Below, piece after piece: positions 1-48,764 of a stretch of 48,764 nt of DNA. The notes beneath the pieces were generated by a model. It saw only the letters and a list, made by a program, of their open reading frames with translations, had not been told where the DNA came from and made no database searches. Position numbers and translations under genes: made by a program. This DNA is from Chloroflexota bacterium. Lineage in GTDB: Bacteria; Chloroflexota; Dehalococcoidia; JACQUD01. Location of the stretch: positions 1-48,764 of the forward strand of contig JACQUD010000012.1 of NCBI GenBank assembly GCA_016210485.1, read 5' to 3'. How positions within the stretch are numbered: the first letter of the stretch is position 1; each line of letters starts with the position of its first letter.

Positions 1-1183
1 ACCCTTGCCCGGCCCTGCCCCCTCCTCCACCTACACCGATGCCGAGTGGGCCCAGATAGTAAAGGCGGCCAAGAGTGAGGGCAAGGTGATGCTCTATTCC
101 AACCCCACTTTCATCTCCTGGAAGCAACAGGTGATCAGGGATGGCATGAAAGAGACCTACGGCATCGATGTGGAGTTCCTCATTGGCTCCGCTGCCGTCA
201 CGGCAGAGCGCGTCAAAAGCGAGGACCGGGCCGGCATCCGCATCGCCGATTTCGTCAATGGAACTGCCCCTATCTCGGAACTGGAGAAGAAGGGCTACTT
301 CAAGCCCATCAATAATCTGCCGACCCTCAAAGATGCCAATAATCCCGATGTCTGGATCTACAACCCACTCATTACTCCATCCTTTGTGTTCCATCCGGCT
401 ATTTGGAACGCGGGCTCTGCCGACTTCGAATACAATACCAGGGTGGTGCCCCCGGAGAGGGTGCCTGTGAAAATTACGGACCTGCTGGACCCCTGGTGGA
501 AGACAGCGAAGATATGTATGCATGACCCTTTTACCAGCAGCGGCGGGTCTGACTATAGCATCTGGGATGCTGCGCGGCCCTTGGGATACCCGGACTGGCT
601 CCTCGACTTCTTCTATGACCTGACGAACAAGGATTCTGGCCGCATGTATTACTTCTTGATCGGGACCCCCGATCCCTGGCCTACGGGGGAATGCGGCCTC
701 CAGTGGCATGGGTGGAGCTCAACCTTACAGAAGGAAACCGTAGTGTTCGACAAGGTGACCTGGATAGAGGGTGGCAGCTTCGACCCCCCGTTTGCCCAGG
801 GCGTAGGAGGCTTGTCAGGCGGGGTGTTGAAGACAGCGCCTCACCCCAACGCCGCCCTGGTAATGATAAACTGGTTTCTCTCCCAGGAGGGACAGGCCAA
901 GTATGCGAATGCCGAGAAAATAGTGAGCCCCGCGCGCCGGGATGTCCCCGACCCCATAGAGAAGGAATACTGGCCGAAGACGCTGCGGACCCACTACTGG
1001 GTGTCGGATATCGAAAATATCTTCTGGTATAACTACCTCTACGGCCTAAAGATTAATTACAAGATGCAGAAGGAGGGGATGTCCAAAGCGGCCTGGCTGA
1101 AGGCGGTGAAGGACGCCAGCCTGGCATACTGGGGACAATGGCCGCCACCTCCGGTCGAAGTCGTGCCCATTCCCCAGGATTAA
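1..1183 (+). CDS. ABC transporter extracellular solute-binding protein (Fe(III)-type PBP2), 5' end missing
   Basis: C-terminal 390 or so residues of a periplasmic-type binding protein that delivers a ligand to an ABC importer. The reading frame is open to the first base, and the only start-like codon is a TTG at base 5, so the gene most likely begins upstream and its signal peptide lies outside the window. The segment AKSEGKVMLYSNP near the start and the late motif HPNAALVMINWFLSQEGQ are typical of the iron/thiamine-like cluster of type 2 binding proteins (family knowledge). No permease or ATPase gene follows; the next genes are crotonases. The ligand cannot be told from sequence: Fe(III), polyamines, phosphonates or small carboxylates are all possible. 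Confidence 0.8.
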   Translation, partial: PLPGPAPSSTYTDAEWAQIVKAAKSEGKVMLYSNPTFISWKQQVIRDGMKETYGIDVEFLIGSAAVTAERVKSEDRAGIRIADFVNGTAPISELEKKGYFKPINNLPTLKDANNPDVWIYNPLITPSFVFHPAIWNAGSADFEYNTRVVPPERVPVKITDLLDPWWKTAKICMHDPFTSSGGSDYSIWDAARPLGYPDWLLDFFYDLTNKDSGRMYYFLIGTPDPWPTGECGLQWHGWSSTLQKETVVFDKVTWIEGGSFDPPFAQGVGGLSGGVLKTAPHPNAALVMINWFLSQEGQAKYANAEKIVSPARRDVPDPIEKEYWPKTLRTHYWVSDIENIFWYNYLYGLKINYKMQKEGMSKAAWLKAVKDASLAYWGQWPPPPVEVVPIPQD

Positions 1184-1493
1184 GGCAGCTTGGGAGGACA
1201 CAAAAGGTTCATAGGGGAGGTGCTTCAAGCCAAGGCCGATGGCTGACAAAGATCTCCTATACGATAAGGAACGACTACAAAGGCTTGACAACCAAGAGGA
1301 AAAGAGTCATCCTTTCTTCGTCGACAATAGGGGAGCATCCTCGTTAACGTGATCGGCTACAATGATTACACAATCTTCTCCGCTGGTGCTTTACTCGTCC
1401 GTTCCATATGAGGGTTTGCCCCAGATCGAAGGGGTTCCAGTTACCCAAAGGACCGCCGGCAAAATATAGAGGGAAAAGAAAGGAGACCCAAAG
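1184..1493. other. Intergenic region before the crotonase pair
   Basis: 310 bases. The first part holds a possible 37-codon frame (1239-1352). The second part, from about 1379, is a leader sequence that is repeated almost in full before the next crotonase (2413-2526). It ends in a clear ribosome binding site, GAAAGGAGACCC, just before the ATG at 1494. I see no convincing -35/-10 pair and no terminator hairpin for the upstream gene. Confidence 0.6.
1239..1352 (+). CDS. Possible small hydrophilic protein, 37 aa (doubtful)
   Basis: An ATG-to-TGA frame starting MADKDLLYDKERLQRL and ending in GASSLT. It is rich in charged residues and AT-richer than its neighbours. The only GGGGAGG is about 17 bases upstream, too far for a good ribosome binding site. 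It could be a small gene, the remnant of a larger one, or chance. I do not recognise the sequence. Confidence 0.2.
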   Translation: MADKDLLYDKERLQRLDNQEEKSHPFFVDNRGASSLT

Positions 1494-2354
1494 ATGGCAG
1501 ATCAGGAGTATGAGCGCATTCTCTATGAGATCATCGAAGGAAACATCGCTAAAGTCACTATGAACCGGCCCGAGAAGCTCAATGCCATGGACTTGCTCAT
1601 GCAAGAGGAGGTAGAAGAATCCTTCCTTCGGGCAGACGCGGATCCCAATATCAGGGTGATACTCCTGGCGGGGGCAGGGAAGCACTGGAGCGCCGGCCAC
1701 GACTACGGTTCCAACGATCGGCGGATGCCCAAGCATAAGCCCGGGATGCCCATAGAAAGAAAAGGTCCAGAGGATGGATTCCTGCAGGAAGAGATCATCT
1801 TTTACAAGTCCGCCCTCGCTATGCGCAACGTGACCAAGCCCACCATTGCCATGGTACAGGGTGCTTGTATAGCTTCGGGCTGGCAAGACGTCTGCATGTG
1901 CGACCTGATCATCGCCTCCGAGGATGCTTACTTCTGGAATCCGATGATGAGGCGAGAAGCCTGTCCCACCCTTGAGGTCCTGGTAGAGCCCTATGAGATG
2001 GGGTTCAGAAAAGCGAAGGAGTCCATTTGGCTGGGGCTTAAGGTGACTGCCCAGGAGGCGCTAAAGTGCGGTATGGTCAATAGAGTAGTGCCCAGAGCCC
2101 AGCTAGAAGAGGAGACCCTCTCCGTAGCCCGCCAGATAGCAGAAGCGCCGCCTATAGCTATCAGATTGTCCAAGAAGGTGATAAACCACGCCTGGGACCT
2201 AACGGGACAGCGAGATGCGTGGGATTACGACATCCTGGCCCACAATTTCGCTCACTGGACCAACGAAGCTCGAAATATGCACAAGAGGGATCAGCCCGAG
2301 AGGGCTCGCGATACCAGTGGCTGGATCAGGAAACAAGAAAAGGCGGGAGCATAG
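1494..2354 (+). CDS. Enoyl-CoA hydratase/isomerase family protein (crotonase), copy 1
   Basis: 286-residue crotonase-fold protein that should act on an acyl-CoA thioester in the cytoplasm. The first oxyanion-hole segment is AGKHWSAGHD (about residues 61-70) and the second is QGACIASG (about 122-129); both are hallmarks of the superfamily. The region where classical hydratases carry their two catalytic glutamates is unusual (NPMMRREACPTLEVLVEPYE), so it may be an isomerase, a hydrolase or a hydratase with another substrate. The C-terminal part (PIAIRLSKKVINHAWD onward) is the usual helical trimerisation region. GGAGACCC lies seven bases before the ATG. It is a close paralogue of the next gene; reading direction, spacing and leader are all shared. 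The exact substrate is unknown. Confidence 0.88.
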   Translation: MADQEYERILYEIIEGNIAKVTMNRPEKLNAMDLLMQEEVEESFLRADADPNIRVILLAGAGKHWSAGHDYGSNDRRMPKHKPGMPIERKGPEDGFLQEEIIFYKSALAMRNVTKPTIAMVQGACIASGWQDVCMCDLIIASEDAYFWNPMMRREACPTLEVLVEPYEMGFRKAKESIWLGLKVTAQEALKCGMVNRVVPRAQLEEETLSVARQIAEAPPIAIRLSKKVINHAWDLTGQRDAWDYDILAHNFAHWTNEARNMHKRDQPERARDTSGWIRKQEKAGA

Positions 2355-2526
2355 CCACCCTTATTGAGCAATAAGGATAACTTCCGGTTTTGCAGCCCTA
2401 GTGCTTAAGCCCTACGCTGATGCTTTACCTGTCCGTTCCATGTGAGGGTTTACCTCAGGCCGAAAGGGTTCCAGCTACACAAATGGCTGCCAATGAAGCA
2501 TAGAAAAAAAGAGAGGAGATCCAAAG

Positions 2527-3387
2527 ATGGCGGAGCAGAGGTTTGAGCACATCCTCTACGAGGTCATTGAAGGGAACATCGCCAAGGTCACTCAGAACCG
2601 GCCCGAGGTCATGAACGCCCAGGACAGCCTCATGCTGGAGGAGATAGAAGACGCCTTCGTCCAGGCGGACACGGACCCCAATGTCAGGGTTATAATCCTG
2701 GCAGGGGCGGGGAAGCACTGGAGCTCCGGCCACGACCTGGGTTCCAAAGACCGGAAGCAACCCAAGAACAGACCCATGATGCCCACAGAAAGGAAAGGGC
2801 CGGAGGACGGGCTTCTGGCGGAAGAGGTTATCTTTTACAAGCAATCCCTCACCCTGCGCAACGTGACCAAGCCCACCATTGCCATGGTGCAGGGCGCCTG
2901 CGCAGCTGGAGCCCTCTTCACCGCCTGCATGTGCGACCTGATCATCGCCTCCGAGGATGCCTACTTCTGGAATCCGACGCTGAGGCGGATTCCAATTAGC
3001 GCTCTTGAGCTCCTGGTAGAGCCCTATGAGATGGGGTTCAGAAGGTCAAAGGAGTTCATGTGGCTATCACGTAAGGTGACCGCCCAGGAGGCGTTGGAGT
3101 TGGGGTGGGTTATGAGGGTGGTGTCCCTGGCCAAGCTGCAAGAGGAGACCCTCTCCGTAGCCCGCTCACTAGCAGAAGCCCCACCTATAGCAATCAGACT
3201 GTCCAAGAAGGTGATAAACCACGCCTGGGACATGACAGGACAGCGAGACGCATGGGACTACAACATCCTGATGCACAATTTCGACCACTGGACCGCCGAA
3301 TCCCGCAACCAGGCGGGGACGATGCGGTCTATCCAGCAAGGCAATGTCGCCGCCTGGCTCAAGGAGCAAGAAAAGAAAGGGGCGTAG
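2527..3387 (+). CDS. Enoyl-CoA hydratase/isomerase family protein (crotonase), copy 2
   Basis: 286 residues, the same length as the preceding gene and plainly its tandem duplicate. Conserved blocks include GKHWSSGHD (first oxyanion hole), VQGACAAGALFTACMCDLIIASEDAYFWNP, and the shared PIAIRLSKKVINHAWDMTGQRDAWDY tail region (split by small changes). The copies differ most where substrate should be read: IASGWQDV against AAGALFTA, and MMRREACPTLEV against TLRRIPISALEL. That suggests the copies have specialised rather than simply doubled the dose. GAGGAGATCC precedes the ATG. The duplicated leader (2413-2526) implies that regulation was copied too. Confidence 0.88.
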   Translation: MAEQRFEHILYEVIEGNIAKVTQNRPEVMNAQDSLMLEEIEDAFVQADTDPNVRVIILAGAGKHWSSGHDLGSKDRKQPKNRPMMPTERKGPEDGLLAEEVIFYKQSLTLRNVTKPTIAMVQGACAAGALFTACMCDLIIASEDAYFWNPTLRRIPISALELLVEPYEMGFRRSKEFMWLSRKVTAQEALELGWVMRVVSLAKLQEETLSVARSLAEAPPIAIRLSKKVINHAWDMTGQRDAWDYNILMHNFDHWTAESRNQAGTMRSIQQGNVAAWLKEQEKKGA

Positions 3388-3526
3388 CTATCCCTGGAAT
3401 AGCACGCTTCCAGGGCACCTAAAGCCATCTCGAAGGCCTCAATGCTTTCCCACGGCTCAGCGCGCCTTCAACTTGCTCCAACTGCTCATGCCAGCCCATG
3501 CGCTATCCCGCTCATCAAGCAAGAAG

Positions 3527-3551
3527 TAGGGTTGGTTTCACCCACCCAGCG
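3527..3551. repeat. Short repeat left of hicBA
   Basis: GTAGGGTTGGTTTCACCCACCC-like sequence. It looks like a shortened version of the element at 4122-4184 on the other side of hicBA: both begin GTAGGGT and end in TTTCACCCAC. Elements built from GTAGGGTGGGT and GAAACCCACC are common intergenic repeats in many bacteria (family knowledge). Confidence 0.5.
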
Positions 3552-3559
3552 ATACTACC

Positions 3560-3790
3560 TTATCTCAAGAGAGCTACGAACTCCTCCTGGGTGAGGTCAG
3601 CATCTTCCAGGATGCTGACCAGAACTTTTGGATGCAAGACTCGACCTTTGTGATAGGGCACCGTGGCACGTCTGCCCTCTGGGTTCTTATAGATTCTGTG
3701 GCTGCCGCTTTGACGAGATAGCTTGAAGCCGGCTCTTTCCAGTACGTGAATTGCTTGGTCGGCGGTAATCCTGGGCAACCTCCCAGTCAA
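3560..3790 (-). CDS. hicA: HicA-family mRNA interferase toxin
   Basis: 76 residues with the double-stranded-RNA-binding-like fold of HicA toxins, which cleave mRNA when not bound by HicB. The segment GFKLSRQSGSHRIYKNP contains the catalytic histidine (SGSHRIY) characteristic of the family. VPYHKGRVLHPKVLVSIL is the usual second half. It begins with a TTG that overlaps the hicB stop (TTGA), so toxin translation is coupled to the antitoxin. Here the antitoxin comes first, opposite to the classical hicAB order but common. Length is normal and no key residue is missing, so the toxin looks intact. Confidence 0.9.
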   Translation of the reverse strand: MTGRLPRITADQAIHVLERAGFKLSRQSGSHRIYKNPEGRRATVPYHKGRVLHPKVLVSILEDADLTQEEFVALLR

Positions 3791-4011
3791 ACCGCTACCT
3801 CTAGGGTGGAAAGGCTCACCATATCTGTGATAGGAATCGGCTCCTTGTTGGCTAGCCTATCCTGGACATGAAGCTTTATGGCGTCTTTGATATTCTCCAG
3901 GGCTTCCTCGAAAGTCTGCCCCTGGGTATAGCAGCCCTGCAGCTGGGGGCAAGAAGCAAAGTAGCCATCCAGGTCTTTCTCCACTACTACAGCAAATCGG
4001 TAGGTCCTCAC
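3787..4011 (-). CDS. hicB: HicB-family antitoxin
   Basis: About 74 residues, the short form of HicB: a partial RNase H-like domain with the hallmark VEKDLDGYFASCPQLQGCYTQGQTFEEALENI (split motif, residues about 9-40). There is no obvious C-terminal DNA-binding domain, so repression of the operon may need a partner or may be weak. Two GTG codons could start it. The one at 4011 sits seven bases behind AGGAGGT, whereas the one at 4020 overlaps that Shine-Dalgarno, so 4011 is preferred. An extended -10 box lies upstream at 4072-4077. Confidence 0.9.
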   Translation of the reverse strand: MRTYRFAVVVEKDLDGYFASCPQLQGCYTQGQTFEEALENIKDAIKLHVQDRLANKEPIPITDMVSLSTLEVAV

Positions 4012-4071
4012 GCCTCGCACCTCCTCTCTAGGGGACTATGCTCCTCCAATGCGCCTGGCATCGCCACAACT

Positions 4072-4077
4072 ATTATA
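4072..4077 (-). promoter_or_regulatory. Extended -10 promoter of hicBA
   Basis: On the minus strand TGCTATAAT, a consensus extended -10, lies about 60 bases before hicB. No good -35 is seen at the expected distance, which fits the extended -10 class. Confidence 0.5.
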
Positions 4078-4121
4078 GCAGAGGTTAGCAGAAGAAAAGC
4101 GCAGAGGAGATGGCCTGCGCA

Positions 4122-4184
4122 GTAGGGTGGGTGGAGCGCAGCGAAACCCACCAAGCAAAGGGTAATCGGTGTGTTTCACCCACT
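4122..4184. repeat. Repeat right of hicBA
   Basis: GTAGGGTGGGTGGAGCGC, then GCGAAACCCACC, forms an internal inverted repeat (GGTGGGT... ACCCACC), followed by GTTTCACCCACT. It can fold into a hairpin and resembles small non-autonomous elements. With the related sequence at 3527-3551 it brackets the toxin-antitoxin cassette. Confidence 0.5.
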
Positions 4185-4197
4185 CACGGATTTCGCC

Positions 4198-4698
4198 TCA
4201 GAGTAGACCCCGAGCCAAGGTCACCACAACAAAGATGATCATCAACAAAACGCTCGCGACCATTAGCACCAGCGTCATCTTAATGAGAAAGAGCAAGAAC
4301 TTCATTTCGGGCGCATAGTGTCTCGACATTTCTCGACTCATCCATTCCTGGCGAGACCGCTCATCCGGGAAACTCTGAGGAGCCCGCTTCCACAGGCCCC
4401 ATGCCCTTAGCGCTCCATAAGCTGATGTGAGTACCATCCCAGCGCCCAGAAGCAGTGACAACGATATGCGGTCGCTAATGACATAAGCAGACCATGCCAG
4501 GCTTGCCGAAAAAATGAGCGAATAAACCATGGGCAGGAGTAAGACTATTCTTCGCGGTCTTGCGACTTGGCTAAGGCTCCGCCTCCAAAGGTTAGTAGGT
4601 TTGCCCGTGATAACCTTCGTGAAATAGTAGCCCAACAGGAAAACTGTGGGGAGAGTAAAGATGGCGAGCGGTATTAGAACAGCAGCCGTTTTCGTCAT
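4198..4698 (-). CDS. Predicted membrane protein, unknown function
   Basis: 166 residues with about four hydrophobic stretches: residues 5-30 (VLIPLAIFTLPTVFLLGYYF), about 50-72, about 78-95, and 135-164 (FLLFLIKMTLVLMVASVLLM). A charged loop (KRAPQSFPDERSRQEWMSRE) separates the last two. I do not recognise a family. Its ATG shares a base with the hemB stop codon (TAATG), so it is translationally coupled to hemB and belongs to the same transcript. A role in heme metabolism is only a positional guess. Confidence 0.65.
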   Translation of the reverse strand: MTKTAAVLIPLAIFTLPTVFLLGYYFTKVITGKPTNLWRRSLSQVARPRRIVLLLPMVYSLIFSASLAWSAYVISDRISLSLLLGAGMVLTSAYGALRAWGLWKRAPQSFPDERSRQEWMSREMSRHYAPEMKFLLFLIKMTLVLMVASVLLMIIFVVVTLARGLL

Positions 4699-5681
4699 TA
4701 GCCAGCCGATCTAATGAACTCCGCCACCTCCTTGGCATGGTAGGTGATGATTATGTCGGCGCCGGCCCGCTTGATGGCAGTGAGCACCTCCATCGTCACC
4801 CGCTCCCCGTCCAGCCAGCCGTTGCGGGCCGCGGCCTTGACCATGGCATACTCCCCGCTCACGTTGTAGGCGGCCAGGGGCAGGTCGAAGGTGGCCCGAA
4901 CCCTAGCGATGACGTCCAGGTAGGGCAGGGCGGGCTTGACCATGACCATGTCCGCCCCCTCCAGCACGTCCTGCTCCACCTCCCGCAACGCCTCCCGGAT
5001 GTTGGGCGGGTCCATCTGATAGCCCTGGCGGTCTCCAAACTGGGGTGTGGACTCGGCGGCCTCCCGGAAGGGGCCATAGAAGGCCGAGGCGTATTTGGCC
5101 GAGTAGGCCATGATGGGGATGTTCGAGAGGCCGCCCTCGTCCAGGATATCTCGGATGGCGGCCACCCGCCCGTCCATCATGTCCGAGGGGGCCACGATAT
5201 CGGCCCCAGCCTGAACGTGAGAGAGGGCTGTTTTGGCCAGCAAATCCAAAGTCTTGTCGTTGTCCACCTCGCCATTCACGATGACCCCGCAGTGGCCGTG
5301 GGAGGTATACTCGCAGAGGCAGACATCGGTGATGACCAAAAGGTCGGGGACGGACTTCTTCACAGCTCGCACCGCCCTCTGCGTGATGCCGTTGCGGGCG
5401 TAGGCCCCGGAGCCGACCTCGTCCTTGGCCTCGGGGATGCCGAAGAGGAGGACGCCGGGGATGCCCAGGCGAGCCACCTCCTCGCACTCCTTGACCAGGG
5501 TATCGATGGAAAACCGAAACTGCCCGGGCATGGAGGATATCTCCTCTTTGATGCGCCTCCCGGGGACGACGAAGAGGGGATAGACCAGGTCGCTGACAGA
5601 GAGGCGAGTCTCCCGGACCAGGTGGCGCAGTACCTCGGTGCGGCGCAGGCGTCTCAATCTCTGGATAGGGAACTCGGACAT
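4698..5681 (-). CDS. hemB: Porphobilinogen synthase (delta-aminolevulinate dehydratase)
   Basis: Condenses two 5-aminolevulinate molecules to porphobilinogen, the first common pyrrole of heme, siroheme and cobalamin. At 327 residues it is a normal length. The Schiff-base lysines are visible at K196 ([14 protein letters not shown]) and K249 ([10 protein letters not shown]). The cysteine cluster C121-x-C123-x7-C131 ([15 protein letters not shown]) marks the zinc-dependent type rather than the magnesium type with aspartates. AGGAGGTAATCT gives a good ribosome binding site. It is the last biosynthetic gene of the tetrapyrrole region but is separated from cobA-hemD by a relic of another hemB start, a DUF4268 gene and an M29-type gene. 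Confidence 0.97.
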
Positions 5682-5714
5682 AGATTACCTCCTGATGCCT
5701 CTAATTTGGGTGGG

Positions 5715-6050
5715 TTAATCCTTTGGCGAGGAGTACTTTTTCTCTATCTGAGCCAGCATATCGCGGCACATGGTCAGCATGTCCTGGCGCTGCTGGGCGT
5801 CCATCCGAGAGAAGCAAGTGTTCATCATCTTGGGCATCATCTCATGCATCATGGGGCCAATGGACTCCCCTTTCATGCTGGCAAAGCACTGTTCCATCAT
5901 AGCGGGCATCATGCTCTCCATCATGGCACGCATTTTCTCAGGGCTGGAGTCGCGGAATATCTCGCCCATCACCTTGGACACCATCGCTGATATCTCTTCG
6001 GGCCTCTTGCCGCTCATCCAATTCCGAATCATCCATCCCTGAAGTTCCAA
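5715..6050 (-). CDS. Methionine-rich small protein, unknown function
   Basis: 111 residues, of which 23 are methionine, with three cysteines. It has an internal repeat: SMMPAMMEQCFASM (about residues 46-59) and EMMPKMMNTCFSRM (about 69-82), then LTMCRDM. No signal peptide or membrane segment; likely cytoplasmic and helical. MM-P-MM-x-x-C spacing suggests binding of a soft metal such as Cu(I), or of heme, but this is inference. The likely start is a TTG at 6050 placed 4-5 bases behind AAAGGAGG; an ATG six codons later is possible. It lies 33 bases before hemB on the same strand and is probably cotranscribed with it. I do not recognise the family. Confidence 0.75.
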   Translation of the reverse strand: MELQGWMIRNWMSGKRPEEISAMVSKVMGEIFRDSSPEKMRAMMESMMPAMMEQCFASMKGESIGPMMHEMMPKMMNTCFSRMDAQQRQDMLTMCRDMLAQIEKKYSSPKD

Positions 6051-6376
6051 GAGCCCTCCTTTTCAACCATCAACCCCCCCTCCTTCCCCTTCTTCACCCA
6101 GAGCCTTGTGCTATTCTACCTCAGCCTTTTGTAGCGTTGCTAGTACCGCTTTTGGAGGCAGGTCGGTTTCCCACCTTCCTCACCAAAGGCTCCAGCTCTT
6201 AATCCTGCCCTGCAATCTGGGGAACCTCCTGATGCGACCGGGCTTGACAATCAACGAAGCGGGGACTTACCATCCGTTCAGATGGTGGCTGAGCCCGGCT
6301 CTGTATCCCCCCTGAAGTTTATGTAGGAAATCCCGAATAATAGGCTTGAGGCTCTTCCTGCAGAAAGGAGCGGTCG
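6051..6376. other. Divergent intergenic region (Met-rich gene / M29-type gene)
   Basis: 326 bases. A plausible plus-strand promoter is TTGACA (6244-6249), an 18-base spacer, then TACCAT (6268-6273). A small hairpin CCATC/GATGG follows directly. AAAGGAG lies before the ATG at 6377. C-rich runs near 6066-6090 precede the Met-rich gene. I see no other gene. Confidence 0.5.
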
Positions 6377-7381
6377 ATGGACCCCAGGCTCATCTCTATG
6401 CTCAAGTATGCTAGCAAGCCCATCACAGAGAATACCAGCCCAGGAGAGAACATCCTTATTCTTACCGATACTGCCACCGACCCGCTGGTATGGCAAGCTC
6501 TCTCCGCCGCAGCCCATGCCCACGGCGCTATCCCTACCGTGGCCCTCATGACAACTCGGGAAGGGGATGGCCATGACCCCACCCTCCCGGCCCTGAGCGC
6601 GGTCCGAGAGGCGGATACCATCATCCTGGCCACTTATCGCTCCCAGATTCATGCCCGAGGATTCATGGAAACCCTCAGCGATATGCGGAAAAAGGGAAGG
6701 CGGCCCAAGGTCTTCCTCATGGAGCAATGCAACCCTGAGCTGCTCTCAGGGGGGGCGGTAGAGGAGGACACCGAGTGGATGCATCAAGTGGGCTCCCGGG
6801 TCAAGGCCGCCTGGGACAGAGGTAGCACAGTCCAGGTCACCTCTGAGTATGGCACCGACCTTCGGGCCGATATCAAGGGGCGGATTTCCTGGCTGATCAC
6901 CGGCCGCCTCCACCCCGAGAGCGCCGCCAACCAGGGCCCCTTCCCGGACATCATCGCCTTCCCTGATGGCGAGTGCGGCATAGGCCCGGTGGAGGGCTCT
7001 GGGGAGGGCGTCATCGTGTGGGACCTCTCCTGCCATCAGCTCGGCTTCCTCCAGCAGCCCATAAAGCTGACGATACGACATGGCAAGGTGGTGAAGATCG
7101 AAGGTGGCACCCAGGCCCAGCAGCTGGAGCGCTTCCTGGAGGAGCAAAAAGACCCCAACTGCTACAACGCACCCTGCGAGATCGCCATAGGCCTCAACCG
7201 GAAGGCGACGCCCATCGGGCTAATGCGCGTCGATAAGAAGCTCTACGGGAGCGCCCACATCGCCATAGGTGGACTGGGCGACACTCATGCCAAGCTCCAC
7301 CTGGATGGCCTCCTGCGTGCCCCGCGGGTGGTGGTGGATGAAAAAATCGTCCTCTGCGAGGGAGGCCAGGTCAAGGCCTGA
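6377..7381 (+). CDS. M29-type (thermophilic aminopeptidase / NicX-like) metalloenzyme
   Basis: 334 residues. The C-terminal region carries features of the family that includes M29 aminopeptidases and 2,5-dihydroxypyridine dioxygenase NicX: GSAHIAIGGLGD and KLHLDGLL (the H-x-D metal pair), plus acidic segments FPDGECGIGPVEGSG and NAPCEIAIGLN. The N-terminal alpha/beta domain is ENILILTDTATDPLVWQAL. A divalent metal in the C-terminal domain is expected; peptidase and ring-opening dioxygenase activities cannot be told apart here. AAAGGAG precedes the ATG. It is the only plus-strand gene within the tetrapyrrole region, and its stop lies ten bases from the break of the hemB relic, so it probably arrived with a rearrangement. 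Confidence 0.75.
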   Translation: MDPRLISMLKYASKPITENTSPGENILILTDTATDPLVWQALSAAAHAHGAIPTVALMTTREGDGHDPTLPALSAVREADTIILATYRSQIHARGFMETLSDMRKKGRRPKVFLMEQCNPELLSGGAVEEDTEWMHQVGSRVKAAWDRGSTVQVTSEYGTDLRADIKGRISWLITGRLHPESAANQGPFPDIIAFPDGECGIGPVEGSGEGVIVWDLSCHQLGFLQQPIKLTIRHGKVVKIEGGTQAQQLERFLEEQKDPNCYNAPCEIAIGLNRKATPIGLMRVDKKLYGSAHIAIGGLGDTHAKLHLDGLLRAPRVVVDEKIVLCEGGQVKA

Positions 7382-7390
7382 AGCGAGGGC

Positions 7391-7474
7391 GGAGAGGCGA
7401 GTCTCCCGGACCAGGCGTCGCAGTACATCGGTGCGCCGGAGGCGCCTCAGACGTGTAAAGGGAAACTCAGCCAT
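7391..7474 (-). pseudogene. 5' relic of a second hemB (28 codons)
   Basis: The first 28 codons match the start of intact hemB nearly residue for residue ([28 protein letters not shown] against [20 protein letters not shown]). The upstream AGGAGGTAA ribosome binding site also matches. After LS the homology stops abruptly and the frame runs on antisense through the M29-type gene to 7220, which is not hemB. Differences from the intact copy are mostly conservative or synonymous, so the relic looks like a once-functional, diverged hemB rather than a fresh copy. It stands roughly where hemB would be expected, at the end of the hemA-hemC-cobA/hemD operon. Confidence 0.8.
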
Positions 7475-7521
7475 TGGCTTACCTCCTGGAGTTTGCAGCT
7501 GGGAAAGCGCCGTGGGCGGCG

Positions 7522-8514
7522 CTAATGTTCAGACTCCGAGGCCGCTTCGAGGTTCAAGGATAGTATTCTAGAGCCGAACACTTCTTTGAACTTGACCAGT
7601 TGGTCCTCGGCCCATCCTTGAATATCTTGCAGTATTCCTGTGGACGAATCTATGCTACCTTCTCGGTAGATGGAGATGAGACACGCTCGGCGCTCCTTTC
7701 CTGTTTCCGTCAATCGCCGCCACACGAGCGTCCCGAGCAAGTGTTCGATTTCCGTTTTATCGGCTTCTAGTTGGTCGAAGGCTTGCTTATTGGCGTCTGT
7801 CGCACCTTTGCCCAGGTCAATGTACAGTTCAACAGCAAAGCGATTTCCCGAGTGGAAGGCCACATCAATAGTGAAACCTGTTCTGCCACTGGAAAAGGTA
7901 GTCCAAGAATCATAGCCTGCTCGGCGGTTGCGAGTGAAGTCTGGCCGGGAGGCCCGCAGAGAGTCCAGCAACCCGGAAAAGAACTGGTGGTAGGCCAGTT
8001 CTCGCGCTGTATGTCCGCGCCCGCCAGCGTCTTGTATGTGCTCCTGCCACTCGTTTGGCTGGACTACCACCTTAAAGTGAGGGGCAGGCAGAGATTCGCC
8101 TATTTGAAGCAGTTCCAGTTCGATCCCAAAGAAGGAAAGCTCCTCCGGAGTATGGAAGTTCAGCCAATCCAATGTCTGCTTATGCTCGTCGCGGAATTCT
8201 GGCGAGACCCAGATAACCACTTTGGCGTCTAATCCAGCAGCGTAGGCAAGAAGTTGTCCGAGATGACCGTGATCAGTTGCCTCAAGTTGGTTTTCAATGA
8301 TGACCTTGTGGTCGGCTCCAACTTGCTTGGCGAGGATGTCCACAGCAAACTCCCCAACGGGCACCTCTTGATCGACAAGTTCCATCTCTATCCCCAGAGC
8401 TTCCTGAAGATGGTCCAAGTTGGCAGCCAGCCAGGGCGTGAAGTCCCGTGGCTCGCTTTCCCACACTTTTCTCGGATCCAGGTGCGTTAGTCTTCCCAGA
8501 GTTGGACTGGTCAC
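7522..8514 (-). CDS. DUF4268 protein with PD-(D/E)xK-like N-terminal domain
   Basis: 330 residues. The N-terminal half resembles NucS/restriction-type nuclease folds: VGEFAVDILAK (D59) and HKVIIENQLEATDHGHLGQLLAYAAGLDA, where E74-N-Q76 takes the place of the usual ExK. The C-terminal half (FTIDVAFHSGNRFAVELYIDLG through the helical end) fits DUF4268. Such proteins are commonly linked to DNA defence, but activity is unproven, and glutamine in place of lysine is usual in this subgroup (family knowledge). It starts with GTG three bases after the cobA-hemD stop, with its AGGAGGTG inside the end of that gene, so it is coupled to the heme operon. This is an odd place for it and suggests insertion. 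Confidence 0.75.
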   Translation of the reverse strand: MTSPTLGRLTHLDPRKVWESEPRDFTPWLAANLDHLQEALGIEMELVDQEVPVGEFAVDILAKQVGADHKVIIENQLEATDHGHLGQLLAYAAGLDAKVVIWVSPEFRDEHKQTLDWLNFHTPEELSFFGIELELLQIGESLPAPHFKVVVQPNEWQEHIQDAGGRGHTARELAYHQFFSGLLDSLRASRPDFTRNRRAGYDSWTTFSSGRTGFTIDVAFHSGNRFAVELYIDLGKGATDANKQAFDQLEADKTEIEHLLGTLVWRRLTETGKERRACLISIYREGSIDSSTGILQDIQGWAEDQLVKFKEVFGSRILSLNLEAASESEH

Positions 8515-8517
8515 GCC

Positions 8518-10041
8518 TCACCTCCTCTGAAAGTGCTCCGCCATTACCTCCACCAGCCCCGGTATCGTGTGCTCTTCGGACTCCACATCCACCCGGAGGC
8601 CCATATCCCGGGCTGTCCGGCTAGTCACCGGGCCGATGCAGGCGACGGTTGCCTTGTTAATCATGGACGCCCCGTCTTTCCCTAGGATGTCCAGCAGGTG
8701 GCGGACGGTGGAGGAGCTGGTGAAGGTGATGACATCGATCTCACCCTTGAGGAGTCTATTCTTGACCTCCGGGTCTATCTCTTTGGGAGTAGAGGTCTGA
8801 TATGCCGCGACCTGCTCCACCTGCGCCCCCAGCCCCCTCAAACCCCTCTCCAACTCCGGGGGCACCTCCAGGGCGCGAGGCAATAGTAAGCGTTTTTCGG
8901 CTACCCCCATGTCCTTGAAGGCGGCCAGCAGCCCCGCCGACGAGTAGTCCTGGGGCGTCAGGTCGGGCCGCAAGGCGGCCTGGTCCTCCAGCGCTTGGGC
9001 CGTGGCCTGGCCTATAGCCGCCAGCTTCGCCCCGCCCAGAGCGCGGGCGTCCTTCCCTTTAGCGTTGAGGCGCTGGAAGAAGTGCCCCACGCCGTGGACG
9101 CTGGAGAAGACTATCCAGTCGTAGTTCCTCAAGTGCCCCAAAGCCTTATCCAACGGCCCCCAGTCCGGGGGCGGCCCCACCTCCAGGACAGGCAGCTCCA
9201 CGGGCTCGGCCCCTTCCTCGATGAGGAGTTTGGACAGGGCGCTGGCCTGCCTTCGCGTCCGCGTCACCAGCACCCTCTTGCCGAAGAGGGGCCGGTTATC
9301 GAACCACTGGAGGATGGGGCGAAGCGTTGTTACCCCTCCGATGACGGTTATCACCGGAGGTTTCAACCCGGCCTGGCGGGACTTCTCGACGATGTTTGCC
9401 AGGGTCCCTTGCACTACCACCTGGGCCGGCTCGGTGCCCCGGTGGATGATGGCCGCGGGTGTCTGGGGGTCGCGGCCATTCCGCATGAGCTGCTCGGCGA
9501 TGAAACCCAGGTTGCCGCTGCCCATTAAGAAGATAAGGGTGTCGGTGGCCGTGGCCAGGCGAGGCCAGTCAAGGCTCGACTGCCCTTTATCTGGCATCTC
9601 ATGACCGGCGACGAAAGCTACCGAGGAAGCGAAGCGGCGATGGGTCACCGGGATGCCGGCATAGGCGGGCACGGCGACAGCTGATGTCACGCCGGGGACT
9701 ATCTGGAAGGGGACACCGGCCGCGGCCAGCACTTCGGCTTCCTCGCCACCCCGGCCAAACACGAAGGGGTCGCCGCCGTGGAGACGGGCCACCATTTTGC
9801 CTTCCTTCGCTTTGTCCACCAGGAGAGCGGCGATCTCCTCTTGCTTCATCGTATGAAGGCGCGCCTCCTTGCCCACATAGATGAGCTCGGCATCGGGTCG
9901 GGCCAGCTCCAGGAGGCGCGGATTGATGAGGCGGTCATAGACCACCACATCGGCCCGAGAGAGCACCTCCCGGGCCTTGACAGTGATGAGGCCGGGGTCC
10001 CCCGGCCCCGCCCCCAGCAAGTAAACGATGCCTTTCTTCAT
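8518..10041 (-). CDS. cobA-hemD: Uroporphyrinogen-III C-methyltransferase / uroporphyrinogen-III synthase fusion
   Basis: 507 residues, two enzymes in one chain. Residues about 1-245 are the SAM-dependent methyltransferase that makes precorrin-2 (GAGPGDPGLITVKA at 10-23, VARLHGGDPFVFGRGGEE, PGVTSAVAVPAYAGIPVTHR). Residues about 255-507 are uroporphyrinogen-III synthase HemD (GKRVLVTRTRRQASALSKLL, TFTSSSTVRHLLD), which closes the ring with inversion of ring D. The fusion channels hydroxymethylbilane toward siroheme rather than protoporphyrin, in keeping with the Ahb genes in the same operon. The ATG overlaps the hemC stop (ATGA). Confidence 0.96.
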   Translation of the reverse strand: MKKGIVYLLGAGPGDPGLITVKAREVLSRADVVVYDRLINPRLLELARPDAELIYVGKEARLHTMKQEEIAALLVDKAKEGKMVARLHGGDPFVFGRGGEEAEVLAAAGVPFQIVPGVTSAVAVPAYAGIPVTHRRFASSVAFVAGHEMPDKGQSSLDWPRLATATDTLIFLMGSGNLGFIAEQLMRNGRDPQTPAAIIHRGTEPAQVVVQGTLANIVEKSRQAGLKPPVITVIGGVTTLRPILQWFDNRPLFGKRVLVTRTRRQASALSKLLIEEGAEPVELPVLEVGPPPDWGPLDKALGHLRNYDWIVFSSVHGVGHFFQRLNAKGKDARALGGAKLAAIGQATAQALEDQAALRPDLTPQDYSSAGLLAAFKDMGVAEKRLLLPRALEVPPELERGLRGLGAQVEQVAAYQTSTPKEIDPEVKNRLLKGEIDVITFTSSSTVRHLLDILGKDGASMINKATVACIGPVTSRTARDMGLRVDVESEEHTIPGLVEVMAEHFQRR

Positions 10042-10988
10042 GGCTTCGTCCTCAATAGCTTCGCTGCCCCCTGGGCCAGCATCTCGTCGGCCAAGGCCCG
10101 TCCCAGCTTCTCAGGCCTGGAGGCTTCTCCTGTCAAGCGAGCCCGCAGCATCCGGCTGCCGTCCTCTTGAGCCACCAGCCCCTCCAGCTCCAGGCGGAGT
10201 CCTGAGCCTGTCGAAGGGACATCGCCCTTCACCTGCCCCAGGGCAGCGATGGGGATGCGGCAGCCACCCCCCAGGGCCTCCAGGAAGGCTCGCTCCGCCG
10301 TCACCGCCAGGCGAGTAGGAGGATGATCTATGGACGCGGCCAGGGCTACGACCTCCGCATCTCCGGCCCGGGCTTGCACCGCCAGAGCGCCCTGGCCCAC
10401 GGCGGGCAAACAGACCTCAGGGGGCAAATATTGGGTGATGCGTTCTCGGCGGCCCAATCTCTCCAGGCCCGCCGCCGCTAACACGATGGCGTCGAACTGG
10501 CCCTCCTCCACCTTGCGCAAACGGGTGTCCACGTTGCCCCGGATGGGGAGCACCTCCAGGTCAGGCCGGCAGGCTCGAAGCTGAATGGCACGCCGGGGGC
10601 TGGAGGTGCCCAGGCGCGAGCCTTTGGGTAGATTATCCAGAGTGTGGCCTCGGGGACAGACCAGGACATCCCTGACCTCTCCGCGCTGGGGGAAGGCGGC
10701 CAGGGCTAATCCTGGAGTGGAGCCTGTGGGCAGGTCCTTGAGACTGTGCACCGCCAGGTCCACCTCTTTGTTCAGAAGGGCCGCCTCCAGTTCCTTGACG
10801 AAGACGCCCTCCCCCTCCAGACGCTCGAAGGGCACCTCCGAGGCCCTGTCCCCCAGGGTAGCGATGACCTTCAGAGAGAAGGAGCGGCCAGGATGTAAGC
10901 GCTGAAGCTCCCCCAGGACAAGCTCGGTCTGGCATCGGGCCAGGGCACTGCCCCGGGTGCCCAGAGTGATAGTGCGGAGAGAGGTCAC
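10038..10988 (-). CDS. hemC: Hydroxymethylbilane synthase (porphobilinogen deaminase)
   Basis: Polymerises four porphobilinogen units to hydroxymethylbilane. Of 316 residues, GTRGSALARCQTELV (10-24), the catalytic aspartate D85 (HSLKDLPT), LGTSSPRRAIQLR and GGGCRIPIAA with C243, which carries the dipyrromethane cofactor, are all present. GTG start overlapping the hemA stop (GTGA). A curiosity is VPSTGSG at about residues 257-263: it is encoded by CCTGAGCCTGTCGAAGGGA on the plus strand, a dispersed repeat whose exact complement occurs between grpE and dnaK. The C-terminal domain therefore seems to carry a tolerated in-frame repeat insertion. Confidence 0.96.
   Translation of the reverse strand: MTSLRTITLGTRGSALARCQTELVLGELQRLHPGRSFSLKVIATLGDRASEVPFERLEGEGVFVKELEAALLNKEVDLAVHSLKDLPTGSTPGLALAAFPQRGEVRDVLVCPRGHTLDNLPKGSRLGTSSPRRAIQLRACRPDLEVLPIRGNVDTRLRKVEEGQFDAIVLAAAGLERLGRRERITQYLPPEVCLPAVGQGALAVQARAGDAEVVALAASIDHPPTRLAVTAERAFLEALGGGCRIPIAALGQVKGDVPSTGSGLRLELEGLVAQEDGSRMLRARLTGEASRPEKLGRALADEMLAQGAAKLLRTKP
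10201..10219. repeat. 19-base dispersed repeat inside hemC
   Basis: CCTGAGCCTGTCGAAGGGA, exact reverse complement of 35749-35767. This short sequence is widespread as an intergenic repeat in many bacterial genomes (general knowledge). Here it lies in a coding region, in frame, as PSTGSG. Confidence 0.7.
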
Positions 10989-12229
10989 TCCTTTTCCTTA
11001 ATGTCAAAGACCTCGGCGATGGCCTGCTGATAATCGTATCCGTCCCGGGACTGCCTCAGCAGGATGCTGGGGCGATGCAGCAGCTTGTTGACGATGGCCC
11101 GGGTCATGGCCTCCAGCCGCCACCGTTCCTCAGGGGGGAGGTCGGGCAGCTTGCTCAGGGCTTTGGCCAGCTCCCTTTGTCGGACGGACTCTGCCCTGGA
11201 GCGCAGAGCCACCAGGGTGGGCAGGGTCTCCAGAGAATGCCACCACTCCATAAATCGGGCTGCCTCAGCATCCACCATGCCCTCCACCTGAGCCCCTTCC
11301 TGCCGTCGGGCCTCCAGGTTGGCCTCGGAAACCTGGCGCAGGTCGTCGATGTCATAGAGTGAGGCATTCTTCACCTTGCCAGCCCGAGGGTCGATGTTGC
11401 GAGGTACCGAGATGTCTATGAGGAAAAGGGGGCGACCGGTACGCTGGCCCACGTCCGAGGCAGAGATTACATAATCTGTGGCAGCGGTAGCTACGATGGC
11501 CAGGTCGGCACCGGCCAGGGTGGGCACCAGCTCGGAGAAAACATGGCAGGTTACCCCCAGCTCAGAGGCCAGTTCCGCCCCACGCTCATAGGTTCGATTT
11601 ATCACAGCGACCCTGGTGGCCCCCTTGTCCAGCAGGGTTTTGACGGTGCGCCGAGCGATGCGCCCCGCCCCGACCACCAGTATGCTCCTGTTATCCAGGC
11701 CCTTCAGTAGCTGGCTCGCCATCTCCACGCTGGCAGAGCTCACCGAGGCGGCGTTGTGTCCCAGCTTGGTCTCGCTCCGCACCCGGCGTCCCAGGCGGAC
11801 GGCGCTTCTAAAGAGCCGAACCATGGGCGGCGAGGTCAGGCTCCGGGCCTGGGCTATCTCCAGAGCGTGCCTCACCTGGCCCAATATCTGAGCTTCTCCA
11901 TAGACCATGGAGTCCAACCCGCAGGCCACCCGAAACAGATGCTTCACCGCATCCTGTTGTGGGTAGCTGTAAAGGAGAGAGGCTATCAGGAACCGAGGCA
12001 GATCGCTGAGCTGGCTCAGAAACTGGGTCACCTGCTCCTGGGCCGGCCCCGCTTTCGTGGCCAGGGTATAAACCTCGGTGCGATTGCAGGTGGAGAGGAG
12101 GACGCCCTTATCCAGGTAGTGGCTCAGGCGTTCCAATCCATCGCCCAGGCCGGTGTAGGGCACCGCTAGCTTCTCCCTGACCTCCACGGGTGCGGTCTTA
12201 TAGTTGACCCCCACCACCAGTATGTTCAA
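10985..12229 (-). CDS. hemA: Glutamyl-tRNA reductase
   Basis: Reduces glutamyl-tRNA to glutamate-1-semialdehyde, the first step of the C5 route. With a TTG start at 12229 the protein is 414 residues and begins MNILVVGVNYKTAPVEVREKL, exactly as the family does. GGAGG lies six bases upstream and the start overlaps the previous stop (TTGA). An ATG 37 codons further up would run into the preceding gene and is rejected. The active-site cysteine is in LSTCNRTEVY, then MVYGEAQILGQVR, and the NADPH fold is ILVVGAGRIARRTVKTLL. hemL, which would act next, is not in the window. Confidence 0.96.
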   Translation of the reverse strand: MNILVVGVNYKTAPVEVREKLAVPYTGLGDGLERLSHYLDKGVLLSTCNRTEVYTLATKAGPAQEQVTQFLSQLSDLPRFLIASLLYSYPQQDAVKHLFRVACGLDSMVYGEAQILGQVRHALEIAQARSLTSPPMVRLFRSAVRLGRRVRSETKLGHNAASVSSASVEMASQLLKGLDNRSILVVGAGRIARRTVKTLLDKGATRVAVINRTYERGAELASELGVTCHVFSELVPTLAGADLAIVATAATDYVISASDVGQRTGRPLFLIDISVPRNIDPRAGKVKNASLYDIDDLRQVSEANLEARRQEGAQVEGMVDAEAARFMEWWHSLETLPTLVALRSRAESVRQRELAKALSKLPDLPPEERWRLEAMTRAIVNKLLHRPSILLRQSRDGYDYQQAIAEVFDIKEKE

Positions 12230-12870
12230 GATCGGCCTCCACCCCTCAACCCCAGGCCAGCCAGGAGGACATCTCGGGCCTCGGCCTCGGAGCCGTCCTT
12301 CATCAGAGACATGACCTGGGGGGAGATGCTCTCCTGCCATTTTCGAGGTGATATTCGTTTCCCCTGGCGCCGGGCCTCCTGTCGGGCCTGGGCCAGGAGG
12401 GCCAGCAAGGGGCCATACTCTTGGGGCAAGAGGGCTTCCAGGGCCTGGCGCAGCTTGAGGGCCAGGGCCGGGCTCCGGCCCCCGGTGGAGATGGCCAGGG
12501 TGAGGTCGCCCCGGCGCACCACCGAGGGGGCGATGAAGTTACATCGGGCGGGATCGTCCACCACGTTTATCAGAAGGCCTCTGGCCTCGGCCTCGGAGGC
12601 TACAGCGCCATTGAGCTCCCGGTCATCGGTGGCGGCGATGGCCAGCCATGCCCCCTCCAGGTCCCCGACCTGATAGGGGCGGGCCTCAACCTTCAGTTGC
12701 TCGGCCTGAGCCAGACGCTTCAGGCCAGGACACAGCCTGGGCGCGATGACCCTCACCTGTGCCCCTGCCTGGAGCAGCGCCTGGGCCTTGCGCCAGGCTA
12801 CCGGGCCGCCACCCACCACCAGACACTGGCGACCCCGCAGGTCCAGGAAAGCCGGGTAGTAGTCTGCCAT
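12226..12870 (-). CDS. Precorrin-2 dehydrogenase / possible sirohydrochlorin ferrochelatase (CysG N-domain, Met8-like)
   Basis: 214 residues. NAD-binding LVVGGGPVAWRKAQALLQAGAQV (about 18-40), then WLAIAATDDRELN, DDPARCNFIAPSVVRRGDLTLAISTGGRSPALA, the signature of the family that oxidises precorrin-2 to sirohydrochlorin. Met8-type members also insert iron to give siroheme; whether this one does is open. Siroheme is the substrate for the Ahb enzymes encoded just upstream, so this gene links uroporphyrinogen III to heme b. It starts eight bases after the ahbAB stop. Confidence 0.92.
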   Translation of the reverse strand: MADYYPAFLDLRGRQCLVVGGGPVAWRKAQALLQAGAQVRVIAPRLCPGLKRLAQAEQLKVEARPYQVGDLEGAWLAIAATDDRELNGAVASEAEARGLLINVVDDPARCNFIAPSVVRRGDLTLAISTGGRSPALALKLRQALEALLPQEYGPLLALLAQARQEARRQGKRISPRKWQESISPQVMSLMKDGSEAEARDVLLAGLGLRGGGRS

Positions 12871-12878
12871 GTTGACCT

Positions 12879-13871
12879 TTATCGGGCCAGGGTCTCCGTC
12901 TCCAGGAGATACTTCACCCTGGCCTTCTTATACTCCTTCATGCTGAAGAGGAGGATGAAATCGGTGATGCCGGTGGCCCCGGAGATTTCGTGGGCCGCCT
13001 TCTCGCACCCCGCCCGGGACTGGGCGTGGATCATGGTGAACAGGTTGTAGGGCCAGTCGGGGTAGGTGGGCCTCTGATAGCAGTGGCTCACTTGGGAGAA
13101 GAAGGCCATGGCCTGTCCCACCCTCTCCTCCTCCCCCTGAGGAACTATCCAGCAACCCATAGAATTGGCGATGAATCCAGCCTGGCGATGACGGAGCTGG
13201 GCGCTGTAGCGGCGCATTATACCTCGCTCCAGGAGGCTGCGGCCCAGGGCCAGGAACTCCTCCTCCCCCAGCCCCAGGCGTCCGGCCATATCCAGAAATG
13301 GGCGCTCAATGAGGGGCAGGTCCTCCTGAAGCTCCCGAATAGCAGCCATCTCCAGTGAGGAAAGCTTCACGGGCTTAGCCTCGGCCTTTGTAGAGGAGGG
13401 GATAGAGGCCAAAGCCTCCTCTCCCACCAGGTCGAAACGGGCGTCCAGCTTGAACTGGCGGACCATGGGCAAGAGGAGTTGACCCTGGGCACCGGCCTCG
13501 CGGGCCAGGCGGCCCACCTCCTCCTCTAGGCTCTGGCCTGGGGGGAGGGCGATGGTGAACCAGAGGTTGTAGATGTGGTTCCGGCTGTAATTGTGGCTGA
13601 CGCCCGGATGCTGGCTGACGGCGGCCCCGGCCTTGTCCAACTCGGAGAAAGGGAGGCGCAGGGCAACCAGGGTGCTCTGGTAGCCCAGGCGCCGGCTATC
13701 GAAGATGGCGCTGATCTGGCGCAGTACTCCCCCTTCTTTGAGGGTCTTGACACGGGCCAGCATCTCCGCCGGGGAGAGGCCCAGCCCCAGGGCTATTTCC
13801 CTGAAGGGCTGCGGGGCGAAGGGGAATTCGCTCTGGAGACGGTTGAGCAGCTTCCTGTCAACAGCGTCCAC
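12879..13871 (-). CDS. ahbAB: Siroheme decarboxylase, AhbA-AhbB fusion
   Basis: 330 residues made of two Lrp/AsnC-like halves. Each has a winged helix followed by the ligand-binding domain. Half one has LNRLQSEFPFAPQPFREIA and VSHNYSRNHIYNLWFTI; half two has IRELQEDLPLIERPFLDMA and VSHCYQRPTYPDWPYNLFTMIH. These HxYxR...YNxWF and SHCYxRPxxPxWPYNLFTMIH segments are diagnostic of AhbA and AhbB (or NirDL/NirGH). The pair removes two acetate carboxyls from siroheme to give 12,18-didecarboxysiroheme. With ahbC and ahbD next door, and no nirS-type d1 enzyme seen, the Ahb role is preferred over heme d1. GTG start, seven bases after ahbD. Confidence 0.93.
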   Translation of the reverse strand: MDAVDRKLLNRLQSEFPFAPQPFREIALGLGLSPAEMLARVKTLKEGGVLRQISAIFDSRRLGYQSTLVALRLPFSELDKAGAAVSQHPGVSHNYSRNHIYNLWFTIALPPGQSLEEEVGRLAREAGAQGQLLLPMVRQFKLDARFDLVGEEALASIPSSTKAEAKPVKLSSLEMAAIRELQEDLPLIERPFLDMAGRLGLGEEEFLALGRSLLERGIMRRYSAQLRHRQAGFIANSMGCWIVPQGEEERVGQAMAFFSQVSHCYQRPTYPDWPYNLFTMIHAQSRAGCEKAAHEISGATGITDFILLFSMKEYKKARVKYLLETETLAR

Positions 13872-13878
13872 GCTATCT

Positions 13879-15042
13879 TCATCCCCCTACCGAGGCGGGC
13901 TTGGGCGCAGGCTGATGAACGCAGCAAGGCTCGGCGGCCAGGTAGTCGCCGGTGAAGGCATAGGCCCGGGCCCGGGAACCGCCGCATATCCCATTGTATT
14001 CGCAGCGGCCGCACTTACCCTTGAGCTTGACGGGGTCCCTCAGGATCTGGAAGAGAGGGGATTGCCGGTAGACCTGGGCCAAGGGCTGCTCCCGCACATT
14101 GCCCCCCGAGATGGGCAGGAAGCCCGACGGGTAGACATCGCCGGTGTGAGAGACGAAGAGGCAGCCATTGCCATCGTTGACCCCTTTGGGAGCACGGCCC
14201 ACGGCGTCGTAGTTGAAGCCGGGGCCGCTGACTTCCAGTTGGACCTGCGGCGAGAGGCTTCCACCTCTGGCAATGGCCTCGGCCCGGTGCTGCTGCACTA
14301 TCATCCTGCGATAGTGCTGGGCGGCAGTGGTCTTGACATCGAAGGGCACCCTTTTCGATAGGTCGTAGAGCCAGTGGAAGACGTCCTCATGCTGCTGAGG
14401 TGTGAGTACATCATCCCTCTGACCTCGACCCGTGGGCACCAGGAAGAAGAGGCTCCACATGGCCGGCTTGAAGCTGGCCACCAGCTCCGCCAGGGCATCC
14501 AGGTCGTCTATGTTGTGGCGGCTGACAGTGGTGTTCACCTGGAGCGATAGGCCCACCTCCAGAATGAGTTCCATGATCTCTACGGCCCGGCGAAAGGAGC
14601 CCGGGGTGCGACGGAAAGCATCATGGGTCTCGGGCTTGGAGCCGTCAATGCTGAAGGAGATGCGGGCCACCCCCACGTCCTTGACTCGCTGCAGGGCCTC
14701 CCGAGTGACCAGCGGAGTGGTGCTGGGGGCCAGAGACACACGCATCCCTTTCTTGACGCCATACTCCAGAAGGGTGAAGAGGTCGGGGCGCATCATGGGG
14801 TCGCCGCCAGTGATGATGAAGAGGGGCTGGCCCATCTCACATATCTGGTCCATGAGGCGGAAGCCTTCCTCAGTGGAGAGCTCCTGGGGGTGGCGCAGGG
14901 GCTGGGCCTCGGCCCGGCAGTGGCGGCAGGATAGAAGGCAGGCTCGGGTCACCTCCCAGAAGGCCATGAAAGGATTGACGTTGAAATCTATCTCTGGAAT
15001 GAAGGGCTTGCTCCCGGGCTGGCGAGGCTGGGGATGAGGCAT
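13879..15042 (-). CDS. ahbD: Radical SAM heme b synthase AhbD
   Basis: Oxidatively decarboxylates two propionates of Fe-coproporphyrin III to the vinyl groups of heme b. 387 residues from the ATG at 15042, which has GGAGGG just before it; frames further upstream overlap ahbC and are spurious. The radical SAM cysteines are C35-x3-C39-x2-C42 (TRACLLSCRHCRAEA). FIITGGDPMMRPD and SFSIDGSKPETHDAFR follow, and the C-terminus has the auxiliary-cluster cysteines (CGRCEYNGICGG and EPCC). The HCRAEA sequence after the cluster is typical of AhbD rather than AhbC. It follows ahbC by ten bases. Confidence 0.94.
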   Translation of the reverse strand: MPHPQPRQPGSKPFIPEIDFNVNPFMAFWEVTRACLLSCRHCRAEAQPLRHPQELSTEEGFRLMDQICEMGQPLFIITGGDPMMRPDLFTLLEYGVKKGMRVSLAPSTTPLVTREALQRVKDVGVARISFSIDGSKPETHDAFRRTPGSFRRAVEIMELILEVGLSLQVNTTVSRHNIDDLDALAELVASFKPAMWSLFFLVPTGRGQRDDVLTPQQHEDVFHWLYDLSKRVPFDVKTTAAQHYRRMIVQQHRAEAIARGGSLSPQVQLEVSGPGFNYDAVGRAPKGVNDGNGCLFVSHTGDVYPSGFLPISGGNVREQPLAQVYRQSPLFQILRDPVKLKGKCGRCEYNGICGGSRARAYAFTGDYLAAEPCCVHQPAPKPASVGG

Positions 15043-15052
15043 GCTCCCTCCT

Positions 15053-16246
15053 TCAGACGGCAAGAGCCGGCGATGAGACCCCGATCTCTTCATCCGTGAG
15101 GTAGCAGGCGGGGTCTGGTGCCCAGATGTCGCCGTAGACCGCCTCGGCCCGCACCCGCAGGTTACCGTTGCACAGCCTCTGATACTGGCACAGGCCGCAG
15201 CGACCCTTGAGATAGGGTGCTCGTTCCTTGAGGAGGCCCAAGATGGGATGGGAGGTATCCTGCCATATCTGGCTGAGGGGGCGCTCCCGAATGTTGCCCA
15301 GTGAGCAGTGTCGCCAGAACTGATCGGGGTGAACCTCGCCCTGGTCATCTACGGCGGCGATGGCGATGCCCGAGGCGTTGCCGCCGTTTATCTCCAGCAG
15401 GCGGAGCACCTGGGCCGCCCGCTCCGGCTGCTCTCCCTTCATTTTGAGATAGAGGTAAACAGAATCGGCGTGGTTGTCCACGGTGAGGACCTCGGCCTGG
15501 GGGAGGCGTGAGTGGAGGGCTACCGTCTCCTGGAATATGGTGTCCATGGCCTGGCGGCTCTCCTGGGGACTTAAGTCATGCTCCACCAGGCGGCTGCCCC
15601 GGCCGGCATAGGCCAGGTGATAAAAACACAGACGGGTAATTCCCTCGGCCTCCATGAGGCGGAAGATGTCTCTTATCTGGAGAAAGTTATGGCGAGTGAG
15701 GGTAAGGCGGATGCCCACCCGGACCCCGGCCTCCTGGCAATTATGCATCCCCGCCAGGCTCCCCCTAAAAGCGCCTTTCTTGCCTCTAAAACGGTCGTGA
15801 ACAGGCTCCAGACCGTCCAGGCTCACCCCCACATAGGTGAAGCCAGCCTCCTTTATCCTCTGGGCGTTCTCCGGCGTGATGAGGATGCCATTAGTGGAGA
15901 GGACGGCCCGAAGGCCATTAGCTACAGCGTAGCCCGCCAGCTCAAAGAGGTCGGGCCGAAGCAGAGGCTCGCCACCTGAGAAAAGAAGGACCGGAGCCTT
16001 AAAGACAGCCAGGTCGTCGATGAGCGCCTTGCCCTCCTGATGGGTCAGCTCGCCGGGGGCGGCCTCGTCCTGGGCCTCGGCGTAGCAGTGGATGCAATGC
16101 AAGTTACAGCGCCTGGTCAGATTCCACACCACCACAGGTCGGCGCTCCAGGTTGGAGCGGCGGCTTCCCCCATGGACCAGTCCCTCGTAGCGGAGGTCAT
16201 CGCCAGGGGTAGAGATGTCACAGAGCAACTTTGTTACATTTAGCAT
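15053..16246 (-). CDS. ahbC: Radical SAM 12,18-didecarboxysiroheme deacetylase AhbC
   Basis: Removes the two acetate side chains of didecarboxysiroheme to give Fe-coproporphyrin III. 397 residues. The cluster is C47-x3-C51-x2-C54 (NLTRRCNLHCIHCYAEA), followed by LLFSGGEPLLRPD and GVSLDGLEPVHDRFR. The C-terminal cysteines are in CGLCQYQRLCNGN and DPACY. The N-terminus MLNVTKLLCDISTPGDDLRYEG is the usual AhbC/NirJ1 leader. It is the first gene of the long heme operon and has a good promoter at 16288-16316. Confidence 0.94.
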   Translation of the reverse strand: MLNVTKLLCDISTPGDDLRYEGLVHGGSRRSNLERRPVVVWNLTRRCNLHCIHCYAEAQDEAAPGELTHQEGKALIDDLAVFKAPVLLFSGGEPLLRPDLFELAGYAVANGLRAVLSTNGILITPENAQRIKEAGFTYVGVSLDGLEPVHDRFRGKKGAFRGSLAGMHNCQEAGVRVGIRLTLTRHNFLQIRDIFRLMEAEGITRLCFYHLAYAGRGSRLVEHDLSPQESRQAMDTIFQETVALHSRLPQAEVLTVDNHADSVYLYLKMKGEQPERAAQVLRLLEINGGNASGIAIAAVDDQGEVHPDQFWRHCSLGNIRERPLSQIWQDTSHPILGLLKERAPYLKGRCGLCQYQRLCNGNLRVRAEAVYGDIWAPDPACYLTDEEIGVSSPALAV

Positions 16247-16287
16247 TAATTACCTTCCCTCTGACTCCCAGGGAGACAATCAACTCT

Positions 16288-16316
16288 ATGTTAGCTTACT
16301 TTTGGAGACGAGTCAA
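16288..16316 (-). promoter_or_regulatory. Promoter of the ahbC-to-hemB region operon
   Basis: Minus-strand TTGACT (16316-16311), 17-base spacer, TAACAT (16293-16288). The start of transcription would fall near 16281, about 35 bases before ahbC. It is the only good sigma-70-like site found upstream of the tightly packed heme genes. Confidence 0.6.
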
Positions 16317-16384
16317 CCGTGAAAGACCAGGTAACGTTTTATTTTCACATTCACTGCTCAGAGCCCCTCTCTCATGGGCAGCTC

Positions 16385-16413
16385 TTGACAGCCCTGGCTG
16401 GACGAGCTACCAT
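16385..16413 (+). promoter_or_regulatory. Promoter of the cytochrome operon
   Basis: TTGACA (16385-16390), 17-base spacer, TACCAT (16408-16413), about 90 bases before the first cytochrome gene. It is back to back with the heme promoter, so the 258-base gap is a divergent control region. Confidence 0.6.
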
Positions 16414-16504
16414 AAATAGACCAATTGTGAAAAATTTATGAAAGCCCCAGGGCAATGCCCTTAGAATACTCTCGGGCCAGCCCTGAGGCAAAAACGAGGG
16501 GGAA

Positions 16505-17473
16505 ATGCCCTACAACAAAAGGTCAGGCTTCTTCCCTGCCCTCCGCCAAGGAGTGGCGATAGCGAAGAAGCCTTTCTTTATCCTGCTATTGGGCATCGTC
16601 ATGATGGCCGCGACGGCTGCCATCCTCCGGTCTTACACCTCGGAGAGGGCTTACGGGCTTGACCAGAACCAGTGCCTCCTGTGCCACGGCAACCCGGACC
16701 TGGCCAAGACCAACTCCAACAGCGAGAAGGTCTCCCTGTATGTCAAAGAGGAATTCCTGAACACCTCGGCCCACCGCTATATCGATTGCACCGCCTGCCA
16801 TACCGCCACCCCCCACCAGGTGGATACCCCTCTGACCAAGCTCTCCCTGGCCCAGAAATGTGGCACCTGCCATGAATACCAGTATAACCTGCATAAGGAG
16901 AGCATCCACGGGCAGCAGCTCCTCCAGGGCAACGCCGACGTAGCCACTTGTGTGGATTGCCACAGCCCCACAGCTAACCCTCACAATGTAATCCGGGTGC
17001 TGGAGTACAGCGCTCCAGCTTACAGAAAGAACATCGCCGAGACCTGTGGCAAGTGCCATCGCAACGAGACCCTGATGGGGCGCTACGGCATCCTGGAGAA
17101 AGTCTACGAGACCTACATGCGCAGCTTCCATGGCAAGGCCATGCGACTGGGCACCTATGAGATAAGCAGGCTAGATAAGGCTACCTGCACCAACTGCCAT
17201 GGCACCCACGACATAAAAAGCCTTGAAGACCCCCAATCTCCGGTGGCCGGCATGGAGAACCTGGCCAGGACCTGCGAGCAATGCCATCCTGATGCCGGAG
17301 CGAAGTTCGCCTCGGGCTTCCTGGGCCATAAAGAGGCTACCCCACAGTATTTCCCCGGAGTATTCTTCACCGAGATATTCTTTCTGGCCTTGACCTCTGC
17401 AGTAGTCGCCCTGGGCGTCATCGTCACAGGGCTAGCTGTCATAAGATGGGGGATTAACCGATGGAAAGTGTGA
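16505..17473 (+). CDS. Membrane-anchored multiheme cytochrome c (7 heme sites)
   Basis: 322 residues. One N-terminal membrane segment (FFILLLGIVMMAATAAIL, about 24-41), a large outside domain with seven CxxCH sites (CLLCH, CTACH, CGTCH, CVDCH, CGKCH, CTNCH, CEQCH), and a C-terminal membrane segment (ALTSAVVALGVIVTGLAVI). Several histidines between the sites can be distal ligands. The following cytochrome b overlaps it by 13 bases, so the two probably form one membrane complex that moves electrons between the quinone pool and periplasmic redox partners. The partner and direction are unknown. Confidence 0.9.
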   Translation: MPYNKRSGFFPALRQGVAIAKKPFFILLLGIVMMAATAAILRSYTSERAYGLDQNQCLLCHGNPDLAKTNSNSEKVSLYVKEEFLNTSAHRYIDCTACHTATPHQVDTPLTKLSLAQKCGTCHEYQYNLHKESIHGQQLLQGNADVATCVDCHSPTANPHNVIRVLEYSAPAYRKNIAETCGKCHRNETLMGRYGILEKVYETYMRSFHGKAMRLGTYEISRLDKATCTNCHGTHDIKSLEDPQSPVAGMENLARTCEQCHPDAGAKFASGFLGHKEATPQYFPGVFFTEIFFLALTSAVVALGVIVTGLAVIRWGINRWKV

Positions 17474-18309
17474 GCGCTGTCCCTGAGGTTCAGACCGCCG
17501 CCCCAGTGAATAAGGTCCTCCGCTTCGATGTCCACCAAAGGCTCCAGCATCTGGTGATGATGACCACCTTCATCATCCTGGTGGCCACAGGCATGCCCCT
17601 GAAGTTCAGCGGCTGGGGCATGAGCCAGTGGTGGATTGACTTCTGGGGGGGTATCGAGACCACCCGCACTGTCCACCGCATCGCCGGCTGGACGATGCTG
17701 GGCGACTGCCTCTACCACATCCTCTACATCGGCTATGGCACTCTCCTGCGCAAAAGGCCCTTCCCTTATTGGATGGTCCCCACGCCTCGTGACTTCCGAG
17801 ACTTCTTCCAGGAGCTTCGCTACTTCACAGGTCTAGCCAAAACGAGGCCCCAATACGACCGCTTCAACTGGCGGGAGAAGTTCGATTACATGGCCATCTT
17901 CTGGGGTATACCTATCATCGGCATTTCCGGCCTCATCATGATGTATCCTGTCTTCTGGACCAAGTTCCTGCCCGGCTGGATTGTGCCCGCCGCCCTGGTG
18001 GCCCACGGCGATGAGGCGCTGCTGGCCCTGCTCTGGATCGTCATCGTGCACCTGGTATTCAACCACCTGGCCCCCGGGGTCTTTCCCATCAACACCTCCA
18101 TCTTCAGCGGCAAGGTCCCCCGGGAACGTTACCGCCACGAGCACTCCCTGGAGTATGAGAGAAAATTCGGCTCCGACATAGCGTTGGAGGCGACGCCGGC
18201 GGACCCGCCGCCCCAGGGAGCAGCCGGGGAACCCCTGGATGCGCCGGAAACACCCCCGGAGACCCCTGAGGTCAAGGGGGAGGAGAATCCAGAAGGGAGG
18301 ACAAGATGA
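17461..18309 (+). CDS. Cytochrome b subunit (formate dehydrogenase gamma / cytochrome b561-like)
   Basis: 282 residues with four or five membrane segments: VMMTTFIILVATGMPLKF, TVHRIAGWTMLGDCLYHILYIGYG, FDYMAIFWGIPIIGISGLIMMYPVF, and ALLALLWIVIVHLVFNHL. Histidines in FDVHQRLQH, TVHRIAG, VAHGDEA and VHLVFNHLAPGVFP are the likely axial ligands of two b hemes, as in the gamma subunits that pass electrons to or from menaquinone. The C-terminal 50 residues are a Pro/Glu-rich tail. It overlaps the genes on both sides (13 and 4 bases), so it is coupled to the 7-heme cytochrome and the prenyltransferase. Confidence 0.88.
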   Translation: MESVSAVPEVQTAAPVNKVLRFDVHQRLQHLVMMTTFIILVATGMPLKFSGWGMSQWWIDFWGGIETTRTVHRIAGWTMLGDCLYHILYIGYGTLLRKRPFPYWMVPTPRDFRDFFQELRYFTGLAKTRPQYDRFNWREKFDYMAIFWGIPIIGISGLIMMYPVFWTKFLPGWIVPAALVAHGDEALLALLWIVIVHLVFNHLAPGVFPINTSIFSGKVPRERYRHEHSLEYERKFGSDIALEATPADPPPQGAAGEPLDAPETPPETPEVKGEENPEGRTR

Positions 18310-19223
18310 CGCTGGCAGCCAAGGCCAAGCTCTGGTTCCTGGAGACGCGCCCCCATTTCTTATTGCTAGTCCCGGCCTCGGTGGCCACGGGGGCTGCCGC
18401 CGCCTTTTACGACCTAGGCAAGCTCCACCTGCTCCATCTGGGGCTGGCCCTGGCGGGCGCTCTCCTGACCCATATCAGCGTCAACGTGCTCAACGACTAC
18501 TTCGACTTCCAGAGCGGCCTCGACCTGCAAACCAGGCGGACACCCTTCAACGGAGGGAGCGGCCTGCTGCCCTCAGGCCAGCTACGCCCTCCCCGAGTCT
18601 ACCTGTTCGGTATGGCCTGCCTGCTGGCTCTAATTCCCATAGGGCTATACTTCTTCATAGAATACGGGTGGGGCATAGTGCCCCTGGGCCTGGCCGGCAT
18701 GATTCTGGTCTATTTCTACACCAACCATATCACGCGGCAGCCCTGGCTATGTTTGGTGGCCCCGGGCCTGGGCTTCGGGCCCCTCATGGTCCTGGGCACT
18801 TACTTCGCCCAGACAGGCAGCTTTAGCTGGACCGCTGTCTCCGCCTCTCTGGTGCCCGGCTTCCTGGTCAGCAACCTCCTCCTGCTAAACGAGTTCCCAG
18901 ATGTGGAGGCAGATAGGACAGCTCATAGGAGACACCTGCCCATAACCATAGGCCGACAGAGAAGCGCTGTAATCTATGCCGGGCTGCTCCTGGCCACTTA
19001 CGCCTGCCTGGCGCTTTCCGTCGGCCTCGGCATCTTGCCCCTCCCCGCCCTGATGGGGCTGACCACACTGCCCCTGGGCCTAATCACAGCCAGGAGTGTG
19101 CTCAGATCCCCCGATGAAAATGAAGGGCTCATCCCCTCCCTGGGCCACAACGTCCAGATTACCCTGGCCACACCCGCCTTCATGTCCCTGGGCATATTTC
19201 TGGGGCGCGCTCTATCCCTATGA
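18306..19223 (+). CDS. UbiA-superfamily prenyltransferase, MenA-like
   Basis: 305 residues, about eight or nine membrane segments. The first Asp-rich motif is NVLNDYFDFQSGLDLQTRR (about residues 60-78) and the second is EFPDVEADRTAHRRHLPITIG (about 197-217). These bind the Mg-diphosphate of the prenyl donor. N-D-Y-F-D and the following GGSGLLPSG are close to MenA, which attaches the side chain of menaquinone. The gene overlaps the cytochrome b gene by ATGA. A quinone-making enzyme inside a cytochrome operon points to menaquinone as the carrier used. A heme-modifying prenyltransferase (CtaB) is less likely from the motifs. Confidence 0.85.
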   Translation: MTLAAKAKLWFLETRPHFLLLVPASVATGAAAAFYDLGKLHLLHLGLALAGALLTHISVNVLNDYFDFQSGLDLQTRRTPFNGGSGLLPSGQLRPPRVYLFGMACLLALIPIGLYFFIEYGWGIVPLGLAGMILVYFYTNHITRQPWLCLVAPGLGFGPLMVLGTYFAQTGSFSWTAVSASLVPGFLVSNLLLLNEFPDVEADRTAHRRHLPITIGRQRSAVIYAGLLLATYACLALSVGLGILPLPALMGLTTLPLGLITARSVLRSPDENEGLIPSLGHNVQITLATPAFMSLGIFLGRALSL

Positions 19224-19279
19224 AGAAGATAGGTCCGAGGGAAACCATATTGAAAACAAAAGCGAGGAGATATCAGGGC

Positions 19280-19315
19280 ATGGCTAAGGATAGGGAAAGG
19301 ATGGTATCAGGATGA
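19280..19315 (+). CDS. Possible 11-codon leader ORF before the small membrane protein
   Basis: Frame MAKDRERMVSG with AGGAG ten bases ahead; its stop overlaps the next start (ATGA). The following gene has only a weak ribosome binding site, so coupling through this leader would make sense. Too short to judge by composition. Confidence 0.25.
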   Translation: MAKDRERMVSG

Positions 19316-19584
19316 GGTGGCTCAGGGAGCTGTTCAGCGACTTCCTGTTGGCCACCGGGGCAGCCATCGTCATTTTCAGCCTGGGCACCGTCATCCTCAT
19401 CCTGGTGACGGCGGTGCCGGCGGGCAACCCCTACATCGCCTTCTTCACCTTCATACTGCTGCCCGCCTTCACTATGGTGGGAGGGCTAGTCTTCCTATTC
19501 GGCGTGCTCCTGGGCAGGAAGAAGGGCCAGCGGGAAAAGCCAGGCCCCTCTGAGCCTGGCCCGGAAGACGCGGAGCCAGAATGA
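19312..19584 (+). CDS. Small membrane protein, unknown
   Basis: 90 residues with two membrane spans (FLLATGAAIVIFSLGTVILILV, about 11-32; IAFFTFILLPAFTMVGGLVFLFGVLL, about 42-67) and a charged, Pro/Glu-rich tail. It overlaps the NapC-like gene by ATGA and lies in the cytochrome operon, so it may be a small accessory subunit of the same complex. No known family recognised. Confidence 0.75.
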   Translation: MRWLRELFSDFLLATGAAIVIFSLGTVILILVTAVPAGNPYIAFFTFILLPAFTMVGGLVFLFGVLLGRKKGQREKPGPSEPGPEDAEPE

Positions 19585-20984
19585 AGATTCCTTTTCCCGG
19601 GTTCTTCGCGGGGATCTGGAGGGAATATTTCCGGCTGGATTTCAAAGACTCCCGACAGCGCCGCAGGCTCCTCTTCTTCCTGGTTGCAGGAGTTATCGAG
19701 ATCGTCCTGCTAGCCATCGGTGGCTACCGTCTAGCTCAGTTCATGGATACCCCTGAATTCTGCGGTGAGCTGTGCCACAGCGTGATGAAGCCAGAATATG
19801 TAGCCTATCAGAACTCCCCCCACGCCAGGGTGGAGTGTGTGGACTGCCACATAGGTGAAGGAGCCTCCTGGCTGGTCAAGTCCAAAATCAGCGGCCTGCG
19901 CCAGGTGGCGGCGGTAACCCTGAACACCTATCAGCGGCCCATCCCATCACCGGTGGAGGAGCTGCGCCCCGCGCGAGAAACCTGCGAGGAGTGCCACTGG
20001 CCTCAGAGGTTCGCTGGGGACCTGGTTCGTGTCCGTCGCCACTTCCTCCAGGACGCGGCCAATACCGAGCAGGTCAATACCCTGGTGCTCAGGGTAGGCG
20101 GGGGCGAGTTCCCTATAGCCAGGGACATCCACTGGCACATCGGGGCCAAAGTCTGGTATCTGCCCCTGGACGAGAAACGCCAGGAGATAGCCTGGGTGGG
20201 CGTCGAGGCGCAGGATGGCCAGCTGGTGGAATACCTCGACCCCCAGAAAGCGACTGATGTCAGCCCGGAGCGCATAAAGGCCGACAAGCGCCTCATGGAC
20301 TGCGTCGACTGCCATAACCGGGCGACCCACATCTTCTACTCCCCCGATGCGTTGATCGACAAGGCGCTGGCCCTGGGCCAAATAGACCCCGCCCTTCCTT
20401 TCATAAAAAGGGAAGGGATGAAGGCTCTGAACCCTATCAGCTCCAGCTTGGAAGAGGCCAACAGCAAGATAGATTCCATCCACGAATTTTATGCCACCTC
20501 ATATCCGCAAATCTATGAAGAGAAGGGAGTGGCCATTGTCCGAGCCATAGAGCAACTGAAGGGCATCGCCAAACTCACTACCTTCCCCGAGATGAAGGTG
20601 GACTGGGAAACCCATCCCAACAACATTGGCCACCTGCAATCGCCCGGCTGCTTCCGCTGCCACGGGAAACTGGAAACAGCTACGGAGGGGGGTAAGGATC
20701 AGGTCATCCGAGCAGACTGCACCCTCTGTCACTACCCACTCCCCTCGGCTGTGGCCCCGCCGGAGGGCCAGACACCAACACCCACCCCAGCCCCAGGGAC
20801 TACCCCTGAGGCTACGCCGACTCCGGGGCCAGGTGGCCCCCCTGCTATACCCGCGGCGCACCCCACCTCCGGCTGCCCCACCTGCCACTCCTCAGGCCTG
20901 GCGGGCGCTCCACAGTGGCCCGAGAGCCATGTTGCTTTCACCGAGCAGATATGCACCGGGTGCCACTCTCGTACCCAGCCCTAG
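19581..20984 (+). CDS. NapC/NirT-type multiheme cytochrome c (8 sites, first is CxxxCH)
   Basis: 467 residues. One N-terminal membrane anchor (LLFFLVAGVIEIVLLAIGGY), then heme sites in order: CGELCH, CVDCH, CEECH, CVDCH, CFRCH, CTLCH, CPTCH, CTGCH. The first has three residues between the cysteines and is followed by SVMKPEY, the NapC/NrfH pattern in which a nearby methionine can ligate heme 1. A Pro/Thr-rich linker (about residues 395-430) separates the last two sites, which look like an added di-heme tail. NapC-type proteins oxidise menaquinol and feed periplasmic reductases. No reductase gene follows, so the acceptor may be the 7-heme protein or something encoded elsewhere. Confidence 0.9.
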   Translation: MKIPFPGFFAGIWREYFRLDFKDSRQRRRLLFFLVAGVIEIVLLAIGGYRLAQFMDTPEFCGELCHSVMKPEYVAYQNSPHARVECVDCHIGEGASWLVKSKISGLRQVAAVTLNTYQRPIPSPVEELRPARETCEECHWPQRFAGDLVRVRRHFLQDAANTEQVNTLVLRVGGGEFPIARDIHWHIGAKVWYLPLDEKRQEIAWVGVEAQDGQLVEYLDPQKATDVSPERIKADKRLMDCVDCHNRATHIFYSPDALIDKALALGQIDPALPFIKREGMKALNPISSSLEEANSKIDSIHEFYATSYPQIYEEKGVAIVRAIEQLKGIAKLTTFPEMKVDWETHPNNIGHLQSPGCFRCHGKLETATEGGKDQVIRADCTLCHYPLPSAVAPPEGQTPTPTPAPGTTPEATPTPGPGGPPAIPAAHPTSGCPTCHSSGLAGAPQWPESHVAFTEQICTGCHSRTQP

Positions 20985-21057
20985 GCCTGGCCTTGATAGC
21001 TCCGAAGCCACGCAACTAGGAAGATAGAGAGAAGAGATAGAAAGATGGAAGACCTCT

Positions 21058-21086
21058 TTGCATATGGCACCTGTCAAGCACTATAG
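21058..21086 (+). promoter_or_regulatory. Possible promoter of ccmF
   Basis: TTGCAT (21058-21063), 17-base spacer, CTATAG (21081-21086), 33 bases before the ccmF ATG. Moderate match only. Confidence 0.35.
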
Positions 21087-21119
21087 TTCGGGAAACAAAC
21101 ACTAGAGAGGCGGTTTCCC

Positions 21120-23066
<1,947 letters not shown>

Positions 23067-23147
23067 CCTGACCTATCTTGTCACATGGTTGGAAAGGGCA
23101 GACCTTCGCCCTTTGTGGTAAGAGGGACGATTTTACTATTATAGAGG

Positions 23148-24308
23148 ATGATGGCTTCCCTCAGCCTCTACATCCACATCCCCTTCTGCCGGGCCAAGTG
23201 CCTCTATTGCAACTTCAACTCCTACCCCGGCCTGGAGGCCCTTATCCCCGACTACGTCTCGGCCCTCATCGAGGAGACGGGCCTCTGGGCTGTGGAGGTT
23301 CGTAGCTACCAAGTTCAGACCATCTACCTCGGGGGAGGCACCCCCTCCCTCCTCAACCCTGGCGAAGTGGCACAGATTCTGGGGCAGGCCAGAGCCACCT
23401 TCTCTGTAGCAACGGAGCCCGAGGTTACCCTGGAGGCCAACCCCGGCACGGTGGACCAGGCATGGTTGGAAGCAGCGCGGAAAGCCGGGGTGAGCCGTCT
23501 CAGCCTGGGAGTGCAGAGCTTCCAGCACGGCTTCCTGAGACTCCTGGGCCGCATCCACACCACTGCCCAGGCCCGCCAGGCCTTCCGCTGGGCACGACAG
23601 GCCAGCTTCGACAACATCAACCTCGACCTCATCTATGGCCTGCCTCATCAGACTCTCCTTCAGTGGCGCAGCGACCTGGAGGCGGCCCTGGCCCTGAGTC
23701 CGGAGCACATCTCCCTCTACTGCCTGACCCTGGAGCCAGGGACACCTCTGGCCGATGCCCTCCCCCCTCAGGCCAGGCCCGACCCCGACCTGGCCGCCGA
23801 GATGTATGCCCTGTCCGAGGATATGCTGGGGACAGAGGGATTCGACCACTATGAAATATCCAACTGGGCCAGGGAGGGGCGACGCTGCCGACATAACCTG
23901 ACATACTGGCACAACCTCCCCTACCTGGGCCTGGGGGCTGGGGCGCATTCCTACCTCCACGGCTATCGCTTCGCCAACGCGGCCTCGCCCCAGGACTATA
24001 TCCGCAGGTTGCGTGCTTCTTTCAGAAAGGGCATCGGCCCCCGGCGCTTCCCCCAGGTGGCCTGGGCCCGAAGGGTGGGCAGACAGCGCGAGATGGCGGA
24101 GACAGCCATCCTGGGCCTGCGCCTGGGGGAGGGGCTGAACCTGGCGGCCCTGGCCCAAAGGTTCGGGCGGAGGCCAGAGCGCATCTTCGCCAGACAGCGA
24201 CAAGAGCTTCAGGAGTTGGAGCTGGCCGAGGAGGTGGGGGGATACCTTCGCCTCACCCCCCGGGGCCGCCTCCTGGGCAACCAGGCCTTCCTCAGATTCC
24301 TGCCCTGA
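23148..24308 (+). CDS. hemW: HemW, radical SAM heme chaperone-like protein
   Basis: 386 residues. The Fe-S cysteines are in PFCRAKCLYCNFNSYPG (C-x3-C-x2-C, then N-F). Coproporphyrinogen dehydrogenase HemN has a further cysteine (CxFCxC), so HemW is the better name. IYLGGGTPSLL, LEANPGTVDQAWL, RLSLGVQSFQHGFLRLLGRIH and DLIYGLPHQTLLQW follow in the order usual for HemW, and the C-terminal winged helix is present. HemW binds heme and is thought to insert it into respiratory cytochromes, which fits its place after ccmF. The Ahb route makes HemN unnecessary. Confidence 0.92.
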   Translation: MMASLSLYIHIPFCRAKCLYCNFNSYPGLEALIPDYVSALIEETGLWAVEVRSYQVQTIYLGGGTPSLLNPGEVAQILGQARATFSVATEPEVTLEANPGTVDQAWLEAARKAGVSRLSLGVQSFQHGFLRLLGRIHTTAQARQAFRWARQASFDNINLDLIYGLPHQTLLQWRSDLEAALALSPEHISLYCLTLEPGTPLADALPPQARPDPDLAAEMYALSEDMLGTEGFDHYEISNWAREGRRCRHNLTYWHNLPYLGLGAGAHSYLHGYRFANAASPQDYIRRLRASFRKGIGPRRFPQVAWARRVGRQREMAETAILGLRLGEGLNLAALAQRFGRRPERIFARQRQELQELELAEEVGGYLRLTPRGRLLGNQAFLRFLP

Positions 24309-24325
24309 TGGCAGATGGGCTGCCC

Positions 24326-25282
24326 TTATCTCGACCTCCCGGCCTTCAAGTTGGGCAGGGCATCGCGTATCTCATCCACGTGCACCGCATAGAAGGTGCC
24401 CACCACGCGCTGGCCGCTGCCCGTGCTCTCCTGGACCGCCCTCACCATCCCCACCACGTTGCCCTGGGCATCCAGCACCGGGCCACCGCTATCGCCGGGG
24501 TCCACGGGGGCGTCCATCTCCAGATTAAAGACTCCACCGGTGAAACGAACGACTTGTGACAGAACACCTACATTGGCGGCGGCGCTCCCTACAGTGCCAT
24601 CGGATTTCACGTCAGCGCCGGAGTAGCCCAGGGCCAGCAAGGGCTGGGCAATATCGTCAGTGGATATGCTGCCCAGGGGAAGAGGGTTAGCCCCTGCTCG
24701 CAGCTTGGCTGTGGCTTTATCGAAGGAGAGCAGGGCGATGTCTCGAACTGAGTCCACCGCCACAACCCTGGCCTGGAATGAGGGGTCGCTGGACTGCCGG
24801 ACGGTTACCGTAGAGGCAGTCCCGACCACGTGTCGGGCGGTCAGGATCAGCCCTGCCTCTACCAGCCAACCGGAGCCGCTGCCCTCCGGCGTCTCGATGT
24901 AGAACACCGAAGGCCAAACATCGTCGTAGACAGCATTAAAATCGACGATTGGCTGGGGCGTGGCGGTGGGCTGGGGCGTGGCCGTAGGTTGAGGGGTAGC
25001 GGTGGGCTGAGGCGTAGCGGTGGGCGGGAACTTTATAGGCGTGGGCGTGGGAATCGCTGTGAGGATGATGGCCACGCGCTCATCGATAGGTTGGGGGGTA
25101 GCTGTGGGCGGGAACTTTATAGGCGTGGGCGTGGGAATCGCTGTGAGGATGACGGCCACGCGCTCATCGGCCAGCCGGCGTATATCTCCTTCAGTGGGAC
25201 TGCGCCAGATAGCAAAAAACAGGCCTCCCAGGCTCAGCAACAGAAGCAGGCCCAAGCCTGCAATGTAACCAGGACGCATCAT
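24326..25282 (-). CDS. Membrane-anchored trypsin-like serine protease with Pro/Thr repeat linker
   Basis: About 318 residues from the ATG at 25282 (an in-frame start 38 codons further up would overlap nurA and has no advantage). An N-terminal membrane segment (YIAGLGLLLLLSLGGLFFAIW) is followed by a linker in which RVA-IILTAIPTPTPIKFPP is present twice and TATPQP several times. Then comes an S1 domain with a complete triad: His in LTARHVV, Asp in VRDIALL, Ser in DPGDSGGPV. There is no PDZ domain, unlike HtrA/DegP. It probably acts outside the membrane on misfolded or surface proteins. It converges on hemW with an 18-base gap. Confidence 0.85.
   Translation of the reverse strand: MMRPGYIAGLGLLLLLSLGGLFFAIWRSPTEGDIRRLADERVAVILTAIPTPTPIKFPPTATPQPIDERVAIILTAIPTPTPIKFPPTATPQPTATPQPTATPQPTATPQPIVDFNAVYDDVWPSVFYIETPEGSGSGWLVEAGLILTARHVVGTASTVTVRQSSDPSFQARVVAVDSVRDIALLSFDKATAKLRAGANPLPLGSISTDDIAQPLLALGYSGADVKSDGTVGSAAANVGVLSQVVRFTGGVFNLEMDAPVDPGDSGGPVLDAQGNVVGMVRAVQESTGSGQRVVGTFYAVHVDEIRDALPNLKAGRSR
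25020..25170. repeat. Near-perfect tandem repeat within the protease linker
   Basis: Two copies, about 25020-25088 and 25099-25167, sharing GTGGGCGGGAACTTTATAGG, GCGTGGGCGTGGGAATCGCT and GTGAGGATGA-GGCCACGCGC. Just to the left (about 24945-25018) lies a second array of 18-base units based on TGGGGCGTGGC/GTAGGTTGAGG. Copy number is likely to vary between strains. Confidence 0.8.
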
Positions 25283-25343
25283 ATCATCCTGTCTCGCCCG
25301 CTCATTATAGGGCCCTGGAGGCTCTAAGTCTAGGCCGGAAAGG

Positions 25344-26636
25344 ATGGGAGACACATCGCTAAATGCCCTCAGCTTATCTCCCTTGTCCCTACCCATCCTC
25401 GGTGCTATACTCGAAGCTGAACTTGGGAGGAGCCTCTTGTCTCTAGATTTGTATCTTGTATCTCACCAGGTGGCTCAGATGGCCTCCCGCCTCCGCGCCG
25501 ATAAGCAGGAACGACACCATCGCCTGGAGGTGGCTCTGGAGACCCTGGAAACGCAGTCGCCCCGGTGGCGGGAACTGGAGGAAAAGAGACAGGCCAGCAA
25601 GGGCCGGCTGGCCTTCTCCGGCCCGGCCGGGCTGATAGCCGGCCTGGGTGAAGCCTACGATGCCCCGAACCCGCCCTCTGATTATGCCGTGCTGGCCTCC
25701 GATGGCTCTCATATAGACGTTGACCGCAACGCCCCGGCATCGTGCTACCTCATCAACATCGGCACCGTAAAGCTCGAATACGGCGCCCATCCTCAGGCCA
25801 GCCTGAGCAACTCCCCTCGCCTCGCCTTCCAGGAGGATAGGGCCATAGTGGCCCCTCAGGGCAGCGACCAGGAGCCTCTGCAAGGGGCGGTCCTGGCTGC
25901 CCAGCGCACCGTGGAGGAGTGCCGGGCTTTGGCCGACCTGTCCCAAAGCACCCCCACCCCCGCCTTGGGCCTGCTGGACGGTTCCCTCATCCTCTGGGGC
26001 CTTGCCGGCCAGGAATACGACGGCCCCAGGAGGTTCGTCCGAGACGCGCTTTTAAGCCGGGGCCTGGTGCCGGCCCTGGACGAGCTGGCGAGGCGAGAGG
26101 GCCTGGCCCTGGCCAGCTATATAAGCCTCCCCGGCGCCGCCGAGGTGGTGAACACCCTGCGCCTGGGACTGTGCCCCCTGGAGCCGGCCAACTGCGACCG
26201 ATGTCGAAAAGAGAGGGGGGTTCAGGAGTGTCAGGCCATATCGGGAGTGCTGGACCGGCACCTCTTCGGGGAGTGGCTGGAGCCAGGACAGCGCTCCGCC
26301 CTCTTCCTCAGCCCATCCCGCATCGTCCAGGACTACTATGGCCCCCATCGGGTAGCCTTCTTCTACCTTCGCCTGGAGGAGGAGGTGGCCCGGGTGGAAG
26401 TGCCCCTGTGGGTGGAGGAACGTGGCCTCCTGGGCCTGGTCCATTCCCTTCTCCTGGAGCAGTGCCGCCTGGGCATGGGCTACCCCGTAGCTTTATCCGA
26501 GGCCCACGAGCAGGCTGTCCTCACCACCGCCGACCGCGAGGCCTTCTGGGCACTGGTAAGCAGAGAGATGTCCGGCCAGGGCCTGGAGGTGGGCACCTCG
26601 GCCAAGAGCCTGAGCAAGAGACGGCGATGGCTCTGA
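25344..26636 (+). CDS. nurA: NurA-domain nuclease
   Basis: 430 residues. The NurA domain is recognised from YAVLASDGSHIDVDRNAPASCYLINIG (about 111-137; the DGSHI aspartate binds metal), LGLLDGSLILWGL (second acidic motif), and the late LVHSLLLEQCRLGMGYPVALSEAHEQAVLTTADREAF. NurA is a 5'-3' exonuclease/endonuclease that works with the HerA translocase in DNA-end resection in archaea; Chloroflexota are among the bacteria that have it. The next two genes are its partners. A GGAAAGG lies before the ATG. Confidence 0.9.
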   Translation: MGDTSLNALSLSPLSLPILGAILEAELGRSLLSLDLYLVSHQVAQMASRLRADKQERHHRLEVALETLETQSPRWRELEEKRQASKGRLAFSGPAGLIAGLGEAYDAPNPPSDYAVLASDGSHIDVDRNAPASCYLINIGTVKLEYGAHPQASLSNSPRLAFQEDRAIVAPQGSDQEPLQGAVLAAQRTVEECRALADLSQSTPTPALGLLDGSLILWGLAGQEYDGPRRFVRDALLSRGLVPALDELARREGLALASYISLPGAAEVVNTLRLGLCPLEPANCDRCRKERGVQECQAISGVLDRHLFGEWLEPGQRSALFLSPSRIVQDYYGPHRVAFFYLRLEEEVARVEVPLWVEERGLLGLVHSLLLEQCRLGMGYPVALSEAHEQAVLTTADREAFWALVSREMSGQGLEVGTSAKSLSKRRRWL

Positions 26637-26727
26637 CCCAGAAGGCTATTCGGGAAATGCCGCTCGCCCTTCGAGGACCTCAGAGTGAGCGGATACCACT
26701 GCCCGCTCGTGGTGAGGTTCTCGAACC

Positions 26728-27342
26728 ATGAGCGGCCCTACTACCGGTGACGCTGGGGGCAAGTCGGCCATGGAGATTGCTGTGAAGGTTGGCGAGGTCA
26801 TCGAAGCTCGCACCGAGGAGTTCCAGGCCGAGAGCGCCACCCTTCACCAACCCCCGCCCCTGGGCAGCCTGATATGGGTCCGAGAAGGAGAGATAGACAT
26901 CTACGCTGTGACGGGGAGCGCCGCCACTGGCAGCCGGGAGCCGGGCCGCCAGGCCGTGGCCCTGGGACAGGATGAAGAAGAGCTACCCCAGGCCTATCCC
27001 CAGCTATCCAAACTCCTGCGCACCACCTTCGTCGGGCTGGTGGTCGGCTACCAGGAGAAGGGAGAGCTTCGTCACTACCTGCCTCCCCGCCCCGTCCGTC
27101 TCCACAACTTTGTCTACCTGTGCCCCTCCGAGGAAGCCCAGCGCTTCACCCGGTCTTTGGATTTCCTATCCCTCTTGGCTGCCCAGAGGCAAGACGAGGC
27201 CCTGGGAGCCTGCCTGCGCCTGGTAAGCCATGTCCACCCCAACGCCGAGGCCTTCCTGGTCGGGGCGGGCCGGGAGCTGGTGCCCCTCCTGGCCGGCGAT
27301 GTGGGCCGCCTCCACGCTTTGCTGCGGAGGCTCCGGCCATGA
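26728..27342 (+). CDS. HAS-barrel domain protein of the nurA-herA operon
   Basis: 204 residues. After a short polar N-terminus comes EIAVKVGEVIEARTEEFQAESATLHQPPPLGSLIWV, which resembles the HAS barrel (HerA/ATP synthase beta-barrel) also seen at the start of HerA. An ATG at 26770 could be the true start (MEIAVKVGEV). The second half is helical. Its TGA overlaps the herA ATG, so the products are made together. It may be an additional ring or clamp subunit of the NurA-HerA machine; the function is inferred from position. Confidence 0.75.
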   Translation: MSGPTTGDAGGKSAMEIAVKVGEVIEARTEEFQAESATLHQPPPLGSLIWVREGEIDIYAVTGSAATGSREPGRQAVALGQDEEELPQAYPQLSKLLRTTFVGLVVGYQEKGELRHYLPPRPVRLHNFVYLCPSEEAQRFTRSLDFLSLLAAQRQDEALGACLRLVSHVHPNAEAFLVGAGRELVPLLAGDVGRLHALLRRLRP

Positions 27343-28925
27343 CCGAATACCTGGGCAAGGTAACAGAAGGCTCCCTGTCCCGGGGCCTGATGGTCCGCCT
27401 GGAAGCCCCTATTGAGGAGGTCCGGGCGGGCCGCCTGGTGGCCATCCAGGGGGAGAACCGCCGCTTCCTGGGCTACATCAGCGATGTCAGCCTGGCAAGC
27501 CTCTCACCTCAGCTGGCCAGCGCCCCTCCTCCCTCAGACCCCTTCCTGGCCCAGGTCCTGGCCGGGACCGGATACTACGGCCAGGCCCGGGTCCTGCCCA
27601 AGCTCATCCTGGGCGAGCCCTCGGCCCTGCTGGAAGGCCCTCAGCCCGCCACAGCCATACCCCCTCACTTCTCCCCCGTCCATGAGGCCTCCCAGCAGGA
27701 TGTCGAGCTGGTCTACGGTCGGGAGGACAAGCGACGCTTCGTCGTAGGCAGCCCCCTGGACATGGAGGTCAAAGTCTGCCTGGATGCCCCCCTCTTCGTC
27801 CAGCGCTCCAACGGCGTCTTCGGAAAGACAGGCTCCGGAAAGACCTTCTTCACCCGCCTGCTCCTGATCAACCTCATCCAGAAGGGGGAAGCGGTGAATC
27901 TGGTCTTCGATATGCACGGCGAATACGGTTGGGGCCGCCCCACCGAGTCCGGGGTCGAGGCCAAGGGACTGAAGCAGACCGCCGTGGCCTCTCGGGTGGC
28001 CGTCTTCGCCCTGGACAGAGAGGCGGCCCAGCGGCGTCGCGTCAGCCCCGACCACATCGTGGAGATTGGATACGAACAGATAGAGCCCGAGGACATGGGG
28101 CTCCTCCGCCAGGCCCTGAATCTAACTGCCATCGCTGCCGAGGCTACCTACACCTTGACCAAGCGCTACAGACAGGGGTGGCTGGCCAAAGCCCTCTCCC
28201 TCACCGACGAGGAGCTGAAAGAACTAAATATCCCTGACATGACCTACGATAACCTGCGCCGAGGCCTGGATAGGCTGCGCCGCCTCCCCTTCCTGGTGGA
28301 GCACCCCCCCGAGGACTCGGTGGGGCGCATCCTGAAGGCACTCCAGGAGGGAACCAGCGTCGTCCTGGACTTCGGCAGGCACAGCGACCTCACGACCTAT
28401 GTCCTGGTGGCCAACGTCCTCACCCGCCGTCTCCATGAGATATATCAGAAGCTCACCGACCAGGCCCAGGCCGAGGGCGCTCCCGGCCCTACCCCCCTGG
28501 TCATCACCATCGAGGAGGCCCATCGCTTCCTGGCCCCGGAGGTGGCCGGGCAGACCATCTTCGGCACCATCGCCCGAGAGATGCGAAAATACAACGTGAC
28601 CCTCCTGGTGATAGACCAGCGGCCCAGCGGCATAGACCCGGAGGTGCTCTCCCAGTTGGGCACCCGGGTCCTCTTCCCCCTGGACGATGAGCGAGACATA
28701 GAGGCCGCCCTGGCTGGGTCGCAGGACCGGGCCGAGCTGAAGAACGTGCTCTCCCGCCTGCCCACCCAACGCCATGCTCTCATCCTGGGCCACGCCCTGC
28801 CCATGCCCCTGGCCATCCAGGTGGAGGACGTGACCTCTTCCCAATTCCTGTCCAAATATGGCGTGCCCCGAGCCGGAGAGGGGCGACCCCGCTCGAAGAT
28901 AGGAGACCTTTTCCCAGATGAGTAG
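27339..28925 (+). CDS. herA: HerA-type DNA translocase ATPase
   Basis: 528 residues from the ATG at 27339 that overlaps the previous stop (ATGA). A longer frame from 27120 runs antisensibly through the preceding gene and is rejected. HAS-type barrel at residues 1-95, Walker A GKTGSGKT at 162-169, the FDMHGEYGWG segment at 190-199, Walker B VITIEEAHRF at 388-397, and sensor/arginine region IDQRPSGIDPEVLSQLGTRV. HerA is a hexameric pump of the FtsK/HerA class that drives NurA. The order nurA, barrel protein, herA indicates a DNA-end processing unit. Confidence 0.93.
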   Translation: MTEYLGKVTEGSLSRGLMVRLEAPIEEVRAGRLVAIQGENRRFLGYISDVSLASLSPQLASAPPPSDPFLAQVLAGTGYYGQARVLPKLILGEPSALLEGPQPATAIPPHFSPVHEASQQDVELVYGREDKRRFVVGSPLDMEVKVCLDAPLFVQRSNGVFGKTGSGKTFFTRLLLINLIQKGEAVNLVFDMHGEYGWGRPTESGVEAKGLKQTAVASRVAVFALDREAAQRRRVSPDHIVEIGYEQIEPEDMGLLRQALNLTAIAAEATYTLTKRYRQGWLAKALSLTDEELKELNIPDMTYDNLRRGLDRLRRLPFLVEHPPEDSVGRILKALQEGTSVVLDFGRHSDLTTYVLVANVLTRRLHEIYQKLTDQAQAEGAPGPTPLVITIEEAHRFLAPEVAGQTIFGTIAREMRKYNVTLLVIDQRPSGIDPEVLSQLGTRVLFPLDDERDIEAALAGSQDRAELKNVLSRLPTQRHALILGHALPMPLAIQVEDVTSSQFLSKYGVPRAGEGRPRSKIGDLFPDE

Positions 28926-28967
28926 GGCAGGCAGATATCGTTCGACAGCGGGAGCCCAGAGGGACAT

Positions 28968-28986
28968 AAGCCCCTTCAGGCTTTTT
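28968..28986 (+). terminator. Weak intrinsic terminator after herA
   Basis: AAGCC, six-base loop, GGCTT followed by more T residues (five T in a row at 28982-28986). Short stem, so only moderately convincing. Confidence 0.4.
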
Positions 28987-29032
28987 CTCCTCCCCATCTC
29001 CTCCCAGGAGGAGGGAGACTAAGGGGGTGAGG
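28981..29032. repeat. GA/CT-rich hairpin repeat (copy also at 44471-44520)
   Basis: TTTCTCCTCCCCATCTCCTC, then AGGAGGAGGG and TAAGGGGGTG. The same order (TTTCTCTCCCC, CTCTCCTT, AGGAGAGGGG, TAAAGGGGGTGG) occurs near 44.5 kb. It looks like a dispersed intergenic palindrome. Confidence 0.5.
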
Positions 29033-29097
29033 TCGATAAGCCATCGCTAATTCACGTGATTTACAGAGTTTCCCAACGCTCTCTGGGGAGGTATGAC

Positions 29098-30165
29098 ATG
29101 AAAATATTTGACTACATGGCCCAGTATGACTACGAGCAGGTGGTCCTCTGCACCGATAAGGCGGTGGGCCTCAGAGCCATCATCGCCATCCACGACACCA
29201 CCCTGGGCCCATCCCTGGGCGGGTGCCGAATGTGGCCCTATGCCTCCGAGGAAGAGGCCATCCTGGATGCCCTGCGCCTGGCCCGAGGCATGACCTATAA
29301 AAACGCCGCCGCCGGCCTGGACATGGGCGGGGGCAAGGCCACCATCATCGCTGACCCGGCTCGGGACAAGTCCGAGGCCCTGATGCGCGCCTTCGGTAGG
29401 TTCGTGGAGAGCCTGGGGGGACGCTACATCACCACCGAGGATGTGGGTGTGACCACCAAGGACATGGAGTTTATCAGCACCGAGACCTCCCATGTCGTCG
29501 GCCTGCCCCTGGCCCTGGGGGGCTCGGGGGACCCCTCTTCGGCCACCGCCGTGGGGCTCTTGGAGGCCATGAAGGTCTGCGCCCGGGAGGCCTGGGGCAG
29601 CGAGTCCCTTAAGGGCAAGACCGTGGCCGTCCAGGGGCTGGGCAAGGTGGCCACCTATCTCTTGCCTTACCTCCAGAAGGGAGGAGCCAAAGTGGTGGGT
29701 TGCGACGTTAGGCGAGAGGTGGCCCAAGGGCACAAGAAAGAGTATGCCATCGAGATCGTGCCCCCGGAGAAAATTTACGACGTCCCCTGCGATATCTTCT
29801 CCCCCTGCGCCCTGGGCGCTGTGCTCAACGACAAAACTATCCCCAGGTTGAAGTGCCGGATGGTAGTGGGTTGTGCCAACAACCAGCTCGCCGAGGACCG
29901 TCATGGTCAAGCGCTGATGGATAGAGGCATCCTTTATGCCCCTGACTTCATCGTCAACGCCGGAGGCGTCATCAATTTATCCTTCGAGTTCACCGGCTAC
30001 GACCCCGAGGCAGCCCTGGACAGGGTTAAGGGGATTTACCACACCATGGAGCAGGTGCTGGCCAGGGCCAAGTCTCAGGGCATCACCACCGCCCAGGCCG
30101 CCGACCTTCTGGCCGAGGAGAGGATCCAGTCAGTTCGCCACATAAAAAAACTCTACTTCGAATAG
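29098..30165 (+). CDS. Leucine dehydrogenase-type amino acid dehydrogenase
   Basis: 355 residues, the size of leucine/valine dehydrogenases and shorter than glutamate dehydrogenase. It reversibly deaminates a branched-chain amino acid with NAD. The catalytic lysines are in MTYKNAAAGLDMGGGKATI; TTEDVGVTTKDME follows; the Rossmann motif is VAVQGLGKVATYLL; NAGGVINL is near the end. Start chosen at 29098, seven bases behind GGGGAGG. A 17-bp hairpin lies 15 bases after the stop. Confidence 0.9.
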   Translation: MKIFDYMAQYDYEQVVLCTDKAVGLRAIIAIHDTTLGPSLGGCRMWPYASEEEAILDALRLARGMTYKNAAAGLDMGGGKATIIADPARDKSEALMRAFGRFVESLGGRYITTEDVGVTTKDMEFISTETSHVVGLPLALGGSGDPSSATAVGLLEAMKVCAREAWGSESLKGKTVAVQGLGKVATYLLPYLQKGGAKVVGCDVRREVAQGHKKEYAIEIVPPEKIYDVPCDIFSPCALGAVLNDKTIPRLKCRMVVGCANNQLAEDRHGQALMDRGILYAPDFIVNAGGVINLSFEFTGYDPEAALDRVKGIYHTMEQVLARAKSQGITTAQAADLLAEERIQSVRHIKKLYFE

Positions 30166-30180
30166 GAAATAAAGCCTCTA

Positions 30181-30217
30181 AAAGCTACGGCCTCCCCAGA
30201 GGGGAGGCCGTAGCTTT
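30181..30217. terminator. Bidirectional terminator between leucine dehydrogenase and the micro-gene pair
   Basis: Perfect 17-bp stem AAAGCTACGGCCTCCCC / GGGGAGGCCGTAGCTTT with an AGA loop. The T tail is short on the plus strand and CTTTTAG on the minus strand. It would end the dehydrogenase message and the micro-gene message coming from the other side. Confidence 0.75.
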
Positions 30218-30241
30218 CAATAACTGTGCGTCGGTTAAAGC

Positions 30242-30298
30242 CTACCTCTTCGGGGCGGGCTTGCCAGCGCCGGGCTTAGGGGCCTGCTTATAAAGCAT
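30242..30298 (-). CDS. Micro-gene 2: 18-residue basic peptide
   Basis: MLYKQAPKPGAGKPAPKR, stop TAG. It is preceded by AAGGAGGTGA with a seven-base gap to the ATG, an almost perfect complement of the 16S tail. The peptide resembles that of the upstream micro-gene: K-x-A-x-K-P early and KPAPK(R/K) at the end. The stop is 24 bases before the 17-bp hairpin, so the pair forms a compact unit. I know no family for it. It might bind RNA or the ribosome given its charge, but this is only a guess. The real gene could also be a leader or regulatory ORF. Confidence 0.55.
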   Translation of the reverse strand: MLYKQAPKPGAGKPAPKR

Positions 30299-30352
30299 TC
30301 TATTATCACCTCCTTCTTAAACATACGTCACGTAAGCATAAAGAGCCCTAAT

Positions 30353-30397
30353 TTACTTCTTCTTGGGAGCTGGCTTCGATGCCTTCTTGCAACGCAT
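30353..30397 (-). CDS. Micro-gene 1: 14-residue basic peptide
   Basis: MRCKKASKPAPKKK, stop TAA, seven basic residues of 14. Its ribosome binding site AAGGAGGTGATAGTATA has the same core and the same seven-base spacing as that of micro-gene 2, 54 bases further down. Such long Shine-Dalgarno sequences are rare in this window; most real genes have GGAGG or less. Two near-identical sites with related peptides argue for real, duplicated translation units. No clear promoter is seen upstream of 30420. Confidence 0.55.
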   Translation of the reverse strand: MRCKKASKPAPKKK

Positions 30398-30573
30398 TAT
30401 ACTATCACCTCCTTTTCATTTGATGGAAAAATTCTGGACTTTCAGAGCCAGCCTTTGGCTCAACCAAACCCTTTCCCCAAGACCACCACCCAGCGTCTCA
30501 GGCCACATCTTCCAGAGGAGAGCGATGCTGAGTAGAGGGGGGACGGCCATCGTAGGGGCATTAAAAAACTTCA

Positions 30574-30621
30574 TGGGCTTCTCCAGAGTTCGACTCCAGA
30601 GAAGCCCATAATGGGCTTTTC
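30574..30621. terminator. Three-segment hairpin, terminator or switch
   Basis: TGGGCTTCTC (30574-30583), GAGAAGCCCA (30599-30608), TGGGCTTTTC (30612-30621). The middle segment can pair with either neighbour. In the first pairing the loop holds a mini-stem GAGT-TCG-ACTC. On the minus strand a T-run (GTTTTTT, ending near 30563) follows, which would suit termination of the restriction-modification message. On the plus strand the second pairing ends in TTTT. Confidence 0.5.
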
Positions 30622-30761
30622 ATAGGGCATACTATGTTTATGGAAGGGACTTCCTAGCCCCGGCACCCAGAAGCATGAACTAATATTCATGATTTCTTGG
30701 CACCAAGAATAGCATATAGAGCCCTGTTTGTCAATACCCCAGGATGAGGAAATTCAGCAAA

Positions 30762-30787
30762 ATACCCCACGCTTAAGTGTGTGGTAT
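30762..30787. repeat. TTAA-centred palindrome downstream of the restriction-modification gene
   Basis: ATACCCCACGC-TT-AA-GTGTGTGGTAT: 26 bases, one mismatch and one G-T pair. It begins ten bases after the gene's stop. On the minus strand it is followed by TTTT, so it may also serve as terminator. Arms and TTAA centre match the perfect palindrome at 33706-33733. Confidence 0.6.
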
Positions 30788-30797
30788 AAGGGCAGGG

Positions 30798-33695
30798 CTA
30801 GTTGAAGCTCTCCTCCACCAGGCGGCGCTCCTCCCGGGTGAAGCCGTAGAGGTCATAGACCAGGTCATCTATCTCCCCGTCGGTGCGGGCGATGTCCCGC
30901 TCCATGTCCTCCCGCTCGCTCTGCGGGAGGGAGCTATCCGCCTTGCGCCTGTGGAACTCTAGCATCCGCTCCACCAGGGCCACCAGCCGGTCGTGCAGCG
31001 CCTTATCCTCCGGGTTGGCGAAGTCTATGCGGCGGATGGGGAGGCGCTTGAGAAACATGGTCTTGTATATGTAAAAACCACCCATCTTTGGCACCGTAAT
31101 ACGCTTGTAGTAGTATTCGAGCAGCTTGGAATTTAGCAATCCAACGACGAAGCGTTCATATCCAATACTTCTGTCCTTCAGAATGATGCTGCACACAGTA
31201 TCCATGTAAAATTGCTGCGCTGTGGACGAGGCGAACTTGGCACCTGCCGCTATTTCTTGGACAACTATCTTGCGAACGGCCTGCCTGCCGAAACCCCTCT
31301 CATTCCAGAGTTCATACCACGCCTTGTTGGAACGCTCAAAATAGCCACGACCACCTAGATCTGACTTGCGCCTGTAGAGATACTGGTATACTTTGGGATA
31401 AGCTTCCCTCAGCTCATCTTCGGATATGACAACGCTCTTGTCGTCAACGTCTTTGTATGGATAAATGAGAACGTGAGTTAGGGGTTCAAGAAAGTAGCGT
31501 TCTATATGCTTGCCTTGGATCGCCGGGTGAATGAGACTTTGTTCAAGCCCCAGTTTATGGGCCTCATTACGCAGGAGTAAGAAAACCGAATTTTCACCCG
31601 TCACTACTCCTTCATATATTCCCTCGGTAAGATCACCCAGAGGCGTTGCAGGCGCTGCCTCAATACGCTTAATCAGGCCTTGATGGTCTGGCGGTACGAA
31701 CACCCAACCGGAGCGAGAGAGGGCAGATTGCCTAACCTCATAGCCTCCCTTATCAATGCCACCCGGATAGTAAGCGATCGCATGTCCCTCGGGCTTTGTT
31801 TTCCTCAAAACGAGAATGCAGGTGTAATTGATCGCCCCCTCGAACACTTGACCATGCTCGAAGTCAACGATGGTATCTATTTGCACCTCATCTTGAAGGA
31901 ACTTGCGGAGAGCCCAACCGTGTTGGCGTTTCATGAAATTAGTCGGACATATGAACCCCAGAAGACCTCCCTCCTTAAGTAAACTGAGGCCTTTTTCTAT
32001 GAACGGCATGTACAAATCAAACCTACCTATGGCGCACCCATAATGGTCTCGGTAGAACCGCTTATCTTCTCCTATCCCTTGGAAGCCCAAATACGGCGGA
32101 TTCCCAATCACCACGTCGAAGCCGCCCCGCCTCATGATTTCGGGGAACCCCTGCCCCCAGTTGAAGGGGTGCTTGTCCCGCCAGGCATCCTTGAAGTAGG
32201 GCTTCAGCTCCGCCGCGCCTCCGGAGATTAGGGAGTTGCCCCGCCGGATGTTCTCCGCCAGGGAAGGCAGGGTCTCCCGGCGAGCCAGGGCCCGTAGCAA
32301 GAGATTCAGCCGGGCGATCTGCACCGCTTGGTCATCCAGGTCCACGCCGTAGATGTTTCCGGTCAGGATGGGCAGGCGGTCTTCCTGCGGAAGTTCACCA
32401 GGGCCTTTGCTACGGACGCGGGCGTGGTAGCGCAATAGCTCATCGTAGGCCCTGATGAGGAAGGAGCCGGAGCCGCAGGCGGGGTCGAGAATCTTCATAT
32501 GGAGGATTTCGTCGTGGGTGTGCTCCGCCAGGAAACGGCCCACCGTCTGGCGCACAATATAGTCCACCACCCATCGGGGGGTGTAGTAGATGCCCTGGGC
32601 CTTGCGGCGCTGAGGCATTTCTTCCAGCCTTATGGTTGGCCGTTCCATGCCCGGCAAAGTGGTCTGAGCCTGATTCAGGCGGGAGCGCTCCTTGACCACT
32701 TGGGCCACATGCCCCAGGTATTGCTCATAGATAGAGCCCAGGACATCGGCACCAATAGCCTTGAAGTCATAGCCGGCCATCTTCCCCGGGCGGTCATAAA
32801 GACCTTCAACGATCTGGCCTAGCAGCTTATCATCCACAAAGGTCTCATCCCATGGGTCATTAGACTTAGGGAAAAGGTCGCTATCGTAACTCTGGGCGAA
32901 ATCGTGAAAGATGCTGCGGAGGCGTTCAATGAGATGACCCTTGTGCCCCGAGCTTCGCCACTGGTGGAGCTCGGCCCGCAGGCGATTTTCCTCCAGCCCC
33001 CTATCCTCGGCGTTGCGGATGAAGATGAGGCGGTTGAGTAGATGCTGAATAAGCTCATCGGCCCGAATCCGTTCAGCTAGTGGCAGCCTGGACGTATCCT
33101 TGTACTTATACTGCAGGATTTGGCTGAAAAGCTCCTCCCGCCACTGCCTCAGTTGTTCAAAGAGGGACTTCTCTACCGGAATTTGGGGAAGCATGGCGCC
33201 GTAGGCTTGAGCTTCTTTTTGGAAAGCTCCGGAGGCGAAGGCCTCTTTGGAGAGCAGCCACAGCTTATCGAAGCTGCTCAGATAGTCATCCAGGGACAAA
33301 TTCAAGAACTGGCGCTCACTCTCGGCGTGAAAGACCATGAGGCGGGCGAAGTTGGTGAGGATGGCCCAGTTGACGCCCTTGTTGTAGGCGTAAGTGATGG
33401 CCTGTTTCTTGAAAGCGGGATCATTCAGGTCCCGATGGGGGGCCTTGGCTTCGACGATGAACCGGGTTACCCCGTTGAGGCGGAAGGTATAGTCCGCCCT
33501 ATCTCCGGCAATGGTTACCTCCAGGGAGACCTCTTCGGGATTGCGGACAGCCCAGCCCAGGGCCTCGAAAAGAGGTTCGATATAGCTAGCGGCTGTCTGC
33601 CGCTCGTTGAGACGAGGCCCGCGCTGAGTCTGTTGACGGAAACGCTCGACAAGCTCTTGGATGCTCTGGCGCGCTTCTTCCTGGCTAGTCACCAT
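30798..33695 (-). CDS. Single-chain restriction-modification enzyme (type IIG, Eco57I-like)
   Basis: 965 residues. The N-terminal nuclease domain has a PD-(D/E)xK pattern (D68 in RADYTF, E82-A-K84 in FIVEAK). A helical linker leads to an N6-adenine methyltransferase with motif I DPACGSGSF (404-412), GNIYGVDLDDQAV, and catalytic GNPPYLGF (NPPY 532-535). From about 700 a TaqI-like target-recognition domain follows (LIHPAIQGKHIERYFLEPL, YYKRITVPKMGGFYIYKTMFLKRLPI). One protein could both cut and methylate. All key residues are present, so it looks active. The recognition site cannot be read from sequence. It lies alone between palindromes and seems to be translated from a leaderless message. Confidence 0.9.
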   Translation of the reverse strand: MVTSQEEARQSIQELVERFRQQTQRGPRLNERQTAASYIEPLFEALGWAVRNPEEVSLEVTIAGDRADYTFRLNGVTRFIVEAKAPHRDLNDPAFKKQAITYAYNKGVNWAILTNFARLMVFHAESERQFLNLSLDDYLSSFDKLWLLSKEAFASGAFQKEAQAYGAMLPQIPVEKSLFEQLRQWREELFSQILQYKYKDTSRLPLAERIRADELIQHLLNRLIFIRNAEDRGLEENRLRAELHQWRSSGHKGHLIERLRSIFHDFAQSYDSDLFPKSNDPWDETFVDDKLLGQIVEGLYDRPGKMAGYDFKAIGADVLGSIYEQYLGHVAQVVKERSRLNQAQTTLPGMERPTIRLEEMPQRRKAQGIYYTPRWVVDYIVRQTVGRFLAEHTHDEILHMKILDPACGSGSFLIRAYDELLRYHARVRSKGPGELPQEDRLPILTGNIYGVDLDDQAVQIARLNLLLRALARRETLPSLAENIRRGNSLISGGAAELKPYFKDAWRDKHPFNWGQGFPEIMRRGGFDVVIGNPPYLGFQGIGEDKRFYRDHYGCAIGRFDLYMPFIEKGLSLLKEGGLLGFICPTNFMKRQHGWALRKFLQDEVQIDTIVDFEHGQVFEGAINYTCILVLRKTKPEGHAIAYYPGGIDKGGYEVRQSALSRSGWVFVPPDHQGLIKRIEAAPATPLGDLTEGIYEGVVTGENSVFLLLRNEAHKLGLEQSLIHPAIQGKHIERYFLEPLTHVLIYPYKDVDDKSVVISEDELREAYPKVYQYLYRRKSDLGGRGYFERSNKAWYELWNERGFGRQAVRKIVVQEIAAGAKFASSTAQQFYMDTVCSIILKDRSIGYERFVVGLLNSKLLEYYYKRITVPKMGGFYIYKTMFLKRLPIRRIDFANPEDKALHDRLVALVERMLEFHRRKADSSLPQSEREDMERDIARTDGEIDDLVYDLYGFTREERRLVEESFN

Positions 33696-33703
33696 TTGAG
33701 GAC

Positions 33704-33709
33704 ATTATA
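33704..33709 (-). promoter_or_regulatory. -10 box of the restriction-modification gene (leaderless)
   Basis: TATAAT on the minus strand ends eight bases before the ATG at 33695, so transcription should begin at or within a base or two of the start codon. No Shine-Dalgarno is present. The palindrome at 33706-33733 covers the upstream side of this box and the spacer, so a protein bound there would block the promoter. Confidence 0.5.
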
Positions 33710-33733
33710 CCCCAGGATTAATCCTGGGGTATA
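33706..33733. repeat. Perfect 28-base palindrome upstream of the restriction-modification gene
   Basis: TATACCCCAGGATT followed by AATCCTGGGGTATA. It could act as operator for the gene, as a recombination end, or as a second hairpin behind dnaK. One arm (ATACCCCAGGAT) recurs at 30734-30745. Confidence 0.75.
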
Positions 33734-33743
33734 GAAAACCGCA

Positions 33744-33766
33744 GGGGCCGCCCTTCGGGCGGCCCC
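33744..33766 (-). terminator. Terminator of the hrcA-grpE-dnaK operon
   Basis: GGGGCCGCCC / GGGCGGCCCC with a three-base loop, followed on the minus strand by TGCGGTTTTC. Located 14 bases after the dnaK stop. Confidence 0.7.
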
Positions 33767-33779
33767 ACGAATCTTTGCC

Positions 33780-35705
33780 TTATACTTCTCGGAACTCCCC
33801 CTCCACCGTCCCCTCGGGCGGCTTCTCCTGTGACGGCCCACTCTCGCCCCCGCCCGGGGGCGGCTCGGGGCCGCCCTGAGGCCCGCCCTGCTGCTGATAG
33901 ACAGAGGCCCCAATGCGCTGCATGGCCGCCGATAGCTCCTGGATAGCCCGCTGGAGCCGATCCAGGCCCCCACCCTGGAGGGCATCCCGTATGGCTTTCA
34001 CCTTGGCCTCCACATCCGACCTCACATCCGCAGGCACCTTGTCCCCCAGGTCGCGCAGAGTCTTCTCGGCAGTGTAGGCCAGGGTATCGGCGGTGTTGCG
34101 AGCCTCGGCCTCCTCCCGCCGCCGGCGGTCCTCATCGGCATGAAGCTCCGCCTCCTTCTGCATGCGCTCCACCTCATCCTTGGAGAGGCCGCTGGAGGCA
34201 GTGATGGTGATCTTCTGCTCCCGCCCCGTGGCCTTATCCTGGGCACGGACGTTGAGGATGCCGTTAGCGTCCAGGTCGAAGGTGACCTCGACCTGGGGCA
34301 TGCCCCGGGGGGCGGGGAGGATGCCATCCAGCATGAAACGGCCCAGAGTCTTGTTGTCCACAGCCATGGGGCGCTCTCCCTGCACCACGTGGATCTCCAC
34401 GCTGGACTGGCCATCCGAAGCGGTAGAGAAGATTTGGCTCTTGGAAGTGGGGATGGTGGTGTTGCGAGGGATGAGAGAGGTGGCCACCCCGCCCAGAGTC
34501 TCGATACCCAGGGTGAGGGGCGTTACGTCCAGCAGCAGGATGTCCTTCAGCTCCCCCTTGAGCACCCCGGCCTGGATGGCGGCGCCCATAGCCACCACCT
34601 CATCGGGGTTCACCCCCTTGTGAGGCTCCTTGCCGAAGAAGTCTCTCACCTTCTGCTGCACCAGGGGCATACGAGTCTGGCCGCCCACCAGGAGCACGGC
34701 GTTGATCTGGGCGGCAGCGATGCCGGCGTCGGTCAGGGCCTGCTGGCAAGGGCCCAGGGTCTTCTCCACCAGGTCGCCCACCAGCTGCTCTAGCTTGGCC
34801 CGACTGAGGGTGAAGTTGAGATGAAGGGGCCCCGAGGCCGAGGCAGTGATGAAGGGCAAGTTTATCTCGTCCTGAACCTTGGTGGAAAGCTCGATCTTGG
34901 CCTTCTCCGCAGCGTCCTTGAGGCGCTGCGTAGCCATGCGGTCCTGGCGCAGGTCTATGCCCTGCTCCCGCTTGAACTCGTCGCACAGCCACTCCACGAT
35001 GCGCCGGTCCAGGTCCTCCCCGCCCAAATGGGTGTCCCCGGCGGTGGACTTCACCTGAAAAGTGCCGCCCCCCAGCTCCAGGATGGAGATATCGAAGGTT
35101 CCACCGCCCAGGTCATAGACGGCGACGACCTCTTCGTTCTTCTTATCCTGGCCGTAGGCCAGGGCAGCGGCGGTGGGCTCGTTGACGATGCGCAGCACCT
35201 TGAGGCCAGCGATCTCCCCGGCGTCCTTGGTAGCCTGGCGCTGGCTGTCATTGAAGTAGGCAGGGACAGTGATGACCGCCTCGGTGACCTTATCCCCCAG
35301 ATAGGCCTCGGCGTCGGCCTTGAGCTTCTGAAGAATCATAGCCGAGATCTCGGGTGGGCTGTATTCCTTGCCCCCCATTGCCACCCGGACGTCCCCATTG
35401 GCAGCCCGAACGACCTTATAGCCTACCTTCCGGGCATCCTCCTCCACGGGCAGCTCCCGACCTGCGGGCTCGCCAAACTTGCGCCCCATGAAGCGCTTTA
35501 TCATATAGATGGTGTTATCTGGATTAGTGATAGCCTGGTGCTTGGCCACCTCCCCCACCACCCTCTCTCCGGAGCGGGTTACAGCCACCACCGAGGGGAC
35601 AAGACGACTGCCCTCGGCACTGGAGATGAGGACCGGCTCACCCCCTTCCAGGACAGCTATCTCGCTCATAGTGGTCCCCAGGTCTATTCCTACTGCTCTA
35701 GCCAT
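33780..35705 (-). CDS. dnaK: Chaperone DnaK (Hsp70)
   Basis: 641 residues, full length. ATPase domain: [61 protein letters not shown]; substrate domain: [16 protein letters not shown]-terminal lid and a Gly/Pro/Glu-rich tail. The phosphate-loop residue after GTT is methionine (M13) where most DnaKs have asparagine. The operon order hrcA-grpE-dnaK is the CIRCE type. dnaJ is not here. A dispersed 19-base repeat lies in the gap to grpE. Confidence 0.97.
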
Positions 35706-35748
35706 AGTTTACCTCCGCTACAAATCTGCTAATCTCATGGCACCGCTC

Positions 35749-35767
35749 TCCCTTCGACAGGCTCAGG
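35749..35767. repeat. 19-base dispersed repeat between grpE and dnaK
   Basis: TCCCTTCGACAGGCTCAGG; its exact complement lies inside hemC at 10201-10219. Confidence 0.7.
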
Positions 35768-35788
35768 GTAAGCGGAACCCTGATTCCG

Positions 35789-36346
35789 TTACATGGAGCT
35801 CGCCTCCGGCGGAGCCTCAGGTGCCCTGGCTGGCCCCTGACCCACAGCCACCAGGGCCGGCCGGAGGACTCGGCCCCGGACCTTATATCCCCTTTGCAGC
35901 TCAGCTACCACTTTCCCTTCCTCACCCTCGGCCTGCATCACCGCTTTGTGAAAATGGGGGTCGAAGTCTTCGCCCAAGGCCGGAATAGGCTCCACATCAT
36001 GGGACGATAAGATAGCCAGAAACTTCCGATATATGAGCTTCACCCCATCCACCCAGGTTAAGGCCACCAGTTGAGGCGGCACGGACATCAGTGCCCGCTC
36101 CAGGTCGTCCAGCACCGGCAACAGATCGAGAATGAATAAGCCTGCGGATATCTTGGCCCCTTCCTCTCGCTCCTCCTCCACCCGCCTCTTGTAGTTTATA
36201 AAATCCGCCTGGGCACGCTGCCAGCTGGCCAAATACTGCTGAGCCTTGCCTTTCTCTTCCTCCAGGGCGGCCTTAAGAGAGCTCGTATCCTCAACGACCT
36301 CGGCCTCCTCGGCAATAGGCTCCTGCTGCTCGGGTTCATCGAGCAT
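35789..36346 (-). CDS. grpE: Nucleotide exchange factor GrpE
   Basis: 185 residues. An acidic N-terminus (DEPEQQEPIAEEAEVVEDTS) and a long coiled coil (ALEEEKGKAQQYLASWQRAQADFINYKRRVEEE) are followed by the beta-wing domain: PALGEDFDPHFHKAVMQAEGEEGKVVAELQRGYKVRGRVLRPALVAVG (split here), which is the standard GrpE signature. It releases ADP from DnaK. Its ATG shares one base with the hrcA stop (TAATG). Confidence 0.95.
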   Translation of the reverse strand: MLDEPEQQEPIAEEAEVVEDTSSLKAALEEEKGKAQQYLASWQRAQADFINYKRRVEEEREEGAKISAGLFILDLLPVLDDLERALMSVPPQLVALTWVDGVKLIYRKFLAILSSHDVEPIPALGEDFDPHFHKAVMQAEGEEGKVVAELQRGYKVRGRVLRPALVAVGQGPARAPEAPPEASSM

Positions 36347-37368
36347 TATGATAACCCTCTCCCCATTAATTCTGAGACCAGCTCACTCATCACCTGAGAT
36401 AGATAGCGTATGGAACCGATGGTTCGGTCGTAGTCCATCCTGACAGGGCCCACCACGGCCAAGGCGCCCCGCAGGTTGCCGGAGATGCCGTAGGGGCTGA
36501 GCACCAGGCTACAATCTTGCAAGGCCTCCAATTGACTTTCTCGCCCAATAATTACCTGCACATCTTCCCCAGCCAGGGCCTGAAGGAGAAAGTTACGCAG
36601 CGCCCCGGCCTCCACCGCCGCCACCACCTGGGCGCCCCGGGAGCTCCGCCCGAACTCCGGCTGTCCCAGAATGAGACTGAACCCTTCCAAATAAGGCTCC
36701 TCAAACTCCCGGGCATCCTCTGTCAGCATAAGGGTCACCACAGATTGCCGAATTTGCTCCCCTAGCACCGGCAAGGGCAAGCTCAGGGACATGATTTCCT
36801 CGGCCGTAAGGTTTGCATAGGCGTTGTTCAAATCCTCCCCCAGGATGTTCAAGTCCAGCTGACTCACTGGCTCTTCCAAGGCCAGGAGCTGCTGCCTCAC
36901 ACTGGCTTCGCTTAAGACCAGCACCAGCAGGGTCATCAGGTCTTGCACAGATATTAGCTCCAGGCGCTTGAACCGGGATTGGCCGGATTTAGGCAAGGTA
37001 GCTAGGGCCAAATTGTGCGCCATATCGGACAGAATGGCTGCGGCCAGGCGTCCCCAGGCATCCAGCTCCCGCTCCACCTGGTGAAACTGGTGCCTTATGC
37101 GCATGCGTTCCTCAGGCAAGAGAGCTATATCCAGGGCCAGGGACTCCACATAGGAGCGGTAGCCCCTATCCGAGGGCACGGCGCCGGCAGAGTGGTGAGG
37201 GCGACCCACATAGCCCTCCCCCTCCAGCACAGCCACCTCGTTGCGGATGGTGGCCGAGCTGACCCCCAGATTGTATTTATGGGCCAGGCTCTCCGAGGAT
37301 ACGGGAGATGCGGTGAGAATATATTCTTGGATCAGGCTTCTGAGAATTTGCCCTCTTCTCTTTTGCAC
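36346..37368 (-). CDS. hrcA: Heat-shock repressor HrcA
   Basis: 340 residues from a GTG start with GAGG six bases ahead. The N-terminal winged helix (QILRSLIQEYILTASPVSSESLAHKYNLGVSSATIRNEVAVLEGEGYVGRPHHSAGAVPSDRGYRSYV, described in pieces) is classical HrcA; the GAF-like middle and C-terminal regions follow. It represses its own operon through the CIRCE element 14 bases upstream. Activity depends on GroEL in other bacteria. Confidence 0.96.
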   Translation of the reverse strand: MQKRRGQILRSLIQEYILTASPVSSESLAHKYNLGVSSATIRNEVAVLEGEGYVGRPHHSAGAVPSDRGYRSYVESLALDIALLPEERMRIRHQFHQVERELDAWGRLAAAILSDMAHNLALATLPKSGQSRFKRLELISVQDLMTLLVLVLSEASVRQQLLALEEPVSQLDLNILGEDLNNAYANLTAEEIMSLSLPLPVLGEQIRQSVVTLMLTEDAREFEEPYLEGFSLILGQPEFGRSSRGAQVVAAVEAGALRNFLLQALAGEDVQVIIGRESQLEALQDCSLVLSPYGISGNLRGALAVVGPVRMDYDRTIGSIRYLSQVMSELVSELMGRGLS

Positions 37369-37381
37369 CTTTCACCTCGTT

Positions 37382-37408
37382 TTAGCACTCTAAGCCCAAG
37401 AGTGCTAA
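37382..37408. promoter_or_regulatory. CIRCE operator
   Basis: TTAGCACTC, nine bases, GAGTGCTAA: perfect match to the HrcA binding consensus. A minus-strand -10-like TATACT lies directly beside it (37414-37409), so the transcription start falls within CIRCE. Confidence 0.95.
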
Positions 37409-37541
37409 AGTATACTACTAAGCTAACACCCCTAGCTTCCTGTGTCAAGATGGCCAGAGAGGCCATTCCCTCGGAAATCCCGGCCTCATCCTGAGCATCA
37501 TCGAAAGACAAGCGGCTCTGAGTGGGTTAATGGCGTCCAAA

Positions 37542-37571
37542 TTGACCATCTCCTGCCCCCTTTGATATACT
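37542..37571 (+). promoter_or_regulatory. Promoter of the fabH-bioY operon
   Basis: TTGACC (37542-37547), 18-base spacer, TATACT (37566-37571). Transcription would begin near 37579, which rules out the upstream ATG at 37442 for fabH and supports TTG 37604. Confidence 0.6.
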
Positions 37572-37603
37572 TCTCCCAGTTATACTCAGGAGTCAAACCA
37601 CTG

Positions 37604-38572
37604 TTGCCTAAAGCAGCCAGGGTCACCGGGTGGGGCAAGTATCTGCCGAGCCGGGTGGTGACAAACCACGAATTAGAAGATACCCTAGATACCACGGACG
37701 AGTGGATTCGCACCCGAACCGGCATCAAGGAGCGACGCCTGGCCGCCAGCCACGAGACCACCTCCAGCATGGCCACTATGGCCGCCAGCCAAGCCCTGGC
37801 CAGCGCCGGCATGGAACCGCAGGACCTGGACCTGGTACTGGTGGCCACCTGCACGCCGGAGCACCTCCTTCCAGCCAGCGCCTCCGTAGTTCAGAATGCT
37901 CTGGGCGCGCGCCGGGCCGCCGCCTTCGACCTCAACGCCGCCTGCTCCGGATTCGTCTATGCCCTGGCCACGGCCTATCAGTTCATCGCCGCCGGAAATT
38001 TCGAGAACATCCTGGTGGTGGGCAGCGAGATATATTCCCGCATCCTGAACTGGAAGGACCGGTCTACCAGCATCCTCTTCGGCGATGGGGCTGGGGCGGT
38101 GCTCCTCCAGGCCCAGGATGGGGAGCCAGGCTTGCTGAGCTTCATCCTGGGAAGCGATGGCTCCAGGGCCAACCTCCTCTACGTCCCTGGACCGGCAGGG
38201 GCCACGGAGGCGGGCCGGAACGGCTTCTATCTCTCCATGAAAGGGGCTGAGGTTTTCAAATTCGCCGTCAAGGCCATGTGTCAGGCATCCCGGAAGGCGG
38301 TGGAGGCTGCCAACCTCTCCCTCTCTGACATCGAGCTGGTCATCCCCCACCAGGCCAACTATCGCATCTCCCAGGCTGCGGCCCACTCTCTGGGGATACC
38401 CCTGGAGCGCTTCTTCAGCAATGTGGAGCGCTACGGCAACACCTCCTCGGCCTCCATCCCCATCGCCCTGTGCGAGGCCCTGGAGGAGGGCAGGGTGCGC
38501 CCCGGCGACCATCTGCTCATGGTGGGCTTCGGCGGCGGACTGAGCTGGGGCGCTCTGGTCTGGAAATGGTAA
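37604..38572 (+). CDS. fabH: 3-oxoacyl-ACP synthase III (KAS III)
   Basis: 322 residues from the TTG at 37604 (AGGAG 11 bases upstream); the protein then begins MPKAARVTGWGKYLPSRVVTN, as KAS III enzymes do. It condenses acetyl-CoA (or a branched starter) with malonyl-ACP to begin fatty acid synthesis. The triad is complete: Cys in DLNAACSGFVYALA, His in VIPHQANYRI, Asn in RYGNTSSASIPIAL. The C-terminal GFGGGLSWGALVWKW is typical. An internal start near 37562 is possible but lies at the promoter. Confidence 0.93.
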   Translation: MPKAARVTGWGKYLPSRVVTNHELEDTLDTTDEWIRTRTGIKERRLAASHETTSSMATMAASQALASAGMEPQDLDLVLVATCTPEHLLPASASVVQNALGARRAAAFDLNAACSGFVYALATAYQFIAAGNFENILVVGSEIYSRILNWKDRSTSILFGDGAGAVLLQAQDGEPGLLSFILGSDGSRANLLYVPGPAGATEAGRNGFYLSMKGAEVFKFAVKAMCQASRKAVEAANLSLSDIELVIPHQANYRISQAAAHSLGIPLERFFSNVERYGNTSSASIPIALCEALEEGRVRPGDHLLMVGFGGGLSWGALVWKW

Positions 38573-38611
38573 TATAGATAAGAATCCATTTAAGAACAAA
38601 AAGGAGAAAAC

Positions 38612-39325
38612 ATGGCAACTAGAACCCAAACCCTGACCCTAGTCGATGCCGTCATCCCCGGGGCCAAGTTGGCCGGCCTATCCCGCATAGCTCGCGAGGC
38701 CATTCTGGTGCTGGGCTTCGCCGGCCTCATTGCCGCCTTCGCCCAGATAGCTATCCTACCCCCAGGAACCACGGTGCCCATCACCGGCCAGACCTTCGGA
38801 GTGCTCCTCTCCGGCGCTGCCCTGGGCAGCAAGCGCGGAGGCCTGACCACCCTTATCTATATTCTCCTGGGGTCCCTGTGGCTGCCCGTGTTCGCCCCGC
38901 CGACCAGTTTCCTCCAGAAGGAGACCGTCCACTTCATCCTGCCCTGGGCCGGGACTCAGAGGCCAGTCTGGGACCTGTCCAGCGGGGGCTACATCGTGGG
39001 CTTTGTCCTGGCCGCTTACGTAGTGGGGAAACTGGCTGAGCGAGGCTGGGACCGACGGGCACGGGTAACCCTGGCCATGGTCCTGGGCAACCTGCTCATC
39101 TACTCGGTGGGAGTCCCCTGGATGGCCTACTTCATTGCCTCCGGCGCCACTATCCCCGGACTGGGCAAGACCTACTACGACTTCATCGCCGGCAGCAACG
39201 TCCTGGACAAGACACTCCGCGGAAGCCTATATCCCTACATCGCAGGCGATGCCCTCAAGCTGCTCCTGGCGGCCATGGCCCTGCCCGGGGCCTGGGCGCT
39301 GGTGGGTAGAAGGAAGCGCTCCTGA
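38612..39325 (+). CDS. bioY: Biotin ECF transporter S component BioY
   Basis: 237 residues with about six membrane helices. VPITGQTFGVLLSGAALGSKRGGLTTLIYILLGSLWLPVFA (in pieces) and SGGYIVGFVLAAYVVGKLAERG are diagnostic of BioY. It captures biotin for import, alone or with an ECF energy module that is not encoded here. Biotin would serve acetyl-CoA carboxylase, in line with the neighbouring fabH. GGAG lies before the ATG. Confidence 0.93.
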   Translation: MATRTQTLTLVDAVIPGAKLAGLSRIAREAILVLGFAGLIAAFAQIAILPPGTTVPITGQTFGVLLSGAALGSKRGGLTTLIYILLGSLWLPVFAPPTSFLQKETVHFILPWAGTQRPVWDLSSGGYIVGFVLAAYVVGKLAERGWDRRARVTLAMVLGNLLIYSVGVPWMAYFIASGATIPGLGKTYYDFIAGSNVLDKTLRGSLYPYIAGDALKLLLAAMALPGAWALVGRRKRS

Positions 39326-39958
39326 ATGGAGATAACCTACCTGGGCCTCTCCTGCTTCCGCCTCAGGGGCCAGGAGATGACCATCATCACCGACCCCTTG
39401 CCGTGGAAAGGGCCGCCGCGCACCGCCACCGTGGTCACCGTCAGCCACGACCACCCCAGGCACAATCAGGTGGAGTGGGTGGCTGAGGTGCGCAAAGTGC
39501 TCAGGGGGCCAGGGGAGTTCGAGATAGGCTCGGCATACATCCTAGGCACCCCCACCTTCCACGATAATCAAAAAGGAAAGCTCCTGGGCACCAACACCAT
39601 ATTCCGCATCGAGATGGAGGGGTCGTCCCTGTGCCACCTGGGAGACCTGGGGCACCAGCTCAGCGCCGCCCAGGTGGAGGAGCTGGGGGCAGTAGATATC
39701 CTGTTCCTGCCAGTTGGCGGCGTGTCCACCCTGGACGCTGCCCAGGCTGCCGAGGCCGTCAACCTCCTGGAGCCCAAGATAATCATCCCCATGCACTATC
39801 GAGCACCGGGCCTGGCCGAGGAGCTGGGGGAGGTGGAGCTTTTCCTGAGGCACATGGGAGTGGGGCAGGTGGAGGCGCTGCCCCGCCTCTCCATCACCCG
39901 CTCCCTGATCTCCCAGGAAGCGCCCCGAGTGGTGCTGCTGGAGCCACCCCGCCCTTGA
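39326..39958 (+). CDS. Metallo-beta-lactamase-fold protein with altered metal motif
   Basis: 210 residues starting directly after the bioY stop. The fold is visible from MEITYLGLSCFRLRG, the H-x-H region SHDHPRHN (41-46), TFHDNQKG, CHLGDLGH and IPMHYR. In the HxHxDH motif the aspartate is replaced by arginine (R45), so one metal ligand and the usual proton donor are missing. It may bind one metal or have lost hydrolase activity. Substrate unknown; it resembles the small MBL proteins related to UPF0173. Confidence 0.8.
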   Translation: MEITYLGLSCFRLRGQEMTIITDPLPWKGPPRTATVVTVSHDHPRHNQVEWVAEVRKVLRGPGEFEIGSAYILGTPTFHDNQKGKLLGTNTIFRIEMEGSSLCHLGDLGHQLSAAQVEELGAVDILFLPVGGVSTLDAAQAAEAVNLLEPKIIIPMHYRAPGLAEELGEVELFLRHMGVGQVEALPRLSITRSLISQEAPRVVLLEPPRP

Positions 39959-39995
39959 GTTTTTATATGATAAAAACAGGAGAATGAGGCTGACC

Positions 39996-40652
39996 ATGCG
40001 CATCGAAATCTGGTCAGACGTCATCTGCCCCTGGTGCTACATCGGCAAGCACCTCTTCGAGCACGCCCTCCAGCAGTTCCCCCACAAAGAAGAGGTAAAG
40101 GTCGTCTACCGCTCCTTCCAGCTCGACCCCTATGCCCCCCAGCGCCGTACCGAGAACTTCATCGACAGATTCGCCTCCAAGTACGATGTGTCCGTCGAGC
40201 AGGCCGAGGCGGCGTTAGCTACCATTGAGCAGGCTGCTGCTGAGGCCAGGCTTGAGTTCCACCTCGCCCAGACGCGCAGCGGCAACACCGCTGATGCCCA
40301 CCGCATCCTCTACCTCGCCAAGGCCCGTGGCCTTCAGGAACCCGTCATCGAGCGTTTCTTCCGTGCCTACTTCACCGAGGGCCAGTCTCTCTTCGACCAC
40401 GACTCCCTCGTCCGGCTCTCCGCTGAGGCCGGCCTCGACCCCCAGGAGGTCCGGCGCGTTCTGAAGAACAACACCTACATAGAGCACATCATAGCTGACT
40501 ACGCCGAAGCCCAAAACATCGGCGTGAGCGGCGTCCCCTTCTTCATCATCGACGGTCGCTACGCCGTCTCCGGGGCCCAGCCCTCCGAGCTCTTCACTCA
40601 GGCCATGGACCAGGCCTGGAGCGAGCCGCCTTTGCCGTCGGACCCACCCTGA
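39996..40652 (+). CDS. DsbA-family oxidoreductase, FrnE-like
   Basis: 218 residues from the ATG at 39996 (GAGG six bases ahead; the ATG at 39984 has its Shine-Dalgarno only one base away). Thioredoxin fold with a helical insertion. The redox motif is C11-P-W-C14 (DVICPWCYIGK), and the cis-proline loop is VSGVPFFIIDGRYAVSGAQP. FrnE proteins act in the cytoplasm on disulfides; no signal peptide is present. A hydroxychromene-carboxylate isomerase role is less likely because CxxC is intact. Confidence 0.88.
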   Translation: MRIEIWSDVICPWCYIGKHLFEHALQQFPHKEEVKVVYRSFQLDPYAPQRRTENFIDRFASKYDVSVEQAEAALATIEQAAAEARLEFHLAQTRSGNTADAHRILYLAKARGLQEPVIERFFRAYFTEGQSLFDHDSLVRLSAEAGLDPQEVRRVLKNNTYIEHIIADYAEAQNIGVSGVPFFIIDGRYAVSGAQPSELFTQAMDQAWSEPPLPSDPP

Positions 40653-40678
40653 GCAGGGTTAAGCCTTATCAGAGTGAA

Positions 40679-40706
40679 AAGGCCCCTCACTTCCGTGAGG
40701 GGCCTT
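40679..40706. terminator. Bidirectional terminator
   Basis: AAGGCCCCTCAC / GTGAGGGGCCTT with a TTCC loop, between two convergent genes. On the minus strand it continues CCTTTTC, so it suits the minus gene somewhat better. Confidence 0.75.
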
Positions 40707-40741
40707 CCCCAGCTAATGGCAGGTTACTTTAGGCTAGACTG

Positions 40742-41314
40742 TCACACCCTGGCCCGGCCCCTCCTCCAGGCCCATGTGCCCAGGAGCAGACTGGCCAGCC
40801 CTAGCCCCATAACCCCCAGGGCCAGATAGAAGAAATCGTAGGTCCCCGCGGGGGGAAGGGTGGGAACAGGCGTGGCCCCCGTCGGGGGAGTGGGAGTCGG
40901 CGTGGGGGTGGGAGGTAGTGGAGTAGGGGTAGGAGGGGGGGGCGGTGTATAGATCAGGTCGAAGTCCTGCGTCAAGCCCCATGAGATGAAGGCTATGGCT
41001 TGGGGCGGGGTAGCCTGTACAGCCGGCAGCGGGCCAGTGCCATCCTCGTCCACCCAGAAGCTGATGGGCCTGCCTATATATTTGCCGTCGGTCGGCCCCA
41101 CCGTGACGAAGTATACCCCGTCCTTCACGGTCTCCTTGGGGGAGTTGTAGTCATCCACACTGGCCCAGACCAGAGCACTATTGGGAGCGGGTGTGCCGCC
41201 AGTTCTGGCTATCTTGCCGGTAATGGAATGGGGCCCCGGAGGCTGGGCCAGAGCTACCCCCAGGGTGGATGCCAGGGCCATCAGTATCATCGCCAGATAA
41301 AGAACTCGCTTCAT
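40742..41314 (-). CDS. Exported surface protein with LPPAG-like C-terminal anchor
   Basis: 190 residues. A signal peptide (KRVLYLAMILMALASTLGVALA) precedes an Ig-like or carboxypeptidase-regulatory-like domain (HSITGKIARTGGTPAPNSALVWASVDDY...). A Pro/Thr linker (TPPPPPTPTPLPPTPTPTPT) leads to LPPAG-TYDFFYLALGVMGLGLASLLLGTWAWRRGRARV (motif, membrane span, basic tail). This tail is laid out like a sortase signal, though LPPAG is not a standard LPxTG. No sortase gene is in the window; it could simply be a membrane anchor. Confidence 0.75.
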   Translation of the reverse strand: MKRVLYLAMILMALASTLGVALAQPPGPHSITGKIARTGGTPAPNSALVWASVDDYNSPKETVKDGVYFVTVGPTDGKYIGRPISFWVDEDGTGPLPAVQATPPQAIAFISWGLTQDFDLIYTPPPPPTPTPLPPTPTPTPTPPTGATPVPTLPPAGTYDFFYLALGVMGLGLASLLLGTWAWRRGRARV

Positions 41315-41376
41315 GGGCTACACCCCTCTCATTTCATAATAGCTCCACAGACGTGCCTCGAGCTTATAGTCATTCC

Positions 41377-41451
41377 TGTTATTCTAACCCCGAACAAAGT
41401 GAGGGAGAATAATCTCACATCCTTCGGCAGCTTCGCTCCCTCCGAATGACA
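41377..41451 (-). repeat. 75-base dispersed repeat, copy A
   Basis: On the minus strand TGTCATTCGGAGGGAGC ... AGAATAACA. It is the same length as the copy at 44336-44410 and about four fifths identical by eye, in the opposite orientation. The ends are inverted (TGTCATTC / GAATAACA). Size and ends suggest a miniature non-autonomous element. Confidence 0.7.
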
Positions 41452-41505
41452 GAGAGGTGAAGCTATATTCGTCCATATCCTACCATACTCCGAGCAAAAG
41501 GAGAA

Positions 41506-41528
41506 GGGCCCCGAGATCATCGGGGCCC
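41506..41528 (-). terminator. Terminator of the large surface protein gene
   Basis: GGGCCCCGA / TCGGGGCCC with a five-base loop, followed on the minus strand by TTCTCCTTTTGC. Confidence 0.75.
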
Positions 41529-41553
41529 TCCCCTAGAGTCCATACCTTAAGAT

Positions 41554-43782
41554 TTATGGGACCAGCTTGCCAGCCCTGTCTATGTAGAGCCAGTAGCCTT
41601 GGCCCAGCGCCACATTCTCGCCGCCGTTGATGGCGGTATCCACAATCATCCTCACGGGGACACCCGCGACAGTATCGAGCCGGTAGAGGGCGATGACGCT
41701 GAGGCCCCTGAGGTAGGTGAGGGCCAGGGTCTGGGTCTGGGCCAAGCCCAGGTTAGTGTAGCTGATGAGGTTCCAGCCCGCCGTCAGGTTATAGGATGGC
41801 GGGACGGACAGGACTTCCACTGGCTCCAGGTTGATGACTATGCTGGCAGCCGCCGTAGCATTCATGAAGTAGCCCTGGCCGGCCACTATGGTGTCCAGGC
41901 TGCCTGCCCAGGAGCAGGCCCCCCTGCTTACCGTGCAGATGGTGTCACGCCAGCGCCCCTCGGTCCCCGAGTAGGTGGTAACGCGACTGACCGCTGCCCC
42001 CAGCATATTGGCCAGGTTGGTGTCCAGGGGCGCCGAGGGCACGGAGACCAGGTTCCAGCCCGCGACCACGTTGAGCCGGTAGGTGCTGACGGTGGTAGCC
42101 ACCGTTAACGTCGCCGTCTTGGTGGCGCTCAATACGGCGTTATCCGTCACCGTTACCGTCAGGGTCTTGGTGCCTACTGTGGGAAGAGGATTCCCCGGAC
42201 CACCCAGGGTAAGAGTTTTGCACCAGGTGTCCGCCTGTCCTATGAGCAGGGCGCAGGAGCCTGTAGTAGTGCTGCTCACCTTGGACAGGGTCAGCGGGGC
42301 AGCCACCGTCGGGGTGCTGGTGAGTTCCTTCGTTTCCACCACTACTGTGCCCACCCCGGACAGGTCGTCAGTGGCTTTCACCGCGAACATCACTTCGTCC
42401 CCCGCCACAGTCGAGGTGCCAGGCCGCGCGTTGCCGCCGCTGACAACCCCTGTGGCACTGAAGGAGACTGGGGTGGGAGCAGTAACATCGTTCACCACTG
42501 TCACAACAGCGGTAGCCGTCTGGCTGTTGCCCGACTTATCGGTAACAGTTATGGTGAGGTTATAGGCGCCCAGGGTGGTGGGAACCACAATGTCGGATGT
42601 GCCATCGGCATTCAAGTCATTGATGGAGTAGATGCCATCGTTGGCCGTGGAGTCGCCGTGGCAGCGGGCGCCCGCCGGGACGTTGGTGGCGCAGGTTTCC
42701 CCCGTGGCCAGAGGGCCATCGTCATACATATCTTGCGCAGTTGGGTAAGCGGCGTTGAGGGGGCTCAGGTCCACCTTAACCGTGTTAACGCCCGCGGTGG
42801 CATCGGAGACCTTGACCGTTATCTTGGTCTTCAGCCCCTTGTGGACATTGGCCGGGGTGGACGCAGCATCGGACACCGTGGGCTTGGTGTTGTCCACCTT
42901 TATGACCATAGACGAAGAGTCACATGTCGCGGTCGTAGGACATCCAGCGGGGAGGGTGTTAACGAAGGAGAGAATTTTTTCGTTGCCAGCTGTGTCAACA
43001 CCCTTCACCTTCAACACGTAGGTGCCATCGGCAGGGCCAAACCATCGATAGGTCCAGGTGGCGGCGCCCGTCGCCGTGTAATACGTCGTCCCGCCATCCA
43101 GGCTCACATCCACCCGGGATACCCCGGACACAGCGTCCGTGAGCGTCCCTCCGAGGTCGATGTAGTTAGTGCCCGTGGCGTATTTCATGTAGGCGGTGTC
43201 CACCTTGTTGGGGGCTGTGCCCACGGGGGTGAAGGCCGCCGGGGTGGTTATAGCCACAGTCGGTGCGGTGTTGTCAATGAGGGCGGTGTCAGTAAGAGCC
43301 GCGGCTGGGTTGCCGCTGGCAGCCCCAGTTACCAGCTTCACCGCGCTGATCGCTGCGGTAACGGTAACGGTGTCGCCGCTGGTGACCAGCACCTGGCCCG
43401 TCGGGGGCGCTGTGGCCGGGGTGGTGACCCCGTATAACACTACCGTCCCGATGTAGATGGCCGTGTTAATGTCGGTCTCCGTGAGGGTGACGTTGACGCC
43501 CACTGCGTCCGTGGTGCTTTTCACTACTACGGTGGCGGTGTTCACCCGCGTTGTGTCGGAGTCAGCGGCCGTCTTCAGTATGATAGTGGCGGTGGCTCCA
43601 TACCTATAGAAATCCACCGAGGTAACAGCATGGGTAGTGGTGTTAAACGTACCGAGGGTGATGCCATCGACTTGGCCCGCGTCCACTGTGGCTGCCGCGG
43701 GCGCTGCCGTCAGGGTCAGCAACATCAAAATCAACATGATTGCCAGCGCTATGCGCACCAGGGTAGGACCTTTCTTTCTCAC
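41554..43782 (-). CDS. Large exported Ig-like surface protein with AGWNL repeats
   Basis: 742 residues from a GTG with AAGGAGG before it. Signal peptide LVRIALAIMLILMLLTLTAAPAAA. The body is Thr/Val/Ala-rich and built of bacterial Ig-like/cadherin-like domains (DNTAPTVAITTPAAF, DNTKPTVSDAASTP, VVNDVTAPTPVSFSA mark domain joints). The end has two copies of a small domain: YRLNVVAGWNLVSVPSAPLD and YNLTAGWNLISYTNLG, each followed by a segment ending in GQGYFM/GQGYWLY. Such AGWNL modules are frequent at the ends of Chloroflexota exported proteins (family knowledge). Likely a cell-surface or S-layer-associated protein; no enzyme motif seen. Confidence 0.8.
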   Translation of the reverse strand: MRKKGPTLVRIALAIMLILMLLTLTAAPAAATVDAGQVDGITLGTFNTTTHAVTSVDFYRYGATATIILKTAADSDTTRVNTATVVVKSTTDAVGVNVTLTETDINTAIYIGTVVLYGVTTPATAPPTGQVLVTSGDTVTVTAAISAVKLVTGAASGNPAAALTDTALIDNTAPTVAITTPAAFTPVGTAPNKVDTAYMKYATGTNYIDLGGTLTDAVSGVSRVDVSLDGGTTYYTATGAATWTYRWFGPADGTYVLKVKGVDTAGNEKILSFVNTLPAGCPTTATCDSSSMVIKVDNTKPTVSDAASTPANVHKGLKTKITVKVSDATAGVNTVKVDLSPLNAAYPTAQDMYDDGPLATGETCATNVPAGARCHGDSTANDGIYSINDLNADGTSDIVVPTTLGAYNLTITVTDKSGNSQTATAVVTVVNDVTAPTPVSFSATGVVSGGNARPGTSTVAGDEVMFAVKATDDLSGVGTVVVETKELTSTPTVAAPLTLSKVSSTTTGSCALLIGQADTWCKTLTLGGPGNPLPTVGTKTLTVTVTDNAVLSATKTATLTVATTVSTYRLNVVAGWNLVSVPSAPLDTNLANMLGAAVSRVTTYSGTEGRWRDTICTVSRGACSWAGSLDTIVAGQGYFMNATAAASIVINLEPVEVLSVPPSYNLTAGWNLISYTNLGLAQTQTLALTYLRGLSVIALYRLDTVAGVPVRMIVDTAINGGENVALGQGYWLYIDRAGKLVP

Positions 43783-43837
43783 TTGAGCCTCCTTAATATG
43801 ATTCCGTAATAGGATGGGATGATTGCCGCTGGTTCTC

Positions 43838-43864
43838 TCACGGCGAACCTCTTATCTGGTTCAT
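43838..43864 (-). CDS. Possible 8-codon leader ORF
   Basis: MNQIRGSP, in the leader of the large surface protein gene. AGGAGGTGA lies upstream (43882-43874); an overlapping ATGTCATGA gives a two-codon alternative. The strong ribosome binding site has no other use. Confidence 0.25.
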   Translation of the reverse strand: MNQIRGSP

Positions 43865-43915
43865 GACATCCAATCACCTCCTGGGATTGTCGGGCGATTT
43901 ATACAATTATGCATA

Positions 43916-43944
43916 TTTAAATCAAGTCTAGCACCTTTTGTCAA
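43916..43944 (-). promoter_or_regulatory. Promoter of the large surface protein gene
   Basis: TTGACA (43944-43939), 17-base spacer, TTTAAA (43921-43916). A second TTGACA at 43990-43985 with TACAAA 17 bases on (43967-43962) may be a tandem promoter. The leader would be about 125 bases. Confidence 0.5.
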
Positions 43945-44335
43945 GGGCCAATACTCCTTTGTTTGTAACACCTTTCTCCTGCTTTGTCAAGGGGCAGGCC
44001 AATTTTGGATGCTTTCTCGGCAAATCGGCCCACCACATCATTAAACGCTGCATGTCCCCAAAAAGTTTCTTAACACAACAAAAGACGCCCCGGCAGCTTC
44101 CCACCACCTGGGCATCGCCCATAAACCTTACTATGGCTTACCTCCCAGTGCTAACCATCGGTCTACTTTACAACAAAAGAAAAGACCTGTCAATAGGTTC
44201 GGGGAAAAGGAAGCGCTTATCGACACCCCCTAACTGAGCTCGGAGGCATCGTGCCCCATGCTCTAGCATGAGGCGTTCCTGAAAATACTCCCTCAAAAAA
44301 GGCCGCTCGCCGATGTCATTCTGGCCACTCTCCAA

Positions 44336-44410
44336 TGTCATTCTGAGGAAGCATAGCGACCGAAGAACCTGAGCTTCTTCCCCCTCACTTCGTTCGGGGT
44401 CAAAATGACA
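44336..44410 (+). repeat. 75-base dispersed repeat, copy B
   Basis: TGTCATTCTGAGGAAGC ... TCAAAATGACA. Inverted 7-base ends (TGTCATT/AATGACA). A further partial start (TGTCATTCTGG) lies just before it at 44314. Confidence 0.7.
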
Positions 44411-44445
44411 CAGATGTATTGCTGAACAACCTCTGAAATAGGGAA

Positions 44446-44472
44446 GCCCGAAGGGGCTTCGCCCCTTCGGGC
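44446..44472. terminator. Perfect 12-bp hairpin, function unclear
   Basis: GCCCGAAGGGGC / GCCCCTTCGGGC with a TTC loop, then CCTTTCTCT. No gene ends close to it on either strand, so it may belong to the repeat cluster rather than end a message. Confidence 0.4.
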
Positions 44473-44520
44473 CCTTTCTCTCCCCCTCTCCTTCGCAAGG
44501 AGAGGGGATAAAGGGGGTGG
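44471..44520. repeat. GA/CT-rich hairpin repeat, second copy
   Basis: CCCCTCTCCTT-CGC-AAGGAGAGGGG followed by TAAAGGGGGTGG; related to 28981-29032. Confidence 0.5.
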
Positions 44521-44566
44521 TGTTCTAAATGGCCTCGACAACACCCCCTTGCACCCCAACGCCAAC

Positions 44567-44770
44567 TGTGCTATCCTGAAGCTTGGAAAATCGAATAGTC
44601 CCGGGCGGGGCGTCCCAGCCTGAGCTGGGGCCTGATTATTGAAGGATAGCAAGTTCGGTGCAAGTCCGACGCAGTCCCGCTGCTGTGACCCCGAACTGAT
44701 CGGGGAAGCCAGAACGCCTGTCCCGCCATTCTGAGGACCTCCGAGAGAGAGGGGGCAGGATCATGATTCG
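44567..44770 (+). ncRNA. Cobalamin riboswitch
   Basis: An outer stem TGCTATCC (44569-44576) / GGATAGCA (44644-44651) leads into the conserved core AAGTTCGGTGCAAGTCCG and GTCCCGCTGCTGTGA. The B12 box GCCAGAACGCCTGTCC is at 44708-44723. The order matches class I cobalamin riboswitches. It lies before a btu operon and is followed by a terminator, so bound cobalamin should reduce expression of the transporter. Exact ends are estimated. Confidence 0.92.
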
Positions 44771-44781
44771 GGCACCCTGAC

Positions 44782-44820
44782 AAATCCCCTTGTTCCAGGA
44801 GCAAGGGGATTTATTTTTTT
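44782..44820 (+). terminator. Riboswitch-controlled terminator
   Basis: AAATCCCCTTG / CAAGGGGATTT then ATTTTTTT. A textbook intrinsic terminator between the B12 box and btuF. Confidence 0.9.
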
Positions 44821-44851
44821 AAAACAATCAAAAAATGGGAGGGAGCACACC

Positions 44852-45760
44852 GTGTATCGAACCCTATTCAGGATTTGCCTCTTAGCTCTCGTGGCCCTGC
44901 TAGCGGCAGGATGCGCTGCCTCGCCGCGCACTCCAGCTACGGACGACCTGGGCCGCCCCATCACCCTGAAGGAGACGCCCCATCGCATCGTCTCCATGGC
45001 CCCCTCCAACACCGAGCTCCTCTTCGCCCTGGGGCTAGGCAGCAAAGTGGTGGGCGTGGACGATTTCTCGGACTACCCGCCCCAGGCCAAAGAGACAGCC
45101 AAGGTGGGGGGATTCATACCCAGCCTGGAGAAGATAGTGGCCCTGGAGCCCGACCTGGTGCTGGGCATCGGAGAGACCCTCCCTGAATACGCCTCGACCC
45201 TGGAGGCCAGGGGCATCCCCGTGGTCATCCTCCAGCCCAAGGACATCGAGGGCATCCTGGCAGACATCGAGCTGGTGGGGGCCATTACCGGGGCCAGGAA
45301 AGAGGCCCGGGAGTTGGCCACCGAGATGCGGCGAGAGGTGAACGCAGTGGTGACCAAAGCCCAGGGTTCGCCCAGGGTGCGGGTGTTCTACGAGATAGAC
45401 GGCTCGGACCCCGTCCGACCCTGGACCGCCGGCCCCGGCTCCTTCATCCAGGCCCTCATCGAGATGGCCGGAGGAGCTAACATCGCTTCGGAGGCCGCCG
45501 GCCCCTGGGTCCAGATCAGCGCCGAGGAGATCGTGCGCGCCGACCCCCAGGTCATCCTGCTGGGGGACGCCGCCTACGGCACGACTGTGGAGTCGGTGAA
45601 GAGGCGGCCCGGCTGGGGAGGCCTCTCCGCAGCCAAAGTTGGGGCTATATACCCCATAGACGCCGACATCACCACCCGCCCCGGCCCCCGCATCGTCCAG
45701 GGCCTGAAGGAGATAGCTCGCCTGGTGCACCCCGAGCTCTTCCCAGAGGGTGGTAAGTGA
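44852..45760 (+). CDS. btuF: Cobalamin/iron-siderophore-type ABC binding lipoprotein BtuF
   Basis: 302 residues from a GTG start. Lipoprotein signal ending LLAAGC (lipid-linked cysteine about residue 21). The type 3 binding-protein fold shows in PHRIVSMAPSNTELLFALGLGSKVVGVDDFSDYP, LEKIVALEPDLVLGI, and PWTAGPGSFIQALIEMAGGAN. The riboswitch makes cobalamin (or a precursor such as cobinamide) the likely ligand. First gene of an overlapping operon: GTGA with the next gene. Confidence 0.92.
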   Translation: MYRTLFRICLLALVALLAAGCAASPRTPATDDLGRPITLKETPHRIVSMAPSNTELLFALGLGSKVVGVDDFSDYPPQAKETAKVGGFIPSLEKIVALEPDLVLGIGETLPEYASTLEARGIPVVILQPKDIEGILADIELVGAITGARKEARELATEMRREVNAVVTKAQGSPRVRVFYEIDGSDPVRPWTAGPGSFIQALIEMAGGANIASEAAGPWVQISAEEIVRADPQVILLGDAAYGTTVESVKRRPGWGGLSAAKVGAIYPIDADITTRPGPRIVQGLKEIARLVHPELFPEGGK

Positions 45761-46425
45761 AGGTAGCCATTTCCTGGAGCGGGGGCAAGGATAGCTGCCT
45801 GGCCCTCCACCGGGCACTGGCCCAGGGCCATGAGGTGGCCTACCTGCTAACTATGATCTCCCGGAAGTTCCACCGCAGCGGCGCCCATGGGGTGGAAGCC
45901 CGAGTGATGACAGCCCAGGCCGAGGCCCTGGGCATCCCCATGGTCCAGCCGCTCTTCAACCGAGACACTTATGAGACGAAGTTCAAGGCCACCCTAGCCA
46001 GGTTTAAAGAGCAAGGGGTGATGGGTGTAGTCACCGGCGACCTTTATCTGGAAGAGATGCGGGCATGGGGAGACCGGGTATGCCGGGAGATGGATGTTAC
46101 TCCACTGCGGCCTCTGTGGGAACAAGACTTAGAGGGGCTTTATTCGGAATTTCTGGCAGCAGGCTTCGAAGCAGTGGTGCTCAGCGCCGATGCTTCCCTA
46201 ATGGGGGAAGGCTGGGTAGGACGACGCCTCGACGCTTCTTTCATAGACGACCTCAAAGCCCTCAGTGGGGTGGACCTCATGGGCGAGCGGGGGGAATACC
46301 ACACCCTGGTGGTGGACGGCCCCCTTTTCCATAAGCGCCTCGAAATTCAGGAGACGGGGGCTGTGCTTCGGGAGAACCGATGGTTTCTGGATATACGTCG
46401 CTATGCCCTGAAGGACAAGAGGTAA
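45757..46425 (+). CDS. PP-loop ATPase of the DUF71/COG2102 (Dph6-like) family
   Basis: 222 residues, GTG start overlapping the btuF stop. The PP-loop is S8-GGKDS13 (ISWSGGKDSCLALHRAL), followed by RKFHRSGAHGVEARVMTAQAEALGIP and VVTGDLYLEEMRAWGDRVC. In eukaryotes and archaea the family amidates diphthine; bacteria lack diphthamide. Comparative genomics has tied bacterial members to B12 salvage (published prediction), and its place between btuF and btuC under a cobalamin riboswitch agrees. It may amidate or de-amidate corrinoid side chains, using ATP. Confidence 0.88.
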   Translation: MKVAISWSGGKDSCLALHRALAQGHEVAYLLTMISRKFHRSGAHGVEARVMTAQAEALGIPMVQPLFNRDTYETKFKATLARFKEQGVMGVVTGDLYLEEMRAWGDRVCREMDVTPLRPLWEQDLEGLYSEFLAAGFEAVVLSADASLMGEGWVGRRLDASFIDDLKALSGVDLMGERGEYHTLVVDGPLFHKRLEIQETGAVLRENRWFLDIRRYALKDKR

Positions 46426-46428
46426 AGT

Positions 46429-47472
46429 ATGGCGATGAGGCGATACCGGTTGGCGACGGTGCTGGCCCTGCTGGGAGCCACCCTGGTGACGGCCATGCTC
46501 CTGGGGACCGCCTTCGGCGCAGTGGCCATCTCCCCCTGGACCTTCTTCAAGATGTCGTTGGGCAAGCTGGGGCTCAGCTTCTCGGGATGGTCCGCTGCAG
46601 AGGAGACCATCCTGTTCAGCCTGAGGCTGCCTCGAGTGGTGGGGGCGGCCCTGGTGGGGGCGGCCCTGGCCACGGCGGGCGTCCTGTTCCAGGGGTTGCT
46701 GCGCAACCCCATGGCCGACCCTTACATCATCGGCACTTCGGCAGGTGCAGCCTTGGGAGCTGCCGTGGCTCTCATCTTGCCCCTGGAGGTGGCCCTCTAC
46801 GGCTTCGGCCTTGCGCCCCTCCTGGCCTTCTTCGGCGCTCTGGGGGCGGTGATGGTGGTCTATAACCTGGCTCGCATCGGCGGTCGCACCCCTATCGTCA
46901 GTGTGCTCCTGGCCGGCTTCGCCGTCTCCTCCCTTCTCTTCGCTGCCATCGCCCTGCTAATGACCTTGAACGATCGCCTTCAGCTCAAGGTGCGGGCAGT
47001 GTTCGCCTTCCTCATGGGGGGCGTCTCGGTGCAGGACTGGCGACAAATTGCCATCGTCGCCCCCCTCATCCTGGGAGGGATACTCTTGGCCCGCCTCTAC
47101 GCCTATCGCCTCAACGCCTTCTCCCTGGGAGAGGAGGGCGCTGCCTATCTGGGGATAGAGGTGGAGCGGGATAAGCTCGTGCTCCTGGCCATAGGCTCTC
47201 TCCTCACCGCCGCCGCCGTCTCCCTCGGCGGCCTCATCGGATTCGTGGGCTTGGTGGTGCCCCATGCCTTGCGCCTGGTCCTGGGGCCAGACCACCGGCT
47301 GCTCCTGCCGGCGGCAGCCCTGGGGGGCGCTGCCTTCCTGGTGCTCTCCGACCTCCTGGCGCGGAGCCTGCTACCTCCCACGGAGATACCCGTGGGCATC
47401 ATCACCGCCCTCATCGGCGCCCCTGTCTTCATCTATCTGCTAAGGAGGCACCGCCAAGAGTATGCCTTCTGA
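46429..47472 (+). CDS. btuC: Cobalamin ABC transporter permease BtuC
   Basis: 347 residues, about ten membrane helices, FecCD family. LRLPRVVGAALVGAALATAGVLFQGLLRNPMADPYIIGTSAGAALGA (in pieces) is the family signature. GGLIGFVGLVVPHALRLVLGPDHRLLLPAAALGGAAFLVLSDLLAR is the coupling region that meets the ATPase. Three bases after the DUF71 gene; overlaps btuD by 11 bases. Confidence 0.94.
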   Translation: MAMRRYRLATVLALLGATLVTAMLLGTAFGAVAISPWTFFKMSLGKLGLSFSGWSAAEETILFSLRLPRVVGAALVGAALATAGVLFQGLLRNPMADPYIIGTSAGAALGAAVALILPLEVALYGFGLAPLLAFFGALGAVMVVYNLARIGGRTPIVSVLLAGFAVSSLLFAAIALLMTLNDRLQLKVRAVFAFLMGGVSVQDWRQIAIVAPLILGGILLARLYAYRLNAFSLGEEGAAYLGIEVERDKLVLLAIGSLLTAAAVSLGGLIGFVGLVVPHALRLVLGPDHRLLLPAAALGGAAFLVLSDLLARSLLPPTEIPVGIITALIGAPVFIYLLRRHRQEYAF

Positions 47473-48247
47473 AAGTTGTGGCCTTCGCCTGGAGGGAGTG
47501 TCCTTCAACTACGGTGCGGAGCCTGTGTTGAAGGATATCTACCTAAGAGTGGAACCTGGGGAGATGGTGGCCTGCATCGGGCCCAACGGCTCGGGCAAGA
47601 CCACCCTCCTCAAGCTGGCGGCGGGGGTGCTGCGGCCCCTTCGGGGGCAAGTTCATCTGAATGGCTGTGACATGAGGTCTCTGAGCCGACGCCATGTTGC
47701 TCATCAAGTGGCTGTGATGCCCCAGCTCTTTCACATACCCTTTGCCTTCAGTGTAAGCGAGGTGGTTGCCCTTGGGCGCACCCCTTACCAACGGGGGCTT
47801 GCTGGGCCATCAGCTAGCGATTATCTGGCGGTGAGGCAGGCCATGGCGCAGGTGGGGCTGGACGGCCTGGTGGGGAGGTCTTTTCAAGAGCTCAGCGGGG
47901 GGGAACGCCAGAAGGCCGTCCTGGCCATGGCGCTGGCCCAAGAGCCCCAAATTCTGCTCTTGGACGAGCCCACGGCCCATCTGGACATCCGCCACCAGGT
48001 GGAGCTCCTGGGCATGGTGCAGCAGCTCAACCGAAAACAGGGCCTGACCGTCCTGGCTACCATCCACGATCTGAATCTGGCCGCCCTCTACTTCCCTCGC
48101 CTGGTCCTCCTCCATGGAGGCCGTATTCAAGCCGATGGCCCTCCATCCCAGGTTTTGACGGTGGAGACCATATCTGGAGCCTTCGGCGCCTCCGTCCAAA
48201 TGGAGCGCCACCCTGGCGGCGCGCCCCACATCCTCCTTCTTCCCTAG
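47462..48247 (+). CDS. btuD: Cobalamin ABC transporter ATP-binding protein BtuD
   Basis: 261 residues. Walker A GPNGSGKTT (about residues 40-48), Q-loop VMPQLF, signature LSGGERQK, Walker B ILLLDEPTAHLD, and switch histidine in TIHDLN. The order and spacing are those of FepC/BtuD proteins. Completes BtuF-BtuC-BtuD. The C-terminal extension of about 40 residues is normal in this group. Confidence 0.94.
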   Translation: MPSESCGLRLEGVSFNYGAEPVLKDIYLRVEPGEMVACIGPNGSGKTTLLKLAAGVLRPLRGQVHLNGCDMRSLSRRHVAHQVAVMPQLFHIPFAFSVSEVVALGRTPYQRGLAGPSASDYLAVRQAMAQVGLDGLVGRSFQELSGGERQKAVLAMALAQEPQILLLDEPTAHLDIRHQVELLGMVQQLNRKQGLTVLATIHDLNLAALYFPRLVLLHGGRIQADGPPSQVLTVETISGAFGASVQMERHPGGAPHILLLP

Positions 48248-48499
48248 AGCGCGAGGCTTCCTCAATGGCAGGCGATAGGCCAGGATACACCTCAACTCCA
48301 GCAAAGCTCGGTGCTCCTCAGTGGTCACCTGCTCAGCCAGAATCTCCTCTCGGCAGGCGAAGAAGCGAGTCCCCGGATAGCGAATGAGTGTGAATGCGAT
48401 ATCACTATCACTGACCCCCATTGGGCTGCGGATGCTGCCACCTTTACAGAAAGATGCCCACGGCTCCATCGGATATTTACGGGGAATCCTGCGGATGGC
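48248..48499 (-). other. Open frame of unknown origin after btuD
   Basis: On the minus strand 48248-48469 reads MEPWASFCKGGSIRSP...SDSDIAFTLIRYPGTRFFACREEILAEQ (in pieces), about 74 codons, then continues antisense into btuD. The segment looks protein-like, but no ribosome binding site or family is seen. It could be the eroded start of a gene. Otherwise this gap holds nothing recognisable. Confidence 0.25.
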
Positions 48500-48528
48500 T
48501 TGACAAGGGAACAGCAGGGGTGTATATT
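48500..48528 (+). promoter_or_regulatory. Consensus promoter before the last gene
   Basis: TTGACA (48500-48505), 17-base spacer, TATATT (48523-48528): the best sigma-70-type match in the window. The start of transcription near 48535 leaves a leader of about 155 bases. Confidence 0.75.
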
Positions 48529-48534
48529 AATCGA

Positions 48535-48691
48535 ACGCTTGTGGCTGTCAATCTGAGTAGCTCCTGGTAAAAAGCCATAGGCGCAGAGTCAGCCAAGCCT
48601 GGAAAACAGGAAAATTAGGTACAAAGAGGGAGCCCTCCAGGCTCATCGAGGGCTCCTCTGAATATACATATATGAGGAGGGGAACCGATAC
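48535..48691 (+). promoter_or_regulatory. Structured 5' leader with possible pseudoknot
   Basis: Hairpin GGAGCCCTC (48629-48637) / GAGGGCTCC (48648-48656). Its loop begins CAGGCT, which complements AGCCTG at 48596-48601. The same CCTG can pair locally with CAGG (48607-48610). GAGGAGGGGAACC precedes the ATG. No known riboswitch consensus was recognised. Confidence 0.4.
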
Positions 48692-48764
48692 ATGGAGACT
48701 CTGAGGAAACACTGGCTCAAGGTCCTAGGGCTTCTGGCGCTTATCGGCCTGCTGGCGGCCCTGG
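48692..48764 (+). CDS. Start of an exported or membrane protein, cut by window end
   Basis: Begins METLRKHWLKVLGLLALIGL, a basic start and a hydrophobic stretch as in a signal peptide or membrane anchor. GAGGAGGGG lies 11 bases before the ATG. Only 24 codons are present, so the family is unknown. Confidence 0.7.
   Translation, partial: METLRKHWLKVLGLLALIGLLAAL

Follow-up and report, generated by a model that had tools for sequence, protein, structure and literature searches.

Lysine-rich tails, leader-controlled genes and small winged-helix repressors are the closest described relatives of the locus studied here. The KPAA-repeat tail of AlgP is histone H1-like, and in vitro DNA binding has been reported for peptides with KPAA repeats (PMC9239181). 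Attenuation is relieved through a leader ORF in genes sensing translation stress (PMC12121999, PMC9226507). In this study, we describe a locus of a Dehalococcoidia genome in which features of these systems appear side by side around two very small genes. Taken one by one, small proteins missed by annotation, H1-like tails and leader attenuators are all familiar; their combination in free-standing tandem genes for 11-30 residues is, as far as could be found, new.

Structure of the microgene locus

The window, that is, the whole stretch of 48,764 nucleotides that was analysed, contains two microgenes on the minus strand (Table 1). The initial annotation had described two ATG frames seven bases behind identical Shine-Dalgarno (SD) sequences, and this was borne out to the base; the perfect 17-bp hairpin that it had placed 24 bases past the second stop was located as well. 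Both peptides, of 14 and 18 residues, are lysine/proline-rich. The SD sequence AAGGAGGTGA has exactly two copies in the 48.8-kb window, none besides those of the microgenes, and with one mismatch allowed it has 16 sites compared with 3.6 ± 2.1 expected. The microgene starts are spaced 99 nt apart and show 79% identity over the 43 nt compared.

Table 1. Positions of the features of the microgene locus in the window.
Feature	Position	Strand	Remarks
Promoter -35 box, TTGACA	30734-30729	minus	Exact consensus, 17-bp spacer to -10 box
Promoter -10 box, TATTCT	30711-30706	minus	Promoter scores 10 of 12, reached by 5 of 100 shuffles
Operator palindrome, CATGAA-TATTAG-TTCATG	30691-30674		Predicted winged-helix regulator site
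Candidate leader ORF, MNISSCFWVPGLGSPFHKHSMPYEKPIMGFSGVELWRSP	30690-30571	minus	Stop codon at hairpin foot; no SD; individual case uncertain
Terminator-like hairpin, putative attenuator	30609-30573	minus	17-nt arms, 88% complementary
SD 1, AAGGAGGTGA	30414-30405	minus	
Microgene 1 (ORF1), MRCKKASKPAPKKK	30397-30353	minus	Stop TAA; family-model E 3e-12
SD 2, AAGGAGGTGA	30315-30306	minus	
Microgene 2 (ORF2), MLYKQAPKPGAGKPAPKR	30298-30242	minus	Stop TAG; family-model E 1e-11
Perfect inverted repeat, 17 bp	30217-30181		3-nt loop; terminator between convergent genes

The downstream hairpin also lies just beyond the 3' end of the ELFV-dehydrogenase gene (29056-30165, plus strand), which is convergent with the microgenes and the next gene after them; no same-strand gene follows them directly. 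On the upstream side, positions 30798-37368 hold an Eco57I-like methylase/restriction gene and then dnaK-grpE-hrcA. The microgene of another genome (L075, G027) likewise comes after grpE-dnaK.

A family of microgenes in Dehalococcoidia

A plain DNA search of 60 genomes of the same class found homologues only in G036, as two stand-alone genes (MAKKKPAKPAPKKK and MAKKPAGKPAPKKK). The pattern of SD, ATG and KPAPK gave 15 matches in 393 genomes of the class compared with 1 in the reversed control, in agreement with the earlier view that such a pair is unlikely by chance. Two of the 15 matches were judged false on reading; those in G199 and G031:C4 sit within ordinary reading frames and were rejected. 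The list was then widened by a sequence-only model and by synteny, the synteny calls being limited by the fragments of metagenome-assembled genomes. Matches of model R1 at E > 1e-3 were mostly chance or Lys/Ala-rich pieces of larger proteins (e.g., G094 and G201), and they were counted only if they had been read and were backed by SD, context or synteny.

The resulting family has approximately 39 microgenes of 11-30 codons, typically with the core KPAPKK. They come from about 20 genomes in about 15 families of Dehalococcoidia; the genome and family counts are lower bounds, because the genomes were sampled and the seed was biased. The relatives carry the same kind of SD and the same kind of peptide. 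Further members are MFKSKPPAKPAPKK, MKKPPAKPAPKK, MAKQPSKPAPKKK, MKKPAKPAPKKK, MVDKKPMAPAAKPGAPAAKPVKK and MEKRTVGPQKPGQQKPGQSKPDPTKPAPKR. The tandem layout recurs in other lineages: arrays of 2-3 units are present in seven genomes (the source genome, G023, G031, G044, G058, G105 and G346), mostly with about 100 nt between microgenes. A third microgene of the source genome lies at G000:C4 (MPVKKAAGKAAAKAKPATKKK). When 84,980 prokaryotic species were scanned with the strict pattern, 7 contigs were found, every one titled Dehalococcoidia or Chloroflexi. Three of the genomes with members (G097, G012 and G048) are apparently Dehalococcoides, so the family appears to reach that genus.

For six longer members, neither Pfam nor NCBIfam gave a match at E up to 10, and the two window peptides joined had no NCBIfam match, with the power of both searches limited by very short queries. 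No description of the family or of its expression was found in the open-access literature.

Some related ORFs were seen elsewhere. In the Chloroflexota family f116, which belongs to another class, a conserved micro-ORF such as MMAKKKAAKKPAKKAAKKTSKKK stands after GAAGGAGGTAATTGC (L172-L174, L178 and L180; G417, G622, G628, G477 and G575), and it is possibly a Lys/Ala-type counterpart. At about 1516 of L177 (G654), a 12-residue ORF, MPKKKAAKKKKH, stands after GGGAGGAGGTGATTACTCA, and a TTGACA box lies upstream of it. A viral contig (IMG/VR; L027, about 10873; L028, about 410) encodes MDYKKPAPKKPKKATATPKKGMMTPKKK after GGAGGAGGTGA; the one Lys-rich ORF of 28 residues seen on phage contigs is different and was left out of the family count. 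Some members contain Cys pairs or repeats, namely MAKAEPKKADKETKPAPKKGGCC (L019/L077, G105:C149), MAGCCGAKGGKQAAKPAPKTPKK (L015/L073, G039:C148) and MCTTCAAHAKKQPAKPAPGKK (L063, G058:C230), and it is possible that these bind metal. The first of them has a small Cys-containing ORF next downstream.

Selection on the peptide frames

The comparison covered ten pairs, either orthologues or tandem copies and not all independent, with 96.5 synonymous and 326.5 non-synonymous sites. The changes were 29.5 synonymous and 4.5 non-synonymous, respectively, which gives a pN/pS of 0.05 (binomial P about 1e-15). Three pairs had been found without KPAPK (two inferred-Dehalococcoides pairs and G010:C7/G046:C38), and when KPAPK was removed from the pairs found through it, 19 synonymous and 3 non-synonymous changes were left (P about 3e-10). 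Length differences among members are whole codons, so that the frames are kept. In the family comparison, the peptides vary less than the SD and spacers. The comparisons that the initial annotation had named, synonymous against non-synonymous change and frame conservation in relatives, came out in favour of coding. This computation supports purifying selection on the peptide frames, and we believe that the microgenes are almost certainly real translated genes. Homologues, kept frames and synonymous excess also support the suggestion that the locus is a compact operon for very small proteins overlooked by gene callers.

Predicted control by a winged-helix protein

A sigma-70-type promoter lies about 290 nt upstream of the microgenes. 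The transcript of about 250 bases ending at the hairpin that had been expected is probably too short, since a transcript from the best promoter would be about 520 nt, including a long leader. The promoter, the operator palindrome, the upstream hairpin and the candidate leader ORF were all absent from the initial annotation.

The predicted regulator is a small winged-helix (wHTH) protein of the Pfam type HTH_24/MarR_2, which matches no named regulator family at the curated cut-off. Its gene is divergent from the third microgene of the source genome, at C4, and from microgenes in 10 other genomes (G105, G058, G010, G046, G031, G346, G388, G097, G012 and G048); in G346 an extra small ORF stands between the two. 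Genomes of the G097 family that have this gene have one copy of it, and the source genome has one match. The promoters of wHTH genes carry CNTGAA-N6-TTCANG directly past the -10 box: 37.5% of 40 have at least 8 of 10 matches, compared with 1.2% of shuffled ones. A matrix from these promoters, built without those of the source genome, ranked the window palindrome first in the window (23.6 bits, with 12.5 for the runner-up); its seed consensus was fixed after that palindrome had been seen, which tempers the result, and the margin is large. The palindrome is the sole exact copy of CATGAA-N6-TTCATG in the assembly. The same operator type is common to the window promoter and to the regulator's own promoters, as in a wHTH regulon, and we consider it quite probable that the wHTH protein controls the microgenes in the window. 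Several members have no wHTH neighbour or operator. As several microgene promoters are without the site, wHTH control seems to extend to only part of the family.

Some wHTH loci differ from this layout. Divergent from the wHTH gene, L098 (G114) has an apparent decayed microgene, IAKKPSKSQTPKNNKK, with ATA at the expected start codon. At L086 (G306) and L106 (G008), which have no microgene, the promoter divergent from the wHTH gene drives other Lys/Pro-rich proteins that begin MFWRKKK or MFWKKK, and in G305 an ORF resembling these proteins comes after the microgene.

The leader region

The leader hairpin of the window has a folding energy of about -30 kcal/mol, and 0 of 20 shuffles were as stable; TTTTTT follows at 30568-30563. 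For most microgenes that stand first in their array, a promoter of the TTGACA type lies about 50-310 nt upstream. A terminator-like hairpin was found between promoter and first SD in 14 of 17 leaders, each beating all 20 shuffles, and the median for the 17 was -17.7 kcal/mol compared with -6.6 kcal/mol in shuffles. The leader hairpin of G027 was equalled by 5 of 20 shuffles, and folding against shuffles gave no strong hairpin in the leaders of G039 and of G097, an inferred Dehalococcoides. In G105, G058, G010 and G046, the hairpin is not the terminator of an upstream gene, because the neighbour there is divergent.

Thirteen of 15 leaders have an ORF with an ATG start that borders on the hairpin or runs into it, where about 9 would be expected (P 0.02). 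Mean coverage was 64 nt compared with 30 in shuffles, and 0 of 300 shuffles were as high. Twelve of these ORFs, whose starts were picked by eye, are Ser-rich (42 Ser compared with 23 expected; 0 of 2000 shuffles as high) and rich in Ser and Arg together (P 0.0025). Most leader ORFs are missing an SD, and we therefore regard the leader peptide as a good candidate only. A CGTAG motif that recurs in leaders was considered as an RNA-protein site; since many copies read in frame as Arg-Ser codons, it was tentatively taken as leader coding. We consider transcription attenuation at the leader somewhat more likely than not.

Possible function of the peptides

The members contain about 20-50% Lys, plus Pro and Ala, and no hydrophobic stretch, a composition that points to polyanion binding. 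We propose that the wHTH protein would repress the operon and its own gene, and that the leader terminator would be an attenuator relieved by events on the Ser/Arg-rich leader ORF, such as ribosome stalling or translation stress. After release, strong SDs and multiple copies would allow a burst of polycationic, disordered Lys/Pro/Ala peptides, and these would bind polyanions (DNA, RNA, ribosomes or polyphosphate) like a detached tail of the histone H1 type. That the locus is a regulated operon with micropeptides as its products, under repressor and attenuator control, and that these polycationic peptides are made in abundance and probably attach to nucleic acid or some other polyanion, is a reading we hold at even strength for and against; for polyanion binding taken by itself, our confidence is likewise middling. 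A 14-residue peptide may be quickly degraded, which counts against this explanation. We offer more tentatively the wider idea of a class-wide system, in which tandem microgenes repressed by the wHTH protein and gated by a Ser/Arg leader would release H1-tail-like peptides that remodel the nucleoid, RNA or ribosomes under stress. If this were true, the peptides would rank with the shortest known proteins dedicated to nucleic-acid binding.

A rather unlikely alternative is that the peptides act on the translation machinery, so that stress sensed in the leader would lead them to bind, protect or tune ribosomes or rRNA and not DNA. Basic Pro-rich peptides are suited to RNA binding, and the layout of leader ORF and terminator is like that of genes sensing ribosome stalling; however, nothing ties the peptides directly to ribosomes, and the wHTH operator indicates a second, unrelated signal. 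The very strong repeated SDs and the hairpins at both ends might instead mean that the RNA is the functional product, as a small RNA or by trapping 30S subunits at its SD repeats, with the peptides as by-products. We find this improbable, as synonymous sites change while the amino acids stay, and the peptides are the less variable part. Rfam gave nothing at the gathering score in the window region, where there were sub-threshold chance matches only, and in 17 related loci it gave tRNAs, one unrelated fluoride riboswitch and nothing else.

The micro-ORFs could also be leader peptides controlling a downstream gene: an ArsB/CitM-like transporter gene lies downstream in G105 and in the inferred Dehalococcoides, and a small ORF does so in G305 and G105:C149. 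However, the next gene is convergent in the source genome and in G036 (L004), most members are directly trailed by a terminator, and no downstream gene is common to the loci, which makes this reading quite improbable. It is very improbable that the peptides are exported, or are signals or antimicrobials: short cationic peptides often have such roles, but the members show neither a signal sequence nor a hydrophobic face, and no export or modification gene is linked to the loci in common. Type I toxin peptides were also considered and rejected, as these call for a membrane-spanning hydrophobic stretch and all members are hydrophilic and basic. A chance or composition artefact of short ORFs in Lys/Pro/Ala-rich DNA, to which the weak model matches (E > 1e-3), many of them pieces of H1-like or other proteins, might point, is practically negligible given the pattern control, the single-lineage distribution, the homologues found via synteny and the pN/pS.

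Proteins of 11-18 residues are smaller than those annotation pipelines usually report, and evolutionary evidence of selection exists for few families as short. The present family occurs in tandem copies and carries two layers of apparent control. The apparent presence in cultivable Dehalococcoides, used in bioremediation, makes direct testing feasible. The microgenes would be a natural case of detached Lys/Pro tails and a clean system for the minimum useful protein size, and they would give an uncharacterised repressor a regulon.

Comparison with known systems

As far as could be found, no counterpart has been described for tandem peptides this short that are preceded by a repressor site and an apparent attenuator. 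Compared with the small winged-helix repressors of the MarR/ArsR kind, these loci have in common a small wHTH protein, a divergent promoter and a palindrome adjoining the -10 box; in contrast, microgenes are the apparent targets here, and the microgene-linked wHTH protein falls outside the named families at the curated cut-off. Leader-ORF attenuators (whiB7, vmlR, toiL and the leaders of amino-acid operons) likewise have a promoter, a short leader ORF, a terminator-like hairpin and a controlled gene, whereas the microgene loci control micropeptides and add a wHTH operator, and attenuation in them is putative. Histone-H1-like tails, such as the KPAA repeats of AlgP and PhaF and chlamydial Hc2, share with the family members a Lys/Pro/Ala-rich, low-complexity basic sequence, predicted disorder and high positive charge. 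They form the tails of proteins much longer than 100 residues, whereas the microgenes encode whole proteins of 11-30 residues, in tandem and with separate SDs, that match no curated family model.
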